In this document: piece after piece, positions 1-64,000 of the stretch
Layout of the letters: every line of letters starts with the position of its first letter
Position numbering within the stretch: the stretch's first letter is position 1
DNA from: Longimicrobiales bacterium
Lineage (GTDB): Bacteria > Gemmatimonadota > Gemmatimonadetes > Longimicrobiales > RSA9
Reading direction: 5' to 3'
Assembly (NCBI GenBank): GCA_035461765.1
Contig: DATHUY010000134.1
Span: forward strand, 1-64,000
DNA: 64,000 nt
Made by a program: the position numbers and the translations under genes
Notes under the pieces: generated by a model
Databases searched by the model: none
Told to the model about the DNA's origin: nothing
Seen by the model: only the letters and a program-made list of their open reading frames with translations

Positions 1-1968
1 TTCGTCTGCTCGGTGAGCGGGAAGCGGCGCGGCAAGGGCAGCTCGCGCGAGCAGTCGCCCTATGCGGAGCTGATGGCGGGAATTCGCGTTGTCATCGCGG
101 AGAACATCGAGCGGATCTACAACGAGAACTGCCAGAACCTGGGTGTTCTCACGTCGACGGATTTCTCACTGATCGACCGGATCCGCGGCGGCGAGGAGAT
201 CGAGCTGGCGGAGTTCACGACGGGTGTCGATCCGATCACGCGCGACATCATCGAGTACGGCGGACTCTTCGAGTACAACGTCGCCCGGCTGCAGGGCCGC
301 GTCACCGTGCCGTCACTCGAAGAGGGCGGCGCGACCGAGCGGCACGGCGGGATGGAGCCTGATCTGGGTGATCCTGCTGCCGTGCGGGACCTGCGCGGCG
401 CCGGCGCGAAGGACCCGGGCGCCGTCACGTACGGCCTCGAGAACGCCGCAGCGCAGACCACGGCGACCTCGCGCCCCACGAACGAGCGCTCGCCCGACAC
501 GGAGGACGATGAGCCCGCCGGCATGGGAGCCGCCGCGACCGGCAGCACCCGCAGGCGGCCGATGACGATCGCCGAGAAGATCTTCGCGTCACGCTGGGTG
601 GTCGATGCCGCGCACGACCGATGCGGCGTGCCTGCGGTACAGCCGGGCAACAGCGGCTTTGTCCGAACCGACTGGCGCTTCTCGCACGAGTACGTCTCGC
701 CGATGGCCGCGATCTTCTTCGAGCACAAGCTCGGGCCTGACGCGAAGGTGAACGACCCGTCGACGATCCTGATGTTCCGCGACCACCTCACCTACCTGCA
801 CGAGGTGATGCCGCAGGAGCGTGTGCAGCTCGGCCTGCTCGATGTCGCGCGCCAGCTCAAGGACAAGCAGGAGGAGTTCGCGAAGAAGCAGGGCGTGATC
901 TATTACGGCGAGCGACTCGGCATCCGCCTGGGCTCGGAGGCGATCTGCCACTCGAAGATGCTCGAGGAGTACGCCGAGCCCGGCCAGGTGATCGTCGGCA
1001 CGGACTCGCATACGCCGCACTCCGGCGCGATCGGCTGCATCGCGTTCGGCATCGGCACCACGGCCATCTTCAACTCGTGGATCACGAAGGATGTGCGCGT
1101 GAGCGTGCCGCCATCGTTCAAGGTCGTCATCCGCGGCAGGAAGCCGGCAAACGTGACCGCGAAGGATTTCATGCTCGAGATCCTGCGGCATCCGTACATC
1201 AAGGATGGTCACGCGATCGGTCAGATCATCGAGTACGCGGGTGAGGCGGTCGAGGCGCTGAGCATCGACGAGCGCGCCACGATGACGAACATGGCCGCCG
1301 AAGTCGGCGCGTTCACCGGCATCGTGGCACCGGACGCGAAGGCCGTCGAGTATCTCGTCACCGAGCGCGGCGTGGACCGCGCGCGCGCCGAGCAGCTGTG
1401 TGCAGGACTGTGCTCCGACGACGACGCCGAGTACGTGAAGGTGATCGAGATCGATGCGTCCACGGTCCGTCCGATGGTCGCACTCCCCGGTGACCCCGGC
1501 AACGGCCTGTACATCGATGAGCTGAGCGGTGATGCGATCCGCCTCGACGTCGCGTATGCCGGCTCGTGCACGGCCGGCAAGAAGGAGGACATGGACATGT
1601 ACGCCGCCGTGCTTCGGTCCGCGTATGACGAGGGCATGCGTGTGCATCCGGACGTCAAGCTGTTCATCCAGTGCGGGTCGCAGGAGGTCCGGCAGTACTG
1701 TGACGAGCGCGGCTACCTGAAGTTGTTCGAGGAGATGGGCGCGGAGTTCATCGAGCCCGGCTGCGGCGCATGCATCGCCGCCGGCCCCGGCACATCGAAG
1801 ACGAAGGACGAGGTCACGATCAGCTCGCAGAACCGCAACTTCCCCGGTCGGAGCGGACCGGGTCAGCTGTATCTCGCGTCGCCATATACAGTCGCCGCGT
1901 CGGCCGTCGCCGGCTGCATCGTAGAGTGGGAGCCGGGGAGATCGATCCGGCAGCTGCAGAGCGCGTGA
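1..1968 (+). CDS. aconitase-family hydro-lyase, swivel domain fused ahead of catalytic domain (5' end missing)
   Basis: The reading frame is open to base 1, so the true start lies upstream of the window. The first visible part (about 34-320) is the end of a LeuD/aconitase swivel domain with the GSSRE substrate-binding motif. A low-complexity linker (about 330-550) follows, and then a full LeuC-type catalytic domain begins near PMTIAEKI (about 560). The three 4Fe-4S cysteines are visible: one in GSCT (codon at 1567) and two in GCGAC (1762 and 1771). Members of this family isomerise or dehydrate 3-isopropylmalate, homocitrate, citrate or related acids. The order swivel-then-catalytic is the reverse of classical aconitase. 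I favour a 3-isopropylmalate or homoaconitate dehydratase, but the substrate cannot be read from the sequence. Family is secure. Confidence 0.88.
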   Translation, partial: FVCSVSGKRRGKGSSREQSPYAELMAGIRVVIAENIERIYNENCQNLGVLTSTDFSLIDRIRGGEEIELAEFTTGVDPITRDIIEYGGLFEYNVARLQGRVTVPSLEEGGATERHGGMEPDLGDPAAVRDLRGAGAKDPGAVTYGLENAAAQTTATSRPTNERSPDTEDDEPAGMGAAATGSTRRRPMTIAEKIFASRWVVDAAHDRCGVPAVQPGNSGFVRTDWRFSHEYVSPMAAIFFEHKLGPDAKVNDPSTILMFRDHLTYLHEVMPQERVQLGLLDVARQLKDKQEEFAKKQGVIYYGERLGIRLGSEAICHSKMLEEYAEPGQVIVGTDSHTPHSGAIGCIAFGIGTTAIFNSWITKDVRVSVPPSFKVVIRGRKPANVTAKDFMLEILRHPYIKDGHAIGQIIEYAGEAVEALSIDERATMTNMAAEVGAFTGIVAPDAKAVEYLVTERGVDRARAEQLCAGLCSDDDAEYVKVIEIDASTVRPMVALPGDPGNGLYIDELSGDAIRLDVAYAGSCTAGKKEDMDMYAAVLRSAYDEGMRVHPDVKLFIQCGSQEVRQYCDERGYLKLFEEMGAEFIEPGCGACIAAGPGTSKTKDEVTISSQNRNFPGRSGPGQLYLASPYTVAASAVAGCIVEWEPGRSIRQLQSA

Positions 1969-2029
1969 ACGAGAGGTTGGGAGGGTGCGCGGTGAGTTTC
2001 CAGAGTCGCGGCGGAGCCGGGTTCCCTTG

Positions 2030-2217
2030 TTCACCACAGAGCACACAGAGCACACAGAGCACACAGAGCACACAGAGCACACAGAGGTTTGCGCACGACC
2101 TCCGTCGTCGCACAACTTTTTGTTGTTGTTGAACAATTGAAAACGCACGTCGATTCCACCGGAATGCTTCCGCAGCGCCGGCAAGCCCTCCGTGTGCTCT
2201 GCGTGCTCTGTGGTGAA
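2030..2217. repeat. palindromic intergenic element, copy A
   Basis: The element starts with TTCACCACAGAGCAC and ends with the exact complement GTGCTCTGTGGTGAA. Behind the left end, the 9-bp unit gcacacaga is repeated five times (2041-2085). The interior has a gttgttgttgaacaa stretch, also seen inverted in copy B. Copies B (39085-39286) and C (43706-43864) share the ends. Short reading frames across it (repeated Cys-Val-Leu or His-Arg-Ala) are low-complexity artefacts. It occupies most of the gap between the aconitase-family gene and the M20 peptidase. Confidence 0.85.
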
Positions 2218-2277
2218 TAAATGAGAGCATTGCGCAGCCGCGCACCCGGATCAGCCCCAACAACTCAGCCCCCGCCA

Positions 2278-3405
2278 ATGACCCCATCCCCGGACCTCAC
2301 CACTCTCCTCTCCGAGCTCGTGCGCATCGACTCGCAGAACCCCGACCTCGTGTCGGGCGCCTCGGGTGAGCGCACGATCGCGGAGTTCTGTGTGCAGTGG
2401 TTCGAGCGCAATGGCGTCGAAGCCTGGATCGATGCGGTGCGGCCCGGGCGGTGCAACGCGGTGGCGCGGGTGCGTGGAGGCGCGGGTGCGACGCTCAGCC
2501 TGTGTGCCCATCTCGATACGGTCTCGATCGAAGGCATGACGGCGCCGGGTCTCGAGCCGCGTGTCGAGGGCGGCCGCATGTACGGTCGCGGCACATACGA
2601 CATGAAGGGTGCCGTCGCTGCGGTCATGATCGCGCTCAGGGAGCTGGCGCAGGATCCACCCAGGGGCACGGTGCTGGCCGCGCTCGTCTGCGATGAGGAG
2701 TTCGCGAGCATCGGCGCACAGGACTTCGTGAAGCGGTACCGCTCTGATGCCTGCATTGTCACGGAGCCGAGCGAAGGACGTCTCATCCTGGCACACAAGG
2801 GGTTCGTCTGGGCGGAGATCGAGACGGCGGGCACGCCCGCGCACGGCAGTCGCTGGGAGGACGGCGTGAGTGCCATCGCACGGATGGGGCGCATCATTGC
2901 CGCGCTCGACGAGTTCGATCGCTCCGTCCTCCGTGAGCGCACGCATCCGCTCCTCGGGCCCGCATCCATGCACTGCGCCATGGTGGAGGGCGGAGACGGC
3001 TGGTCCACGTATGCGCCGCGCTGCACGCTCCGTGTCGAGCGGCGCACACTGCCGGGCGAGACGCCGGCGGCCGTGCTGGACGAATTGCGCGGCATCATTG
3101 CCGGTGCGGACGAGGAGGCGGAGGTGCGCGAGGTACTCAGCCGATCGCCGCTGGAGTGTCCGCCGGACACACCGATCGCTCGGGCGCTCCATGATGCCAT
3201 CACTGCCGACACCGGCACCGAGCCGGAGATCGCCGGTGTCGCCTACTGGATGGACGCCGCAGTGTTCGCCGACGCTGGGGCGGAAACCGTGGACTACGGC
3301 CCGACCGGCGCCGGGGCACACGCGGCCGTCGAGTGGGTGGACCTGGAATCCGTCGCCCGCTGCGCCCGTGTCATCGCCACGGCCGTTTCCAGATACCTCG
3401 CCTGA
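2278..3405 (+). CDS. M20 family metallopeptidase (ArgE/DapE/acetylornithine deacetylase-like)
   Basis: A 375-residue zinc-dependent amidohydrolase of the M20 family. These enzymes cut N-acyl amino acids or dipeptides in the cytoplasm using two metals. Visible metal-site signatures are H78-x-D80 (CAHLD), D108 in GTYDMKG, and the E140-E141 pair (CDEEF). A dimerisation lid domain fills the middle. An ATG at 2221 is in frame but lies at the edge of repeat copy A, so I prefer the ATG at 2278, which gives the usual M20 start. No clear Shine-Dalgarno sequence is visible. Substrate is unknown: acetylornithine, succinyl-diaminopimelate or another N-acyl compound are all possible. Confidence 0.85.
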   Translation: MTPSPDLTTLLSELVRIDSQNPDLVSGASGERTIAEFCVQWFERNGVEAWIDAVRPGRCNAVARVRGGAGATLSLCAHLDTVSIEGMTAPGLEPRVEGGRMYGRGTYDMKGAVAAVMIALRELAQDPPRGTVLAALVCDEEFASIGAQDFVKRYRSDACIVTEPSEGRLILAHKGFVWAEIETAGTPAHGSRWEDGVSAIARMGRIIAALDEFDRSVLRERTHPLLGPASMHCAMVEGGDGWSTYAPRCTLRVERRTLPGETPAAVLDELRGIIAGADEEAEVREVLSRSPLECPPDTPIARALHDAITADTGTEPEIAGVAYWMDAAVFADAGAETVDYGPTGAGAHAAVEWVDLESVARCARVIATAVSRYLA

Positions 3406-3425
3406 GGAGAGCGGGCGACGCGCGG

Positions 3426-3456
3426 TTTGCGAAACCCCGCCGGTCCTGTACCTTGC
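3426..3456 (+). promoter_or_regulatory. predicted Bacteroidetes-type promoter for the 3461 gene and symporter
   Basis: TTTG at 3426-3429, a 19-base spacer, then TACCTTGC at 3449-3456. This matches the recurrent TTkn/N19/TAnnTTGC pattern of this window. The ATG follows only 4 bases after the element and there is no Shine-Dalgarno sequence, so the transcript may be leaderless. Confidence 0.5.
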
Positions 3457-3460
3457 GCCC

Positions 3461-3586
3461 ATGACTCCCGAGCCCACGCCAGCCGAGGCCCGCCGCCGGT
3501 TCCGCCGCACGCTCGTGCGCGTCCTGCTCGTGCAGGTCATAACGGTCCTGCTCCTCTGGCTCCTCCAGTCCCGCTACAGCGGCTGA
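3461..3586 (+). CDS. 41-residue single-span membrane protein upstream of a sodium/solute symporter
   Basis: A small frame starting MTPEPTPAEARRRF, with a basic arginine cluster, one hydrophobic span (VLLVQVITVLLLWLL) and a short tail. The basic side comes first, so the N-terminus should be cytoplasmic. It stops one base before the ATG of the symporter, which implies co-transcription and coupled translation. Several sodium/solute symporters are known to be encoded next to small membrane partners (YjcH/DUF485 with ActP, DUF4212 with its symporter). This could be an analogous short subunit, but it is shorter than those families and I recognise no signature. A predicted promoter sits directly before it. 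Confidence 0.6.
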   Translation: MTPEPTPAEARRRFRRTLVRVLLVQVITVLLLWLLQSRYSG

Positions 3587-3587
3587 C

Positions 3588-5264
3588 ATGCATCCCATCA
3601 ACTGGATCATCGTCGGCGCGTACCTGACCTACGTGGTCGTGGACGGCATCCGTCGGTCAAAAGGCACGAAGGAGCTGGAGGGGTACTTCCTCGCGAATCG
3701 CAGCCTGCCGTGGTGGGCCGTCGGCCTGTCCGTGATGGCTACACAGCTCTCCGCCGTCACCATGATCGGCACGACCGGTCAGGGTGCGACGGACGGAATG
3801 CGCTTCATCCAGTTCTATTTCGGGCTGCCGATCGCGATGGTGGTACTCGGCGTGACTATCGTGCCGTTCCTGCACGGCGCGCGCGTCTTCACCGCGTACG
3901 AGTATCTGGAGCGACGTTTCAATCCGGCGACGCGGTCGCTCGTCAGCTTTCTGTTCCTGTGCTCGCGCGGTGCGTCATGCGGCGTCATCATCGCCGCACC
4001 GGCCGTGGTGTTCTCGGCCGTGTTCGGCTGGAGCCTGCCGTATGCGGTCGCACTGATCGGCATCCCGACTGTGCTCTATACGATGATCGGCGGCGTGCAG
4101 GCCGTGACGTGGGCGGATGTCAAGCAGATGGTGCTCATCGTTTTTTCGCTGCTCGCGATCGTAATCGTGCTGCTGGTGCAGCTCCCGGTGCCGCCCGGCG
4201 AGGCGCTGAGCATTGCGGGCGCGACCGGGCGCCTGCGCACGTTCGACTTCTCGTTCAACCTCACGGAGACCTACACGTTCTGGTCCGGCATCATCGGCGG
4301 ATTCTTCCTGATGCTGTCGTACTTCGGCACCGACCAGAGCCAGGTGCAGCGCTACCTGACAGCCCGCTCCGTCCCCGAGGCGCGCACGTCGCTCCTCATG
4401 AGCGCATACTGGAAGATCCCGCTCCAGGCCCTCGTCCTGATGATCGGCGTGCTCATCTTCGTGTTCTACCTGTTCCAGGCCCCGCCGCTCCTGTTCAATC
4501 CCGCACACCAATCCGCGGTGCGCGCGGAGGCCGGGGCGGAATACGGCGCGCTCGAGTCGCGTTTCAATCAAGCGTGGGGCGAGCGGGAAGCGGCCGCCCG
4601 CGATCTCGCGGCAGCGGAAGGCGCCGCAGGAGCGGCGGCGGCCGACCGGTTCCGCGCGAGCGAAGATGCAGCGAACGCAGTGCGTACCGAGGCGCTAGAC
4701 CTGGCCGGACGCGTGACGGGCGAGTCATCGCGGGACGTGAACTATATCGTGCCGCATTTCGTCCTCAACTATCTCCCGATCGGCCTCGCGGGACTGTTCA
4801 TCGCCGCCATCATGGCGGCCGCGATGTCGAGCATATCGTCCGAATTGAACTCCCTGTCGACAGTCACGATCATCGATTTCTATCGCCGCTGGATCCGGCC
4901 GGAAGCGACCGACGCCCATTTCCTGATCGTCTCGAAGTTCGCCACGGCCTTCTGGGGCCTGGTCGCCTGCGTCGTCGCCACCTACGCCGCGACCCTGGGC
5001 TCGCTCATTGAGGTTGTCAACCGCTTCGGCTCGTTCTTCTACGGCCTGATCCTCGGCGCCTTCATGCTCGCCATGATCCCGTTCGCCCGCGGCTGGCCCG
5101 CCTTCGTCGGCCTCCTGGTCGGCATGGGGGCGGTCGCCGCGGTATCGATCGGCGCGCCGTCCATCTCCTTCCTGTGGCACAACGTGATCGGCGCGTTCAC
5201 CGTCGTGCTGGTCGGAATCGTGCTGAGTATGATGGCGGGAGCCGGGCGCAAATACACCGGTTGA
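3588..5264 (+). CDS. sodium:solute symporter (SSS family)
   Basis: A 558-residue integral membrane transporter of the SSS family (APC superfamily fold, Na+-coupled uptake). The family signature is visible at residues 168-180 (GGVQAVTWADVKQ), and the Na+-site region SLPWWAVGLSVMATQLSAVT is present near residues 38-57. About 13 transmembrane segments are expected. Unusual is a soluble insertion of about 80 residues (roughly 302-385), rich in Ala, Glu and Arg and probably helical, between two membrane segments. Substrate could be a sugar, proline, sialic acid or another solute and cannot be assigned. The gene follows the 41-residue membrane gene with a one-base gap. Confidence 0.9.
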   Translation: MHPINWIIVGAYLTYVVVDGIRRSKGTKELEGYFLANRSLPWWAVGLSVMATQLSAVTMIGTTGQGATDGMRFIQFYFGLPIAMVVLGVTIVPFLHGARVFTAYEYLERRFNPATRSLVSFLFLCSRGASCGVIIAAPAVVFSAVFGWSLPYAVALIGIPTVLYTMIGGVQAVTWADVKQMVLIVFSLLAIVIVLLVQLPVPPGEALSIAGATGRLRTFDFSFNLTETYTFWSGIIGGFFLMLSYFGTDQSQVQRYLTARSVPEARTSLLMSAYWKIPLQALVLMIGVLIFVFYLFQAPPLLFNPAHQSAVRAEAGAEYGALESRFNQAWGEREAAARDLAAAEGAAGAAAADRFRASEDAANAVRTEALDLAGRVTGESSRDVNYIVPHFVLNYLPIGLAGLFIAAIMAAAMSSISSELNSLSTVTIIDFYRRWIRPEATDAHFLIVSKFATAFWGLVACVVATYAATLGSLIEVVNRFGSFFYGLILGAFMLAMIPFARGWPAFVGLLVGMGAVAAVSIGAPSISFLWHNVIGAFTVVLVGIVLSMMAGAGRKYTG

Positions 5265-5265
5265 A

Positions 5266-5390
5266 CGAATTCGGGAGCGGGATCGTGTTCGTGTGCGGGA
5301 ACGGGAACGGCCCACGCCTCGCCATGGAATCCGTTCCCGCACACGATAACCGGACACGCACCCGCTCCCGATCCCGGTTAGTTTCACAGT
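5266..5390. repeat. degenerate hexamer element, inverted-repeat form
   Basis: The left arm read in complement and the right arm read directly share ccgttcccgcacacga and then cccgctcccga, around a short loop near 5310-5330. The arms are built from hexamers of the form cccgat/cccgaa/cccgct. The same sequence type recurs at 6682-6742 and 23098-23186. It fills the gap before the DUF72 gene and could fold into a long imperfect hairpin. Confidence 0.7.
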
Positions 5391-5393
5391 GCA

Positions 5394-6287
5394 ATGGCAA
5401 AAACCTTCATCGGCATTTCCGGCTGGACCTACGCGGGGTGGCGCCGCCTCTTCTATCCGGAAGGATTGCCTCCGCGCCAGGAGCTGCCGTTCGCTTCACT
5501 CCAGTTCAACGCCATCGAGATCAACGGCACGTTCTACCGGCTTCAGCGGCCTGAGAACTTCGCGACGTGGCGCGACGTGACGCCGGACGGGTTCCGGTTT
5601 GCGGTCAAGGGCAGCCGGTTCATCACCCACATGAAGCAGCTGCGCGATCCTCGCGCTCCGCTCGCGAATTTCTTCGCGTCGGGCGTGCTGCGCCTCGAGG
5701 AGAAGCTCGGACCGCTGCTCTGGCAGTTCTCCGACCGTATGCGTTACGACCGCGCGCGCTTCGAGCCGTTCATTGCGATGCTCCCGCAGAGCGAACGGTC
5801 CGCATCGAAGCTGGCGCGTCACCACGACGGGCGGCTCGACGGCCGCGCTTCGTACCATACGGAGACCGATCGTCGTGTCCGGCACGCGTTCGAGGTGCGC
5901 CACGAGTCGTTCATGTGCGACGATTTCCTGGACCTCCTGCGGCAGCACCATATGGCGCTCGTGTTCTCCGATGCGGCCGCCGAATGGCCGTACGCCGAGG
6001 ACGTCACGAGCGACTTCGTCTACCTGCGGCTGCACGGCGCGGAGGAGCTGTATGCCAGCGGCTACGACGCTCAGTCGCTGGACCGGTGGGCACGCAAGCT
6101 CCGCTCATGGACCAGCGGCCGCGAGCCGCGCGATGCGCTGCGCGCCGGCTCACGCAAAGCGCCGCATGCGAGCGGCCGGGATGCGTACGTATTCTTCGAC
6201 AACGATGCCAAGGTGCACGCCCCCTTCGATGCGATGGAGCTGGCCGACCGGCTCCACGTGGACTGGAGACACGAACATGCCGAATGA
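5394..6287 (+). CDS. DUF72 (YecE-like) family protein
   Basis: A 297-residue protein of the DUF72 family. It has the typical opening FIGISGWTYAGWRRLFYPEG, the FNAIEINGTFYRL strand, the FRFAVKGSRFITHMKQL segment and the late YVFFDNDAKVHAPFDA block. DUF72 proteins have a TIM-barrel-like fold; their biochemical role is not established. The start at ATG 5394 is chosen because the conserved N-terminal strand begins at residue 5. Its stop overlaps the start of the next gene by 11 bases, so the two are co-translated. Confidence 0.9.
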   Translation: MAKTFIGISGWTYAGWRRLFYPEGLPPRQELPFASLQFNAIEINGTFYRLQRPENFATWRDVTPDGFRFAVKGSRFITHMKQLRDPRAPLANFFASGVLRLEEKLGPLLWQFSDRMRYDRARFEPFIAMLPQSERSASKLARHHDGRLDGRASYHTETDRRVRHAFEVRHESFMCDDFLDLLRQHHMALVFSDAAAEWPYAEDVTSDFVYLRLHGAEELYASGYDAQSLDRWARKLRSWTSGREPRDALRAGSRKAPHASGRDAYVFFDNDAKVHAPFDAMELADRLHVDWRHEHAE

Positions 6288-6588
6288 CCGGATCGCCGCC
6301 CTTCAGAAGATGATCGACCGCAGCCCGGACGACCCGCGCGCCCGCTTCGGCCTCGCCATGGAGCTGGAGAAGCTCGGCCGCTGGGAGGACGCCGCCGCTC
6401 AGCTCACACGCTATCTCGAGCTGACCGAGGACGAGGGCAACGCGTGGGGCCGTCTCGGCCACGCACTCCGGCAGCTCGGCCGTGATGATGAGGCACGCAC
6501 GGCATACGCGCGCGGCATCGCCGCCGCCACCGCACACGGCCATCCGTCCATGGCCGCGGAGTTCGAGGAGATCCTCGATGACTGGTAA
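6277..6588 (+). CDS. small TPR-repeat protein
   Basis: A 103-residue protein starting inside the end of the DUF72 gene (11-base overlap). It contains two tetratricopeptide repeats, roughly residues 15-48 and 49-82, with the expected small/large residue pattern (ARFGLAMELEKLGRWEDAA and AWGRLGHALRQLGRDDEAR). TPR units bind peptides or partner proteins. No signal peptide or membrane segment is present, so it should be cytoplasmic. The tight coupling suggests a working relationship with the DUF72 protein (inference). Confidence 0.85.
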   Translation: MPNDRIAALQKMIDRSPDDPRARFGLAMELEKLGRWEDAAAQLTRYLELTEDEGNAWGRLGHALRQLGRDDEARTAYARGIAAATAHGHPSMAAEFEEILDDW

Positions 6589-6825
6589 GACTGCTAGTGC
6601 CGCGCCCTCCAAAGACTGGTAACGCTGCGTCCGGCTGCGAACACGGTAACGCCGCGTCAGCGCATCGTGAACCGCCAGGTTGCCGTTGCCGTTCCCGATC
6701 CCCCACACGAACACGCTCCCGCTCCCGCTCCCGTTTTGTTCACCCCTTGCATAACCCCGAACCAAAACCGAACCTTACCGCGCCCCAGATAGCAGCAGAT
6801 CCGTACGAAGGGAGACCGACCAGCA
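6589..6825. other. 237-bp intergenic region ahead of gyrA, with hexamer repeats
   Basis: Two short sequence types are visible. First, three degenerate copies of a segment like actggtaacgctgcgtc follow the TPR stop codon (about 6580-6660), as if the gene's 3' end had been partly duplicated. Second, a hexamer array of the 5.3 kb type occupies about 6682-6742 and includes a cacacgaacacgctcccg core. A purine-rich ribosome-binding site (aagggaga, about 6808-6815) precedes gyrA. The gyrA promoter is not clear; ccttgcataac near 6748 resembles the TTGCA core of other promoters here. Confidence 0.6.
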
Positions 6826-9369
6826 ATGGCAGCCATGCCGACCAGACGGGAGCGGGTGCTCCCGCGCCTGATCGAGGAGGAGATGCGGTCCTCGTTCCTC
6901 GATTATTCGATGAGCGTGATCGTGCAGCGCGCGCTGCCGGACGTGCGCGACGGCCTGAAGCCGGTGCACCGCCGGATTCTGCACGCGATGAACGAGGCCG
7001 GCCTCTCCGCCGGACGGCCGTACAAGAAGAGCGCGACGGTGGTCGGCGACGTGCTGGGCAAGTACCACCCGCATGGCGACATGGCAGTCTACGAGGCCAT
7101 GGTCCGGATGGTCCAGGACTTCTCGCTGCGTTACCCGCTCGTTGATGGCCAGGGCAACTTCGGCTCGATCGATGGCGACAACGCGGCGGCCTACCGATAC
7201 ACGGAGGCGCGGCTCGCGGCGATTGCGATGGACCTGCTCGCGGACATCGATCGCGACACGGTCGATTTCGCGCCGAACTTCGACGATCGCCTCAAGGAGC
7301 CCACCGTGCTGCCGGCGCGGTTCCCGAACCTGCTGGTCAACGGCTCGAGCGGCATCGCCGTCGGCATGGCGACGAATATCCCGCCGCACAACCTGGAGGA
7401 GGTCGCGGGCGCGCTGAAGGCGCTGGTCGCCGATCCCGACGTCACCGTCGAAGAGCTGATGGAGCACATGCCGGGTCCGGACTTCCCGACCGGCGCGTTC
7501 ATCCTCGGCTCCGACGGCATCCGTGACGCCTACACGAAGGGACGCGGCCGCATCGTGATGCGCGCTGCGGTGCAGAAGGAGACGCGGCGCGGCGGTCGCG
7601 AGCAGCTGGTCGTTACGGCGCTGCCCTACGGCGTGTCGAAGGCGAAGGTGATCGAGCAGATCGCCAGCGTCGCGCGCGGGGGCAAGGTGGATGACATCGC
7701 GGATCTGCGCGACGAGTCGGACCGCGATGGCATGCGCATCGTGATCGAGCTTAAGCGCGGCGCGAAGACGAAGCCCATCCTGGCGATCCTCTACAAGCAG
7801 ACATACCTGCAGGCGACGTTCGGCGCGATCATGCTCGCGCTCGATCATGGCGTGCCGCGCGAGCTCTCGCTGAAGGAGATGCTCGAGCGGTTCCGCGACC
7901 ATCGCGTCGAAGTGATCCAGCGCCGGGCGCGACACGACCTGGAGAAGGCGCGGGCGGAGGCGCACATCATCCAGGGCCTGCTCATCGCGCTCGAGTATAT
8001 CGATGAGGTGATCGCCATCATTCGCGCCTCAACCGACCAGGACGAGGCGGCGCGCGCGCTGTGCAACTCGTTCGACCTCTCGGAAGAGCAGGCGCGCGCG
8101 ATCCTCGCCATGCGCCTCGGCCGGCTCACCGCGCTCGAGACCGACGACCTGAAGAAGCAGCTGAGCGAGCTGAAGAAACTCATCCGGCGGCTCGAGGAGA
8201 TCCTCGCGAGCGAGGCGCGACAGCTGGAGGTCCTGATCGAGGAGCTGGACGATGTCGTCGGCCGTTTTGCCGATGCGCGTCGCACGCAGATCATCGAGAA
8301 CGTGGCCGAGTACGAGGTCGAGGACCTGGTCGCCGAAGAGCAGGTGGTGATCACGCTCAGTCACGAGTCCTACATCAAGCGCGTGCCGCTCGACCTCTAC
8401 CGCCGCCGTGTGTCGCGCGGCCGTGCTGTCGCCGGCATGGACCGGCACGAGGAGGACTTCCTCGAGCACGTGTTCGTCGCCGGCACGCAGGACACGCTGG
8501 TGTTCTTCACGCAGAGCGGACAGGCGCACGCGCTCGCCGTCGCCGACGTGCCGGAGGCCGGACCGAGCAGCCGCGGGCGTGCGCTCGCGCAGCTCATGAC
8601 CATTCAGCGCGGCGACCGCGTTGCCGCCCTCATCCCGGTCCAGGAGTTCTCGGAGGATCGGCTGCTGCTGTTCCTCACGAGCGGCGGCATCGTGAAGCGT
8701 ACCACGCTCGACCAGTACTCGAACATCCGCAGCGGCGGAATCGCCGCGATAAAGGTGCAGGAAGGCGACCGTCTGCTGGATGTGCAGGTATCTGAGGGCG
8801 CGAACGACATCGTGCTCGTGACGGGGCAGGGCCGTGCGATCCGGTTTGCCGAGAACGACGTTCCATCGATGGGTCGCGTGTCCCAGGGCGTCAAGGGCAT
8901 CCAGCTGAGGAAGGATGACGGCGTGGTGGGCATGGCAGTAATCCGCCGCGAAGCGACACTCTGCACCGTCACCGAGAACGGCTACGCCAAGCGCACGCCG
9001 ATGTCGGAGTACCCCGCGCAGAAGCGCGGCGGGCTCGGCACGATCACGCTGGATGTCAGCAGCAAGACCGGCCCGTTGATCGCCGCTAAGGAGCTGCTCG
9101 ACGGCGATGAGCTCATGGTGATCACTGCGGCGGGCGCGGCGTTCCGCGTCGCTGGCGGCGAAGTCCCGGTACAGGGGCGGGCGACGCAGGGCAAGCGCGT
9201 CATCAGCGTCGGCGCGGGCGACCGCGTAGTCGAGGTCTCACGGGTCGCGCGTGAAGGCGCAGACACGGCCGGCGGGCGCCGCTCCACATCAGATGACGGC
9301 GCACAATCAGAAGGTCATGCAAACGGCGATGACTCGGACAGTGAGGATCAGCTCGACCTGATGAGCTAG
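6826..9369 (+). CDS. gyrA: DNA gyrase subunit A
   Basis: An 847-residue type IIA topoisomerase A subunit, which with GyrB introduces negative supercoils. The breakage-reunion domain has the active-site tyrosine Y125 in AAYRYTE. A beta-pinwheel C-terminal domain follows from about residue 530. A GyrA-box variant QKRGGLG (732-738; the E. coli box is QRRGGKG) supports gyrase over ParC. The C-terminus is acidic. At the quinolone-binding positions E. coli Ser83 and Asp87, this protein has Met86 and Glu90. The gene seems to be alone; an ATG at 6835 is a possible alternative start. Confidence 0.93.
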
Positions 9370-9429
9370 TGCTGAAGTTCAGGAATCTCGTGTCCGCACG
9401 GGGAGGTCGGATTCACGAAATTCCCGCCA

Positions 9430-10260
9430 CTACCGGATGAGCGGCGTCTGCGCTACCCGCTCGAGGAATGCGCCGAGCACGCGGTTGAACGCTGCGGGCT
9501 GCTCCAGCGACGGCAGATGCCCGGCGTTGTCGATGATCTCGATCTGCGCGCCGGGGATGGCGCGTGCGAGAAGTCGTGCGTCACCAGGCGGAGTGATCGC
9601 GTCCATGGCGCCGACGATCAGTTGTGTCGGCACGTTGATCGATCGCAGCTGCGGCGTGGAATCGGGACGCTCCGCCATGCCGAGCAGTGCGGCGACGACG
9701 GCGGGGGCGGGGGCCGTGCTCATGACTTCCCGCAGCTCCTGCTCCACGTGCGGCAGTTTCTCGCGCGTGCTCGCGGAGAGCAGACGCGGTACGAGCGCGT
9801 TGATCAACGCCGCGGTGCCGTTCGCGTGCACGTGTCTGGCGTTCTTGACGCGGCCCTCGCGTGCCTCCGCGGAATCGGGACTCGCCCGCGTGTCCGCCAG
9901 CACCAGCCCCCGCACCTGCCGCGGGGCACGGCGCATGACGGCGAACGTGACGTAGCCGCCCATCGAGTGACCACAGAACACGGCACTGGCCACGCCGAGA
10001 TGCGCGAGCAGCGCTGCGACATCCTGTGCCAGGAGATCCATCGGCACACGGTTGCCGGTCACCGGCCCGCTGCCGCCGAAGCCGCGCAGGTCGGGCGCGA
10101 TTACCCGCCAGCCGGGCGGCGGCGCATCCAGTTGAGGGCGCCATACGGCCGAGCTGAATGGAAACCCGTGGATGAGCACGAGCACGTCATTCCCCGCGCC
10201 CGCTTCCCTCCACGTCAGGGTCGCACCGCTGACCTCCGCCCGCGACAGCTCGGCTCCCAT
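9430..10260 (-). CDS. alpha/beta-fold hydrolase
   Basis: A 276-residue alpha/beta hydrolase. It has the HGFPFSSAVW oxyanion-hole region, nucleophile S99 in GHSMGG, acid D220 in GAMDAITPP and base H248 in NAGHLPSLEQP, the full catalytic triad. The fold covers esterases, lactonases and C-C hydrolases; the substrate is unknown. The start is the ATG at 10260 because AAAGGAG lies 4-5 bases before it; the frame continues upstream without support. It lies 26 bases after the MIP18-type gene on the same strand and is probably co-transcribed with it. Confidence 0.88.
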   Translation of the reverse strand: MGAELSRAEVSGATLTWREAGAGNDVLVLIHGFPFSSAVWRPQLDAPPPGWRVIAPDLRGFGGSGPVTGNRVPMDLLAQDVAALLAHLGVASAVFCGHSMGGYVTFAVMRRAPRQVRGLVLADTRASPDSAEAREGRVKNARHVHANGTAALINALVPRLLSASTREKLPHVEQELREVMSTAPAPAVVAALLGMAERPDSTPQLRSINVPTQLIVGAMDAITPPGDARLLARAIPGAQIEIIDNAGHLPSLEQPAAFNRVLGAFLERVAQTPLIR

Positions 10261-10286
10261 TCGCTCCTTTATCGGGTTCTGTAGCG

Positions 10287-10583
10287 TCAGATACCCAGGC
10301 TCGCGCGGATCAGAGGATCGATCCGTTCGGGCGTCCACGGCGGCTGGAACGTCAGCTCGACTTCCGCGCTCTCCACGCCTTCCACTCCCTCGATCGCGGC
10401 CTTTGCCTCGTCGAGGATCTGGCCGGCCACCGGGCAGAACGGCGATGTGAGGGACACCGTCGCCTTCACGTGGGTGTCCTGTACGTCAATGTCATAGACG
10501 AGGCCGAGCACGACGAGGTCCAGGTTCAGCTCCGGATCCTTCACCTTGCGCAAAGCCCGTCGGACGTCCTTTTCGGTAGGCAT
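10287..10583 (-). CDS. MIP18/DUF59 family iron-sulfur assembly protein
   Basis: A 98-residue protein of the MIP18 (DUF59, PaaD/SufT-like) family, which helps deliver or mature Fe-S clusters. Visible signatures are DPELNLDLVVLGLVYDI, the conserved cysteine in SPFCPVA, and the late FQPPWTPERI motif. The full suf locus lies 26 kb away in this window, so this is probably an accessory factor for that pathway (inference). It is the first gene of a leftward pair with the alpha/beta hydrolase. Confidence 0.88.
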   Translation of the reverse strand: MPTEKDVRRALRKVKDPELNLDLVVLGLVYDIDVQDTHVKATVSLTSPFCPVAGQILDEAKAAIEGVEGVESAEVELTFQPPWTPERIDPLIRASLGI

Positions 10584-10626
10584 GTCTCAACCCTGCTGCA
10601 GTCGCGCGCCGGTTCCGGCGCTTTCC

Positions 10627-10657
10627 GCAATGTACCGACTCCACGCCACCGGATAAA
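10627..10657 (-). promoter_or_regulatory. predicted promoter of the MIP18-type gene
   Basis: Reading leftward, TTTA (complement of 10654-10657), 19 bases, then TACATTGC (complement of 10627-10634). It fits the TTkn/N19/TAnnTTGC pattern and lies about 44 bases before the start codon. Confidence 0.5.
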
Positions 10658-10794
10658 GGCCGACGCCGCGCGGGGCGTTGACACGGCACCCCCGGAACCT
10701 GATCCTTGCACCCTCCCGCGCTTCACGGCCGGGCAGGAAATCGCAGCTTCCGGTGGCGCGGCATGCCGCGTCCGAACCAGGTGTACAGCGGATC

Positions 10795-11877
10795 ATGGAG
10801 AGCGACATTCGACGTATTGCCGTGAACACGGGCGGCGGGGACTCGCCCGGCCTCAATGCAACCATCCGTGCCGTCGTCCTGTCGGGGATCCGGAACGGCT
10901 GGGAGGTGTTCGGGATCCGGAAAGGATTCGGCGGCCTGCTTGGCGAGGGCGGTGTGATTCCGATGGACGCGGACACGGTGCGCGGCATCACCCACCTCGG
11001 CGGAACCATCCTCGGCACTACGAACCGGGGGAATCCGTTCGACTGGCCACTTCCGGACGGCGGTACCGTCGACCGGTCGGACGAGATCCTGGAGGGATTC
11101 GACCGACACGGGTTCGACGCGCTGATCACGATCGGGGGCGACGGTTCGCTGATGATCGCGCAGCGCCTGGCGGAGAAGGGCCTGCCGGTGATCGGCGTGC
11201 CGAAGACCATCGACAACGACCTCGCCGCCACGTCGCTCACGTTCGGGTTTCACACCGCTGTCCAGACCGCGACGGAGGCGCTGGACAAGCTGCACTCCAC
11301 GGCCGAGAGCCATGAGCGCGTGTTCGTCGTCGAGGTCATGGGGCGGAGTACCGGCTGGATTGCGCTACGATCCGGCATCGCCGCCACGGCCGACGTCATC
11401 CTGATACCCGAGATCCCCTACGACCTCGAGAAAGTCTGTGAGAAGATCAGGCAGCGCTACGACATCGGACGCCGTTTCGCGATCGTGGTCGCGGCCGAAG
11501 GCGCCGCTCCGCGCGGCGGCGCCGCTTCGTTCATCGCGCCGGCCGGCGCCGGCACCGCGGCCCGCTATGGCGGCATTGCCGAACAGCTCGCGGCCGACAT
11601 CGCGGTATGCTCCGGCTACGAGACGCGTTCCCTGGTGCTCGGCCACCTGCAGCGCGGCGGCACACCCGTCGCATTCGATCGTTTCATCGCGCTCCGGTTC
11701 GGCGCGGCAGCCGTCCGCCTGGTGCAGGAAGGCCGGTTCGGGACGATGGTCGCCATGGTCAATGACGCCATCACAGCAGTCCCCCTGAAGGAAGCCGTCG
11801 CGAGCATCAAGACGGTCGACCCGGAATCGGACGCGGTCCAGACCGCCAAGGCGACCGGCATCTCGTTCGGCGACTGA
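10795..11877 (+). CDS. pfkA: 6-phosphofructokinase (PfkA family)
   Basis: A 360-residue phosphofructokinase that phosphorylates fructose 6-phosphate at C1 in glycolysis. Visible are the Gly-rich GGGDSPGLN donor loop, the GGDGS motif (114-118), the KTIDND catalytic loop (137-142) and the MGRSTGWIA segment. Residue G117 (E. coli Gly104) favours ATP, while K137 (E. coli Gly124) is the lysine otherwise seen in PPi-dependent enzymes and in some ATP enzymes such as the trypanosomal one. ATP use is more likely. The start at ATG 10795 fits the family N-terminus. A likely promoter is TTGAC at 10678 with ATCCTTGCA at 10702-10710, leaving a leader of about 85 bases. Confidence 0.9.
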   Translation: MESDIRRIAVNTGGGDSPGLNATIRAVVLSGIRNGWEVFGIRKGFGGLLGEGGVIPMDADTVRGITHLGGTILGTTNRGNPFDWPLPDGGTVDRSDEILEGFDRHGFDALITIGGDGSLMIAQRLAEKGLPVIGVPKTIDNDLAATSLTFGFHTAVQTATEALDKLHSTAESHERVFVVEVMGRSTGWIALRSGIAATADVILIPEIPYDLEKVCEKIRQRYDIGRRFAIVVAAEGAAPRGGAASFIAPAGAGTAARYGGIAEQLAADIAVCSGYETRSLVLGHLQRGGTPVAFDRFIALRFGAAAVRLVQEGRFGTMVAMVNDAITAVPLKEAVASIKTVDPESDAVQTAKATGISFGD

Positions 11878-11965
11878 ACCGGTCGCCGGCGCGAACCGAC
11901 ATCTCGTTCGGCGACCGACCGGTCGCCAGGTCGAACCGACGTCTCGCTCGCGCCTGACCGGCCGC
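11857..11965. repeat. degenerate tandem repeat overlapping the pfkA 3' end
   Basis: About three copies of a unit near 40 bp. The first includes the last codons of pfkA (ggcatctcgttcggcgac, stop, ccggtcgcc). The second repeats gacatctcgttcggcgac and ccggtcgcc. The third is more diverged (gacgtctcgctcgcg, ccggccgcc). Only the first is coding. Confidence 0.65.
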
Positions 11966-11976
11966 CGGTGACCGAC

Positions 11977-11984
11977 TACGTTGA
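11977..11984 (+). promoter_or_regulatory. candidate -7 element for the S9 peptidase gene
   Basis: TACGTTGA at 11977-11984 matches TAnnTTG; 19 bases upstream is CTGA (11954-11957), a weak -33 match. The gene starts 49 bases further on. Confidence 0.35.
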
Positions 11985-12032
11985 TCCAGACGCCACGAAG
12001 CGTCTCGTTCGCAATCCGCTGGAGGTATGGTG

Positions 12033-14378
12033 ATGAAGCGCTGGTGCGTATCGCTCCTGCTGCAGGTAATGATCGTCTCGCCAACGGCAGCACAGTCCTT
12101 CGACCTGTCGGTCGCCAACATCATGCGCGGCCCCGAGCACGTGGGCGAGCCACCGTCGGGCGTCAGCTGGACGGATGACGGCCGCTGGATCTACTTCCGG
12201 TGGAAGCCCGGCGGCATGGCATGGCACGAGTCCACGGCCCTCTACCGCGTGCGGGCCGACGGCGGCACACCCGAGCGACTCGACGACACCGCAGCGGACT
12301 CGCTCGGCGTGTTCACCGCATCGGGCGACATCTCGCCCGACGGCCGCTCGCGTGTCGTCAGCTATCGCGGCGATCTCTTTCTCATCGATCGTCGCAACCT
12401 GAACGTGCGACGCCTGACGGACACGCGCGGGAATCACTCGTCGCCCATCTTCTCGCAGGATGGACGCACCATCTACTACATCAGCGACAACAACGTCTTC
12501 GCCCGCTCACTCGCCGACGGGACGCTCCGCCAGGTCACCGATATCCGCAGTGGACCCGCTCCCTCCGAGCCGCGCCCCGCAACCGGACAGCGCGGCTTCC
12601 TCGAGCAGCAGCAGCACGAGCTGTTCGAGCACATCCGCCTCCAGGTGCAGCAGCGCGACGCCAATCGTGAGCGGACACGTGCGCGCGAGGAGCGCGAGCC
12701 GCGCCAACCGGCATATCTCGATCGCAACGAGCGCGTCGCATCGCTCGAGGTGGAGCCCGGCGGTCGCTACGCCGTCGTATCCACGACGTCCACGTCACAA
12801 TCCGATGCGCGCCGCACATCCATTCCGTACTGGGTGACGGAGTCCGGTTACACGGAGCCGCGCGAGATGCGCACCAAGGTCGGCGATGAGCCGGGTGCGA
12901 GCGGCCGCATGGGCATTGTCTCTCTCGAGAACGGCGAAGTGCGCTGGCTCGATGTCGCTCGAGCGACCCGTCCCGCGACGGACACTTCAACGGCCGCGCC
13001 GGAGTTCGGCTTCACGCGATTCGTCGGCTGGAACGATCAGGGGACCGCGGGCCTCGTCGCGGCGACCAGCGCCGACTTCAAGCAGGAGTGGCTGTGGTCC
13101 ATGGATGCGGCGACCGGCACGCTCACACTGCTGGCCAATGACCGTGACGAGGCGTGGGTCGCGGGACCCTGCTCGTTCTGCATCGGCTGGATGCCCGATG
13201 GCAGTCGCGCGTGGTTCGTCAGCGAACGCGACGGATTCGCTCACCTCTACACGATCGCACCCGATGGCAGCGGCCTGCGCCAGCTGACCAGCGGCGACTG
13301 GGAGGTGCACAGCGTCGAGATCTCGCCGTCGAAGGATCGCTTCTACCTGACAACCAGCGAAGGCTCACCGCACGAGCAGCACTTCTATCACATGCGGCTC
13401 GATGGCACCGGCCGCACGCGCATCACGACCATGCCGGGGCGGCAGGACGCGACGCCGTCACCCGACGGCTCCCGCGTCGCGTTCGTCCACTCGTTCGCGA
13501 ATACCCCGCCGGATCTCTACATCGCACCGAACCGTGCGGGCGCTGACGCACGTCGCATCACGACGTCACCCACGGCCGAGTGGAGCTCGTTCGACTGGCT
13601 CGCGCCCGAGATCGTGCACGTCCCCGCGCGTGATGGCGTGCAGGTGCCCGCGCGCATCTATCGTCCCCAGGACGTCGGCGCGCAGCCGAACGGTGCCGCA
13701 GTCATCTTCGTCCACGGTGCGGGCTACCTCCAGAACGTGCACAACTGGTGGTCCACGTACTATCGCGAGTACATGTTCCACCATCTGCTCGCGCAGCGCG
13801 GCTACGTCGTTCTGGACATCGACTACCGCGGGTCGGCCGGCTACGGCCGCGACTGGCGCACCGCGATCTATCGGCACATGGGCGGCATGGACCTCACCGA
13901 CCAGGTCGACGGCGTCCGCTATCTCCAGCAGAATTTCGGCATCGATCCCGAGCGCGTCGGCATCTACGGCGGATCGTACGGCGGATTCATCACGCTGATG
14001 GCCCTGTTCACTCAGCCGGAGTCGTTCGGTGCCGGCGCGGCGCTCCGCAGCGTCACCGACTGGGCCCACTACAACCACGGCTACACGGGCCGCATCCTGA
14101 ACCTGCCGCAGGACGACACCGTCGCCTATCGCCGGTCCTCACCCATCTATTTCGCCGAGGGCCTCGAGGATCCGCTCCTCATCGCACACGGCATGGTCGA
14201 CACCAACGTCCATTTCAGCGATGTGGTGCGACTCGCCCAGCGCCTGATCGAGCTCGGCAAGACAGACTGGGAGATGGCCGTCTATCCTGTCGAGAACCAC
14301 AGCTTCGTAGAGCCGTCGTCGTGGACGGATGAGTACCGGCGGATTCTGGAGCTGTTCGAAGAGAATCTCCGGCGCTGA
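12033..14378 (+). CDS. secreted S9-family prolyl oligopeptidase / dipeptidyl peptidase
   Basis: A 781-residue serine peptidase with a signal peptide (MKRWCVSLLLQVMIVSPTAAQ). The N-terminal two thirds form a TolB/WD-like beta-propeller with repeated WTDDGRWIY, SPDGRSRVV, SQDGRTIYY and SPDGSRVAF blades. The C-terminal alpha/beta hydrolase domain carries the triad S648 (GGSYGG), D723 (VDTNVHF) and H756 (ENHSF). Such enzymes trim peptides in the periplasm or outside the cell. The start at 12033 is preferred over an in-frame ATG at 12027 because GGAGGT (12021-12026) then has 6 bases of spacing. No operon partner is close. Confidence 0.92.
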   Translation: MKRWCVSLLLQVMIVSPTAAQSFDLSVANIMRGPEHVGEPPSGVSWTDDGRWIYFRWKPGGMAWHESTALYRVRADGGTPERLDDTAADSLGVFTASGDISPDGRSRVVSYRGDLFLIDRRNLNVRRLTDTRGNHSSPIFSQDGRTIYYISDNNVFARSLADGTLRQVTDIRSGPAPSEPRPATGQRGFLEQQQHELFEHIRLQVQQRDANRERTRAREEREPRQPAYLDRNERVASLEVEPGGRYAVVSTTSTSQSDARRTSIPYWVTESGYTEPREMRTKVGDEPGASGRMGIVSLENGEVRWLDVARATRPATDTSTAAPEFGFTRFVGWNDQGTAGLVAATSADFKQEWLWSMDAATGTLTLLANDRDEAWVAGPCSFCIGWMPDGSRAWFVSERDGFAHLYTIAPDGSGLRQLTSGDWEVHSVEISPSKDRFYLTTSEGSPHEQHFYHMRLDGTGRTRITTMPGRQDATPSPDGSRVAFVHSFANTPPDLYIAPNRAGADARRITTSPTAEWSSFDWLAPEIVHVPARDGVQVPARIYRPQDVGAQPNGAAVIFVHGAGYLQNVHNWWSTYYREYMFHHLLAQRGYVVLDIDYRGSAGYGRDWRTAIYRHMGGMDLTDQVDGVRYLQQNFGIDPERVGIYGGSYGGFITLMALFTQPESFGAGAALRSVTDWAHYNHGYTGRILNLPQDDTVAYRRSSPIYFAEGLEDPLLIAHGMVDTNVHFSDVVRLAQRLIELGKTDWEMAVYPVENHSFVEPSSWTDEYRRILELFEENLRR

Positions 14379-14410
14379 GCGGCCGCGCCTCCGGGGCGCA
14401 GGGCGCGATC

Positions 14411-14443
14411 GGGATTGCGTCGCACGGCGCCGCGACGCATCCC
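14411..14443. terminator. hairpin between convergent genes
   Basis: gggattgcgtcg pairs with cgacgcatccc around an 8-10 base loop, with one bulged base. It lies between the convergent ends of the S9 peptidase (14378) and the membrane protein gene ending at 14455. There is no U-run, so a role in termination is only likely. Confidence 0.5.
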
Positions 14444-14454
14444 TCGACGCGAAC

Positions 14455-14811
14455 CTACGGAAATAGCTTCCACACGGGCGGGAATGTGCCCAGTATGCCC
14501 AGCGCCGTGAGCATGAGAGTGATGGCGCCTATCCGGCCGCCATTCAATTCCCGGTCCTTCCACAATGCGTGCAGCACAGCCCACGAGATCAGCCAGACGA
14601 CCACGGCGAGGGTCGTGCGGCCGGATACGCCACCGGAAGGGCCGTAGAGCGCTGGTACCGAGAACACGCCTGCTTCGTTCAGCAGGACGATAAAGCCAAC
14701 TGCGAAGGCACCGATCCCCGCAGCCAGGAACGCCGCCATGGCGGCGCCGTTCGGGCGTTGTCCAGACACCGGGCGGATCGGCGCCGACTGCGCGGCTTCC
14801 TTCGTATCCAT
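14455..14811 (-). CDS. small membrane protein of unknown function
   Basis: 118 residues with three or four hydrophobic spans (AAMAAFLAAGIGAFAVGFIVLL, TLAVVVWLISWAVLHALW, AITLMLTALGILGTFPPVW) and a short hydrophilic N-terminus. The start at ATG 14811 has GAGGT six bases before it. It follows the next gene upstream by 34 bases and is probably its operon partner. I do not recognise the family; a respiratory-chain accessory role is conceivable but not shown. Confidence 0.7.
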   Translation of the reverse strand: MDTKEAAQSAPIRPVSGQRPNGAAMAAFLAAGIGAFAVGFIVLLNEAGVFSVPALYGPSGGVSGRTTLAVVVWLISWAVLHALWKDRELNGGRIGAITLMLTALGILGTFPPVWKLFP

Positions 14812-14845
14812 GGCTGACCTCTTCGTGGCGCCCACTGCGGGGCGG

Positions 14846-15379
14846 TTACTCCAGCGGAGCGACCTTGTTGACGAAAACACCCAGCAGCGACACGTACGCG
14901 ACGATCGCGAAGCAGACGAGCAGCAATGACTCGCCCAGACGCCGCAGTCCTGCCTCCTCCAGCAGCCGCTCGCGATAACGCCACGCCACGAAAGCCACCG
15001 ACGTGACCAGCATCGCAGCTATGAACGGGAGGTGCTCCTTCGTCTCCATCGCGAACGCATGCAGCCACGCCGTGGTCGGCTCGGCGAGCAGCATGGAGCG
15101 GGGGTACGCCGACAGGTCAGTCGCTCCCTCGGGCGGTGTGGCCCGGTACGGCGGGAAAATGATGTACGTACCTGCCAGCGTCGTCAGCCAGGTCAGCCCC
15201 GCCGCAACGGCTGTCATGGCCGAAATCGCTCCCGCCCGCGTCGCTGCCAGGCCCGCCGGTTCAGCCCGCGGGCGCAGCAGGTAAACAGCAAAAAGGGCGG
15301 CCGAGAGCGCCAACAGCGCCCCGCCGCCCATCCCTATCCCGTGAAGCATCGTCAATAAGCTTTGGTCGGAAAACAGCAT
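14846..15379 (-). CDS. multi-span membrane protein of unknown function
   Basis: 177 residues with about five transmembrane segments. Histidines lie in or near membrane segments (LLTMLHGIGMGGG and WLHAFAMETKEHLPF), an arrangement seen in heme or metal-binding membrane proteins, but the sequence does not prove binding. A GTYIIFPPYR motif sits at a membrane edge. The start at ATG 15379 has AGGGGG four bases before it; the frame continues upstream without support. It is the first gene of a leftward pair with the 118-residue membrane protein. Confidence 0.72.
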   Translation of the reverse strand: MLFSDQSLLTMLHGIGMGGGALLALSAALFAVYLLRPRAEPAGLAATRAGAISAMTAVAAGLTWLTTLAGTYIIFPPYRATPPEGATDLSAYPRSMLLAEPTTAWLHAFAMETKEHLPFIAAMLVTSVAFVAWRYRERLLEEAGLRRLGESLLLVCFAIVAYVSLLGVFVNKVAPLE

Positions 15380-15645
15380 CGGTCCCCCTGGACGAGAGAT
15401 ACCCGTGTGCTCCTCCGCCGAACCTGGAGAGACCCGCGGCTTTCGCAAGTCGGGCGAAGTCCGCGTGGCACGTAGGGAAGCGCACCCTCGGCTCACGCAG
15501 CTCCGGAAACACGAATGGGACCGCGATCACCGCCGCCGGTTCGCAGTTGCCCGCAATCCGTCAGCCGCCGATCCCGATCCCATTCGTACTTCGTTACATG
15601 CTCACCCTGCGAACGTCACCAGGATCCCCCGGCGACCTCACCAGC

Positions 15646-16332
15646 TTACCCTCCGAACTTGGCGTTCATCAGCCTCACATGGAGAGCACTCTTCCCAGTC
15701 AGAACCTTGTCCGCATAGCCGTTGTCGGGGTTCTTGCCACGCGCCAGCAGCTTCGAAACGGTTCCCGGCCCGCGATTGTATGCGGTCAGGGCCAGCTTCT
15801 CATCACCCTCATACTTGTCCATCAGATAGCGCAGGTACTGGAACCCCACCCTCAGGTTCGTCTCCGGCTTCATCAGATCGCTGCGCGTCGTGCCCGGCAC
15901 CAGCCAGCGTGCCGTCGATGGCAGCAGCTGCGTCAGACCCACCGCACCTACCGGCGACACCGCACGCGTCCGGAAGCTCGACTCCGCCTGCACCAGACCG
16001 AACGCCACCCGCGGCACGATCTTCTCCGCCAGCGCCGCCTCGTGAATGTCCGTGGCCAGCGGAATCGGGATGTCGAACTCCGCCGCAAACGATGCGACGA
16101 CCAGCTCACGCTCCCGCTCCAGTGTCCGCTGACCCCATTCCCGGGTCACCGGATCTGTCTCGTTCGCTTCGATTCGTGACGCTATCGTGCGCTCCCGCTC
16201 CGCGAGTGAATCCAGCTGACCACTCGCCATCAGCACAGCCGACGGGACCATCAGCGCTCCTCCGAGCACCACCCGCAGCGCCGGCCGGCGCGCACGCTCG
16301 CACAGCGCCCTGACCTTGGGTGAAAAGCGCAT
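15646..16332 (-). CDS. lytic transglycosylase (SLT domain)
   Basis: A 228-residue exported peptidoglycan lytic transglycosylase. An N-terminal membrane/signal segment (about 19-38, VVLGGALMVPSAVLMASG) is followed by a Glu/Arg-rich helix. The SLT domain then shows the catalytic glutamate in VQAESSF, the GAVGLTQLLP motif and AYNRGPG. It cleaves the glycan backbone in the periplasm. A ribosome-binding site AAGGGAG lies about seven bases before ATG 16332. A predicted promoter lies at 16369-16398. Confidence 0.92.
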   Translation of the reverse strand: MRFSPKVRALCERARRPALRVVLGGALMVPSAVLMASGQLDSLAERERTIASRIEANETDPVTREWGQRTLERERELVVASFAAEFDIPIPLATDIHEAALAEKIVPRVAFGLVQAESSFRTRAVSPVGAVGLTQLLPSTARWLVPGTTRSDLMKPETNLRVGFQYLRYLMDKYEGDEKLALTAYNRGPGTVSKLLARGKNPDNGYADKVLTGKSALHVRLMNAKFGG

Positions 16333-16368
16333 ACGCAGCTCCCTTGGCTTGGGTGTGTGATTACTTAT

Positions 16369-16398
16369 AAATGTAGTGGTAACTTGGAGTTAGGGCAA
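16369..16398 (-). promoter_or_regulatory. predicted promoter of the lytic transglycosylase
   Basis: Reading leftward, TTGC (complement of 16395-16398), 19 bases, then TACATTT (complement of 16369-16375). It lies about 37 bases before the start codon and follows the window's TTkn/N19/TAnnTT pattern. The AT-rich tract just downstream (TATAAGTAA) would ease melting. Confidence 0.5.
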
Positions 16399-16539
16399 CC
16401 CAGCCGGGCGTTTTTGGCGTCACGTGGCCCCAAATCAGCCCCGGTTGGCGGGGCTCGGCGTGCCATGCCCCCGAGAGACCTCGCGGCGACTGCCGCGCGT
16501 TCACACGAGTTCAGTACACATTCTGGTGGCGCAGGACCG

Positions 16540-16875
16540 CTATCTGAGACGGACGGTCTGCGGCGTCCCGGCCACCAGCGTCACCGTATAAGGGCCGGCG
16601 CGCCGGCTGCCCGTCACCGCCTCCCCGCGGACTGTGACGGTCTGCGTTGCAGGTGCGGCGATGACGAACCGCTCGGTCGCGCTGGCGTTGACGGTGCCGA
16701 GAATGGCGTCGCCGCGGCCGTCGTCGTAGCTGACGACCATTGTGACACCGGTCATGTTCTCGACGCTGATACTGAACGTTTCGGCAGGTGCAGCACTGCC
16801 GACTTCGAGGCCGCGAGCGCAGCCTGAGAGGGTGATAATGCTGAGGAACAGGAAACAGCGGCGGAGTGTCGGCAT
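16540..16875 (-). CDS. small lipoprotein of unknown function
   Basis: 111 residues with a lipoprotein signal: basic MPTLRRC start, hydrophobic core, and lipobox LSGC with the lipidated cysteine C19. The mature part is short and beta-rich (SISVENMTGVTMVVSYDDG, TQTVTVRGEAV, YTVTLVAGTPQTVRL), like a small immunoglobulin-type or transthyretin-type sandwich. No catalytic motif is visible. The start at ATG 16875 gives a proper signal; the frame continues upstream without support. It follows the 140-residue gene by about 32 bases on the same strand. Nothing is recognisable in the 207 bases between it and the transglycosylase start except that gene's promoter. Confidence 0.75.
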   Translation of the reverse strand: MPTLRRCFLFLSIITLSGCARGLEVGSAAPAETFSISVENMTGVTMVVSYDDGRGDAILGTVNASATERFVIAAPATQTVTVRGEAVTGSRRAGPYTVTLVAGTPQTVRLR

Positions 16876-16907
16876 GTTTCGCTCACGCGTTGGCGGGAGC
16901 GTACGGC

Positions 16908-17330
16908 TCACTCCGGAAAAGAGAAGCGCCGGCCGCTCTCCGAGTCTGGATCGTCGCCGGTCATGACCTGCACGATGGCGGCCATTTCCTCGCCGATGGC
17001 CTCGAGCCGGTGGCTGACCGTGAGCACATGGGCATACTCGAAATAGCCGGCGACGGCGCTCTCGGCGGCGGCGTGCTGAACGATGACGGCCTCGTCCATG
17101 GCGGCGCGGGAGCGATCGAGCAGGTGCTTGACCACCATCTGGAGGGTCCGCTGGTCATCGAGCGTGTCGATCGAGATGTCGCCGGTCAGCCTGTGCGAGA
17201 ACTGCTCCACGTCGGCGACGAGCTGCGGGGGCGCAACGATCCCGTGGCCGCTCACCATATTGGCGAGCAGCACGCGTTCCGCGCATGAACCGAGCGCGGC
17301 GAGCTCTTCGAAGCTCAGGTACAGGATCAC
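16908..17330 (-). CDS. predicted helical protein of unknown function
   Basis: A 140-residue, mostly helical, soluble protein without signal peptide or membrane segment. It begins with a GTG (ILYLSFEELAALGSCAERVLL) preceded by GGAGGGG four bases upstream, which fixes the start. It contains several histidines (SGHG, FSHRL, VVKHLL, QHAA, YAHVL, SHRLE), but their spacing does not match the hemerythrin pattern I know. It is transcribed leftward toward the lipoprotein, with a promoter predicted next to the hairpin at 17445-17488. Confidence 0.65.
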   Translation of the reverse strand: MILYLSFEELAALGSCAERVLLANMVSGHGIVAPPQLVADVEQFSHRLTGDISIDTLDDQRTLQMVVKHLLDRSRAAMDEAVIVQHAAAESAVAGYFEYAHVLTVSHRLEAIGEEMAAIVQVMTGDDPDSESGRRFSFPE

Positions 17331-17444
17331 GTCACCCCTCCATCGGATTGATCGTCTGCTGCTGATCATATGCCGAAGCCGTACGGTACGTTCCGCAATC
17401 GCTGTTCCGGCTTCGGATCAATCACGCTGTTCCTTGTATAATAA

Positions 17445-17488
17445 CAAGATACGCCTCGCGAGCCTGCCGTAAAGGCTCTCGCGAGGCG
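17445..17488 (-). terminator. hairpin ending the DUF883-like operon, overlapping a predicted promoter
   Basis: Reading leftward, the stem cgcctcgcg/agcc pairs with ggct/cgcgaggcg (17452-17488) and is followed by the T-rich tatcttgttattatac, a good intrinsic terminator for the gene ending at 17515. TATCTTG (complement of 17445-17451) and CTTT 19 bases upstream (complement of 17471-17474, in the loop) also match the promoter pattern for the next gene, which starts at 17330. Confidence 0.6.
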
Positions 17489-17514
17489 CATCGAGTGTCG
17501 CACAACTGGAACAA

Positions 17515-18159
17515 TTAGTCGCGCAGCAGCCTGGCCAGCAGGAAGCCCGCGCCGGCGGCGATGCCCACGCTGAGCAGCGGCCGCTCCCGGATCGAGCGTT
17601 CCAGATCGTCGCGCATCGCGTCCGGGTCGTGGCTGCGCAGATATTCCGCGCCGCTGTCGAGCGCCTCACCCGCACGCAGAGCGACCTGACTGGCGCGCTG
17701 CTGCACGCCGCCGGCCTCTTCCATCCCGCGTCCGCGCTCCTCGAGGCGGTCGCTGATCCGCTCGAGCTGTCCTGCGACGCGGTTCCGGCTCGCATCCACC
17801 GCACTGCTCAGCCGCTCACGACCTTCGCCCACCTTCTCGCTGATCCGCTCCCTGGCACCCTGCTCTTCGCCCGTGAACTTGCGGTCGTAGGAGCCGGCGC
17901 GCGTGCCCGCATCGTCCGGCGAGCCGCCTGGCGCCGCCGCTCCCTCGGAACTGAAGGGTCCGCCCGTGGACGAGCCCTCAGTCGATCTGGATGCACCGCC
18001 CTGTGACGAGGCCTCCGTCGAGCTGAATGCACCGCCCTGCGACGGGTCCGGCGAGCCGAATGCACCGCCCTGCGACGGGCTGCCCGTGGAGCCGGTCTGT
18101 GGTGACCTGTTCGACTCGGCGTCGCTCGTCGAATCCTGCTTGTCGCGATCGAAATCCAT
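17515..18159 (-). CDS. DUF883-like (YqjD/ElaB-type) membrane-anchored protein with Gly/Ser-rich N-terminus
   Basis: A 214-residue protein in three parts. Residues about 20-85 are low complexity, with repeated SQGGAF/SQGGAS units. The middle (about 100-175) is a charged helical region (ERISEKVGEGRERLSSAVDASRNRVAGQLERI). The C-terminus RERPLLSVGIAAGAGFLLARLLRD is the glycine-zipper membrane anchor typical of YqjD/ElaB proteins, which tether ribosomes to the inner membrane in stationary phase in E. coli. AAGGAGGT before ATG 18159 is a strong ribosome-binding site. It is third in a leftward operon with YihY and holin-X proteins. The long N-terminal repeat is unusual for the family. Confidence 0.78.
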   Translation of the reverse strand: MDFDRDKQDSTSDAESNRSPQTGSTGSPSQGGAFGSPDPSQGGAFSSTEASSQGGASRSTEGSSTGGPFSSEGAAAPGGSPDDAGTRAGSYDRKFTGEEQGARERISEKVGEGRERLSSAVDASRNRVAGQLERISDRLEERGRGMEEAGGVQQRASQVALRAGEALDSGAEYLRSHDPDAMRDDLERSIRERPLLSVGIAAGAGFLLARLLRD

Positions 18160-18230
18160 GTTGCTACCTCCTTCTGCGTGGTACGGCGCACAGCGCAAGA
18201 CACGTTCCCTTCACTGCTGCATTGTGCCAC

Positions 18231-19040
18231 TCATGCTGCCGTGTCACGCTCTGCGGAGAGCACGTCCGCAACCTCGCCGCCGAGCAGGATGGACAGCGCA
18301 GTGATATAGAGCCACAGCAGCAGTACGATGATCCCACCGATGAAACCGTAGGTCCTGCCGAAATTCGCGATGTTGGAGACGTAGATCCGGAAGAGCAGCG
18401 TAGCGAGCATCCACACGATGGTCCCTGCGATGGCGCCGACCAGGAGCTCGCCTCGGATGTTGCGCTGGTCATGGGCCGGCATCACGTAGTATACGGTCCA
18501 GAGCAGCGCGACGAGCAGGACCAGCACGATCGGCCACGCGAGCCAGTGCGCATAGCTGCCCAGACCGAGCGCGCTTGCCAGCTGCGGCCCGGCGACGATC
18601 GCAATTGCTCCGCCCCAGAGCAGCGCGCCGCCGACGACCATCAGCCCGATCGCCTTGAGGCGTTTCTTCCACCAGGTGGCATTCTCGCGGACGTTGAACA
18701 TCGCGTCGAGTCCATCGCCGAGCGCCGCGAAGAAATTGGATGCTGACCAGACGGCGAGCAGGATACCGAGCGAAAGCGCCTCGGGACGCCGCTCGTCGGT
18801 GATCTCGCGCACGAACTCTTCCAGGTACTCCGTTGCGACCCCCGGCAGCACGCCCTGCAGCCATCCCATGATCGTATCGAACGCGGACGTCCCGCCGAGG
18901 AAACCGGTGAGTGCAAACCCGGCGAGAATCATGGGGAAGAGCGAGAGAAAGAAATAATACGCGGCCTTCGCCGCTTCACCGGTGATGTTGTCGGCCATCG
19001 CTCCGGACACGATCCGGCGCGTGAGATCGTACACCTTCAT
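18231..19040 (-). CDS. YihY/UPF0761 family membrane protein
   Basis: A 269-residue integral membrane protein of the YihY (BrkB, formerly annotated RNase BN) family. Hallmarks are AAKAAYYFFLSLFPMILAGFALTGFLG near the start, a WSASNFFAALGDGLDAMFNV segment, and the final YGFIGGIIVLLLWLYITALSILLGGEVADVL. About six transmembrane helices are expected. Its function is not settled. It lies 25 bases after the holin-X gene and upstream of the DUF883-like gene on the same strand, a grouping common in envelope-stress clusters. Confidence 0.92.
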   Translation of the reverse strand: MKVYDLTRRIVSGAMADNITGEAAKAAYYFFLSLFPMILAGFALTGFLGGTSAFDTIMGWLQGVLPGVATEYLEEFVREITDERRPEALSLGILLAVWSASNFFAALGDGLDAMFNVRENATWWKKRLKAIGLMVVGGALLWGGAIAIVAGPQLASALGLGSYAHWLAWPIVLVLLVALLWTVYYVMPAHDQRNIRGELLVGAIAGTIVWMLATLLFRIYVSNIANFGRTYGFIGGIIVLLLWLYITALSILLGGEVADVLSAERDTAA

Positions 19041-19065
19041 CCGATGCCCCGCCGCCGCGCCGCGA

Positions 19066-19539
19066 TCAGGAGCGAACCTCCTCCTTGAACTCGCGCAGCT
19101 CGTGGCGCGCCCACTGCTTGTCGCGGCGCAGACTCGCGGCCGTCTGCTCCGGCTTGCGTGGCATGTTCCTCAACCCGTTGATGCCGCCACGCGCGAGGAT
19201 GGCACCCACCAGCAGCATCACGGCGCCGATGATGAGCGCTGCCAGGCCGAAACGCCCGCCCAGGAGATGACCGAGCCCGATCACGGCCGCTGCCATCAGC
19301 ACCAGCCCGCCACTCAGTGCCAGACCGAGTGCTGTCCCCAGCTTCGCGGAATCCACCGCGAGCTCGCGCGCCATGTCGCGCATCTCCAGCTTTGCCAGGG
19401 CGATCTCGTTGCGCACCAGTTCGGAGCCATCTCCCGCCAGCTGCTTCAGCAGGTCACGGACCTGTGATTCCTGATTTGTGCCCGACAGCGATCCGTCCGT
19501 CGCCGTCAGGCGCGGATCCATCCTCTGCTGCGTGGCCAT
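19066..19539 (-). CDS. phage holin family / Holin-X (DUF1469) membrane protein
   Basis: 157 residues. An N-terminal helical part (QVRDLLKQLAGDGSELVRNEIALAKLEMRDMARE) is typical of the YqjE/Holin-X family. Two transmembrane segments follow (LGLALSGGLVLMAAAVIGLGHLL and LAALIIGAVMLLVGAILA), then a charged tail. Despite the family name these are chromosomal envelope proteins, not lysis genes. GGAGG five bases before ATG 19539 fixes the start. It is first in the holin-X/YihY/DUF883-like operon. Confidence 0.88.
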   Translation of the reverse strand: MATQQRMDPRLTATDGSLSGTNQESQVRDLLKQLAGDGSELVRNEIALAKLEMRDMARELAVDSAKLGTALGLALSGGLVLMAAAVIGLGHLLGGRFGLAALIIGAVMLLVGAILARGGINGLRNMPRKPEQTAASLRRDKQWARHELREFKEEVRS

Positions 19540-19579
19540 TGTTGCCTCCCGTTGCGTGTGCCCTGTTTGATCGCAACGG

Positions 19580-19669
19580 ATGTGCCGGATCAGGCAGGCG
19601 CAGTCACTGAATGGCACTCGCGGCGCAGTTTCCACGATAGAGGAAGAGACACCCGCACATCCGGCACAT
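19580..19669. promoter_or_regulatory. 11-bp inverted repeat flanking a divergent intergenic region
   Basis: atgtgccggat at 19580-19590 and its exact complement atccggcacat at 19659-19669 lie between the divergent holin-X operon and the lipoprotein at 19686. It could be a shared operator. No regulator is identified. Confidence 0.35.
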
Positions 19670-19685
19670 TCAGGAGGCCCTGAAC

Positions 19686-20291
19686 ATGAAGAATCGCATG
19701 CTGTCGTTCACCGGAATACTCGCGCTGGTCACCCTGTCCGCCGCCTGCGATGACGACCCGACGTCGCCCCGGGCGTTCGCGTACTCCGAGAACTTCGCGG
19801 ACGGTGCCGGCTTCGAGTGGTCCAACCAGGCGACGACCACCTCCCCATCGGGCGAGCGCTTCCTCGGCACCTTTAACGTCGCTTCGGTCTCGGTCTCGCT
19901 GGCTGACCTGCCGGCCCATTCGAGCGTGACCATCGAGTTCGACTTCCACGTCATCGGCAGCTGGAACGGCAACGCCGACCCCGACCTCGTGACGTTCACA
20001 CACTCGGGTGGCGCACCTGTCATGGTGACGAACTTCGCAAACCAGAACGACGACATGCAGAGCTGGCCGCAGGCCCACCCCGGCGGCAACAACGCACGGG
20101 CGGCAGGCTCGTTCGCTACGAACTCACTCGGATACGACCCCGAGGGCACGGATGAGCTGGCCGATTCCAGCTACCGCATCTCCTTCACGATTCCGCACAC
20201 CGCCTCCACTTTTCAGTTTCAGGTGGCGTCAAACCCGACAGGCAACGGCGAACTGTGGGGCATCGACAACGTCGAGATCAGCATCGACTGA
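19686..20291 (+). CDS. secreted lipoprotein with predicted beta-sandwich domain
   Basis: A 201-residue lipoprotein with lipobox LSAAC (C21) after a clear signal peptide; AGGAGG precedes ATG 19686 by eight bases. An acidic linker (DDDPTSP) is followed by alternating beta-strand segments (SVTIEFDFHVIGSWNGN, SYRISFTIPHTASTFQFQV, LWGIDNVEISID). The pattern resembles jelly-roll lectin or carbohydrate-binding domains, but no specific family is secure. It probably faces the periplasm or cell surface. It is alone on its strand, facing the end of the CPBP protease gene. Confidence 0.75.
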   Translation: MKNRMLSFTGILALVTLSAACDDDPTSPRAFAYSENFADGAGFEWSNQATTTSPSGERFLGTFNVASVSVSLADLPAHSSVTIEFDFHVIGSWNGNADPDLVTFTHSGGAPVMVTNFANQNDDMQSWPQAHPGGNNARAAGSFATNSLGYDPEGTDELADSSYRISFTIPHTASTFQFQVASNPTGNGELWGIDNVEISID

Positions 20292-20308
20292 CCGCGGCTC
20301 GAACCGCC

Positions 20309-21037
20309 TCAGCGGAGCAGATAGCGGGCGAGCCAGAGGCCGGAGAGAATGTCGATAGCCGCGTGAGCGATGATGGACGGCAGGATCGACCCGTCGAGTA
20401 CGAGGGGCAGGGCCAGGATCAGACCGAGCAGCGCGGCACGCACCGCACCGGCGGGCTGCTGATAGGCATGCGCGACGCCGAAGACACCGCTGCTCAGAAG
20501 CAGAGCGATCGCGAGCGACCCGGTCGCGCCGTACAGCACGTGGATCAGGAAGCCGCGGAAGATGATCTCCTCACAGATGCCTGCCGTGATGGAGACGCCG
20601 GTGAAGAGGAGCCGGTCGTGGACGGAGACGGGCATGAGCTCGCGTACCATCCGCGGCTCACGCACGCCCGCAAAGCGGAAGGCGAACAGCACGCCGACGC
20701 CGCCAGCCGTCATTGCGACGGCGAGCAGCACCGTTCTCCACGCACCGAGTGTCACCAGGCCGAGCTCGGTGAATCCGTATCCGCTCACCCAGGCGATGCC
20801 CGCCGTGGCGAGGGCGAGCCCCCACAGGCTTACGATGGAGCTGATGTACGCTTCGGTACGAGGGAGCGTCTCCAGACTGCTCAGCGCGCGACCCTGGAGG
20901 ATCAGGAGAATGGGCAGCGGCACGAGCAGGACGACGGCCCACGCGCGAGCCGCGGGGGGCACACCGGCCAGCTGGAGCCAGGCCACGACCGCTGCGACGC
21001 CAGCAGCGGCTGCGATCGCTAGCGAGCCCGGTCTCAC
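20309..21037 (-). CDS. CPBP-family intramembrane metalloprotease
   Basis: A 242-residue membrane protein with about eight helices and the CPBP (CAAX protease and bacteriocin-processing, Abi) motifs: EEIIFRG, FGVAHAY and the late HAAIDI. These supply the glutamates and histidines of the intramembrane active site. GTG 21037 is used as start; it lies 13 bases after the stop of the PAP2 gene. It is the last gene of the ceramide-type lipid operon; its target is unknown. Confidence 0.88.
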   Translation of the reverse strand: MRPGSLAIAAAAGVAAVVAWLQLAGVPPAARAWAVVLLVPLPILLILQGRALSSLETLPRTEAYISSIVSLWGLALATAGIAWVSGYGFTELGLVTLGAWRTVLLAVAMTAGGVGVLFAFRFAGVREPRMVRELMPVSVHDRLLFTGVSITAGICEEIIFRGFLIHVLYGATGSLAIALLLSSGVFGVAHAYQQPAGAVRAALLGLILALPLVLDGSILPSIIAHAAIDILSGLWLARYLLR

Positions 21038-21050
21038 TCGATGGCTGCGG

Positions 21051-21962
21051 TCATGCCGCGGTGGGCGCCGACCGCCCGCTCAACGCGCGCGCCAGAGGAC
21101 GCGCCAGCGCGAACGCGGCCGCACCCAGCACCGCGCCGGCCACCGCATCCGTCGCGTAGTGGAAGCCGCCATACACTGCGCCGAGCGCGAGTCCCACAGT
21201 GAGGATCGCGAACAGCGGCGTCAGCCGCGGCAGGTATCGCAGCACGACGAGGGTCTGAGCCACCGATACGCCCACGTGCGATGACGGGAACGCCGCGCCC
21301 TGTGCGGACCCGGCCTCGAGCACACGGTGCGCGAGCTGATGGAAGAACCCGCCGGCCAGCTCACCGCCCGGTGGCGGAAACAGGTAGCGCGGCCCCTGCA
21401 CCGGGAAGTAGATGAAAACCAGGTAGTGCGTGAAGAACGCCAGCATGAGAGCGAACACACCCGCACGGAACTCCGCCGTCCGCCTCTGTAGAAAGAGGAC
21501 GAGCGGCGGCACGAATATGATGAAGTAGTACGAGAGGTAGGCGGCGTGCAGCGGCTCGGAGAGCCACAGTTCCGGCACGGCCGCCGCCCACTCACGGCTC
21601 GGCTGACCGCCGAAGATCGCCTGCTCCCACGCAATCACCGGCCCATCGAAGTACGAGCCGCCGTGCACGCTCCGGTTCAGCACCGCGAGCTCCGTATACA
21701 GCAGCGGCATGAGCAGCAGCGGCGCCCAGTCCAGAGCGCCGCGCACGATCCGTCGCAGGCGCGGCACCGCGCGGGATAGCCCGTGCTCCAGCGCACGCGG
21801 CGGCCACGCGATCAGCACCACTGCCGCATGCAGAGCGAGCAGCACCATCCATGATGCTGGCCGGTCCGCGAACGCGAGGGCCGGCGCGGCTGCGAGCATG
21901 TAAATGGCGAACAGCCGGTCGAGCGGCAGACCCAGCACACGCTCCGCGGCGCGCGCCGTCAC
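21051..21962 (-). CDS. PAP2-superfamily membrane enzyme in sphingolipid operon
   Basis: A 303-residue multi-span protein with the PAP2 phosphatase/transferase motifs AAFPSSHVGVS and GGFHYATDAVAG; the usual first motif KxxxxxxRP is replaced by QGPRYLF. The divergent first motif and inositol-phosphoceramide-synthase-like layout suggest a head-group transferase or a lipid phosphatase acting on ceramide products (inference). Translation starts at a GTG overlapping the upstream stop as GTGA, so it is coupled to the GNAT gene. The reading frame runs on upstream to 22754 but only because it is antisense-free GC-rich sequence inside the GNAT gene. Confidence 0.82.
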   Translation of the reverse strand: MTARAAERVLGLPLDRLFAIYMLAAAPALAFADRPASWMVLLALHAAVVLIAWPPRALEHGLSRAVPRLRRIVRGALDWAPLLLMPLLYTELAVLNRSVHGGSYFDGPVIAWEQAIFGGQPSREWAAAVPELWLSEPLHAAYLSYYFIIFVPPLVLFLQRRTAEFRAGVFALMLAFFTHYLVFIYFPVQGPRYLFPPPGGELAGGFFHQLAHRVLEAGSAQGAAFPSSHVGVSVAQTLVVLRYLPRLTPLFAILTVGLALGAVYGGFHYATDAVAGAVLGAAAFALARPLARALSGRSAPTAA

Positions 21963-23092
21963 GACTCCAGCGGTTTCTCGTACAGGCGGTAAGTCTTGTC
22001 CGGCACGGCGCCGACCCGCTCCAGGCCGCGGCGCATGTCCCAGTTGTCTTCCAGAATCCACGAACACTCGCCCTTCCAGATTCCGATCTTTTTGGCCTCG
22101 ATGACGAGATGCGCGATCAGCAGCGCGTCGAGGCCGCGTCCGCGATAGCCCGGTTTCAGACCGAGCGTGATCGTGCGCGCCTGCGCGATCCTGCGACGAT
22201 GCCACAGCAGCTTCACGATGCCGAACGGCAGCAGCCGGCCGTTCACGTGCTTCAGTGCGACGTTGAAGTCCGGCAGGCCCAGTGCGAAGCCGACCGGCTC
22301 GCCATCGACTTCGGCGAAGGCACACAGCTTCGGCTGCACGATCGGCTTGAGATGGCGCGCCATGTAATCGAGTTCCGCACCCGTCATCGGTACGAAGCCC
22401 CAGTTCTGCTCCCACGCGCTGTTGTAGATGTCGCGAACGATCCCGACCTCGGCATCGAAACGCCGCACATCCAGCGACCGCAGCTTTGTCCTCCCGTCGC
22501 GCAGCAGCCGGTCGTGCGCGCGCTGCAGCCGCGGCGGGATCGGGTCCGCGTGGATCCAGTAGGACAGCAGGTCCTTCGACTTCGCGTATCCGGCCCGCGT
22601 GATCAGCTCTGCGTAATACGGCGGATTGTGACCCATGAGGACGGCAGGCTCCCGGTGCCAGCCGTCGATCAGCACACCTGGCGAGCACACCTCGTCGTTC
22701 GTCGACAGGTTCATCGGGCCCTGCACCGTCGTCAGACCGCGCCCGCGTAACCACTGCTCCGCCGACCGCAGCAGCGCGTCCGCAACGCCCTGGTCGTCAA
22801 TGCACTCGAACAGCCCGAAGAACCCGAGACGGTCACCGTGAAACTCGTTGTGCGCACGGTTCACCACCGCGGCGATGCGACCCACGGGATCACGTCCGCG
22901 CCACGCCAGGAACAATGCGACATCAGCGTGCTCGTAGAACGGATGCTTCGCGGGATTCAGCGCCGCACGCACGTCCGAGAGCAGCGGCGGCACCCACATC
23001 GGGTCGTCCGCATAGATCGACCACGGCAGCTTCAGGAACCGCTCGAGGTCCGCGCGCCCCTCGACCGCCCGAACCTCCACTCCACCGGTCAC
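21959..23092 (-). CDS. GNAT-fold N-acyltransferase, candidate bacterial ceramide synthase
   Basis: A 377-residue double-GNAT-like protein. The first half has LPWSIYADDPMWVPPL and NEFHGDRLGFFGLFE; the second has VDGEPVGFALGLPDFN and ITLGLKPGYRGRGLDALL, the acyl-CoA-type loop. It matches the family to which the Caulobacter ceramide synthase (bCerS) belongs, recorded there as an acyl-CoA N-acyltransferase-like protein. The position between serine palmitoyltransferase and a PAP2 enzyme supports N-acylation of a sphingoid base. ATG 23092 is the start. A hexamer repeat separates it from the upstream gene. Confidence 0.75.
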   Translation of the reverse strand: MTGGVEVRAVEGRADLERFLKLPWSIYADDPMWVPPLLSDVRAALNPAKHPFYEHADVALFLAWRGRDPVGRIAAVVNRAHNEFHGDRLGFFGLFECIDDQGVADALLRSAEQWLRGRGLTTVQGPMNLSTNDEVCSPGVLIDGWHREPAVLMGHNPPYYAELITRAGYAKSKDLLSYWIHADPIPPRLQRAHDRLLRDGRTKLRSLDVRRFDAEVGIVRDIYNSAWEQNWGFVPMTGAELDYMARHLKPIVQPKLCAFAEVDGEPVGFALGLPDFNVALKHVNGRLLPFGIVKLLWHRRRIAQARTITLGLKPGYRGRGLDALLIAHLVIEAKKIGIWKGECSWILEDNWDMRRGLERVGAVPDKTYRLYEKPLES

Positions 23093-23097
23093 GCCGT

Positions 23098-23186
23098 AAA
23101 CCCCCGCCCGCGCCCGCGTGCGTGCCCGCGCCCGATCACCGTCCCGATCCCGAACACGCTCCCGATCCCGATCCCGAACCCGTTCA
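23098..23186. repeat. degenerate hexamer array inside the sphingolipid operon
   Basis: Mixed cccgat, cccgaa, cccgcg and cgctcc hexamers fill the 91-bp space between the GNAT start (23092) and the serine palmitoyltransferase stop (23184). The later part, cccgatcccgaacacgctcc, matches the arrays at 5.3 and 6.7 kb. It breaks an otherwise tightly packed operon. Confidence 0.7.
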
Positions 23187-24365
23187 AATGACCGCCATCC
23201 GCTTGCCGATCGTCGCGAACGCGTCGAGCACGAAGTCGATGTGCTCGTCCGTGTGTGTCGCCATGAGCGAGATCCGGAGCCGGCAGGAATTCTCCGGCAC
23301 GGCCGGCGGTGTCACCGGGTTGGTAAATACGCCTGCATCGAAGAGCTGCTTCCAGAAGATGAACATCTGATCGATCTCCCCCACCTGCACCGGGATGATC
23401 GGCGTTTCGCTGCGGCCGATGTCGTAGCCGAGCGAGCGCAGTCCTTCCTGCATGCGTCGCGTGTTCCGCCACAGCTGTTCTCTGCGCTCCGGCTCTTCCG
23501 CGATGACGTCGAGTGCGGCGAGAGAGGACGCCACGGAGGCGGGCGGGTTGCTCGCGCTGAAGATCAGCGACCGCGCGTGATGCTTCAGATAGTGGATCAC
23601 ATCCTCCGGCCCGGCGACCATGCCGCCAATCGAGCCGAGCGACTTCGAGAACGTCGCCATGATGAGCGACACGCGGTCCTCGAGGTGGAAGTGCTGCGCG
23701 GTGCCCCCGCCGAACTCGCCGAGCACGCCGAACGAATGAGCGTCGTCCACCAGGACTTCGGCGCCGTAGAACTCCGCCAGTGCCATGATGCCCGGCAGGT
23801 CGACGATCGTGCCTTCCATCGAGAAGATACCGTCCGTCACGATCAGCTTGCCCGCCTCCGACGGCGTGCGCGCCAGCTCGCGCTCCAGCGCACGCATGTC
23901 GCCGTGCGGGAACCGATGCACGGTACCGAACGCCAGGCGGGCGCCATCCACGATACTGGCGTGGTTCAGCTTGTCAGAGAAAAGATGGTCATCACGGCCG
24001 ATGAGGGAGGAGATCACACCGAGGTTCGTCTGATACCCCGTGCTGAACACGAGCGCGGCCTCCTGGTTGACGAACTTCGCGAGCCGCTCTTCCAGCCTTT
24101 CGTGCAGGTCCAGCGTGCCGTTCAGGAACCTGCTGCCCGTGCAACCGGTGCCATACTGCCGCAGGGCCTTCTCCCCGGCCTCCAGGACCTTCGGATGATG
24201 CGTCAGACCGAGGTAGTTGTTCGAGCCGACCATCACCTTCCGCTCGCCATGGATCAATACCTCCGTGTCGTACGATGCCTCGATCGGCACGAAGTACGGG
24301 TACACACCCGCCGCCATCACCTCGCGCGCCTTCGTGAACCGATAGCATTTCTCGAACAGGCTCAT
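23184..24365 (-). CDS. spt: serine palmitoyltransferase / alpha-oxoamine synthase
   Basis: A 393-residue PLP enzyme of the alpha-oxoamine synthase family. It joins serine and an acyl thioester to form 3-ketosphinganine, the first step of sphingolipid synthesis. PLP lysine K241 lies in TFSKSLGSIGG; H135 (LNHAS) stacks on the cofactor; VDDAHSFG (206-213) binds the ring nitrogen. The NNYLGLTHHPKV and GTGCTGSRFLNGT segments are typical. The start is ATG 24365, preceded by GGAGAG. Family members that make 8-amino-7-oxononanoate or 2-amino-3-ketobutyrate look similar; the neighbouring genes favour serine palmitoyltransferase. Confidence 0.85.
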   Translation of the reverse strand: MSLFEKCYRFTKAREVMAAGVYPYFVPIEASYDTEVLIHGERKVMVGSNNYLGLTHHPKVLEAGEKALRQYGTGCTGSRFLNGTLDLHERLEERLAKFVNQEAALVFSTGYQTNLGVISSLIGRDDHLFSDKLNHASIVDGARLAFGTVHRFPHGDMRALERELARTPSEAGKLIVTDGIFSMEGTIVDLPGIMALAEFYGAEVLVDDAHSFGVLGEFGGGTAQHFHLEDRVSLIMATFSKSLGSIGGMVAGPEDVIHYLKHHARSLIFSASNPPASVASSLAALDVIAEEPERREQLWRNTRRMQEGLRSLGYDIGRSETPIIPVQVGEIDQMFIFWKQLFDAGVFTNPVTPPAVPENSCRLRISLMATHTDEHIDFVLDAFATIGKRMAVI

Positions 24366-24399
24366 CCGCTCTCCATTGGGCTCCAGGCCCACCGAGGAT

Positions 24400-25386
24400 T
24401 TACAGCCAGCCCTGCTCCCGATACCACTGCGCCGTGTCGCGCAGACCGTCAGCGAGAGGAATGTCTGCCTCAAAGTTCAATACCGCACGTGCGGCATCGG
24501 TTTCACACAACCAGCCCGGCGCCAGCAACTCGCGCGCCTTGTCGCGATTGAAGATCGAGCTGCGACCCACCACACCGGCCGCTGTCTCGCTCACCGCGGC
24601 CAGTGCCGCGATCAGCGCACCCGGTACCCGCGCCACGCGTACCTTGCGCCCCACCGCCTCCCCCACGGCGCGTCCTATCTCTTCCCATGTGTATTGCCGC
24701 GCCTCGGCAATGTGGTACACACCGGCCGCGTCCGGCGCCTGTGCGGCAAGGACCAGTGCCCGCGCCAGATCCTCGACGTGGACCATCTGGAGCAGCCGCG
24801 CCGGCCCGGTGGGCACCGGTATGACGCCGCGCCGCGCCAGCTTGAAGAAATGATACAGGTCCGTGTCGCGAGGTCCGTAGACGGCCGGCGCCCGCAGGAT
24901 CCTGACGTCCATGCGTGCCGCCGCTGCCATGCTTACGCGCTCACCGGCCAGCTTGCTTCGGCCGTACCGGGTCAGCGGCCGCGGTACATCCCCCGGCTCG
25001 ACCGGGCGTCCCCCCTCGGCCGGCCCGACCGCAGCGAGGCTGCTCAGGTAAACGAACCGGTGTGCACCGCCCGCGAAGGCCGCATCAAGCAGACGTTGCG
25101 TGCCGATTACATTCGCTTCCTCGTACTCCTCGTCGGATCTCGCGTGCGTGAGTGCGGCCAGGTGAACCACGGTCCCGACCCCGGCGCACGCCGCGTCGAG
25201 GGCCGGCGTGTCATCGAGCGAGCCGTGGATCAGTTCCACTCCGAGCTCCGCGATGGGCCGGGCCCGCTCCCGTGAGCGCACCAGAGCCCGCACCTCTAAC
25301 CCTGCACGCACGAACGCCAGCGCCGCGTGCGATCCCACGAAACCGGTTGCGCCGGTCAACAGCACACGGTGCGGCGGCGTTGCCAC
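24400..25386 (-). CDS. NAD(P)-dependent epimerase/dehydratase, candidate 3-ketosphinganine reductase (CerR-like)
   Basis: A 328-residue extended short-chain dehydrogenase. The Rossmann loop is GATGFVG near the start, the active site is YGRSK with Ser upstream (YLSSLAAVG), and MVHVEDLARALVLAA matches sugar-epimerase-like enzymes. In Caulobacter, CerR, a protein of this type, reduces the ketosphinganine made by serine palmitoyltransferase, and the gene here is directly upstream of that enzyme. Start is a GTG at 25386, chosen because the Rossmann strand begins seven residues later; no ATG is available. It is the first gene of the operon. Confidence 0.78.
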   Translation of the reverse strand: MATPPHRVLLTGATGFVGSHAALAFVRAGLEVRALVRSRERARPIAELGVELIHGSLDDTPALDAACAGVGTVVHLAALTHARSDEEYEEANVIGTQRLLDAAFAGGAHRFVYLSSLAAVGPAEGGRPVEPGDVPRPLTRYGRSKLAGERVSMAAAARMDVRILRAPAVYGPRDTDLYHFFKLARRGVIPVPTGPARLLQMVHVEDLARALVLAAQAPDAAGVYHIAEARQYTWEEIGRAVGEAVGRKVRVARVPGALIAALAAVSETAAGVVGRSSIFNRDKARELLAPGWLCETDAARAVLNFEADIPLADGLRDTAQWYREQGWL

Positions 25387-25568
25387 GTATCCAGGCTGTT
25401 CATGAGCTCTTCCCAGGAGAGACTCCTCCGGTTTATGGACGCGCCCGTTCGGCGCGGGACCGGAGGCACGACCAACGACCGGGTAGTCCGCACCACACCG
25501 CCCACCGTTCCCCGATCTGCAGCCGTTCGAATCTAATGCTGTGCGCCGCCATGCGGCAGTAGGGAAAA

Positions 25569-26885
25569 TTACTCGAGCTCGGCGCGGATGGCTTCCTCGA
25601 CGACGGCCAGGGCGAAGTCCAGCTGGGCTTCCGTGATGACAGCTGGCGGTGTGATGGCCAGAACCTCGGCGTCGCTGCCTTCTGCCAGCAGCAGGACGCC
25701 CCGTCTCAGACAGCGGTCGGCCACCCGCAATGCCTGGCCGGGGCCATGCATGGGAGCACCCTGCAGCAGGCCGCGGCCGCGCGGCTCGCCCACGGCGTCG
25801 AAGCGCGACGCCCACCATGTGGTCTTCTCGCGGATCACCTCGCCGAGACGCTCGGTGCGGCGCAGCAGGTCGCCGGTCTGGATGGCCTCGAGCTGGGCGA
25901 GCGCTGCGGCGCAGGCGATCGGATTACCAAGAAAGGTGCTGGTGTGTATGGCCTCGCCGGTCGACGCGGGCCAGGCCTGCATCACGGCCGGAGTGCCGAT
26001 CGCCGCGCTGATGGGAAGGCTGCCGCTGAGCGCCTTGCCGACAACGAGCACATCCGGCACCACGTCGTCGTGCTCGCAGGCGAACCACCGTCCCGTCCGA
26101 CCGCAGCCGGTATAGACCTCGTCCAAAATGAGGAGGATGCGGTTGCCGTCGCAGCGGTCGCGGAGGGCCGCTAGAAATCCGGGCGGGGCCACGCGCAGCC
26201 CGCCCCGGCCGAGGATCGGCTCGACCAGAATCGCGCCCACGGGGTGCGACGAGCTCTCCGCCTGCTGCACGATCCGATCGACGGCCTCGAGCGCGGCGTC
26301 CGCTCGAGAAATCGGATAGGGCGCGAACCGCACACCGTCGAAGAGCTGCCCCGCGAAGCGAGCCCTGAAGTCCGGCCGCCAGGTCGTCGCCAGGGCACCG
26401 TACGTCAGGCCGTGGTACGCGCCCTCGAATGCCACGATCCCGGTCCGGCCCGTACGCATGACCGCGGTCTTGAGCGCCGCCTCGACCGCCTCTGCGCCGC
26501 TGCCGGCCAAAATCGACATGCCGAGGTCCCCCGGCGCTATGTCCGCAAGCCGCTCGAGCAGTCTGACCTTCGGTTCCGGCGGGTAGACGTCGCCGAGGCC
26601 GTGAGCCAGTCGTCCCGCCTGGTCGGCGATCGCAGCCGCGACGTGCTCCTGCGCGTGGCCCGCGTGGGCCACACCGAAGCCTGCGGTCAGATCGATGTAG
26701 ATGTTGTCGTCGGCGTCCCGCACCGCCGCCCCCCGGGCCTCGGTCCAGAAGATGGGGGGCGGCTCGATCGACGTGATGTTGGGCGATTCCACGCGCGCCA
26801 GTCGATCGGTCAGGGCGCGCGAGGCGGGACCGGGTACGTCCGTGATGAGATGAGGCAGCTCGTCGCCGAGCAGCCGCGCGGTCAC
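25569..26885 (-). CDS. class III PLP-dependent aminotransferase
   Basis: A 438-residue aminotransferase of fold type I, class III. It has the GSGAEAVEAALKTAVMRTGR phosphate-binding block, ILDEVYTGCGRTG, the cofactor lysine in VLVVGKALSGSLPISA and the HTSTFLGNPIACAAALA segment. Class III members transfer amino groups from omega-amino acids such as ornithine, lysine or GABA, or modify cofactors and polyamines. The donor is not readable here. GTG 26885 overlaps the upstream stop as GTGA, so translation is coupled to the HTH/zinc-ribbon protein. Confidence 0.85.
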   Translation of the reverse strand: MTARLLGDELPHLITDVPGPASRALTDRLARVESPNITSIEPPPIFWTEARGAAVRDADDNIYIDLTAGFGVAHAGHAQEHVAAAIADQAGRLAHGLGDVYPPEPKVRLLERLADIAPGDLGMSILAGSGAEAVEAALKTAVMRTGRTGIVAFEGAYHGLTYGALATTWRPDFRARFAGQLFDGVRFAPYPISRADAALEAVDRIVQQAESSSHPVGAILVEPILGRGGLRVAPPGFLAALRDRCDGNRILLILDEVYTGCGRTGRWFACEHDDVVPDVLVVGKALSGSLPISAAIGTPAVMQAWPASTGEAIHTSTFLGNPIACAAALAQLEAIQTGDLLRRTERLGEVIREKTTWWASRFDAVGEPRGRGLLQGAPMHGPGQALRVADRCLRRGVLLLAEGSDAEVLAITPPAVITEAQLDFALAVVEEAIRAELE

Positions 26886-27274
26886 CGCCGCGGCACGATG
26901 ATAAGCGTCGCGGCGGCTCCGAGCGCCGCTCCGGCCAGGGCCGCACTGCCCACGCGGACCGCGCGCTGCATCTCCGGATCGTCCATGCGCGCACGCCTGG
27001 ACGTCGGTGGCGACGCAGGGACGTCGTCGGCCTCCTCGTCGGCGGCTTCGCAGACCGGGCACGTCTCGATGCCGGCGTTGCGCGCTGACCGGTTCTCGAA
27101 GACGAGCGGGCTGCCACACACATCGCAGCTCCCGCTCGTCGGCAGCGGATCGACGGAATCGTAGAGCGCGCGCCGTGACAGCTCCAGCTGCTGAGCGATA
27201 TCGGCGACGGATGTCTCCGTCTCCCAGTAGAGGCGGTTGGCTTCTGCGGCGATCGTATCTGTGGCTCGCGGCAT
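26882..27274 (-). CDS. HTH + zinc-ribbon + membrane-anchor protein
   Basis: A 130-residue protein with an unusual order of parts. Residues 20-42 (ETSVADIAQQLELSRRALYD) look like a resolvase/transposase-type helix-turn-helix. C50-x2-C53 and C72-x2-C75 form a zinc ribbon. An acidic linker leads to a single transmembrane span (about 107-127, small-residue rich) and the C-terminus VPRR. A membrane-tethered DNA-binding or sensing role is possible (inference). AGGAG five bases before ATG 27274 fixes the start. It is coupled to the class III aminotransferase. Confidence 0.8.
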   Translation of the reverse strand: MPRATDTIAAEANRLYWETETSVADIAQQLELSRRALYDSVDPLPTSGSCDVCGSPLVFENRSARNAGIETCPVCEAADEEADDVPASPPTSRRARMDDPEMQRAVRVGSAALAGAALGAAATLIIVPRR

Positions 27275-27307
27275 GTCTGCTCCTCGCGGGTCCTCGCGGT
27301 TCCCGCC

Positions 27308-27315
27308 CAAGTTAG
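27308..27315 (-). promoter_or_regulatory. candidate -7 element for the HTH/zinc-ribbon gene
   Basis: TAACTTGG (complement of 27308-27315) matches TAnnTTG, 33 bases before the start codon. The -33 position 19 bases upstream reads TGGT, a partial match. Confidence 0.35.
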
Positions 27316-27436
27316 GCTGTCGTTGCGGCCCCGACCAGTCGGCCGTCCGGGCGATCCGGGCGCCCGCGCTTGCGAGGCCGCGCCCGGTGCGCCACCCTTC
27401 GGCATACCCGTTGCACCCTCGACCCGCATGACTGGA

Positions 27437-27901
27437 ATGAAGTCCCGTGTCACGCTCCACATTACCGCTGCATGCTGCGTGCTCGCCGGCTGCGGATCGG
27501 CCGATGAGCCTGACGACAATGCCCCGGCTGTCGCCGACAGCGTCGGCGGCGGCGACAGCGTTTTCGACCCGGCCGAGGACGTCGTGACCCTGCCGACCAG
27601 CCGCATCTACTACACGCTCACCAGCTATGACTGGTACGCGCGCGGTGAGCCTCTCGTGCACGAGGGCCGTCCCTACGAGCCGGAAGGTATGCCGGTCGGT
27701 GCCTCGCTCACCGACATGACCAGGGCGGGCGAGTATCAGGGCGTCGAGTTCTACGTACGCGGAGGCGACACCGGCGCCGTCTACGTTCCGGTCTTCGATG
27801 GCTACTGGCAGCTCTTCCGCGCGGACCCGTCCGCCGTCGCGACGCCCGCCGACGCCGATACGGACGATGCCGCACCCGCTGACACGATGGCTTTCGATTG
27901 A
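27437..27901 (+). CDS. lipoprotein of unknown function
   Basis: 154 residues with signal MKSRVTLHITAACCVLAGC, lipidated C19, then an acidic Ser/Gly/Asp linker and a small domain with many aromatic residues (IYYTLTSYDWYARGEPLVHEG, VYVPVFDGYWQLFRAD). The C-terminus is Asp/Ala rich. An in-frame ATG at 27428 is possible but adds three residues without improving the signal. No family is recognised. It lies 26 bases before the LD-carboxypeptidase gene, so it may be part of the same cell-wall unit. Confidence 0.75.
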   Translation: MKSRVTLHITAACCVLAGCGSADEPDDNAPAVADSVGGGDSVFDPAEDVVTLPTSRIYYTLTSYDWYARGEPLVHEGRPYEPEGMPVGASLTDMTRAGEYQGVEFYVRGGDTGAVYVPVFDGYWQLFRADPSAVATPADADTDDAAPADTMAFD

Positions 27902-27927
27902 CCGCACACGCCATTGATGCCGGGGCA

Positions 27928-28830
27928 ATGATCCGCCCGCCGCGACTCCGCGAGGGGTCGCGCGTCGCCCTCATCGCCCCCGCCGGTCCGGTTACCGGGG
28001 AGCGCATCGACGTCGCGTTCGACCGCTGTGCACGCCTCGGCCTGGTGCCGGTGCTGGGAGCGGCCGCGCGCAGCCGACACGGCGGCTACCTCGCGGGCAG
28101 TGATGACGACCGCCTCGAAGACCTGCAGTGGGCGCTGACATCTCCGGAGATCGATGGGGTGTGGGCGCTGCGCGGGGGCTACGGCACCATGCGCCTGCTC
28201 CACCGCGTCGACCTGTCACCTCTCGTGGGCCACCCGCGAGCCTACATCGGATTCAGCGACAACACCGCCATCCACCTCGCGCTGCTCGCGCGGCGGGTCG
28301 TCTCCTTTCATGCGCCGCACGCAGGCGGCGAGTCCTCGCCACTTGCGGAGCAGGCCCTGCGCGATGTGCTGTTCATCGCCGCGCCTGCCGGCCTACTGCC
28401 ACTGCCCGCCGAGCCGGAGGTCGTGACTCTGCACGACGGGATCGCCGAAGGGCCGTTGATCGGCGGCAATCTTGCTCTGCTGGCCGGCATGTGCGGCACT
28501 CCCGCGTCGCCCGTGACGCGCGGAGCAATTCTGTTCGTCGAGGACATTGGCGAGCACGACTACCGTCTCGACCGTCTCTGGACGCAGCTGATGCTCGCCG
28601 GCGCACTCGACGGCGTCGCCGGCCTCGCATTCGGCCGGTTCACGGATTGCGGCGGCGAGAAGGATGTGCACGCGCTTCTCCGCGAGTTCGCCGACGATGC
28701 CGGTGTACCCGCGGTGATGCAGCTGCCGATCGGCCACGAGCCGGACAACTGGACACTGCCGCTCGGCGTGCGCGCGCGCCTCGATGCCACGCGCGGTACA
28801 CTCGAGCTTCTCGAACCCGCGGTCACCTGA
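27928..28830 (+). CDS. LD-carboxypeptidase (muramoyltetrapeptide carboxypeptidase, S66 family)
   Basis: A 300-residue serine peptidase of the S66 family that removes the terminal D-alanine from murein tetrapeptides during recycling. Visible are the opening RLREGSRVALIAPAGP, nucleophile serine in YIGFSDNTAIHLAL, LFVEDIGEHDYRLDR and the histidine motif LPIGHEPDNWTLPLG. No signal peptide is present, as expected for a cytoplasmic enzyme. ATG 27928 is preferred over a TTG at 27898. Its stop overlaps the next start (TGATG). Confidence 0.88.
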   Translation: MIRPPRLREGSRVALIAPAGPVTGERIDVAFDRCARLGLVPVLGAAARSRHGGYLAGSDDDRLEDLQWALTSPEIDGVWALRGGYGTMRLLHRVDLSPLVGHPRAYIGFSDNTAIHLALLARRVVSFHAPHAGGESSPLAEQALRDVLFIAAPAGLLPLPAEPEVVTLHDGIAEGPLIGGNLALLAGMCGTPASPVTRGAILFVEDIGEHDYRLDRLWTQLMLAGALDGVAGLAFGRFTDCGGEKDVHALLREFADDAGVPAVMQLPIGHEPDNWTLPLGVRARLDATRGTLELLEPAVT

Positions 28831-29417
28831 TGGTTCAGCGGATCTATACCGGCACCGGGGACGAAGGCGAGACCGGCCTGTTCGGCGGAGGCCGCGTCCC
28901 CAAGTCCAATCCACGCGTCGCAGCTTATGGCGCCGTCGACGAGCTCAATGCGATGATCGGCTGGGCCATCTCCCAGGCCCGCGAGCCCGTCATCGCCAGC
29001 CGGCTGCCGCTGCTTCAGCCGGACCTGTTTGCGATCGGCGCACACCTCGCAACCGTCGTCCGGCCCGGTGCACGCCAGCCGAAGCTTCCGCCGCTGCCGG
29101 AACAGCGCATTGCCGACCTGGAGCGCTGGATCGACGAGGCCGAGGCGGAGCTGCCCGAGCTGCGCGCTTTCGTCATGCCGGGCGGCTCGCCCGGTGGCGC
29201 CGCGCTGCACGTCGCGCGCACCGTATGCCGCCGCGCCGAACGCGAGGTGGTGCGGCTCGCACGCGCGGCGGGTGAGGCCGCCGACCCGTATGGTGGCGTC
29301 GCGGCCTCCATCATCGTCTACCTGAACCGCGTGTCCGATCTCCTGTTCGTCTGGGCGCGGCGCGAGAACCGCCACGCCGGGATCGACGAGGAGCAGTGGC
29401 TGCCGGACAGCGGCTGA
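28830..29417 (+). CDS. cob(I)alamin adenosyltransferase (PduO type)
   Basis: A 195-residue ATP:corrinoid adenosyltransferase of the PduO/CobO2 type, which makes adenosylcobalamin. The N-terminal MVQRIYTGTGDEGETGLFGGGRVPKSNPRVAAYGAVDELNA holds the ATP-binding loop, and RRAEREVVRL and YLNRVSDLLFVWAR are the helix motifs of the trimeric fold. It starts at ATG 28830 inside the preceding stop codon, so the two are coupled, although their pathways differ. Confidence 0.92.
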   Translation: MVQRIYTGTGDEGETGLFGGGRVPKSNPRVAAYGAVDELNAMIGWAISQAREPVIASRLPLLQPDLFAIGAHLATVVRPGARQPKLPPLPEQRIADLERWIDEAEAELPELRAFVMPGGSPGGAALHVARTVCRRAEREVVRLARAAGEAADPYGGVAASIIVYLNRVSDLLFVWARRENRHAGIDEEQWLPDSG

Positions 29418-29422
29418 CCACC

Positions 29423-29986
29423 GTGCGCACACGCGCGCAGTCGATGCTCGAGCGCGTCACGATCGAGGCACGCGCTGCACTCCCGGCTGCAGGTGCGAAC
29501 ATCGTGCGCGGTGCGCTCGCCGAGTCCCTGGCCAGGCGCGACGCTGCGATCGACGACGACCATGACCCGCGTTATCTGCACCCGGCCCGCACAATCCGTA
29601 TCATGATCGCGGACGGCGACTGTCGCAGCGTGGACGCACTCGCTGCTGCCGCATTCGTCGACACCGTGGACCCCACACTCGCCCCAGCGCCGCCCGCCGA
29701 GCGGTTGCGCGCGATCGTCACGGAAGTGCCCAGGCCGGAGGATGCGGGAGATGAATTGCTGGAGCGGATCGTCACCGCTGACCTCGACGTCGCCCTCATA
29801 ACTGTGGCCGAGCGTCTCGACCACGCGCGTCACATCCATCTGCGCAGCGACATCGACCGGGCTGCGTTCCACGCGCAGATCCGCGCCACCTACGTTCCCG
29901 CGGCACGACGCGTCTCGGCTCGGATCGCGCGCCGCCTCGATCGCTGGGCGGACGCCTTCGAGCGCCGCCTCATCCTCCCCGGCTGA
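29423..29986 (+). CDS. degenerate RelA/SpoT-HD-like protein
   Basis: A 187-residue helical protein that aligns by eye with the HD hydrolase domain of SpoT/MESH1-type (p)ppGpp hydrolases. HPAR (H53) matches the first metal histidine, and [11 protein letters not shown] (128-138) matches KLADRTHNMRT. However, the HD pair is VD (V79-D80) and the later metal aspartate is E130. Two metal ligands are therefore altered, so hydrolysis is unlikely and a binding or regulatory role is possible. GTG 29423 is used; ATG 29444 is an alternative. It follows the adenosyltransferase by 5 bases. Confidence 0.55.
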
Positions 29987-30087
29987 ATCGGCCGTCTGGC
30001 GGCGGTCTTGCAGCGGCGGCGCACGGGTTGCACTATCATTCCGCCGTAGCAGTTGCCTTTATCAGGAGCCGGGGAGGGTTTCCCGAA

Positions 30088-30321
30088 ATGCCATATGTGA
30101 TCGCCGAACCGTGCATCGGCACCAAGGACGCGAGCTGCGTCGAGGTCTGTCCGGTGGACTGTATCTATGAAGGCGAGGACCAGTACTATATCCATCCGGA
30201 CGAATGCATCGACTGCGGTGCGTGCGAGCCGGAGTGCCCTGTCACGGCCATCTTCCCGGATACCGATGTCCCGCCCGAGTGGACCAACTACATCGAGAAG
30301 AACCGCGCCCACTTCGAATAG
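30088..30321 (+). CDS. 7Fe ferredoxin, Thermus type
   Basis: A 77-residue ferredoxin with two cluster motifs: C9, C17, C21 and C25 (C-x7-C-x3-C-x3-C, a 3Fe-4S site), and C40, C43, C46 and C50 ([12 protein letters not shown], a 4Fe-4S site). The sequence closely resembles Thermus/Azotobacter-type 7Fe ferredoxins, with the conserved [10 protein letters not shown] and [12 protein letters not shown] ends. It is an electron carrier for central or CO2-related redox enzymes. ATG 30088 is preceded by GGGGAGGG. It has its own upstream region with ttgcactatcattcc at about 30028. Confidence 0.93.
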
Positions 30322-30379
30322 CTGTCGGACGCGGCACCCACTCTGCCGAGTGGCCGATCCTGACATAGTGTTGCTACCG

Positions 30380-30413
30380 GAACGCCCCGGAGTCATGAGG
30401 CTCCGGGGCGTTC
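30380..30413 (+). terminator. GC-rich hairpin downstream of ferredoxin
   Basis: gaacgccccggag (30380-30392) and ctccggggcgttc (30401-30413) form a perfect 13-bp stem with an 8-base loop, 58 bases after the ferredoxin stop codon. No U-run follows, so it may stop transcription or protect the 3' end. Confidence 0.6.
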
Positions 30414-30442
30414 TCATGATGCGATCGGCCATACGGAAGGAT

Positions 30443-30510
30443 GGGTGCCGCGTCCGACCGGGTGCCGCGTCCGACCGGGCGCCGCGTCCGACTGGGCGCG
30501 CCTCCGAATC
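30443..30510. repeat. 17-bp tandem repeats with an inverted partner
   Basis: gggtgccgcgtccgacc is repeated about 3.5 times with small changes. The sequence cggacgcggcaccca at 30326-30340 is an exact 15-bp inverse of the first copy, so it could pair across the ferredoxin terminator hairpin. Confidence 0.6.
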
Positions 30511-30522
30511 GCGCCGTCGAAC

Positions 30523-30558
30523 AAAAAAGCGCGGACGTCCCGGGGGACGCACGCGCTT
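30523..30558 (-). terminator. intrinsic terminator of the small membrane protein gene
   Basis: Read leftward, aagcgcg/cgcgctt forms the outer stem with an inner gtcc/ggac, followed by six T residues. It begins 25 bases after the stop codon at 30584. Confidence 0.75.
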
Positions 30559-30583
30559 CTTACGGACCGGTCCTGCGGTGCGG

Positions 30584-30823
30584 TTAGAAGCCCGCTTCCC
30601 TGATCGCGTCGAGCCGGAAACGAGCCGGCACATTCTCGCCGGTGTTCGCGATATCATTGATATCGCGCTCTGCGCGCGTACGGGTAAGCAGGAGACTGGC
30701 CGCGATCGCAGCGACGGCCACGAGACTCACACTCAAAGTGCGAATAGGCACCTCCCATGAGTTGGGTGCAGCGGTCGCCCGTGTTAGCGGCCGCCTCGCG
30801 AACAACGCATTCCGCGTGCCCAT
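30584..30823 (-). CDS. small single-span membrane protein of unknown function
   Basis: A 79-residue protein with one hydrophobic segment (VSLVAVAAIAASLLL) followed by an arginine-rich tail (RTRAERDINDIANTG). ATG 30823 is preceded by GAGGT; a GTG at 30868 in the same frame is an alternative. The terminator immediately downstream supports that it is real. No family is recognised. The region from here to the amidohydrolase holds nothing else recognisable apart from that gene's leader. Confidence 0.5.
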   Translation of the reverse strand: MGTRNALFARRPLTRATAAPNSWEVPIRTLSVSLVAVAAIAASLLLTRTRAERDINDIANTGENVPARFRLDAIREAGF

Positions 30824-30990
30824 TCCGGACCTCAATTCCAATCGTTGTGGGAAGCGAACATGCGACACTCATACAACGAACGAAAACACATCGGTGTGAC
30901 ATCGACTGATGCATTTCTGGAACAGGTTCGTAACGCATAACGTCCCATCACCAAACGGTTTGACTACACTTTTGCCATGAGGCGGAAAAC

Positions 30991-32694
30991 ATGTCGCAAC
31001 GTTTTGCACTGCTCCTGCTTCCGTCTCTGCTCACCGGCTGCGCTGCGGCTGACAACACGGCCGACGTGCTGCTCACCGGTGGTGTCGTGTGGACCGGTGA
31101 TGCCGCGTCGCCTTTTGCGGAATCCGTCGCAATTCGCGATGGCCGCATCATCGCCGTCGGCACGGCTGCCGACCTGCGCGCGTACGATGGGGCGGCAACG
31201 CGTACGATCGACCTGGACGGACGGTTCGTTGTTCCCGGCTTCATCGACGATCACACGCATTTCATCAGCGGCGGTTTTCAACTCGGCAGTGTGGATCTGC
31301 GCAGCTCCGCCACACCGGAGGAGTTCACTGCGCGCATATCCGGGTTCGCGCGCACACTCCCGGCCGACCGCTGGATCACGGGCGGAGACTGGGATCACGA
31401 GATGTGGGAGGGCGCGCCGCTGCCGCGACGTGAGTGGTTCGACTCGGTGTCGGCGCAGCATTACGTCGCCGTGAGCCGGCTCGACGGTCACATGATGGTG
31501 GTGAACACGCGCGTGCTCGAGCTGGCCGGCATCACGCGCGACACGCCGGACCCCGCGGGCGGCGCCATCGTGCGCGACGACATGACAGGCGAGCCGACGG
31601 GCGTGCTGAAGGACGAGGCGATGTCGCTCGTGTACCGCGTCATGCCTGCCTCCACTCCGGAGGAGCGGGACGAGGCGTTTCGCCGCGCCCAGGCGCACGC
31701 GCTGTCGCGCGGCGTGACCATGGTGCACGACATGGGCGACTGGGCGGATCTCGAGGCGTACCGACGTGCGCAGGCTGCGGGCGAGCTCCGCATGCGTGTC
31801 TACTCCCTCGTGCCCCTGGCGACATGGGAGCGACTGCGCGATTTCGTCGCTACGAACGGCCGCGGCGATGACCTGCTCCAGTGGGGCGGCCTGAAGGGCT
31901 TTGTCGACGGCTCGCTCGGCTCGACCACGGCGTGGTTCTACGAACCGTACGAGGACGAGCCCGGCACGAGCGGCCTCATGGTGACCGACACGGCACAGCT
32001 GCGCAGCTGGATCATCGCTGCCGATGCGGCTGGCCTGCACGTCGTCGTGCACGCCATCGGTGAACGGGCGAACGACTGGCTCCTCGATGTCTACGACGCG
32101 GCCGCTCAGGCCAATGGCCCGCGCGACCGGCGCTTCCGGATCGAGCACGCGCAGCATCTGTCGGCCGAGGCCATTCCCCGCCTCGCACAGATGGGTGTGC
32201 TCCCGTCCATGCAGCCCTATCACGCGATCGACGACGGTCGCTGGGCGGAAAAGCGTATCGGCGCGGAACGGATTCAGCGGACGTATGCGTTCCGTTCACT
32301 GCTCGACAGCGGCGCGAATCTGATGTTCGGCAGCGACTGGACTGTCGCGCCGATCGATCCGCTGCTCGGGATATACGCCGCGACCACACGACGCACGATC
32401 GACGGCGCCAACCCGGACGGCTGGGTCCCGCAGCAGAAGATCACGGTGGCGGAAGCGCTGCACGCCTATACCGCGGCGAACGCGTTCGGCGCATTCATGG
32501 AAGACCGCCTCGGTACGATCCGTGTCGGGGCGCTGGCTGACCTGGTCGTGCTGTCGGACGACCTGACCCGCATCGATCCCGGCTCGATCGGTGATGTACA
32601 GGTGGATTACACGATTGTCGGAGGGGATATCGTCCACACACGCGAGGGCGCCGCAGTGCGAGCCCCGCACGCCCCCGCGTACGCCGGCCGCTAG
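30991..32694 (+). CDS. lipoprotein amidohydrolase (YtcJ-like, amidohydrolase family 3)
   Basis: A 567-residue metal-dependent hydrolase with a lipoprotein signal (LLTGC, C17), so it is exported. The TIM-barrel signature HTH in FIDDHTHFISGG, the carboxylated-lysine position in GGLKGFVDGSLGSTT, histidines in VVHAIGE and IEHAQHLS, and D in FGSDWTVAP identify the YtcJ-like group of the amidohydrolase superfamily. The C-terminal beta domain (RLGTIRVGALADLVVLSDDL) is complete. The substrate is unknown. A core tttgccatg at about 30970 resembles the window's TTGC promoter pattern, leaving about 20 bases of leader. Confidence 0.9.
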   Translation: MSQRFALLLLPSLLTGCAAADNTADVLLTGGVVWTGDAASPFAESVAIRDGRIIAVGTAADLRAYDGAATRTIDLDGRFVVPGFIDDHTHFISGGFQLGSVDLRSSATPEEFTARISGFARTLPADRWITGGDWDHEMWEGAPLPRREWFDSVSAQHYVAVSRLDGHMMVVNTRVLELAGITRDTPDPAGGAIVRDDMTGEPTGVLKDEAMSLVYRVMPASTPEERDEAFRRAQAHALSRGVTMVHDMGDWADLEAYRRAQAAGELRMRVYSLVPLATWERLRDFVATNGRGDDLLQWGGLKGFVDGSLGSTTAWFYEPYEDEPGTSGLMVTDTAQLRSWIIAADAAGLHVVVHAIGERANDWLLDVYDAAAQANGPRDRRFRIEHAQHLSAEAIPRLAQMGVLPSMQPYHAIDDGRWAEKRIGAERIQRTYAFRSLLDSGANLMFGSDWTVAPIDPLLGIYAATTRRTIDGANPDGWVPQQKITVAEALHAYTAANAFGAFMEDRLGTIRVGALADLVVLSDDLTRIDPGSIGDVQVDYTIVGGDIVHTREGAAVRAPHAPAYAGR

Positions 32695-32724
32695 CTCATC
32701 CGGGCAGCGGGAACGGCGGGCGTT

Positions 32725-33144
32725 TCACGACGCGCCCGCCGTATCCCCGCCTGCCGCCTCCGGATCGTCATCCCCTTCGGCTCCAGGACCTTCCTCCGGA
32801 AACATTGGACTGGTTTCGCGCCACAGCTCCTCGACCTTCTGCCGCAGCTCCCGAACCCGCTCCTCTTCCTCCGAGTGCTGCAGATGGTAGCGCGCGGCGC
32901 TCAGTGCGCTGAACGCACTCCACAGCGCCTTCGAGGCCGGGGTGCGATTGGACCGCGGCCGCTTCTCGTCTGCGAGCCGTGACACGATCCAGTCGGCGAA
33001 GCCGTCCTCCAGCAGCATCACCTCACCATCGCCGCTCTTCGCTTCCTCGGCGACAAACGCCTGCAGCTTCCGTTTGAACGATTTGGGCACTCCCGCGACG
33101 ATGTAGACGCTCAGGTCGTCGCGCTCGAGCATGTCGGCACCCAT
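32725..33144 (-). CDS. predicted cytoplasmic protein of unknown function
   Basis: 139 residues. It starts MGADMLERDDLSVYIVAGVPKSFKRKLQAF, has a central helical region (DGFADWIVSRL, ALWSAFSALSAARYHLQHSEEEERVRELRQKVEEL) and ends in an acidic, glycine-rich tail. No signal, membrane segment or catalytic motif is visible. AAAGGA precedes ATG 33144 by about eight bases. It lies 70 bases after the thiolase gene on the same strand and may be co-transcribed with it. Confidence 0.65.
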   Translation of the reverse strand: MGADMLERDDLSVYIVAGVPKSFKRKLQAFVAEEAKSGDGEVMLLEDGFADWIVSRLADEKRPRSNRTPASKALWSAFSALSAARYHLQHSEEEERVRELRQKVEELWRETSPMFPEEGPGAEGDDDPEAAGGDTAGAS

Positions 33145-33214
33145 GCAACCGTCCTTTCCTCTTGATGTCTGATGTATTCATGGGCAGGACGGCAAGGCCT
33201 GCGCCACAACGGAT

Positions 33215-34495
33215 TCAACGCTCCAGGACCATCGCGAAACCCATGGCGCCGGCCGCACACACCGTGATCAGACCGACATTCACATCGCGGCGCTTCATCT
33301 CGTTCAGCAGCGTGATCGTCAACCGCGCACCCGTCGCGCCGAATGGATGGCCGATCGCGATACTGCCGCCCATCACGTTGATCCGGTCCTCATCGATGAT
33401 GCCTGTTCTCCTGTCGCGACCCAGCTTCGTGCGTGCGAACTCGTCGGAGTCCATGGCCTGGAGATTGGACAGGACCTGCGCCGCAAAGGCCTCGTGGATC
33501 TCCCACAGCTCGATGTCCTTCATCGTCACGCCCGCCCGGTCCAAGGCCACGGGCGCGGCGTACGCCGGCCCCTGGAGCAGCTGGTCCTTTGGCGACAGCG
33601 CCGTATAGTGCCAGCTGCGAATGTATCCGAGCGGCTCATAACCCAGGTCCCTTGCCCGCTCCTCGCTCATCAGCAGGACCGCGCTCGCGCCATCGGTCAG
33701 AGGCGACGCGTTCCCCGCTGTCACGCTGCCATAGCGACGGTCGAACACCGGCTTCAGAGCGGCGAGCTTCTCGGCTGTCGTGTCACTCCGGATGCCGTTG
33801 TCCCGGTCGATCACTTCCTCGTACTTCGGCGGGATGAACGTCGGGACGATCTCCGCCGTGAGGCGGCCGTCCGCCGTGCCCTGCGCAGCCAGCTGGTGCG
33901 ACCGCAGGGCCCAGCGATCCTGTGCCTCGCGCGTGATCCCGTTCTCCTTCGCCATCCGCTCGGCGCTCTCACCCATCGTCTCGCCGGTGGACGGCTCGGC
34001 AATGGCCGGAGTGATCGGCGCGAGGTCCTTCGGGCGGATGCCCGCGAGGGCCTTCGCGCGCCCACCGAGCGTCTTCGCCTTCGACGCGCTCAGCAGGGCG
34101 TCACGCATGCTGCGCGAGAGCAGCATCGGCACGTCCGACAGGATCTCGACGCCGCCGGTCACGTACACATCGCCGTATCCATGCAGGATCGATTCGGCCG
34201 CGGACGTGATGGCCTGATTGGAGGACGCGCACGCCCTGCTGACGCTGAACGCCGGGACCGTTGGCGGCAGGCCGGCCTCCAGCGTGACCTCGCGCGCGAC
34301 GTTCGGCGCCGGTATCGACGGCACGACCGTGCCGAAGATGAGCCCGTCGACGATCGACGTGTCCAGCTCGGCCCGGTTGATGAGCTCGCGCACGGCTACG
34401 GTACCTAGCTGCACCGGACTCATCTGGCTGAGCGCGGAGCCGGCTCGCGCGAACGGGGTGCGGCAGCCGGCGATCACGGCCACGCGTCTGGGCAT
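33215..34495 (-). CDS. acetyl-CoA C-acyltransferase (thiolase family)
   Basis: A 426-residue thiolase that breaks or makes beta-ketoacyl-CoA. The acyl-accepting cysteine is C89 (VSRACASSNQAI), and the other catalytic residues are H383 in GHPFGATGAR and C413 in CAAGAMG. Its length and the EVTLEAGLPPTVPAFSV segment resemble FadI-type degradative thiolases with a loop extension. ATG 34495 has AAGGG upstream. It is divergent from the Eis-like gene across a 113-bp gap; no fatty-acid oxidation partner is adjacent. Confidence 0.9.
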   Translation of the reverse strand: MPRRVAVIAGCRTPFARAGSALSQMSPVQLGTVAVRELINRAELDTSIVDGLIFGTVVPSIPAPNVAREVTLEAGLPPTVPAFSVSRACASSNQAITSAAESILHGYGDVYVTGGVEILSDVPMLLSRSMRDALLSASKAKTLGGRAKALAGIRPKDLAPITPAIAEPSTGETMGESAERMAKENGITREAQDRWALRSHQLAAQGTADGRLTAEIVPTFIPPKYEEVIDRDNGIRSDTTAEKLAALKPVFDRRYGSVTAGNASPLTDGASAVLLMSEERARDLGYEPLGYIRSWHYTALSPKDQLLQGPAYAAPVALDRAGVTMKDIELWEIHEAFAAQVLSNLQAMDSDEFARTKLGRDRRTGIIDEDRINVMGGSIAIGHPFGATGARLTITLLNEMKRRDVNVGLITVCAAGAMGFAMVLER

Positions 34496-34608
34496 AGTCC
34501 ATCCCTTCAGGAGTTGAGCCGATCTTGGCGCTTTGTACTCCGGGCCGCAAGCCGCCGGCCACGCCGTCGTCGCTTGCCATTGACCGCGCGCCGCCACATG
34601 ATCCGGCG

Positions 34609-35823
34609 ATGATCCGGCATGCAGAGCACGGCGACATTCTCGCGCTGGCCAGCCTGTGGGCCCGCGCATTCCCCGGTGAACGCACGGTCGAGCAGCGCGT
34701 GCGGCACCTCGAGACGGGCGGCGTCTTCGGCGGCATCGAGTCCGCGTGGATCTCCGAGCGCGCCGGGCGCATGGCGGGCGCATTCCGCGCCTACGCCCTC
34801 ACCCAGCACATGCACGGGGCCGCGTTCCGGATGATGGGCCTGGCGTCCGTCGCGGTCGATGAGACCGCGCGACGCCGCGGTGTGGGGCGTGAGCTGTGCG
34901 AGCACGCCATTCACGTCGCACGCGAGCGCGGTGACGTGCTCAGTATGCTGTATCCGTTCCGCCCGTCGTTCTATCAGGCGCTGGGCTGGGGCATGACAGG
35001 TGAGCTGCACGCGTACCGGTTCCGGCCCGAGTCACTGGGCAAAGTCGGGCGTGACGCGCTGGTCACCCGGGCGGGGCCGGACGACAGCGGCGCGATCGCG
35101 GCCTGCTACGACCGCGTCGCGTGCGACACGAACGGCATGATCGCGCGCACACCGCGCATCTGGCGCAGTCACCTGGAGGGCGACTCTACACACGTCTACA
35201 TCACGGGCGGTGACACAGTGCAGGGCTACGCGGTCGTCCGCTCCGGCAGGTCGTCCGCGCCCGATGACAAGCCGCTTTACATTCGCGAGATCGTAGCGGC
35301 CGGACACGACGCCTATGAGACGCTCCTCGGCTGGATTTCCGCACAACGCGACTCCTGGCGCCTCATCCATTACGAGGCCTCCCCCGACGAGCGCTTCGCG
35401 CATCGCCTCTCCGAGCCGCGCATCCCGGGATTCCAGCCCGCTCGCTATCTGTGGGCGCCGGTGGCCCGCATCATCCGGGGTCCCATGATGCGCGTGCTCG
35501 ATGTGCCGAAGGCCATCGACAGGCGCCTGCGCTGGGGGCCTGCCGCACCCATGCGCTTCGGACTCCGCGTGATCGACGACATCGTCGAGTCCAACACCGG
35601 CCCGTTCGAGGTCGAGTATGATGGCAGCCGCGCCTCCGTCAGACGCGGCACGGCGCGCCCGCTGCTGCAGCTGGACGCCGCCGCATTCGCGCAGATCTTT
35701 GCCGGCGAGCTGAGTGTGAAGGAGTCACTGAACCTCGGCCTCGCCGAATGCGACGGCGATGCGGCCGCGATCGACGCCCTGTTCCGCGTCAATCGCTGTT
35801 TCCGTCTCCTCGACGAGTTCTGA
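34609..35823 (+). CDS. Eis-like GNAT N-acetyltransferase with SCP2-like C-domain
   Basis: A 404-residue protein with the layout of mycobacterial Eis (about 400 residues). A first GNAT domain has the acetyl-CoA loop VAVDETARRRGVGRELCEHA, followed by a second GNAT-like domain and a C-terminal sterol-carrier-like domain (LLQLDAAAFAQIFAGELSVKES). The free C-terminus LLDEF fits the family, where the terminal carboxylate takes part in catalysis. Eis acetylates lysine side chains and aminoglycosides; the natural substrate here is unknown. ATG 34609 fits the family start. Confidence 0.82.
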   Translation: MIRHAEHGDILALASLWARAFPGERTVEQRVRHLETGGVFGGIESAWISERAGRMAGAFRAYALTQHMHGAAFRMMGLASVAVDETARRRGVGRELCEHAIHVARERGDVLSMLYPFRPSFYQALGWGMTGELHAYRFRPESLGKVGRDALVTRAGPDDSGAIAACYDRVACDTNGMIARTPRIWRSHLEGDSTHVYITGGDTVQGYAVVRSGRSSAPDDKPLYIREIVAAGHDAYETLLGWISAQRDSWRLIHYEASPDERFAHRLSEPRIPGFQPARYLWAPVARIIRGPMMRVLDVPKAIDRRLRWGPAAPMRFGLRVIDDIVESNTGPFEVEYDGSRASVRRGTARPLLQLDAAAFAQIFAGELSVKESLNLGLAECDGDAAAIDALFRVNRCFRLLDEF

Positions 35824-35853
35824 GATGCACGGATTCAGCAGGTGCTCCCGCCC

Positions 35854-36243
35854 ATGAGAACGACGTCCCTGCCGTTCGAGCTGGACAGCGACGAGATCCG
35901 CACCCATCACGTCTCCGCACGGGCCATCCACGGGGCCATTCGCCTCGAGGGCGACTTCCTCATCATCGACTTCTTCCTCGAGGGCGCACCCGCGGACGCT
36001 GCACCGCACACCACGCGCATTGATCTGGCAGACATTGAGCGCGTCTCCATGACGGGCGGCTCCGTCAAATCACCGCGCCTCCTGATCGATGCTGCTGCGG
36101 ATGGCGTGCTCGACGCCCTGCCATGGGCCGATGACTGTCTCTGCGTGATGCGTTTCAGGCGCGCCCACGGGCAGCGCCTGCGCGAGCTGATCGAGGAGAT
36201 CGAGGTCAGAATGGCGGAGATACGAACGCGGGAGGACAGCTAA
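35854..36243 (+). CDS. conserved-looking cytoplasmic protein of unknown function
   Basis: 129 residues, predicted beta-rich start (FELDSDEIRTHHVSARAIHGAIRLEGDFLIIDFFLEG), a short helix and a final helix (LRELIEEIEVRMAEIRTRE). The arrangement, a strand-rich core ending in one long helix, resembles pleckstrin-like domains, but I do not claim the family. No signal or membrane segment. It starts 30 bases after the Eis-like gene and is probably in its operon. Confidence 0.6.
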   Translation: MRTTSLPFELDSDEIRTHHVSARAIHGAIRLEGDFLIIDFFLEGAPADAAPHTTRIDLADIERVSMTGGSVKSPRLLIDAAADGVLDALPWADDCLCVMRFRRAHGQRLRELIEEIEVRMAEIRTREDS

Positions 36244-36274
36244 AGCCCAGGTGCGCTTCGCTGCGGCGGAACGC

Positions 36275-36724
36275 CTACTTCGCCTTGCCGACGCCTTCCT
36301 CGAGGGCGTTCCAGCCGAGCAGAGCGCATTTCACACGGACGGGAAACTTCGCGACACCGGCCAGTGAGCGGAGGTCGCCCATGCGCTTGTCGCGCGCGGC
36401 TTCCGTGTCACCGTGCATCATCTCGGTAAACCTGCCTGCCAGCTCCAGCGCTTCCTCCACCGCCTTCCCCTTCACCAGCTGCGTCATCATCGAGATCGAC
36501 GCCTGCGATATCGAGCACCCCTCGCCCACGAACCTGGCCTCCTCTATGACGCCATCGTGCACGCGCATCTGGAGGTGCACCTCGTCGCCGCACGTCGGGT
36601 TCTTCATGTGGACCGTTACGTCCGGGTCCGGCAGCTCACCCTTGTTGCGCGGCCGCTTGTAGTGCTCGAGGATCAGCTCCTGGAAGAGCGAGTTCAGGGG
36701 CGGTGTGCTGCGGTCGATGGTCAT
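36275..36724 (-). CDS. sufU: Fe-S assembly scaffold SufU
   Basis: A 149-residue IscU/SufU-family protein. C45 and D47 (NPTCGD), C70 (GEGCSISQ) and C133 (VRVKCALLGW) are the zinc/cluster ligands. The insertion between them, VEEALELAGRFTEMMHGD, is typical of SufU, not IscU. In Gram-positive systems SufU accepts sulfur from SufS. It is the last gene of the leftward suf/uvrD region, 98 bases after uvrD. Confidence 0.9.
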   Translation of the reverse strand: MTIDRSTPPLNSLFQELILEHYKRPRNKGELPDPDVTVHMKNPTCGDEVHLQMRVHDGVIEEARFVGEGCSISQASISMMTQLVKGKAVEEALELAGRFTEMMHGDTEAARDKRMGDLRSLAGVAKFPVRVKCALLGWNALEEGVGKAK

Positions 36725-36821
36725 TCGTCTATTCTGCCGATTTTCCGCAGGGAGGGGAAGGGGTGTGGTCGCGCGACTGTGTTCGAGCCGCCGCCAGTCC
36801 TCGCGGTCTGGCCAGCCCCGT

Positions 36822-38966
36822 TCACTCGGCCAGCATGTCCTTCATGGTCGAGAAGAAGTTAGTCCGGAGCGATGTCGACTCCTCCGGCGTCAGCGTAGTG
36901 ACGGCATCGCGCGCCTCGATCAGATCCGAGGGGATCTCGTCGAGATACCGCGATGGGAGCGCCACCGCAGCGCTTCCGCCGCGCTTCCGGCTCAGACAGT
37001 ACGACAGCCCCAGCCGGTGCATGGCGCGTGTGATGCCGACATACAGGAGGCGCCGCTCCTCCGACAGCGGATCGCCATACTCGTCCGATCCCTCGCCCGC
37101 GAGCGACCTCGCGTGCGGGAGGATGCCCTCCTCCAGCCCCACGATGAACACGTCGCTGAACTCGAGACCTTTCGCGGAGTGAAGTGTCATCAGCGTGACA
37201 CCGCTCTGCTCCGGCTCATCCTCCCTGTCGTCCATCTCGGCCAGCGTGAGCCGCGCCAGCGCGTCCGACATCGACGGCGGCTCCCAGTCGTCCGTGCCGG
37301 TCTCCGCCCAGACTTTCCGCTCGTACCGTGCGATCGTGCCGACGAGGTCGCGCACATTGTCGATCCGGTTCTCGATCGTGCGATCGCGATGCTCGTCGCG
37401 CAGGGCATCCTCGATCCCCAGGCTCCTGAGGAACGCGTCGGCCCACGCCGCGAGCGGCGGGAATCCATGCTCCTGCGCCGGCGGCGGCATGGCAGCGGCC
37501 GACTCCGCGGCCCCCAGGGTCTGACGGGCGCCCGTCATAAGGTGCTGGAACGCCGCGATGGCGACCGCGGGCGCGGCACCGACATCGTGCGGTCCGATCG
37601 AGTCGAGCAATCTGCCGAATGGCACACGCCGTTCGTTTGCAATCGTCGCCAGCTTGAGCACGGTGGTCCGACCGATGCCGCGCGTCGGCCAGTTGATGAC
37701 GCGCCGCAACGCGATCTCGTCATCCGGTGCGACTACCACACGCAGATAGGCGAGGCAGTCGACGACTTCCTTCCTCTCGAAGAAGGACGTGCCGCCGACC
37801 ACGCGGTACGGGATGTTCTGCGCACGCAGCGCTTCCTCCAGCACTCGCGACTGGGGATTGGTCCTGTACAGAACGGCGAAATCCTCCCACCGCATCTTCC
37901 GCGTCATCCGTCGCACCTGGATCTCCCGCGCGACCGCTTCGGCCTCCGCCATGTCGGTCTCGTGTGCCCACAGGTCGAGCGGCGGGCCGATCGGGTTGGA
38001 CGTGCGCAGCGTCTTGTCGTGACGACGCCGGTTTCCGGCAATCACCGCGTTCGCGGCTGCGAGAATACGCTGGGTCGAACGATAGTTCTGCTCCAGCTTG
38101 ATGACCGTGGTGCCGGGGAAATGTCGCTCGAACTCCAGGATGTTCGCGACGTCGGCACCACGGAACGCATAGATCGACTGGTCGTCATCGCCCACCACGC
38201 ACAGGTTCCGGCGCGGGCCGGCAAGGATGCGGGCCATCTCGAGCTGCACGGCGTTCGTGTCCTGGTACTCGTCGATCATGAAATAATGCCAGCGTTTCCA
38301 GAGCGCCTGGCGCACGGTCTCCTCACCGCGCAGCAGTCGAACCGTGAGCAGCAGCAGGTCGTCGAAATCGACGGCGCCGCACGCACGGAGCGTCTCCTCG
38401 TAACGACCGTAGGCATCGGCCGAGAGCACCGCATAGTCGTCGGACCGGTTGCCTCGCGCCTGCTCCGACGCGACATGCTTCACCGCTTCAACCGGCGCCA
38501 GCCCGCGTGTCTTCCAGTCCGAGATCTGCCGCATCACGCGCTTCAGGTCGAAGCTGTCATCATCGATGGAGATCTCGCGACACGCGCTCTTCAGTGCCCC
38601 CATCTGATCGGCTGCACTGTAGATCGCAAACTTCTTCGGCAGACCGAGCAGCGCGCCGTGCTCCCGCAGGATGCGCACGCCCAGCGAATGGAATGTGCTG
38701 ATCGTCACGCGCTTCGCTTCGTCGCCCGCGAACTCGCGGACCCGCTCACGCATCTCCATGGCAGCCTTGTTCGTGAACGTCACCGCCACGATACGCCCGG
38801 GATCCACCCGCGCGCTCCGCACCAGGTGCGCGATGCGATACACTAGCGTGCGCGTCTTCCCGGAACCCGCACCGGCAAGAATGAGCACCGGCCCCTCCGT
38901 GCGCTGCACGGCGGATCGCTGCTCGGCGTTGAGCTGATTCAGGTACGAAGAAGAGGGTGTAGACAA
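36822..38966 (-). CDS. uvrD: UvrD/PcrA-type DNA helicase
   Basis: A 714-residue superfamily 1A 3'-5' helicase for nucleotide-excision and mismatch repair and for clearing proteins from DNA. Walker A is AGAGSGKTRT (31-40); DEYQDT is motif II; VTFTNKAAMEMRERV and LEQNYRSTQRIL are conserved helicase motifs, and TLHSAKGLEFSDVFIVGLEEGILP is motif V. A TTG at 38966 is used as start, since the conserved LNQLNAEQRSAV begins at residue 9 and no ATG is available. It sits between sufS and sufU, with repeat copy B before it. Confidence 0.9.
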   Translation of the reverse strand: MSTPSSSYLNQLNAEQRSAVQRTEGPVLILAGAGSGKTRTLVYRIAHLVRSARVDPGRIVAVTFTNKAAMEMRERVREFAGDEAKRVTISTFHSLGVRILREHGALLGLPKKFAIYSAADQMGALKSACREISIDDDSFDLKRVMRQISDWKTRGLAPVEAVKHVASEQARGNRSDDYAVLSADAYGRYEETLRACGAVDFDDLLLLTVRLLRGEETVRQALWKRWHYFMIDEYQDTNAVQLEMARILAGPRRNLCVVGDDDQSIYAFRGADVANILEFERHFPGTTVIKLEQNYRSTQRILAAANAVIAGNRRRHDKTLRTSNPIGPPLDLWAHETDMAEAEAVAREIQVRRMTRKMRWEDFAVLYRTNPQSRVLEEALRAQNIPYRVVGGTSFFERKEVVDCLAYLRVVVAPDDEIALRRVINWPTRGIGRTTVLKLATIANERRVPFGRLLDSIGPHDVGAAPAVAIAAFQHLMTGARQTLGAAESAAAMPPPAQEHGFPPLAAWADAFLRSLGIEDALRDEHRDRTIENRIDNVRDLVGTIARYERKVWAETGTDDWEPPSMSDALARLTLAEMDDREDEPEQSGVTLMTLHSAKGLEFSDVFIVGLEEGILPHARSLAGEGSDEYGDPLSEERRLLYVGITRAMHRLGLSYCLSRKRGGSAAVALPSRYLDEIPSDLIEARDAVTTLTPEESTSLRTNFFSTMKDMLAE

Positions 38967-39084
38967 TCAGACCCGTACGACGGTGAGTGTGTCACTGGTG
39001 CAAAAGAAAACACGGTGAGAGGAGGGGAGCAACCGTTGACAGCCTGAGGAACGGGAGTGGGGAAGGGGAGAACAACGAACTTTT

Positions 39085-39286
39085 TTCACCACAGAGCACA
39101 CGGAGCACACGGAGTGCGGATTTGCGGGGGCCGCGTTCGTCGTGGTGGCAAGTCACCCGGCCGACTCGGCCACCATCCTTCTTCTGTTAAACAACAACAA
39201 GGAATGCAGGCTACGCCCCGGCATGCTCCCTCGAGCCGCACATCCCGAAGCCGCACCTCTGTGTGCTCTGTGTGCTCTGTGGTGAA
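39085..39286. repeat. palindromic intergenic element, copy B
   Basis: The ends match copy A: TTCACCACAGAGCAC on the left and GTGCTCTGTGGTGAA on the right. An internal aaacaacaacaagg matches copy A's interior in reverse orientation. The element fills the gap between the starts of uvrD and the end of sufS; within 38967-39344 I see no gene. Confidence 0.85.
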
Positions 39287-39344
39287 TAGATGAGGCCTGC
39301 TCACACCGCGACCGAAGAAGTACGCAGAAACCTCAGTGTCCTCT

Positions 39345-40592
39345 TCACCCGAAGAGCGCGCGCGCCCGCTCCAGTGCCTGTACGAGTGCGTCGATCTCGT
39401 CGGTGGTGTTGTACAGATAGCAGGACGCGCGCGTGGTCGCGGGCACGGCCAGGCGTCGCATCAGAGGCTGGCAGCAATGATGGCCGGCACGCACGGCCAC
39501 GCCCTCCGCATCCACGATCGTTGCGACGTCGTGCGGGTGCACGCCGTCCAGCGCGAACGAGAAGACCGCCGTCCGCTCCTGCGCCGCGCGCGGGCCGAAC
39601 ACGGTCACGCCCTCGGTGGCGCTCAGCTTCTCGAGGCCGTAGCGCGTCAGCTCCTGTTCGTGAGACCACAGAGCCTCATGCCCGATTCCTTCCAGGTAGT
39701 CGGCCGCAGCCGCCAGCCCGATCGCGCCGGCCACGTTCGGCGTGCCCGCCTCGAAGCGGTGCGGCGCCTCCTTGAACGTCGAGCCGTCAGTGCCGACGTA
39801 GTCGATCATCTCGCCGCCACCCATGTACGGCGGCATCGCGTCCAGCAGCTCGCGCCGGCCCCACAGCGCACCGATGCCCATCGGCCCGCACATCTTGTGG
39901 CCGGACAGCGCATAGAAGTCGCAGCCGAGAGCCTGCACGTCCACCTTCAGGTGCGGCGCGCCCTGTGCCCCGTCGACCACGAGCAGCGCGCCTGCGTCAT
40001 GCGCCATGCGCGCGATCTCGCGGACCGGGTGAATCGTCCCGATCGCATTCGACACGTGGCCGACCGATACGATGCGCACGGATCCGGATGCCAACACATC
40101 GCTCAGCTCGTCCAGACGGATGCGGCCCTGCTCATCGATGTCGACGAAGCGCACGACTGCACCCGTGCGCTCGGCGATCAGCTGCCATGGCACGATGTTC
40201 GAGTGGTGCTCCAGCACGCTCAGCACGATCTCGTCGCCGTGCTTCAGGTTTGCGCCGCCCCACGAGTGCGCCACGAGGTTCAGACCCTCCGTCGCACCGC
40301 GCACCCAGATGACGCCGTCCGCGGATGGCGCGTTGATGAACCGGGCAATGCGTCCGCGCGCATGCTCGTATGCCTCGGTCGCGCGCCGCGACAGGTCGTA
40401 CAGCCCGCGGTGCACGTTCGAGTTGTCATTCTCGTAGTAATGACGCAGGGCATCGATGACGACGCGCGGCTTCTGCGATGTCGCTGCGTTGTCCAGGTAT
40501 ATGAGAGGGCGCCCGTCCTCCGTGCTCGTGCCGAGGATCGGGAAGTCGCGGCGGATGGCCGCTACGTCGATGAGGGGTGCGACGGTACTCAT
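39345..40592 (-). CDS. sufS: cysteine desulfurase SufS
   Basis: A 415-residue PLP enzyme that takes sulfur from cysteine for Fe-S cluster assembly. The N-terminal YLDNAATSQKP, ATEGLNLVA, DGAQGAPHLKVDVQALGCDFYALSGHKMCGP (PLP lysine) and the active-site C373 in RAGHHCCQP identify the SufS group over IscS. A second cysteine (C374) follows directly. The start is ATG 40592, with GAGGAC before it; an earlier in-frame ATG at 40613 would overlap the Rieske gene. Confidence 0.93.
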   Translation of the reverse strand: MSTVAPLIDVAAIRRDFPILGTSTEDGRPLIYLDNAATSQKPRVVIDALRHYYENDNSNVHRGLYDLSRRATEAYEHARGRIARFINAPSADGVIWVRGATEGLNLVAHSWGGANLKHGDEIVLSVLEHHSNIVPWQLIAERTGAVVRFVDIDEQGRIRLDELSDVLASGSVRIVSVGHVSNAIGTIHPVREIARMAHDAGALLVVDGAQGAPHLKVDVQALGCDFYALSGHKMCGPMGIGALWGRRELLDAMPPYMGGGEMIDYVGTDGSTFKEAPHRFEAGTPNVAGAIGLAAAADYLEGIGHEALWSHEQELTRYGLEKLSATEGVTVFGPRAAQERTAVFSFALDGVHPHDVATIVDAEGVAVRAGHHCCQPLMRRLAVPATTRASCYLYNTTDEIDALVQALERARALFG

Positions 40593-40596
40593 GTCC

Positions 40597-40932
40597 TCAG
40601 TCGTCCATGGCAATCAGAATCTCACCGTCCTCGACGCGGACCTCGTACGTCTGGACGGGCTTGATCGCCGGCAGCCGCGTGGCACGGCCGGTCGCCATGT
40701 CGAACCGCGCGCCGTGCCACGTGCACTCCACCGTCCCATCGTCGATCTCGCCTGCGGACAGCGGGAAGTCACGATGCGTGCAATTGTCCTTGAACGCGTA
40801 GATCTGACCGTCCGCGTTCGCCAGACATACCTTGATGTCGCCGAGCTCTACGCTGAGCAGCGTGTTGGGCGGGAGCTCGGCCTCACTCGCCACCCGTACG
40901 TAACTGCCCGCCGCACCATCCGGCACACTCAT
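40597..40932 (-). CDS. Rieske-type [2Fe-2S] ferredoxin in suf operon
   Basis: A 111-residue soluble Rieske protein with the cluster motifs C51-x-H53 and C70-x2-H73 (NCTHRDFPLSAG and VECTWHGARFD). It resembles the small Rieske ferredoxins often encoded inside suf operons, with a probable electron-transfer role in cluster assembly (inference). Its start codon overlaps the end of sufD (ATGA), and its stop lies four bases before the sufS start. Confidence 0.9.
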   Translation of the reverse strand: MSVPDGAAGSYVRVASEAELPPNTLLSVELGDIKVCLANADGQIYAFKDNCTHRDFPLSAGEIDDGTVECTWHGARFDMATGRATRLPAIKPVQTYEVRVEDGEILIAMDD

Positions 40933-42245
40933 GCCGTGATACGCTCCTCGATGGCGCGTCGCAGCTCTTCGACCACACCCGGCATCGGCAGCCGGTCCAG
41001 AACCTCGCCGAAGAAGCCGAACACCACGAGCTTCTCCGCCATCTCGCGCGAGATGCCGCGACTCATGATGTAGAACAGCTCTTCCTCGTCCAGTTGACCC
41101 ACCGTGGCGGCGTGCGAGCAGCGCACATCGTCGGCCTCGATCTCGAGGTTCGGCAGTGCGATCGCTTCCGCCTTCTTCGACAGGATCAGGTTGCGGTTCG
41201 TCTGATACGCGTCCGTCCGTTGTGCCTTCGGGAACACCTTGATCAGCCCGCGAAACACCGCGTGCGCGCTATCCGTGAGCGCACCCTTGTACAGCAGATC
41301 GCTCGTGGCGTGCGGTACGGTGTGGTCCTGCCGGGTCGAATGGTCGAAATGCTGGTTGCCACGGCCGAAGTACAGGCCGAGCATGTCACTGCGCGAGCCC
41401 GGCCCCTGCAGCGAGGCGAGCAGGTCCACACGCGCCACCGAAGCGCCCAGATTCACCACCAGCGTGTCCAGGTTGGCGTCGCGCCCCGCGATCGTGCGCT
41501 GTGTCGACAGGTGATGGACATTCGCGCCGTACCGCTGGAGCGCCACGTACTGCACATCGGCCGCGTTGCCCGCGATCACTTCGACCGCACCGCACGAGAA
41601 CACCGGCGTATCGAAGTCAGGCGAGTCCAGCTCCTCCACGAAGCCGACATGACTGCCCTCCTCCGCGACGATCAACGTGCGCGGGAAGTAGGCTGCGCCC
41701 GCGTCCGTCAGGTGACGCAGCACCCGGATCGGAGCATCGATACGCACACCACGCGGCACGTACAGGAATACTCCCGCGGACCAGAACGCGCCGTTCAGGG
41801 CCGCGAACTTGCCGGCACGCTCGTCGACCGCGCTGCCGAGATGCTTCCGCACCAGTTCCGGATGCTCCTCCGCCGCAACGGCGAGATCCATGAGGATCAC
41901 ACCCTTCCCGCGGAGCGCGTCATCCAGCTCGATCTGGACCAGGTGCGTACCGACCTGGAGCACGCGACCGCTGGCCGTGCGCTCCTTCAGCCACTTCGCT
42001 TCGACCTCGGGCACCGCGGCCGTCGAGGCGTCCGGCGCGACCCGCACCCGGTCCCACTTCAGCCGCTTCGGATCCGTGTAGCGCCATTCCTCCAGCGCCG
42101 TCGTCGGCAGCGGCAGCGTCTGGAAGTCGCGGAACGAATCACGTCGCCAGTCGCGCAGCCATGATGGGCCCGCCTGGTTGTGTCCGTCGAATGTATCCTG
42201 GTCGTAGGCGGCGCCCGTACCCGGAGCCGTCATTGTACTAGCCAA
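40929..42245 (-). CDS. sufD: Fe-S cluster assembly protein SufD
   Basis: A 438-residue beta-helix protein of the SufBD family, partner of SufB and SufC. The C-terminal half with [46 protein letters not shown] and the ending [23 protein letters not shown] is typical SufD. A TTG at 42245 is preferred because GGAGGG lies 5 bases upstream, even though it overlaps the end of sufB by 8 bases; ATG 42233 is the alternative. Confidence 0.92.
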
Positions 42246-43656
42246 CTGATCCCTCCATCTCCAGCTCGATCAGACGATTCAGCTCAACGGCATATTCCAG
42301 CGGCAGCAGCTTCGCGATCGGCTCGATGAAGCCGCGCACGATCATCGCGCTCGCTTCCTCCTCCGACAGACCGCGACTCATGAGGTAGAACAGCTGCTCC
42401 GCACCGATCTTCGAGACCGTGGCCTCGTGACCGACACTCGCGCTCTGCTCCTCGATCTCGATGTACGGGAACGTGTCCGTGCGCGACGTCTCGTTCAGCA
42501 GCAGCGCGTCACACTCCACGTTCGACTTTGCGTTCTCCGCGCCATCGTAAATCTTGCACAGCCCCCGATACGACGACCGGCCCGTCCCCTTCGAGATCGA
42601 CTTCGATATGATCTGCGACGTCGTGTTCGGCGCCGCATGGACCACCTTGCCGCCCGTGTCCTGATGCTGCCCGTCGCCCGCGTAGGCGATCGAAAGGATC
42701 TCGCCGTGCGCGCCCGGACCGACCAGGTAGCACGACGGATACTTCATCGTCAGCTTCGACCCGAGGTTCCCGTCCAGCCACTCCATGGTCGCATGCTCAT
42801 GCACCATCGCGCGCTGTGTAACGAGATTGTACATGTTGTTCGACCAGTTCTGGATCGTCACATAACGGAACCGCGCGCCCGGCTTCACCACGATCTCGAT
42901 CACGCCCGAGTGGAACGACTCCGTCGAGTACACCGGCGCCGTGCAACCCTCGATGTACTGCGCTTCCGCTCCCTCATCGACAATGATCAGCGTCCGCTCG
43001 AACTGGCCCATCTTCTCCGCGTTCACACGGAAGTAGGCCTGCAGCGGTATGTCCACCTTCACGTTCTTCGGGATGTAGACGAACGAGCCGCCCGACCACA
43101 CCGCCGAGTTCAGCGCGGCAAACTTGTTGTCCGACGTGGGCACCACGGTGCCGAAATGCTCGCGGAACAGCTCAGGATACTTCCGCAGTCCATCCTCGAT
43201 CGATTCGAAGATGATCCCCTTGTCCTCCCACTCCTTCTTCAGCGAGTGGTAGACCATCTCCGATTCGTACTGCGCACCGACACCGGCGAGCACCTTCCGC
43301 TCCGCCTCAGGGATGCCCAGCTTCTCGAACGTGTCCTTGATCTCCTGCGGGACATCGTCCCACGACCGCTCCATCTTCTCCTGCGGCCGCAGGTAGTAGT
43401 AGATGTCGTCGAGCACACGGTCGAGATCCGTCAGGTCACCGCCCCACGTCGGCATCGGCTTCGCCCGATACACCGCCAGCGCCTTCAGCCGGAACTCCAG
43501 CATCCACTCCGGCTCACCCTTGTGCGCCGATATCTCCCGCACGATGTCCTCATCCAGGCCCGGCCGCGCCTTGAACGTCGGCGTGCCGCCCTCCGTGATG
43601 AAGCCGTACTTGTAATCTTCCAGCCCGAGCCCGGTAACCGTCTCGTTCTGTGGCAT
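42238..43656 (-). CDS. sufB: Fe-S cluster assembly protein SufB
   Basis: A 472-residue SufB, the main scaffold of the SufBCD complex where new Fe-S clusters form. Typical segments include [39 protein letters not shown] near the start, and [46 protein letters not shown] later, with [56 protein letters not shown] at the end. It is the second gene of the operon, separated from sufC by repeat copy C. Confidence 0.95.
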
Positions 43657-43705
43657 AACCTCTAGTCCCTTCGGTTCAGTCCGGCTTCAAACAACAACGA
43701 CTCTA

Positions 43706-43864
43706 TTCACCACAGAGCACTCAGAGCACCCAGAGAACGGATTTTTCATTTCTTGAACAACGGATCAGCCACGGCGCATTCCAGTGCCGTTGTCGTAATC
43801 CGTTCAAAATGAAATTCCGTTGTCGTCATTCGTTCTCTGTGTGCTCTGAGTGCTCTGTGGTGAA
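43706..43864. repeat. palindromic intergenic element, copy C, between sufC and sufB
   Basis: The ends match copies A and B exactly. The interior also holds an inverted pair, aacggatttttcatttc with its near-complement near 43812-43836 (atgaaattccgtt), so the whole element can fold as a long imperfect hairpin. It sits inside the suf operon and could attenuate or process the message. Confidence 0.85.
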
Positions 43865-43898
43865 AAAATTCCGTTCTCCACAAGCTCCCCCCGCGTTC

Positions 43899-44666
43899 TC
43901 AGGCGCTCACCGGCTCGCGGAACCCCTCGTAGCCGGATGCCTCCAGCTCCTCCGCCAGCTCGAAGCCGCCCGAACGCGCGATGCGGCCGGCCACCATCAC
44001 GTGCACGTGATCCGGCCGGATGTAATTCAGAATGCGCTGATAGTGCGTGATCAGCAGGAACGACATCTCCGGCCGCTCTTCGTGCAGCTTGTTCACGCCC
44101 GCCGACACTACCTTCAGCGCGTCGATGTCCAGACCCGAGTCGGTCTCGTCCAGCACCGCGAGCGTTGGCTTCAGCAGCGCGAGCTGCAGGATCTCGTTCC
44201 GCTTCTTCTCACCACCGCTGAACCCGTCGTTTACACTCCGTTCCGCGAACGTCCGATCCATCTCGAGCAGAGCCATCCGCTCCAGCAGGTCCTCCTGGAA
44301 ATCGAAGATGTCGACTTCCTCGTCCGGGTTGTTCGCCTGGACCGCCGTCCGGAGGAAGTTCGCGATCGAGACGCCCGGGATGTCGACCGGGTACTGGAAC
44401 GCCAGGAAGATGCCCGCGCGCGCGCGCTCATCCACCTCGAGCTCCAGCAGGTCCTCACCCTTGAACGTTACCGAGCCGTCCGTCACCTCGTAGGCAGGGT
44501 GCCCGCTCAGCACCTTCGACAGCGTGCTCTTGCCCGAGCCGTTCGGCCCCATGATCGCGTGGATCTCCCCCGCGCCGATCTCCAGATCGACACCGCGCAG
44601 AATCTCCGATCCGTCCTCCGCCACAACGGCGTGCAGGTTCTCTATCTTCAGCAGTGGCTCACTCAT
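43899..44666 (-). CDS. sufC: Fe-S assembly ATPase SufC
   Basis: A 255-residue ABC-type ATPase, the energy source of SufBCD. Walker [10 protein letters not shown] near residue 40, the SufC-specific [16 protein letters not shown]-loop region, the signature [19 protein letters not shown], Walker [15 protein letters not shown] and the switch histidine in [10 protein letters not shown] are all present. ATG 44666 is the start. It is first in the leftward suf operon, directly behind the Fur-like box and promoter. Confidence 0.95.
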
Positions 44667-44689
44667 TCGTCCCCATCCGAGTCCGCTTT

Positions 44690-44704
44690 CAAGAATGATT
44701 CTTG
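44690..44704. promoter_or_regulatory. Fur-family-like operator upstream of sufC
   Basis: caagaatgattcttg is a perfect 7-1-7 palindrome (extended to 17 bp by one base on each side), the form bound by Fur/Zur/PerR-type repressors. It lies 10 bases downstream of the predicted -10 element and 23 bases before the sufC start, a position suited to repression. Sequence matches the symmetry and AAT-N-ATT core of Fur-type boxes but not the exact E. coli consensus. Confidence 0.5.
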
Positions 44705-44714
44705 ATTTCAACCG

Positions 44715-44743
44715 AAGCTACCCGGCCGCGTCAGGGGTGTCAA
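44715..44743 (-). promoter_or_regulatory. predicted suf operon promoter
   Basis: Read leftward, TTGACA (complement of 44738-44743), 17 bases, TAGCTT (complement of 44715-44720) gives a near-perfect sigma70-type promoter. The alternative reading TTGA/N19/TAGCTTC fits the window's FCB-like pattern at the same place. Confidence 0.6.
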
Positions 44744-44819
44744 GGGAACGGCAGCGTTGCACTATCGTGCTCGCGCGTACGACTTTATAGACGAACGACG
44801 CAGCACGCCGGAGGCGGAT

Positions 44820-45662
44820 TTGGCAGCAGAACGAGTGACACTGGTCCTGGGCGGGGGCGGGATGAAGGGGCTCGCGCACGTCGGGGCCTGGCGGGCGGTG
44901 CTGGAAAGCGGGATCAAGGTTTCGGAGATCGTTGGCACCAGCATCGGGGCCCTGATCGGTGCGTGCATTGCCGGCGGCCTGGAGCATGAACGGCTGGTAT
45001 CCCTGGCGCGGGCGCTCCTGCGTACGGACATCGTGGTACTGAACAGGTGGGCGCTGTTGTTCAACGGGATCCGGCAGCCGAGCGTGTTCCGGGACGATAC
45101 GTTCCGCGCCTACATCGAGTCGGTCCTGCCCGCGACGACGTTCGCGGAGCTGTCGATCCCGCTATCCATGAACGCGGTGGACCTCGAGAGCGGGCGCCAG
45201 GAGTGGTTCGGTGCGGGGGGACTCATGGACGTCCCGCTGGCCGAGGCCGTCTACGCGTCATGCGCGCTTCCAGTCTTCTATCCGCCGGCGGAGATCAACG
45301 GACGCTATTTCGTGGATGGCGGCGTCATCGATGCGCTGCCGGTCGGCCGGGCAGCCGAGCGGGGGGCCGATCGCATCATTGCCGTGGATGTGGGAGCCGG
45401 CCAGGCGGGCGACGCGGTGGGCACCGTCGAGAAGGGCATGGTGGCGATCCATCAGCGCGTCATGCAGATCATGGGCTACGCCCGTAAGCGCGCCCACCTC
45501 GACGCTCATGGCTCCGCCAGCATCACCTACATCCGGCCGCACCTCGATGGCTACGACACCTTCGACTTCACCAGTACCGAATACTTCCTGGCCGAAGGGT
45601 ACCGCGCCGTGCACGAGGCGCTCAGCGGCGCCACCGACGAACCCCGCGAAGCCGCCGGCTGA
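44820..45662 (+). CDS. patatin-like phospholipase
   Basis: A 280-residue lipid acyl hydrolase of the patatin family. The oxyanion loop LVLGGGGMKGLAHVG, nucleophile serine in GTSIGAL and the catalytic aspartate in FVDGGVIDALPV are visible. No signal peptide. Start is the TTG at 44820, because GGAGG (44810-44814) lies 5 bases upstream; GTG 44835 is an alternative, and an earlier TTG at 44757 falls in a promoter-like sequence. It is divergent from the suf operon. Confidence 0.88.
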   Translation: MAAERVTLVLGGGGMKGLAHVGAWRAVLESGIKVSEIVGTSIGALIGACIAGGLEHERLVSLARALLRTDIVVLNRWALLFNGIRQPSVFRDDTFRAYIESVLPATTFAELSIPLSMNAVDLESGRQEWFGAGGLMDVPLAEAVYASCALPVFYPPAEINGRYFVDGGVIDALPVGRAAERGADRIIAVDVGAGQAGDAVGTVEKGMVAIHQRVMQIMGYARKRAHLDAHGSASITYIRPHLDGYDTFDFTSTEYFLAEGYRAVHEALSGATDEPREAAG

Positions 45663-45688
45663 GACTGTATGACCCCGGCGCGGATGGC

Positions 45689-46438
45689 TCAGCCCGCGAC
45701 GGCCGGCGGTCGGTCCGCCCGGCTCAGGATCGCGAGCCATACCGTCCCGATGACGAACCCGGCCATCACGTCCGACGGCCAGTGGACCCCCATCGCCATT
45801 CGGCCGACCGGCACCACGACAGCGATCACGCCCAGCAGCAGTATCGCAAGAACCCTCTCGGCCATGCTGCCGGACGCACGCAGCCACAGCAACGTCAGGA
45901 ATCCGTAAACGGCTACCGTCTTCGACGTGTGGCCGGACGGGAAGGCGTGAAAGCCGGGGGAGGCCACGCCCTCGTACAGCAGATCCGGGCGCGCCCGCGA
46001 CCAGATCAGCCAGCCGAACCGGCCCACCAGATCCGGGACCAGCGCAGACAGCACGATGCTCAGGCTGACCAGCGGCCGCCGCACCCAGGCCGCGATACCC
46101 GCCGTCAGCGCGATCAGGATGACCAGCGTGGGGTCGCTGCCCGGCGTCTGCAGGAATACGGCCGTGCTGAACCCCAGCGGCGCGTCCGACCCGAGCCACA
46201 GCAGGAACCCCGCCTCCCAGTCCAGCCAGCCGTTCGCCAGGGCCCATACGGCGGCGTACCTGAGCGTCACCCTCAGCACGAGCATGCCGGCCGCGCCCAG
46301 TGCCATGCGGCGCCACCAGCGACGCCACGCCTCGTCGCCGACGGCTTCACGACCCTCCCGGAACCGGCCGGACAGCTGCCGGAACAGCTTTGCCGCCGCG
46401 CTGCCCGGCCGCGGATTGAAGGGGCCGCGGAGATTCAC
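45689..46438 (-). CDS. PAP2-superfamily lipid phosphatase
   Basis: A 249-residue multi-span PAP2 protein with the phosphatase motifs SRARPD, FPSGHTSKTVAVYGF and GRMAMGVHWPSDVMAG, which hold the catalytic histidines and arginines. About six transmembrane helices. Possible substrates are phosphatidic acid or undecaprenyl pyrophosphate; the cell-wall gene upstream (PBP4) favours the second (inference). GTG 46438 is the start; no clear ribosome-binding site. It is the third gene of the PBP4 leftward group. Confidence 0.85.
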   Translation of the reverse strand: MNLRGPFNPRPGSAAAKLFRQLSGRFREGREAVGDEAWRRWWRRMALGAAGMLVLRVTLRYAAVWALANGWLDWEAGFLLWLGSDAPLGFSTAVFLQTPGSDPTLVILIALTAGIAAWVRRPLVSLSIVLSALVPDLVGRFGWLIWSRARPDLLYEGVASPGFHAFPSGHTSKTVAVYGFLTLLWLRASGSMAERVLAILLLGVIAVVVPVGRMAMGVHWPSDVMAGFVIGTVWLAILSRADRPPAVAG

Positions 46439-46495
46439 GGGGCCGCGGATGGCATATCCCGGGCTCCCGGACGACCCGGACCGGGCCTCACGCGG

Positions 46496-46975
46496 CTACT
46501 GGCCCGTGGTGAGCGGTTCCTGCGGGGCAGCGGACGGCGGCGGTATGGGACCGACCGGCTCGCCGAGCGCGGCGCGGAACTGGGCGAATACTTCTGCGAG
46601 CTGCCCGCCGGACTCGAGGCTGGCCCGGGACAGCTCGGTGATCATGACATCGCGCTGGTCCAGGATCTGGCGCAGCGGCTGCTGTGCGGCGGGCGGAGCC
46701 GATGAGATGTCCGCCTGGAGGCTGGTGAAGAAGTCGCTGGCCAGGCGGCGGGCAGATTCGTGATTGCCTCGCTGGGCCTCGATGGTGGCGGCGCCCAGCG
46801 TCGCCTCGAGTCGCTGAAAGGTCAGATCGTGGTGAGTCGAATCCAGTTCGGCGCGCGTGTTTTCCAGGTCGCTGCGATATGCGCGGGCGCTGGAGTATTG
46901 CCAGCCCGCGCCGATCGCGAAGCCGACGATGGCCGCCAGCGTTGCGCCGAGGACGATTCTCTGCGTGTCCGTCAT
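46496..46975 (-). CDS. membrane-anchored coiled-coil protein of unknown function
   Basis: 159 residues. An N-terminal transmembrane segment (IVLGATLAAIVGFAIGAGW) is followed by a helical region with heptad character (about 30-130: DLENTRAELDSTHHDLTFQRLEATLGAATIEAQRG) and a proline-rich end. The start ATG overlaps the PBP4 stop (ATGA), so it is coupled to the peptidase. It likely acts in the periplasm near the cell wall (inference). Confidence 0.7.
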   Translation of the reverse strand: MTDTQRIVLGATLAAIVGFAIGAGWQYSSARAYRSDLENTRAELDSTHHDLTFQRLEATLGAATIEAQRGNHESARRLASDFFTSLQADISSAPPAAQQPLRQILDQRDVMITELSRASLESGGQLAEVFAQFRAALGEPVGPIPPPSAAPQEPLTTGQ

Positions 46976-48480
46976 TGTCCGCCTCCCGCTCTCTCGAGCT
47001 CGATGTTCGAACCGTCTGCATCCACCGCGCGCGCGACGGCGAGCACGATGTCGTCCATGGCACTGCGGACCATTCCGGAGGGGAGTCCGGTGCCGTTTGT
47101 CAGAATGGAGAACACGATGTCGCGTCCGTCCGCCGCAACGAGGTAGCCGCTCAGCGCATTGACGTTGGAGATCGTTCCCGTCTTGCCGAAGACGCGGCCG
47201 GCCAGCGGCTCGAGCCGGCCGGCGAGCGTGGTGCCCTCGAGACCGGGAGCTGCCAGCGCATCGCGAAAGGCCTCCGCCCACGGCTGCGCACGGGCGTGCA
47301 GCAGCATCTGCACGGTCGCATCCGGAGAGAGCAGGTTCTGGGCCGACATGCCGGATCCATCGCGCAGGTTGACCGCCAGGGAATCGACGCCGGCAGCGCT
47401 GTAGAGGTACTCGCGCTCGACCCCGATACCTCCGCGCCACGAGCCGTCGCCCGCAAACTCGCTGCCGAGCGACTTCAGCACCTGCTCGGCCACCCAGTTC
47501 TGACTCGGCCGCAGAATCACGGCGACAATGTCGCGCATCGGCGGTGAGTGCCATTCCGCGATCACTGCCGCTTCGGCGCGCAGCGCGCCGGCCCGGGCGG
47601 AGTCGCGGACCACCACCACCGAGTCCACTCGGATACCACGCTTTCCGAGCAGCTCCACGAGCGCGCCCCCGACCGAGCGTGCCGGCTGCGTCACCGCGCG
47701 GGTCAGCGTATCCACCGTACCCGCGCCCGCGGTGCCCGTGACGTAAATGGTGTCGCGCCGCGCCGTGTAGTCGATGCTCAGGGACGTGCGAGCGCCAGCC
47801 GTGTCCGTCGTGAGATCTGCGCGCAGCGGCTGCGTCAGCGGCCCCGCGACCGTGACGCCCGCCGGATCGCCGGGCACTGCCCCGCCTGTCACCACCAGGT
47901 CGAATGTGCCGTCTGCCGCTGCAATCGCCTCGATGGGTGGTGCATAGATGCCCGGCAGATCCCCCACCTCCCACGAGCCATTCACCAGCTCGTCGCGGAA
48001 TCGGGAGACGTCGAGCACCAGCGCGCCGATCGTCCGCACACCGCTCGCGGCGACGAGCGCTGCCATGGAGTCGAGCGGCGCGGCCGCCGAGTCGTGGAAC
48101 CGTTCCGACCACGTCGGGTCGCCGCTCCCCGCCATGATCAGAGTCGCCGCGCTGTCGGCGCTCCGCCCGCCCAGCAGCAGCGGTGTGCGATAGCGCCAGT
48201 CGGCGCCGAATTTCCCGAATGCTACCACGCCGATCACCAGCTTGGTGTTCGATGCGGGAATGAAATGCTTCTCCGGATTGCGTGCATACAGGACCCGCCC
48301 GCTGGCGGCATCCTGCACCAGTATGCCCCACGACGTGCGGTGCAGCGGCGACTGCATCGTGATGGAATCGATGACCGCCGCGAGCGATCGCTGCACCGGA
48401 GGCGTCACCACGGCGCCGCGGCTCGCGCAGCCCAGCTGGACCAGGACAGCCGTGAGAAGCAGGGGGTGAAAGGCACGCAT
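46972..48480 (-). CDS. dacB: D-alanyl-D-alanine carboxypeptidase/endopeptidase (PBP4, S13 family)
   Basis: A 502-residue lipoprotein (VQLGC, C18) of the S13/PBP4 family, which cuts D-alanine from or between murein peptides. The SxxK motif is S77-K80 (PASNTK), the second motif is SQN in LRPSQNWVAEQ, and the third KTG lies in FGKTGTISN. The large S13 insertion domain is present (about 120-280). The start is ATG 48480, with AGGAGG about ten bases before it; ATG 48501 would place the ribosome-binding site inside the gene. Confidence 0.92.
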   Translation of the reverse strand: MRAFHPLLLTAVLVQLGCASRGAVVTPPVQRSLAAVIDSITMQSPLHRTSWGILVQDAASGRVLYARNPEKHFIPASNTKLVIGVVAFGKFGADWRYRTPLLLGGRSADSAATLIMAGSGDPTWSERFHDSAAAPLDSMAALVAASGVRTIGALVLDVSRFRDELVNGSWEVGDLPGIYAPPIEAIAAADGTFDLVVTGGAVPGDPAGVTVAGPLTQPLRADLTTDTAGARTSLSIDYTARRDTIYVTGTAGAGTVDTLTRAVTQPARSVGGALVELLGKRGIRVDSVVVVRDSARAGALRAEAAVIAEWHSPPMRDIVAVILRPSQNWVAEQVLKSLGSEFAGDGSWRGGIGVEREYLYSAAGVDSLAVNLRDGSGMSAQNLLSPDATVQMLLHARAQPWAEAFRDALAAPGLEGTTLAGRLEPLAGRVFGKTGTISNVNALSGYLVAADGRDIVFSILTNGTGLPSGMVRSAMDDIVLAVARAVDADGSNIELERAGGGQ

Positions 48481-48579
48481 CGGCGGTTTGCCTCCTGGCA
48501 TTGGCGATTCGTCTCGCGTTCAGGCCGCGCCACCCGGCCCGGACGCCATGGATACCGGACGCTGTTCGACGCGGCTGCT

Positions 48580-48610
48580 GCAACATAGGGTTAGGGGATG
48601 GCGGCGGAAA
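48580..48610 (-). promoter_or_regulatory. predicted promoter of the PBP4 operon
   Basis: Reading leftward, TTTC (complement of 48607-48610), 19 bases, then TATGTTGC (complement of 48580-48587), the same pattern as at 63599. It lies 99 bases before the dacB start, in the 165-bp divergent gap shared with the decarboxylase gene. Confidence 0.5.
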
Positions 48611-48645
48611 TACGATGGCCGCCATACAACAGAGGAAGGCATCGC

Positions 48646-50145
48646 ATGCGTGAAGAGTCCAGCTCACCGGCTGTCGGTCGCACCACTTCAGTGACCGCTT
48701 CCGCCGAACCGGCGGACATGTCCCCCGACGAGCTCCGCAGGCACGGCCACGCCGTGATGGATCGCATCGCGGACTACATCGCCCATCCCGAACGCTGGCC
48801 CGTCCTGCCGGATATCCGGCCCGGCATGCTCCGCGAGCAGCTTCCGACCGAAGCCCCTGCCACCGGCGAGCCGATGGACCGCATCCTCGCGGACTTCGAC
48901 CGCCTGATACTGCCCCACACCACACACTGGAATCATCCCGGTTTCTTTGCCTATTTCGGCATCAGCGGGTCCGGCCCCGGCATCCTGGGCGAGGCCCTGA
49001 CCGCCGCTCTCAACGTCAACGCCATGTTGTGGCGTACGGGACCGGCCGCAACCGAGCTGGAGGAAGTCACGCTCGGCTGGCTTCGCACCATGACCGGCCT
49101 CGATCCGGCTTTCGAGGGCACCATCAACGACACCGCTTCCAGCAGCACGCTGCACGCGCTCGCCGCGGCCCGCGAGGCCGACCCGTCCCTGCGCATCCGG
49201 GAGGCCGGTCTGGCCGGCCGCTCGGACGTTCCTCCCCTGCGCGTGTACGGCTCGGCGGAGGCGCATTCGAGCGTGGACAAGGCCGTTCTCACTCTCGGCA
49301 TGGGCCTCTCCGGGCTGCGGCACATCCCGGTCAACGCACAGCAGGAGATGGACGTCGCCGCGCTCGAGGCCGCCGTCGCCGAGGACCTTGCCGCGGGTAT
49401 CCGGCCGATCGCCGTCGTCGCGACGGTCGGCACGACGTCGACGACCGCCATCGATCCGGTGCCGGCCATTGCCAATGTGTGCCGTCGCCACCGGCTCTGG
49501 CTGCACGTGGACGCTGCCTACGGCGGAGCCGCCGCCATCCTGCCCGAGCTTCGCCACGTGCTGGATGGCTGCGATCGCGCCGACTCCATCGTGATCAACC
49601 CGCACAAGTGGCTCTTCGTGCCGATCGACTGCTCCATTCTCTATACGAGGAGACCGGACGTGCTGAAGCGCGCGTTCAGTCTGGTGCCGGAATACCTGAC
49701 GACCACTGACCCGTCGGACACCCGGAACCTGATGGACTACGGCGTCGCCCTCGGCCGGCGCTTCCGGGCCCTCAAGCTCTGGTTCGTGCTCCGGCATTTC
49801 GGCACCCGGGGAATGCAGGAGCGCGTGCGCCACCACATCGACATGGCACAATCCTTTGCACAATGGGTGGACGAGGACGCCTCCTTCGAGCGACTCGCGC
49901 CGACGCGTTTCTCGGTCGTCGCGTTCCGTTACAGGCCGCAGGACGGCTCCGGCGAGGAACGGTTGGATGAGCTGAATATGCAGTTGCTGCAACGACTTAA
50001 CGAATCAGGCGAGGTGTTCCTGTCCCATACGCGCGTCGGCGGCAGCTACGCACTCCGCCTCGCCATCGGCAACATCCGGACGACGTCCGCCCACGTGGCG
50101 CGGGCATGGCAACTTGCGAGGGAAGCCGCAGAAAGCCTGTCGTAA
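48646..50145 (+). CDS. PLP-dependent amino acid decarboxylase (aromatic/glutamate type, group II)
   Basis: A 499-residue decarboxylase resembling aromatic-L-amino-acid decarboxylase. Signatures are NHPGFFAYF near residue 105, VATVGTTSTTAIDP, WLHVDAAYGGAAAILPE, and the PLP lysine K321 in INPHKWLFVPIDCS. It makes amines such as tryptamine, dopamine or phenethylamine; the exact substrate is not readable. ATG 48646 has GAGGAAGG before it. It shares an operon with the diguanylate cyclase-type gene, which starts inside it. Confidence 0.88.
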   Translation: MREESSSPAVGRTTSVTASAEPADMSPDELRRHGHAVMDRIADYIAHPERWPVLPDIRPGMLREQLPTEAPATGEPMDRILADFDRLILPHTTHWNHPGFFAYFGISGSGPGILGEALTAALNVNAMLWRTGPAATELEEVTLGWLRTMTGLDPAFEGTINDTASSSTLHALAAAREADPSLRIREAGLAGRSDVPPLRVYGSAEAHSSVDKAVLTLGMGLSGLRHIPVNAQQEMDVAALEAAVAEDLAAGIRPIAVVATVGTTSTTAIDPVPAIANVCRRHRLWLHVDAAYGGAAAILPELRHVLDGCDRADSIVINPHKWLFVPIDCSILYTRRPDVLKRAFSLVPEYLTTTDPSDTRNLMDYGVALGRRFRALKLWFVLRHFGTRGMQERVRHHIDMAQSFAQWVDEDASFERLAPTRFSVVAFRYRPQDGSGEERLDELNMQLLQRLNESGEVFLSHTRVGGSYALRLAIGNIRTTSAHVARAWQLAREAAESLS

Positions 50146-52112
50146 GGCAGGGGGAGACTCTGACGACACACGCGCTGGAACGGGCTGATGAGGGCCTCCG
50201 GGCACCGTTCGCGCTCGCCATCTGGTCGGCGAGCGTGGCGGCTGTGCTCATCTACCTGTTGCCCGCCGGCGGAACTGTCCGGACCGTCCTCGTCGCATCA
50301 CTGCTGATCCTGGCACCGCTCGCCGCCCTCGCCTCCGCGCTCGCCGCCGCACGGGCGGTTTCCCGCGCCATGGCGGGCCCCTGGATCATGCTGGCCGCCG
50401 CCGGTGCGGTCGCCGCTCTGGGGCAGATGCACTGGCACGACGTCGGCCAGCCCATGGAGAGCTGGCACGCCCTGGTGGACGTTGCGTCCATCACGCTCGT
50501 CGCCCTCGGACTCGGCTGGATCCTCCACCAGCGCGATCGCGAACGCATCATAGAGATCGCCCTCGACGGCGGACTCGTGCTCGGCACCGCAACCGTCCTG
50601 ACCCTGCGTTGGTCCCCCGCCGTCCGGACCGTCCTGGCAGGCAGCGGCGAATGGTCCGGGCCCGAGCAGATCGGCGCCTTCGCCGCTCCCATCGCCGCCG
50701 GCTGCGCATTCCTCTTCGGCATGGTGCTCCTGCTCGTCCGCGGCATCTCACCGGCCGCCGTCGCTGCCGCCGCCATTGCAGCCGCCACCGCCGGCTTCGG
50801 CTTCAGCATCGCGCCGCTCGCACTCGGTATGGGCCCCTGCTGCGGCGCCGCGGATCCCGCCGGTCTCGCCTTCGTCCTCGCGTGGTTCAGCCTCGCATAC
50901 GCAGGATTTCGCGTTCAGACCGTCGGCCCCGGTGCGTTCCTCAGCGATGGCAACGGGACCGCCGGCAGACGCCTCCGTATGGTCGTCGCGCCCGCCGTCG
51001 CCGTCGTCATGGGCGGCGTCATCATCGATTCCACACGCACCGGCCCCCTCCACAGCGTCACGGCGTTCGCGCTGGCCCTGCTCGGCCTCATCCTCGCACT
51101 CCGGGTGAGTCAGCTGCTGCACGATACACGTACACAGTCGGCCGAGCGCGTGCAGCTCGCCCAGAGCCGCACCATGATCGAAGTCAGTCAGGCGCTCGCA
51201 GGGACGACCAGCCTCGACGAGACCCTCGACCTCATCACGCAGCACGCCGTACGACTCCTGCGCGGCCGGGCGGCCATCATCGAACTGCTCACTCCGGATC
51301 GCAGGCACCTGGAGTTTTTCGCCGTGCACGGGCTCCCGCGCGACCTGCTGCACCTGCGCTTCCCGGTGGACGGCAGCTTCACGGGCTGGGTGGTGGCCCA
51401 TGGCAGGGCGCGCACCGCCGTCGATCCCCATACGGACCCATACATCCAGGTGGAGGCACTGCCATACCTCGACCGGTCTCCGATCGCTGCCGCCCCGCTC
51501 TGCTACCGCGATGTCACGCTGGGCGCGCTGTCGTGTGTGGGGAGTTACCCGTTCGATGAGGCGGATCTGGCGCTGCTCACGGCGCTGGCGGACCAGGCGG
51601 CCGTCGCGATCGAGAACGCGCGGCTTTTCGAGCAGGTACACCAGCTGTCGATGACGGACCCGCTGACGGGTCTGCCCAACCGCCGGCAGCTGGAGCGTGA
51701 TCTGGCAAGGGAGTTCTCCGCTGCCGGCCGCGGACGCGGCCTGGCTGTCGTAATGTTCGACCTGAACGGATTCAAGATGTATAACGATCGCCACGGTCAC
51801 GTGGCGGGCGACGAGGTCCTTCGCATGTTCAGCCGCGCCCTGGCAGGCGAGACCCGTGCGATGAACCTCGCCGCCCGCTACGGTGGAGACGAGTTCATCG
51901 CCCTGCTGACGGATACGGACGCGCCCGGCGCCCGCGCGTTCATCGCACGCCTGCGCCGTGCATTCCCCGGTCCCGGCGTTACCGATCTCGATTTCTCGGC
52001 CGGGTACGCGGTTTTCGACCCCGCCATGCGGACACCGGAGGACCTCGTCGCGGCGGCTGATCGCGCGCTGTACGACGCCAAGTCGCGCAAGCCATTGCCC
52101 GCCGGCGGCTGA
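50106..52112 (+). CDS. membrane GAF-GGDEF protein (predicted diguanylate cyclase)
   Basis: A 668-residue signalling protein. The first 350 residues are about nine transmembrane segments. A GAF domain follows (about 355-500, TMIEVSQALAGTTSLDETLDL). The GGDEF domain has the intact GGDEF motif at 593-597 and DLNGFKMYNDRHGHVAGDEV upstream. The inhibitory site expected before it (RxxD) reads RAMN, so product feedback may be lost. The start at ATG 50106 overlaps the decarboxylase end by 40 bases; a ribosome-binding-like AGGGGGAG at 50151 is followed only by a CTG. Confidence 0.85.
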   Translation: MATCEGSRRKPVVRQGETLTTHALERADEGLRAPFALAIWSASVAAVLIYLLPAGGTVRTVLVASLLILAPLAALASALAAARAVSRAMAGPWIMLAAAGAVAALGQMHWHDVGQPMESWHALVDVASITLVALGLGWILHQRDRERIIEIALDGGLVLGTATVLTLRWSPAVRTVLAGSGEWSGPEQIGAFAAPIAAGCAFLFGMVLLLVRGISPAAVAAAAIAAATAGFGFSIAPLALGMGPCCGAADPAGLAFVLAWFSLAYAGFRVQTVGPGAFLSDGNGTAGRRLRMVVAPAVAVVMGGVIIDSTRTGPLHSVTAFALALLGLILALRVSQLLHDTRTQSAERVQLAQSRTMIEVSQALAGTTSLDETLDLITQHAVRLLRGRAAIIELLTPDRRHLEFFAVHGLPRDLLHLRFPVDGSFTGWVVAHGRARTAVDPHTDPYIQVEALPYLDRSPIAAAPLCYRDVTLGALSCVGSYPFDEADLALLTALADQAAVAIENARLFEQVHQLSMTDPLTGLPNRRQLERDLAREFSAAGRGRGLAVVMFDLNGFKMYNDRHGHVAGDEVLRMFSRALAGETRAMNLAARYGGDEFIALLTDTDAPGARAFIARLRRAFPGPGVTDLDFSAGYAVFDPAMRTPEDLVAAADRALYDAKSRKPLPAGG

Positions 52113-52264
52113 CGGAAACGCCGACCCCATACACATGCCTCTCCGTCGGTCCGGCTCATCTGCCGCCCCTCCACGATCCGCTTGTCGAGCACGACCTGCC
52201 GCCGAGCAGCGTACGAATGTGAAGTTGAGCTCGATGCCGTCGGCGCGAGGCTCGTCCGCGCTCC

Positions 52265-53059
52265 TCAGGTCGAGCTCAGCACGTACCGGCTTTCATCCGC
52301 TCCCCTGACCATATCCCGTACCTCATACCCGCGTCCCAGATAGGCCTCCAGCGCGGCGCGCGTGTGCTCGCGCCAGCGGCGCGCTGCGACGGCATCGCGC
52401 TCCTTCAGCGCCTGGATGTCCGGTGGGATCCGCAGCCACAGGTGCGGGCCGACGAGGTCGAGTCGCAGGGGCTCACCCTCGGGGTTGATCAGCAGGGCCT
52501 CCTCCACGGTCGTCTCACCGGCGTCCTCGCCCCCCATACGACGCCGTACGCGATCGGAGTCCAGCCGCCATTCGGCCACCAGACGGTCCGTGCCGATCCC
52601 GCGGTGCAGAGGGGATGTGCTGGCGCCGTAGCAGTCGCGGATGTATTCGTGGGCGGTCGCGCCGAGCCGGGCGAAATTGATGTGGGCGTTGCGTGCCTCG
52701 AGGGGATCGAACGTCCACTGGACGAGGGTGACGCCCGCTTCGAGGAGTCGCTCGCGCTGGTACTGTTTGAGGGCGAGTCCGATGCCGCGTCCGCGCGCGT
52801 CGGGATGTACGCCCAGCATGTCGGACCAATGAAGCGGCCGCTCGCCGTCCCAGCCGGTGATGCCGAAGATGAGGCCCAGCATGGCCCCGTGCCCATCGAA
52901 GGCGCCGGCAGCGATGCCGCCGGTTCTGGTCGTGGCCCAGAAGACGACGGCGGGCACCAGCTCATTGAAGCTGCTGCCCCAGATGACGCGCTGGAAATCG
53001 ACCGCCCGCTTCATCTCCTGGTAGTCGGCGAGCGGCCGGATCGTGAAGCCGGAGTGCAT
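52265..53059 (-). CDS. GNAT-superfamily acetyltransferase-like protein
   Basis: A 264-residue protein of a large predicted GNAT family (COG3375-type). The acetyl-CoA loop is VHPDARGRGIGLALKQYQ, preceded by GLIFGITGWDGERPLHWSDML and followed by QWTFDPLEARNAHINFARLGA. No partner domain is recognised. It is last in the glycolate operon and starts at ATG 53059, overlapping the preceding stop (ATGA). Confidence 0.85.
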   Translation of the reverse strand: MHSGFTIRPLADYQEMKRAVDFQRVIWGSSFNELVPAVVFWATTRTGGIAAGAFDGHGAMLGLIFGITGWDGERPLHWSDMLGVHPDARGRGIGLALKQYQRERLLEAGVTLVQWTFDPLEARNAHINFARLGATAHEYIRDCYGASTSPLHRGIGTDRLVAEWRLDSDRVRRRMGGEDAGETTVEEALLINPEGEPLRLDLVGPHLWLRIPPDIQALKERDAVAARRWREHTRAALEAYLGRGYEVRDMVRGADESRYVLSST

Positions 53060-54207
53060 CAGAGGGACTCGAGCAGCCGGGCCATGAGAGCAAACCTGAA
53101 CGGCAGGTCATCGAGGACGATGTGCTCATCGGCTGCATGCGCGCCCCCGCCCTGTGCCCCGAGGCCGTCGAGGGTCGCCGCGCCGACCGCGGCAGCAAAG
53201 CTGCCATCGCTGCCGCCCCCCGTGCCGCCTTCGCCGAGCGCGACGCCGAGCGCCTCCGCGTGGCGGCGCGCCTCCTCGTAGAGTCCGGCAACAGCGTCCG
53301 TGCGGACGAGCGGGGGCCTCTCCTCGGACCTGCGCACCTTGAGTTCCGCCTTGGGGTTATGAGCTTTGAGCGACGTCATGGCCTCATGCACGCGATCGCC
53401 CTCCGGCGGCTCGGCAATCCTCACGTCCACAATCGCCAGGGCATGCTCCGCGACCACATTGGATGCCGTGCCGCCGCTGATCTGCCCGATATTGAGGGTC
53501 GTGCCGCGGGAGTGGTCCGCCAGGTCCAGGACCGACACCGCCGCCCGTACCAGCTCGGCCGTCGCGCTCACCGCCAGCTCGCCGTCGATGCCGGCGTGCG
53601 CCGCGACGCCGAGCGCCTCGATCTCGTAGGTCGCCACGCCCTTCCGGAACGTCTTCACGCCGCCGTCAGGCCTGCACGGCTCGGGCACGAGGACGGCCGC
53701 GGCGCGGCGGGCGCTGTCCTCGATCAGCTGTCGCGACGAATGAGATCCGACCTCCTCGTCGCAGGTGACGAGCACCTCGATCGGCCGCTGCGGCGTGCGA
53801 CCGCGCTCGTCCAGCCAGGTCAGCGCTTCGATCACGAGCGCGATTCCCGTCTTCATGTCGTAGATGCCCGGACCGTATGCGCGTCCGTCTTCTACGCGCA
53901 GCGGGCGCCGCTCCAGTGTGCCCTTCGCATGAACGGTGTCCATGTGGGTGAGCACGACAACCGGCGCATGCTGCACGTCCGACCCGGGCATCCGCGCGTG
54001 CAGATTGACGCCGGCGCCGGGAGCTTCGATGACCTCCACCCGGGCGCCGCACGCCTCCAGGTCCCGCCGGATCTCCCCGCCCAGCGCAGCAATGTCTGCC
54101 GCAGCGCCGCTCGGCGTCTCCCGCTCCACGTACGAGCGGGAGCGCGCCAGCACGCGCGCGACCGCCTGCGATGACGTCATGCCCAGATACTGCTCGATCT
54201 CGTTCAC
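53059..54207 (-). CDS. M20 family metallopeptidase (carboxypeptidase G2-like)
   Basis: A 382-residue M20 peptidase of the glutamate carboxypeptidase/CPG2 branch. Visible metal ligands are in LTHMDTVHAKGT (HxD), GIYDMKTGI, CDEEVGSHSS and the late GGGAHAADEH; no signal peptide. The start is a GTG at 54207 overlapping the glcF stop (GTGA), so translation is coupled. Possible substrates are folate-type or N-acyl-glutamate compounds, but the placement in a glycolate operon is unexplained. Confidence 0.85.
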   Translation of the reverse strand: MNEIEQYLGMTSSQAVARVLARSRSYVERETPSGAAADIAALGGEIRRDLEACGARVEVIEAPGAGVNLHARMPGSDVQHAPVVVLTHMDTVHAKGTLERRPLRVEDGRAYGPGIYDMKTGIALVIEALTWLDERGRTPQRPIEVLVTCDEEVGSHSSRQLIEDSARRAAAVLVPEPCRPDGGVKTFRKGVATYEIEALGVAAHAGIDGELAVSATAELVRAAVSVLDLADHSRGTTLNIGQISGGTASNVVAEHALAIVDVRIAEPPEGDRVHEAMTSLKAHNPKAELKVRRSEERPPLVRTDAVAGLYEEARRHAEALGVALGEGGTGGGSDGSFAAAVGAATLDGLGAQGGGAHAADEHIVLDDLPFRFALMARLLESL

Positions 54208-55721
54208 TCCGCCGCTTCCTTACCGGCACGCCGGTAGCTTTCGTCCAGGATCTCGATCGGATGCAGCACGACCGCCTCCACGCCCTCCAGCAGCAGCCCC
54301 GCCCCGATCTGCATCATGCAGCCGGGATTCGGCGTCAGCACCGCCTCGGCCCCCGTCGCCTTCACTGCCGCGATCTTGTCGCTCAGAATCCTGCCGCCCA
54401 GCTCCGGGTGATGAACCCCGTACAGCCCGGCGCCGCCGCAGCACTCGTCCGCGTCCTTCAACGGCACGCGCTCCAGCCCCGGCACACTATCCAGCAGCCG
54501 CAGCGGCGCTTCGCGAATCCGCTGCGCGTGATGCAGGTGACAGGGCGCGTCATACGTCACACGCAGCGGCACCGCTCCGCCACGGCGGAGCGGACGCTCC
54601 AGCAGAAACTCGGAGATGTCACGCACCTTCCTGACGAACGCCTCCGCCCGCCCCGCCCACTCCGGGTCGTGGCGCAGCTGATCCTCGTATTCCTTCATCA
54701 TCGCGCCGCAGCCCGCCGCGTTTACCACTACCGCGTCGACACCCGCCCGCTCGAACGCCGCGATATTCGCCCGCGCCAGCGCCCGGGCCCGCTCCAGCCG
54801 ACCCGCATGCGCGTCCAGCGCCCCGCAGCACACCTGCGACGGGACGGGCACTACCTCGCAGCCGTTCGCCTTCAGTACCCGCACCGTCGCACGGTTGACC
54901 CGGGCGAACAGCGACTCCTGCACGCAGCCCCTCAGCATTCCCACCTTCAATCGCCGCACGGCCACGCGCGTCGCGTCCGCCGGCGTGGCCGCCGTCGCGC
55001 CCGGATACGCGCCCATGAGCCCATGCGGCTCCGCAAAGGCACGCTCTGCGTCCGGTGCAATGTCCGCCTCCATGTCAGGCGCCTGTGCCTCTCCGGACGG
55101 TACCGTATGGATGGCATCGGTCCCTGCGGCGTCACGTGGTGCGGGCGCGGATTCGTCGGTCTGCGACCGCGCGTCTGCATGGCCCTGGACTGCGGCACGT
55201 TCGCTCCTCAGGAGCCGCGGCGACGGAGCGGAGGACGCCAGCATGGCCAGCCCGAACCGCATGCTCGCCAGCCGGCGTGGCGCGAAGCGGGCCAGAGCGC
55301 GGGCAAGGCCGCTGTCGCGCAGAGCCCGCGAGCCGAGCGTAACGATCGAGCGGAGCGGCCCCGTATAGGCGGCGATGAGGAGCCTGCTCGATGGGTCCAC
55401 TCCTGCGGACTGCGCAATGGCGGAACGGGCCCGCTCGAGCAGGAAGCCATAGGGGACGCCGGAGGGACAGACTGGCTCGCAGGCGCGGCACCCGAGGCAG
55501 CGGTCGATGTGCGTCCGGAACGCCTCGTCATCCGGCTCGAGCCTGCCCTCCATGACGGCGCGCATGAGGTCCAGGCGACCGCGCGGCGAGTCACCTTCAT
55601 GGCCGAGCCGGGTGTAGGTGGGACATGCATTGAGGCAGAAGCCGCAATGCACGCACGCGAGCAGCCCGGCCTCTTCGCGCCGCAGCTCCTCCACGGGTCC
55701 CCCCGCCGTTTCAGGATCCAC
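54204..55721 (-). CDS. glcF: glycolate oxidase iron-sulfur subunit GlcF
   Basis: A 505-residue subunit with two 4Fe-4S motifs (CVHCGFCLNACPTY and CLGCRACEPVCPSG) and two CCG domains (VCCGALDAH and CCGGAGLYG). It passes electrons from the GlcDE flavin to the quinone pool. Between the ferredoxin part and the first CCG block, a low-complexity Ala/Asp/Ser-rich stretch of about 80 residues (about 195-275) is inserted. GTG 55721 is the start, with GGGGGAGG four bases before; it overlaps the upstream stop by one base. Confidence 0.92.
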   Translation of the reverse strand: MDPETAGGPVEELRREEAGLLACVHCGFCLNACPTYTRLGHEGDSPRGRLDLMRAVMEGRLEPDDEAFRTHIDRCLGCRACEPVCPSGVPYGFLLERARSAIAQSAGVDPSSRLLIAAYTGPLRSIVTLGSRALRDSGLARALARFAPRRLASMRFGLAMLASSAPSPRLLRSERAAVQGHADARSQTDESAPAPRDAAGTDAIHTVPSGEAQAPDMEADIAPDAERAFAEPHGLMGAYPGATAATPADATRVAVRRLKVGMLRGCVQESLFARVNRATVRVLKANGCEVVPVPSQVCCGALDAHAGRLERARALARANIAAFERAGVDAVVVNAAGCGAMMKEYEDQLRHDPEWAGRAEAFVRKVRDISEFLLERPLRRGGAVPLRVTYDAPCHLHHAQRIREAPLRLLDSVPGLERVPLKDADECCGGAGLYGVHHPELGGRILSDKIAAVKATGAEAVLTPNPGCMMQIGAGLLLEGVEAVVLHPIEILDESYRRAGKEAAE

Positions 55722-57199
55722 TACACCTCCCCCGGGCCGCGCATGATTCCGGCTGGATCGAACACCGCGCGCAGTCGCCCGGTGAGGGTGCGCAGGGCCT
55801 CCCGGTCCGGCCGCTGTTCGCGGCGACCGTTGGTCGCAAAGTCGCAGGGACGGTCGTAACGCATGGTCCAGGCGCCTCTTGCGGTGATCTCGTCCCATCC
55901 CGCCGGATCATGCGGACCAGTCTCATCCGTACCGCTCATCCGCCACAACCTGATCACACCGTCAGCCGCATGCGCTGCCATCAGCCAGTCGTCCTCAGCT
56001 CCCGCCCCGGCATGCCTGCACAGCGATCCAGCTGCATCGGCGAGCCCGGTGGCCGGCCCCGTGAACCGTAGCGCGGTGCCGGCGCTGGCTTCGAGGCCTG
56101 CGAGCAACTCCCACACCCCGGACGGCACCTCGGCGGCCGGCCGGTCAATCTGCCCACCCGGTGGGCGACCGTTGACGATCCGATGGCACCGCTCGAGCCC
56201 TTCCGCGACGGCCGCGTCACTGCCCAGCAGTCGGACGACCACGTGCCATCCCGGGTTCACGAAACCCGTACGCCCGGCCGCGGCCGGTGACAGCAGCTCG
56301 ATCGCATCGCATTCCGCTGCATCTCGCAGCGCGAGGGCCAGATCGGCCCCACCCCGCGCGCCCGCCTCGCCTGCACCGCACGCCACTGCCAGCGTCCGGT
56401 CCGCGCGCGCGGCGCCCCGAACACGCAGGTAGAGGGCCGTGATCAGGCCCAGCGCGCCCCGACTGCCCACGGTCAGCCGTACGCCATCGTATCCTGCCAC
56501 GTTCTTCACCACGCGCCCCCCGAAGCGGAGCAGCCGGCCATCGCCCGTGGCTATCTCGATACCCAGAACCATGTCGCGCGGCGTGCCGTGGCCGGCTCGC
56601 AGGGGGCCAGCCGAGGCGTTGGCCACGACGGCGCCGATCGTCGCGTGCGGGGCTGCGGCCGGGTCGAGGGGCAGCCACTGCTGCTTCGCCGCGAGTACCC
56701 CGCCGAGCTGTTCCAACGTGACGCCCGCCTGGACGCCAATCACGAGGTCGGCCGGCTCGTGCTCGGTTATGCGGTTGAGCCTCATGGTGCTGAGCAGGAC
56801 CGGAGGGTGCGTCGGCCCGGCGCTCGAAGCCGCGGGGTCGGCGGCGTCGGCGGCGTTGGCGGCGTCGTGGCCGTCGTCGGAGGCGCCGCCGGTGCTGGCA
56901 TTTCCGCGTCCAGTGGCCCTGCCGGCCCCTGAGGCTGGGGCTGCATCATGGCCCCCCGACGGTCTCCTCCGGTTGTCCAGCCAGGTGGCCGCGCCGATGG
57001 GGAGCACGGGCCAGCCTTCGGCGGAGCAGACGGCGAGCACGGCGGCCGCGCCGTCCGCAGAGTCGGGTGCGAGAACAGCGGCGAAACCGCCGGGTGCGAA
57101 AGCGGCCCGCACGCGAGCGATCAGATCGGGGGGTGCGGCTGCACCGGTGCCGGTCCTTGCGGTCAGGTGGTCGATGAACCGATCGGCGGTTGTGCTCAC
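55721..57199 (-). CDS. glcE: glycolate oxidase FAD-binding subunit GlcE
   Basis: A 492-residue FAD-binding oxidase subunit, longer than usual GlcE (about 350). Visible FAD-domain motifs include VAWGAATWLDN-like start (VLPIGAATWLDN), DPAAAPHATIGAVVANASAGPLRAGHGTPRDMVLG and FGGRVVKNVAGYD. The extra length is a low-complexity Ala/Asp/Gly-rich insertion near residues 80-130. GTG 57199 overlaps the glcD stop as GTGA. Confidence 0.88.
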   Translation of the reverse strand: MSTTADRFIDHLTARTGTGAAAPPDLIARVRAAFAPGGFAAVLAPDSADGAAAVLAVCSAEGWPVLPIGAATWLDNRRRPSGGHDAAPASGAGRATGRGNASTGGASDDGHDAANAADAADPAASSAGPTHPPVLLSTMRLNRITEHEPADLVIGVQAGVTLEQLGGVLAAKQQWLPLDPAAAPHATIGAVVANASAGPLRAGHGTPRDMVLGIEIATGDGRLLRFGGRVVKNVAGYDGVRLTVGSRGALGLITALYLRVRGAARADRTLAVACGAGEAGARGGADLALALRDAAECDAIELLSPAAAGRTGFVNPGWHVVVRLLGSDAAVAEGLERCHRIVNGRPPGGQIDRPAAEVPSGVWELLAGLEASAGTALRFTGPATGLADAAGSLCRHAGAGAEDDWLMAAHAADGVIRLWRMSGTDETGPHDPAGWDEITARGAWTMRYDRPCDFATNGRREQRPDREALRTLTGRLRAVFDPAGIMRGPGEV

Positions 57200-58686
57200 C
57201 CGGCTGGATCCGCAACGCGACGAGTTGCGGGCCCGACCCACTCGCGGCACACGCGGATCGGCAGGACCTTGGCCGGATTGGCGAGGCCGAGAGGATCGAA
57301 TGCGCGACGGATATCGCACATCACCGCCATTTCCTCTTCACTGAAGATCATCTCCATGTATTCCCGCTTGTCGAGGCCCACGCCGTGTTCGCCGGTGATC
57401 GTACCGCCGGCTCGGACACAGGTGATCATCATCTCCTTCGAAGCGAGCTCGACGCGCCGTACCTGGTCCGGGTCGCGGCGGTCGAAGACGAGCGTCGGGT
57501 GGAGATTACCGTCGCCCGCATGGAACATGTTGCACATGACGAGGCCGTGACGCGCGGCGATCTCGTATATCTCACGGAGCGTTGCCGGCAGCTTCGAGCG
57601 CGGCACAACGGCGTCCTGCACCAGGATATCGGGCGCGATGCGGCCCATGGCTCCAAACGCCTTCTTCCGCGCGTACCAGAGGCGCTGCCGCTCGGCTTCA
57701 TCGGTGGCGCGCTGGACCTCGCGGGCACCGCCCTGCCGGCAGATCTCCACCGCCTCGTCCGCATCCGTCTTCACCGCGGCGGGACTGCCATCGAACTCGA
57801 TGACCAGCGCCCCGGCGATGTCGGTAGGCAGACCGGCGGCATACGCGCTGGCTTCCACGGCGCGGATGGCCTCACGATCGACCATCTCGAGTGCGGCAGG
57901 CAGGAGGCCCGCGGCGATCAGCGCGGAGACGGCGCGGCTGGCGTCATCCACGTCGTCGAAGAGCGCGAGCAGCGTTTCCACGGCTTCCGGGATTGCGAGG
58001 AGCCGTACCGTGATCTCCGTCGCGATGCCGAACGTGCCCTCACTGCCCACGAACACGCCGACGAGATCCAGCCCGCCGTCCGCCGCGCCCGTGTCCAGCT
58101 CGATCACATTCCCATCTGTAGTCACAACTGTCAGTCCGACAATGTGATTCGTGGTTGTCCCGTACTTCAGGCAGTGCGGTCCGCCAGCGTTCTCCGCGAC
58201 ATTCCCGCCAATCGTGCACACGGTCTGCGAGCTCGGATCGGGAGCGTAGTACAGTCCGGCACCCGCGACGGCCGCCGACAGCTCGACGTTCACCACTCCG
58301 GGCTGAACGCGCGCGCGACGGTTGCCGGCGTCCACATCGATGATGGAGTCCATGCGGGCCAGCGAGATCACCACTGCATTGCTCAGGGCCAGCGCACCAC
58401 CCGACAGGCCGGTCCCCGCACCGCGCGCAACCCAGGGAATGCCGGCGTCCGCCAGGATACGGACGCACTGCGCCGTCTGCGCGGTGTCGCGCGGCAGCAG
58501 CACGGCCCTCGGCCTGAACCGGTAGGCGGTCAGGCCGTCCGACTCGTATACGAGCAGGGATCCCGCATCCGTTATGACCCCGGCGCCGTCGAGGATCTTG
58601 GTCAACCCTGCCAGCACCTCACGCGGCAGACGCTCGCCCGGAGGCTGTGCCACCGGCCCCCCTGTCGTCAAAGTCTGATCCCCCAC
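57196..58686 (-). CDS. glcD: glycolate oxidase subunit GlcD
   Basis: A 496-residue FAD-linked oxidase that oxidises glycolate or D-lactate. It has the PP-loop WVARGAGTGLSGGALAL, PSSQTVCTIGGNVAENAGGPHCLKYGTT, GSEGTFGIATEITVRL and HAGDGNLHPTLVFDRRD, and the GGTITGEHGVGLDKREYM C-terminal motif. With GlcE and GlcF it forms the membrane-linked enzyme. The start is GTG 58686, five bases after the MBL gene stop. Confidence 0.94.
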   Translation of the reverse strand: MGDQTLTTGGPVAQPPGERLPREVLAGLTKILDGAGVITDAGSLLVYESDGLTAYRFRPRAVLLPRDTAQTAQCVRILADAGIPWVARGAGTGLSGGALALSNAVVISLARMDSIIDVDAGNRRARVQPGVVNVELSAAVAGAGLYYAPDPSSQTVCTIGGNVAENAGGPHCLKYGTTTNHIVGLTVVTTDGNVIELDTGAADGGLDLVGVFVGSEGTFGIATEITVRLLAIPEAVETLLALFDDVDDASRAVSALIAAGLLPAALEMVDREAIRAVEASAYAAGLPTDIAGALVIEFDGSPAAVKTDADEAVEICRQGGAREVQRATDEAERQRLWYARKKAFGAMGRIAPDILVQDAVVPRSKLPATLREIYEIAARHGLVMCNMFHAGDGNLHPTLVFDRRDPDQVRRVELASKEMMITCVRAGGTITGEHGVGLDKREYMEMIFSEEEMAVMCDIRRAFDPLGLANPAKVLPIRVCREWVGPATRRVADPAG

Positions 58687-58691
58687 GATTC

Positions 58692-59534
58692 TCAGGCGCG
58701 TCCAGTCGCACGCAGGTACGCCAAGTACGCCTCGACAGCCGCCTCGGCGAACGGACGCAGTCCGCTCTCGAGCGACTCGCCGTAGAGTTGGTCAGTGATT
58801 TTCCCGACATCGCGCGCCCCGGCATCGAGCGCCGCCTGGACCTGGCGAAGTCGGTCCTGACGATGCTCCACGTACCGGTCGATGGCCTCGTCCGGATCCG
58901 TAAACGGCGGTCCGTGAGCAGGATAGATCACTGATGCGTCGAGCGAGCGCAGCCGCTCCAGCGAGTCGAGATACGCCCCGAGCTCGCCCTCGGGAGCCGC
59001 TACGACTGCGGTGTCCGACCCGCCCATCATCAGGTCACCGCAGAAGATGGCCGATGCCGCCGGCCAGTGCAGCGAGATGTGGTCGGGTGCATGACCGGGC
59101 GTACGCACGATCACCAGTTTACCTTCATCCGTCTCGACGCTCGCTCCGTCGGCCAGCAGCCCGCCCCCGGCAGCCCGTGCCGCCCCGCCGGTGCTCTTGC
59201 GGACCGACCCCGTATCGGACCCGGGACCCGGTTTCCGAACCCCGGCCGTTCCCCGTCCACTCTCCCTGCCCGCGTGCCCTCCGAGCAGCGCTGCGCCCGT
59301 GCGTTCCGCCAGCTCCAGGGCGCCCGTACTGTGGTCGGGATGATCGTGAGTCACGATGATCACCGCCCGCCGTGCTTCACCGGCGACGCCCGCCAGCGTG
59401 TCGAGATGCGACGGGTCCGCAGAGCCAGGATCGATGATCGCCACGATGCCCCTGCCGACCACATACGTGATGGTGCCGTCCATGGTCATCGGCGACGCAT
59501 TCGGCGCGAGGAACGAGCGGGGCCGCAGGTGCAT
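58692..59534 (-). CDS. MBL-fold metallohydrolase
   Basis: A 280-residue metallo-beta-lactamase-fold enzyme. The metal motif VTHDHPDHSTG (HxHxDH) is followed by VIVRTPGHAPDHISL, IFCGDLMMGGSDTAV and VIYPAHGPPF, which together give the full set of metal ligands. A Gly/Ser/Arg-rich insertion near residues 90-130 is unusual. Homologues act on thioesters or hydroxyacyl-glutathione; here the substrate is open. ATG 59534 has AAGGA before it. It is the first gene of the glycolate operon. Confidence 0.88.
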   Translation of the reverse strand: MHLRPRSFLAPNASPMTMDGTITYVVGRGIVAIIDPGSADPSHLDTLAGVAGEARRAVIIVTHDHPDHSTGALELAERTGAALLGGHAGRESGRGTAGVRKPGPGSDTGSVRKSTGGAARAAGGGLLADGASVETDEGKLVIVRTPGHAPDHISLHWPAASAIFCGDLMMGGSDTAVVAAPEGELGAYLDSLERLRSLDASVIYPAHGPPFTDPDEAIDRYVEHRQDRLRQVQAALDAGARDVGKITDQLYGESLESGLRPFAEAAVEAYLAYLRATGRA

Positions 59535-59591
59535 GGAAGTGTCCTTGGCGCGATTGAGCGACGCAGCCGTCTGCGCAGCGACGCCTGCGCC

Positions 59592-59597
59592 ATTATA
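59592..59597 (-). promoter_or_regulatory. TATAAT -10 element upstream of the glycolate operon
   Basis: TATAAT (complement of 59592-59597) lies 58 bases before the MBL gene start; the -35 position has only GTGCCA. It is the one clear sigma70-type -10 in this stretch. Confidence 0.4.
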
Positions 59598-59710
59598 CCG
59601 CATGCTGCGGCCGCTGGCACGGTGCACCGGCTGTGCCGCTGTGTTCGACATGGGTGGATGAAACGGCTGACATGGTTTGCCGCAGTGCGGCGGCAGGGCG
59701 ACGTAGGGCG

Positions 59711-59770
59711 GTCGTGCGGGTCGTGCTGGTCGTGCTGGTCGTGCTGGTCGTGCTGGTCGTGCTGGTCGTG
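59711..59770. repeat. 9-bp tandem repeat gtcgtgctg, six copies
   Basis: gtcgtgctg is repeated five times exactly after one variant copy, and a partial copy follows. It lies about 115 bases upstream of the predicted -10 of the glycolate operon. In reading frames it gives only His-Asp-Gln or Pro-Ala-Arg runs and is not coding. Confidence 0.8.
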
Positions 59771-59812
59771 TCCGGGTAACCTCTGCGGGCGTTTCGAGCG
59801 GTAACAAATGAC

Positions 59813-59986
59813 GTCAGCCTTACCCCGACCACCCGCCGGCAGCGCGTGGGGAAGGTTTGCCAGCGTTACAGGCAGTGGAGGCGACCCCACTCGCGTTGCG
59901 CACGAGGTCGGGGTAAGGTTGACCCGGCAATGCGCCGTCAACACGGCACCGCAGCGGCCGACGCGCACCTTGGGGTAGAGTTGCCG
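59813..59986. repeat. inverted repeat GGTCGGGGTAAGGyTGAC in a gene-free stretch
   Basis: gtcagccttaccccgacc (59813-59830) and ggtcggggtaaggttgac (59906-59923) are inverse copies with one mismatch; a weaker third copy, ccttggggtagagttgcc, lies at 59969-59986. The 652-bp region 59535-60186 has no convincing gene. Confidence 0.6.
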
Positions 59987-60019
59987 GCGCCTCCCTGGTG
60001 CCCGTGTCGCCCGATGTCC

Positions 60020-60180
60020 AGCGCCCCGTCGCGTCCCGGCGTCGCCCATGACTGGCGCCGCACCCGTCCCGGCGTCACCCCCTCTGGCCCACCCCCGTCC
60101 GGCGCCACCCGTCCGGCGTCACCCCGTCCCGGCGTCTCCCATCCGGCGCCGCCCCGTCGGGTTCGCGGGGCGACGCCGGG
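60020..60180. repeat. degenerate GC-rich repeats (cgtcccggcgtcaccc)
   Basis: About six loosely matching units of the form cgtcccggcgtc plus cgcc/accc run through this stretch, between the glycolate operon's upstream region and the GAF gene. No coding sense. Confidence 0.55.
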
Positions 60181-60186
60181 TGCTGT

Positions 60187-60657
60187 CTACCGGCGCTCGG
60201 CCATGAATACTTCGGCGAGCTTGTCGGCGATCATCTCGACGGCTTCCTGGTCGCCGCGCGTGAATGCGTCCTTCGTGCGTGCGTCGATGTCGATCTGGCC
60301 GAAGATCTCGTCGCCGGCGCGAATCAGCACGACGAGTTCCGCCTTCGTCTTCGGGCTGCACGCCAGGTAGTTGTCGATCTGCGTGACGTCGCCGACGTTC
60401 TGGTTCTTCTTCTCGGCGACCGCCGTGCCGCAGACGCCTTTGCCCACCTCGATGCGCGCATGCTCCGTCGACGTACCCATGTAGTTGTGGAGCCAGAGGA
60501 TCTGCTCGTCGGGGTTGAACAGATAGACCCCGACGAAGTTGTAATCCACGTCGCCCGCCTTGAGCTGCTTGACGGACTCGCGAAGGATGGCGTCCGAGAG
60601 GTATCCCTCGTCACGCATCTCCTGGATCCGCTTGATCAGCTTGCCTGCATCCACCAT
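60187..60657 (-). CDS. GAF-domain protein, free-methionine-sulfoxide-reductase-like
   Basis: A 156-residue single GAF domain. IEVGKGVCGTAVAEKKNQNVGDV, NYLACSPKTKAELVVLI and GQIDIDARTKDAFTRGD align with free methionine-(R)-sulfoxide reductase. The second and third active cysteines match C76 and C100, but the position of the first (E. coli Cys84) is H66. Activity may therefore be lost or rely on two cysteines only. It follows the 153-residue gene on the same strand. Confidence 0.8.
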   Translation of the reverse strand: MVDAGKLIKRIQEMRDEGYLSDAILRESVKQLKAGDVDYNFVGVYLFNPDEQILWLHNYMGTSTEHARIEVGKGVCGTAVAEKKNQNVGDVTQIDNYLACSPKTKAELVVLIRAGDEIFGQIDIDARTKDAFTRGDQEAVEMIADKLAEVFMAERR

Positions 60658-60731
60658 GTCCTGAATTCCCTTCCTGACTGTCTCGATCAGCCCCGCGCCG
60701 GCGCATCTCGCCGGCTGCTACGGAATGCCGA

Positions 60732-61193
60732 TCACGGCTGCGGCTCGTGAGCCGGCGCAGTCCACGCCAGCAGCCACTGCCACTCTTCCCGGCGCCGCAC
60801 CGGGTCCGTCACGTCGTAGAGCGCCTGGATCCGGCGCCCCACTGCGTCCTCTTTGAACAGCCACAGATGATACTGCGGTACTGCGGCCTGCGTCCCGCCC
60901 AGCCAGCGGGCCACGTTCTCGACGCGCTGGATGTGGACACGCGTGCCCGCATGGTGCGCCTGCTTCTCGACCAGGGCGCGATACTGACGCCAGTCCGACT
61001 CGGTCGGCGAGATGAGGCGCCACTCGAGCTCGTCCCGCGGCAGCTCCCGCGCGGGATCTTCCTCTGCTGGGCCGAAGATGGTATCGAGTCGCGGCAGCAG
61101 GACGGCGCGCCGCACTCCCGCGGCCAGGCACTCGCACCAGACGACCACGCGGCCGAGGTAGAGATCCCAGGGTATCTGGATCGGGACCGTCAT
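60732..61193 (-). CDS. protein of unknown function, operon partner of the cyclase
   Basis: A 153-residue soluble protein. It has VPIQIPWDLYLGRVVVWCECLAAGVRRAVLL, a central acidic segment, RRIQALYDVTDPVRRREEWQWLLAWT near the end, and one cysteine pair. No motif I can assign. Its ATG overlaps the stop of the cyclase gene (ATGA), so it is co-translated with it. Confidence 0.65.
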   Translation of the reverse strand: MTVPIQIPWDLYLGRVVVWCECLAAGVRRAVLLPRLDTIFGPAEEDPARELPRDELEWRLISPTESDWRQYRALVEKQAHHAGTRVHIQRVENVARWLGGTQAAVPQYHLWLFKEDAVGRRIQALYDVTDPVRRREEWQWLLAWTAPAHEPQP

Positions 61194-61873
61194 CCTGCGT
61201 GACCTCGCCCGCCGCCCGCCGCATCCGGACCTGGTCCGCCGCGTGGCAGAATGTCCCCTTCAATCAGTACCGCACGTACCGGCGAGCTGTCCGCTTCCAC
61301 CAGCCGCAGCGGCAGGGCCACCAGAGTGTACTCGCCCGGTTCGACGTCGACGAGCACCACATTCTCGAGGATGGCGACGCGGCCCCGTACGAACGCGTGA
61401 TGCGCATCGAGCGATTTCGAATCGACGGGGTCGACCGACGGGGCGTCCGTCCCGACCAGCCGGACCCCCGCAGCCGCAATCTGCCGCGCCAGCTGCGGCG
61501 CGATATGCGCGAAGGCCGCCGGGAACTCGGTCTCATCAACCGCCGCGCGGGTCCGGAACAGGATGCGCTCCACGCTGCCGAGATCCACTCCCGCCACGTC
61601 GTCGATCGATATTTCGCGCACCCCCGTCACGTCGACCACGAGGCAACGGCCGATGTATGCCGCGAGTGGCATGCGGGCCGCGGTCTCGCCGTCACGGGTC
61701 ACGTGCCGGAAACCGTCCGCGTGCGTGCCCGCATGCACCGATGTCGCGAGAGAGGCGACGTTGACCGAATCGCCGCGGTCCATGCCCAGCGTCCACTCCA
61801 GGTCGACTCGCCGGTCGCCCGGCCATGTGGCCGTCTCCGCGCCGAGCGGCTGTGAAATATCGTGGATGCGCAT
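61190..61873 (-). CDS. kynurenine-formamidase-like cyclase family protein
   Basis: A 227-residue metal-dependent hydrolase of the cyclase/KynB family. The zinc motif is H47-x-G-T-H51-x-D53 (HAGTHAD), and the later DAPSVDPVDSKSLDAHHAFVRGRVAILENVVL and LVALPLRLVEADSSPVRAVL are typical KynB. Kynurenine formamidase hydrolyses N-formylkynurenine in tryptophan breakdown. Other Trp-pathway genes are not in the window, so the assignment stays at family level. ATG 61873 has no Shine-Dalgarno sequence; TATCTTC 9 bases upstream suggests a leaderless message. Confidence 0.82.
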   Translation of the reverse strand: MRIHDISQPLGAETATWPGDRRVDLEWTLGMDRGDSVNVASLATSVHAGTHADGFRHVTRDGETAARMPLAAYIGRCLVVDVTGVREISIDDVAGVDLGSVERILFRTRAAVDETEFPAAFAHIAPQLARQIAAAGVRLVGTDAPSVDPVDSKSLDAHHAFVRGRVAILENVVLVDVEPGEYTLVALPLRLVEADSSPVRAVLIEGDILPRGGPGPDAAGGGRGHAG

Positions 61874-61882
61874 GAGGCGGAG

Positions 61883-61889
61883 GAAGATA
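61883..61889 (-). promoter_or_regulatory. candidate -7 element for the cyclase gene
   Basis: TATCTTC (complement of 61883-61889) lies 9 bases before the ATG, with TGGC 19 bases upstream, so the transcript would be leaderless or nearly so. Confidence 0.35.
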
Positions 61890-61988
61890 GCGCTGGGCCG
61901 GACGACGTGCCAGTGAACGGATCCGCCCGCCGAATCGGGAGCGTGTTCGAGTGCGAAGCCCATCGGTCTTCGGACCAGCCCTGACGAT

Positions 61989-62420
61989 TTACTTCGCCGG
62001 ATCCGCCTCACTGGTGCCCGACGTGTTCGCGCCCGGCCCGATCAGGGACGCGATGGCCTCGAGCAGTACGGAGGGTCTCGACGGCTTGTGGATGATGGAT
62101 GCGCAGCCCGCCCGATCGAGACTGTCGCGGTACACGTCACCGAACGCGGTGTGTGCGATAACCGGCATGTCGCGCGTGCGCTCGTCCTCGCGCAGGGCGC
62201 ATACCAGATCGCATCCATCCCGGTCCTGCGGGTCATTGAGCTGGATATCGATGACGGCGAGGTCCGGCTGCTGCGCCTGCGCGACCGTTATCGCATCATC
62301 GTATGTAGCGGCCGCCAGGATCGAGTAGCCGCGGAAGCTGAGCAGCGTAGTGTATATCATCAACTCGTCCTTGTTGTCCTCGACGACGAGTATGGTCTTC
62401 CTTATCTGTTTTTCCCCCAC
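61989..62420 (-). CDS. single-domain response regulator
   Basis: A 143-residue receiver domain. Acidic pair E14-D15 (VVEDN), phosphorylated D58 (VIDIQLND), T91 in AHTAFG and K112 in IIHKPSRP are the standard residues, so it is active. No output domain follows, so it works by protein contact. GTG 62420 is preceded by GGAGGTGAT. No histidine kinase is nearby. Confidence 0.9.
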   Translation of the reverse strand: MGEKQIRKTILVVEDNKDELMIYTTLLSFRGYSILAAATYDDAITVAQAQQPDLAVIDIQLNDPQDRDGCDLVCALREDERTRDMPVIAHTAFGDVYRDSLDRAGCASIIHKPSRPSVLLEAIASLIGPGANTSGTSEADPAK

Positions 62421-62454
62421 ATCACCTCCGTGGCGGGTCCGTGCGCCCGACGCT

Positions 62455-62490
62455 CGAACGCTCCGGGCAAGTTATTGTCCGGAGCGTTCG
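62455..62490. terminator. hairpin with a promoter element in its loop
   Basis: cgaacgctccgg and ccggagcgttcg form a perfect 12-bp stem with a 12-base loop. It follows the M42 gene and precedes the response regulator start. The loop, read leftward, contains TAACTTGC (62467-62474), with TGGC 19 bases upstream, a promoter match for the response regulator. Confidence 0.55.
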
Positions 62491-62512
62491 GCTGCCAGTG
62501 CGTAAGTGCCAA

Positions 62513-63571
62513 TTACGGCAACCAGTTATCCGATTCCGACAACTTCTGGCAGAAGCTGGCGATCAGTCGCGACGTGGCCTCGAGGTCACTGACGCTCACG
62601 ATCTCGTTCGGCGAATGCATGTATCGGTTGGGGACCGACAGCACTGCGGTCGCCACGCCGTGTCGCGAGAGATAGATGGCGTCCGCATCGGTGGCGGTGT
62701 AGCGAGGCGCGGCAATGAGGGTGAACGGGATCTTCTCCTGCTCGGCTATCTCGGCGAGGCGTTCAACGAGCCGCGCGTTGGTTGCGGAGCCCCGCGTGAT
62801 GACGGGACCGCTTCCGAGCTTGTGCTCCCCGACTGCCTTCTTCTCGATGCAGGGAGCGTCGGAGGCGAAGGTGACATCGACCACGATGGCGATGTGCGGA
62901 TCCACGGTGTAGGCGCTCGTGCGGGCTCCACCGCCGGCGTAGCCGATCTCTTCCTGGGTCGTCGCCACGGCGGCAACCATGGCCTTCGACTTCTTCTTCG
63001 CGAGGAGGCGCAGTGCCTCGAGAACGACGAACGCGCCTATGCGGTTGTCGATCGAGCGGCTCGCGATCAGGTCATCGCCGAGCTCCACGAGCTGCGCGTC
63101 GATCACTCCGGGATCGCCGACGCGGACGCCGCCCGCAGTCGCGGCGTCCCGGTCCTTTGCGCCGATATCGATCCAGAGGTCCTCGATCTTCGAGACCTTG
63201 TCCTTCTCATCGCCCTTCATCAGGTGTATGGGCTTTTTGCCGACGACGCCGATGACATCGCCGGCACGCGTCAGCAGCCGGATGCGCTGACCGACCAGTA
63301 CCTGCGGATCCCACCCGCCGATCCCCTCGAAATACAGGAATCCGTCATCATCGACATGCGTGATCATGACGCCGATCTCATCGATATGACCGGCGAGCAT
63401 CACGCGCGGCGATCCGTCAGGGTTCACGATCGCGATCGAGTTGCCCGATACGTCGCCGTCGACGCTGGCCGCGAACTTCCTTGCTTCCTCGCGCCACAAT
63501 GCGGCCGCCGCAGTCTCGAATCCGCTGGGTGCGGGTGTGTCCAGGAGCTTCTTCAGGAACTGGGTATCCAA
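62513..63571 (-). CDS. M42 family metallopeptidase (aminopeptidase)
   Basis: A 352-residue zinc/cobalt aminopeptidase of the M42 family (PepA/endoglucanase-like, often tetrahedral). AGHIDEIG, RSIDNRIGAF, TTQEEIGYAG, VVDVTFASD and the late YMHSPNE give all metal and base residues. Cytoplasmic; it trims N-terminal residues. ATG 63571 is the start. A promoter is predicted at 63599-63629. Confidence 0.92.
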   Translation of the reverse strand: MDTQFLKKLLDTPAPSGFETAAAALWREEARKFAASVDGDVSGNSIAIVNPDGSPRVMLAGHIDEIGVMITHVDDDGFLYFEGIGGWDPQVLVGQRIRLLTRAGDVIGVVGKKPIHLMKGDEKDKVSKIEDLWIDIGAKDRDAATAGGVRVGDPGVIDAQLVELGDDLIASRSIDNRIGAFVVLEALRLLAKKKSKAMVAAVATTQEEIGYAGGGARTSAYTVDPHIAIVVDVTFASDAPCIEKKAVGEHKLGSGPVITRGSATNARLVERLAEIAEQEKIPFTLIAAPRYTATDADAIYLSRHGVATAVLSVPNRYMHSPNEIVSVSDLEATSRLIASFCQKLSESDNWLP

Positions 63572-63598
63572 GGACCCTCACTCTGATATTTGCGGCCC

Positions 63599-63629
63599 GC
63601 AACATAGGCCACGCCGGCGGCAGCGCCAA
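63599..63629 (-). promoter_or_regulatory. predicted promoter of the M42 peptidase
   Basis: Reading leftward, TTGG (complement of 63626-63629), 19 bases, then TATGTTGC (complement of 63599-63606); it fits the window's recurrent pattern and lies 28 bases before the ATG. Confidence 0.5.
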
Positions 63630-63648
63630 GGGCGCCGATTCGGATCGA

Positions 63649-64000
63649 CTACGCGTCGCGCAAGTCTGTCCCGGGTGGCGTGGCGGACACCCGGTCGACG
63701 CGCGGAATGGAATAATGGGCGCTGACTGCTTCCCACTGCTCCCTGTTGCGATCCAGGCCGATGTTGGTTTGTTGGAGCGAGACACTCTGGGATCCGATGA
63801 TGGGAACCGGCTTGTCACCCGGCTGCGACGAGCGCCTGACCGCCGTGCCCCGCAGCAGGGACATCGCCTTGAACCAGATGTCATCGGCCCCGGGGGCCAG
63901 CGTCAGGAACAGGTCGGCGTTGCACACGTCGCCGTGGAGACAATCGGGTGGATAGAGCACTCCGCCATAGCCCACGGGCATCAGCTCCCGCGCCGCGACG
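63649..64000 (-). CDS. C-terminal fragment, possibly glycosyltransferase-like (cut by window end)
   Basis: About 117 residues are visible up to the window end, and the frame is open there. The segment VGYGGVLYPPDCLHGDVCNADLFLTLAPGADDIWFKAMSLLRGTAV resembles the C-terminal part of glycosyltransferase-like proteins with YPPxxL and DDIWFK motifs. I hold this at low confidence. The N-terminal catalytic part would lie beyond the window. It ends 77 bases before the M42 gene start. Confidence 0.5.
   Translation of the reverse strand, partial: VAARELMPVGYGGVLYPPDCLHGDVCNADLFLTLAPGADDIWFKAMSLLRGTAVRRSSQPGDKPVPIIGSQSVSLQQTNIGLDRNREQWEAVSAHYSIPRVDRVSATPPGTDLRDA

Follow-up and report, generated by a model that had tools for sequence, protein, structure and literature searches.

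Two questions are raised by a run of five genes on the minus strand (25386-20309) of the window, the 64,000-nucleotide stretch of DNA analysed here, which lies on contig C134 of the 4.68-Mb genome of a Longimicrobiales bacterium: whether these genes make a ceramide, as originally predicted from the sequence, and what a PAP2-family membrane protein is doing amongst them. To the first, our answer is that the operon very probably makes ceramide, a judgement drawn from homology. To the second, we consider it probable, though well short of certain, that the operon joins ceramide synthesis to a first head-group step, in which the PAP2 protein would act by AUR1-like transfer.

Layout of the operon and its surroundings

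Open reading frames and Pfam families bear out the gene content, order and strand of the original prediction. An SDR gene encoding a candidate CerR-like ketone reductase (24400-25386; 328 aa; Epimerase, 6.8e-35) is followed by genes for a serine palmitoyltransferase (SPT; 23184-24365; 393 aa; Aminotran_1_2, 8.9e-56), a tandem-GNAT N-acyltransferase resembling CerS and YghO (21959-23092; 377 aa; Acetyltransf_1, 6.7e-8), a PAP2_3 membrane protein (21051-21962; 303 aa; PAP2_3, 1.9e-21) and, last, a CPBP (Rce1-like) intramembrane protease (20309-21037; PF02517, 2.4e-19). Successive intergenic gaps measure 34, 91, -4 and 13 bp; the SDR, GNAT and PAP2 genes all begin with GTG, and the tight coupling claimed for the acyltransferase and PAP2 genes is indeed present, the start of the latter overlapping the stop of the former in a 4-bp GTGA. 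Scans of the operon region for promoters and terminators returned nothing above chance. Six further genera or species within the family retain the five-gene order, and among the 29 best other loci 26 have the SPT gene adjoining the GNAT gene, from which it can be argued that the grouping goes beyond chance.

Upstream, and absent from the original prediction, a class-III aminotransferase gene (25569-26885, minus strand; PF00202, 1.4e-95) ends 182 bp from the SDR gene and is joined through a second 4-bp GTGA overlap to a gene for a 130-aa protein with CxxC pairs (26882-27274, minus strand), for which neither Pfam nor NCBIfam gave a match. The aminotransferase gene lies upstream of the SDR gene in five loci from the organism's own family (L094, L095, L096, L098 and L100), and the CxxC protein is conserved with the block in all of these but L096; both genes are members of the conserved block across several genera of this family, and might have a sphingoid or amino-lipid role. 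At the other end, the CPBP protease (motifs EEIIFR, FGVAH and H225) stands beside PAP2 only in the organism's own family and was not found adjoining it in the other lineages examined. We read the protease, together with the aminotransferase and the 130-aa protein, as lineage-specific additions. The suggestion that the protease controls the PAP2 enzyme or the pathway found no support, and its candidacy as a regulator was dropped on account of this confinement to one lineage.

Predicted enzymes of the ceramide backbone

The PLP enzyme belongs to the alpha-oxoamine synthase family, within which SPT is closer to it than KBL, BioF or HemA are. Compared with solved structures, it scores 435 bits against bacterial SPT (8guh/3a2b), 260 against KBL, 246 against cysteate acyltransferase and 208 against BioF; it carries the PLP-lysine motif TFSKSLGS together with DDAHS and DKLNHAS, and among NCBIfam models the CFB-type SPT (NF047600) fits it best, at 541 bits, under the cut-off of 640. 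A KBL- or BioF-type activity had been named from the outset as what would count against a ceramide pathway, and these scores point instead to an SPT-like enzyme, with a separate KBL-like enzyme coded elsewhere in the genome (contigs C61/C62). Those two contigs (loci L075 and L076) show a closely similar placement of the KBL-like gene and a CDP-alcohol transferase gene, a similarity that possibly reflects strain mixture or duplication; the stated contamination of the assembly is 4.86%. Members of the alpha-oxoamine synthase family vary in substrate, and with a score below the equivalog cut-off the window enzyme might use cysteate, alanine or glycine and so lead to a sulfonolipid or a 1-deoxyceramide. 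We hold this to be very unlikely, given the higher score with SPT than with the cysteate fatty acyltransferase, and given that a head-group phosphotransferase encoded in the same operon would presumably need the 1-hydroxyl derived from serine.

For the acyltransferase and the reductase, the natural comparison is with the ceramide genes of Caulobacter crescentus, namely CC_1165 (aasR), CC_1164 (cerR), CC_1163 (acpR), CC_1162 (spt) and CC_1154 (cerS) (PMC11324152), where SPT, an SDR reductase and a GNAT-type N-acyltransferase are likewise clustered; the window GNAT and SDR were compared with this system by way of loci that share the Caulobacter gene context rather than with the CC_1154 and CC_1164 sequences themselves. 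One such locus, on a Klebsiella plasmid, carries SPT, acyl carrier protein, SDR, fatty acyl-AMP ligase and N-acyltransferase genes, a five-gene set that corresponds to CC_1165-CC_1162 plus CC_1154. The window GNAT is 38% identical over its full length to the homologue encoded there, and the SDR is 33% identical over 315 columns to that of the same complete locus. A Roseomonas homologue, whose gene lies beside LptF/LptG permeases and a nucleotidyltransferase, is 43% identical to the GNAT, again over its full length. The window GNAT is therefore a homologue of N-acyltransferases found inside Caulobacter-type sphingolipid loci; its gene is single-copy in the genome, and its AF2 model (pLDDT 85) has a tandem GNAT fold. 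The SDR bears the extended-SDR motifs GATGFVG and YGRSK, and in both Rubrobacter and Streptomyces homologues of it are encoded next to SPT and GNAT. Homology thus lends strong support to the claim that SPT, a GNAT ceramide synthase and a CerR-like SDR make up a core ceramide pathway. The three backbone enzymes are those of a pathway already known in bacteria, and metagenomic work has broadened the range of Spt-like proteins to 40 phyla (PMC11334938).

In the pathway that we infer, including its order of acylation and reduction, SPT would form 3-ketosphinganine from serine and a fatty acyl thioester, the GNAT protein would attach the amide-linked acyl chain and the SDR would reduce the 3-keto group. 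The likeness to Caulobacter has its limits: the window cluster comes without a dedicated acyl carrier protein, acyl-ACP synthetase or ceramide kinase, and has a PAP2_3 gene instead; the Caulobacter system also includes cpgABC. Caulobacter CerR is, moreover, periplasmic (PMC11087976), whereas no signal peptide is visible in the window SDR, the N-terminus of which opens directly with the Rossmann fold, and ketone reduction may for that reason be cytoplasmic in this organism.

Loci of the Caulobacter type also turn up in Klebsiella and E. coli. That of Klebsiella michiganensis (L102, 3161-9122; spt, acp, SDR, acyl-AMP ligase, N-acyltransferase) lies on a conjugative IncFIB plasmid. In E. coli PN43 (L103, 1343-9122), lptF-lptG, SPT, acyl carrier protein, SDR, fatty acyl-AMP ligase and yghO form a locus that adjoins glc, and at least 80% of the stretch from SPT to yghO is shared by 4039 of the 5426 complete genomes of E. 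coli. The 37% identity between YghO and the window GNAT makes YghO a probable ceramide synthase.

The PAP2 protein as a candidate head-group transferase

Whether the PAP2 gene belongs to the pathway at all was approached through its genomic company in a sample of 298 Gemmatimonadota genomes. Amongst the 112 with listed strong matches to both GNAT and PAP2, the two lie within 3 kb of one another in 96; by the same matches, 36 genomes have GNAT only, nine have PAP2 only and 141 have neither, an association that is not corrected for phylogeny. The spacing of most close pairs leaves room for one gene, which is an SDR wherever it was read. The order is SDR-SPT-GNAT-PAP2 in the organism's own family and SPT-GNAT-SDR-PAP2 in other Gemmatimonadota lineages and in Eisenbacteria, and in Gemmatimonadaceae PAP2 is divergent from GNAT-SPT; linkage that persists through at least three arrangements speaks for a common pathway. 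Beyond Gemmatimonadota, a plasmid collection gave PAP2 matches only in Bacteroides finegoldii, Prevotella, Phocaeicola and Nonomuraea. GNAT, SDR and PAP2 are grouped together in Nonomuraea. In B. finegoldii and Prevotella (L086 and L092), a homologous SDR gene runs directly into a homologous PAP2_3 gene, annotated in B. finegoldii as 'phosphatase PAP2 family protein'; in neither stretch does the pair have an SPT or N-acyltransferase gene next to it, and the encoded PAP2 proteins share with the window protein the motifs PVxGP, AAFPSSHVG and VYxxxHYxxD. The ceramide pathway could nonetheless stand with a PAP2 protein that acts on phospholipids or carrier lipids in some unrelated role and is merely co-transcribed with it, and the occurrence of the family without a nearby SPT (L013, L014, L018 and L021-L026) would fit such an arrangement. 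We think this quite unlikely, because the gene keeps so close to GNAT despite rearrangement and because the SDR-PAP2 pair recurs in Bacteroidota.

The linkage is not universal. About a quarter of the listed GNAT-positive genomes (36/148) have no listed PAP2 match of this kind, so that head groups of another sort, or ceramide left bare, must exist as well. Clusters of SPT-GNAT-SDR (L077 and L078) and an SDR-GNAT pair with no SPT nearby (L079) were seen in lineages without a PAP2 of this kind. In Gemmatimonadaceae-type loci, Glycos_transf_1 genes adjoin SPT-GNAT (L017, 6247-7482; L020, 4054-5163; L082, 5620-6651), which suggests that those loci may make glycosphingolipids.

PAP2 proteins are mostly phosphatases, and one encoded in a ceramide operon might trim or recycle intermediates by acting, for example, on ceramide-1-phosphate, a phosphorylated long-chain base or phosphatidate. 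A profile search agrees with this to the extent that the phosphatases YodM and LpxE (1.1e-3) rank slightly above AUR1 (7e-3), so that sequence alone does not decide the family; a single-sequence search of solved structures places AUR1 at the top (8e-4). Structure and motifs are more discriminating. The AF2 model (pLDDT 90, from an alignment of 18 sequences) finds, by Foldseek, inositol phosphorylceramide (IPC) synthase with ceramide as its top match (3.7e-5, TM 0.61) and Aur1-Kei1 next (7.8e-5); no PDB entry beyond these two AUR1 structures matches at E<=1e-3, the best phosphatase reaching 5.5e-3 and human SMSr standing at rank 37. The window protein carries PVQGPR, FPSSHV (with H229) and GAVYGGFHYATD (with H268 and D272), and these three residues are invariant across the alignment. 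Of the phosphatase signature KX6RP - PSGH - SRX5HX3D, by contrast, neither KX6RP nor the third-motif SR occurs in any of the 18 sequences; the arginine of that motif, six positions ahead of the catalytic histidine, gives way to Ala or Thr in every one of them and to Thr in the AUR1 alignment. AUR1 (PDB 9vj4, 9ivc), the closest solved fold, has in common with the window protein the FPSxH and HYxxD elements and the absence of the third-motif arginine; identity between the two is 18%, and no Kei1-type subunit is known for the window PAP2. With its PAP2_3 fold, its triad in FPSxH and HYxxD and AUR1 as its nearest structural neighbour, the modelled protein appears to be of the AUR1 type. To the fold search and the lost motifs may be added that no lipid kinase able to provide a phosphorylated substrate was recognised in the conserved neighbourhood, few members of which are annotated by family search, and we regard a phosphatase as unlikely.

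The original prediction had allowed for either a head-group or a phosphatase step. Linkage, the AUR1 fold match and the loss of phosphatase motifs together favour the former and tell against the latter, and the best reading of the model is that PAP2 is an AUR1-like ceramide phosphotransferase rather than a phosphatase. Such a multi-helix membrane enzyme would take a phospho-head group off a glycerophospholipid and pass it to ceramide by way of a histidine intermediate (H229/H268/D272), releasing diacylglycerol as yeast AUR1 does. A bacterial counterpart is BT_1522 of Bacteroides thetaiotaomicron, shown genetically to be an AUR1-like phosphoinositol dihydroceramide synthase (PMC9246714). Both proteins are AUR1-like and come from sphingolipid-making bacteria, predicted as such in our case. 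BT_1522 sits among inositol genes and not with SPT, whereas the window PAP2 gene is with SPT; and at 16.5 bits to the BT_1522 model (NF052609), against a cut-off of 480, the window protein is not its equivalog.

Candidate head-group donors and place among bacterial sphingolipids

The genome encodes a myo-inositol-phosphate synthase (MIPS) beside a CDP-alcohol transferase (L074, 7875-9888), the best models for the latter being archaetidylinositol-phosphate, BT1523-type and PI-phosphate synthases, all below cut-off; it also has a phosphatidylserine decarboxylase gene. PI and PE are both plausible candidate donors for the PAP2 enzyme. MIPS co-occurrence was set aside as an indicator of an inositol head group: the gene is present in all 96 genomes with linked GNAT and PAP2 (hypergeometric 3e-4, confounded by phylogeny), but its near-universal presence in the phylum (278 of 298 genomes) means that co-occurrence cannot identify the donor. 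That same frequency, taken with the PI-phosphate-synthase-like gene beside MIPS, raises the prospect that inositol lipids may be common in Gemmatimonadota.

Ethanolamine phosphoceramide (EPC) is a main sphingolipid of Bacteroides, and lipidomics of B. thetaiotaomicron in 2022 reported no match for its synthase by homology to the eukaryotic enzymes (PMC8791184). Within the searchable literature, from which subscription papers and preprints largely fall away, no bacterial EPC enzyme is named, nor is this PAP2 clade named in ceramide metabolism. Members of the PAP2_3 clade are linked to SPT, CerS and CerR genes in Gemmatimonadota, in Eisenbacteria and in one actinomycete; in Bacteroides and Prevotella their linked partner is the SDR gene. 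The clade might be a general bacterial ceramide phosphotransferase that includes the EPC synthase of Bacteroides, a proposal that we advance tentatively and judge rather more apt to fail than to hold. Since gut Bacteroides carry the SDR-PAP2 pair, one knockout there would be enough to put the candidate to the test. Bacterial sphingolipids differ chiefly by head group, and the PAP2 gene is a precise candidate for the head-group step. Two bacterial routes to phosphosphingolipids are thereby suggested: one in which a kinase acts first, as in Caulobacter, and one of direct transfer, for which the operon described here may be the example.
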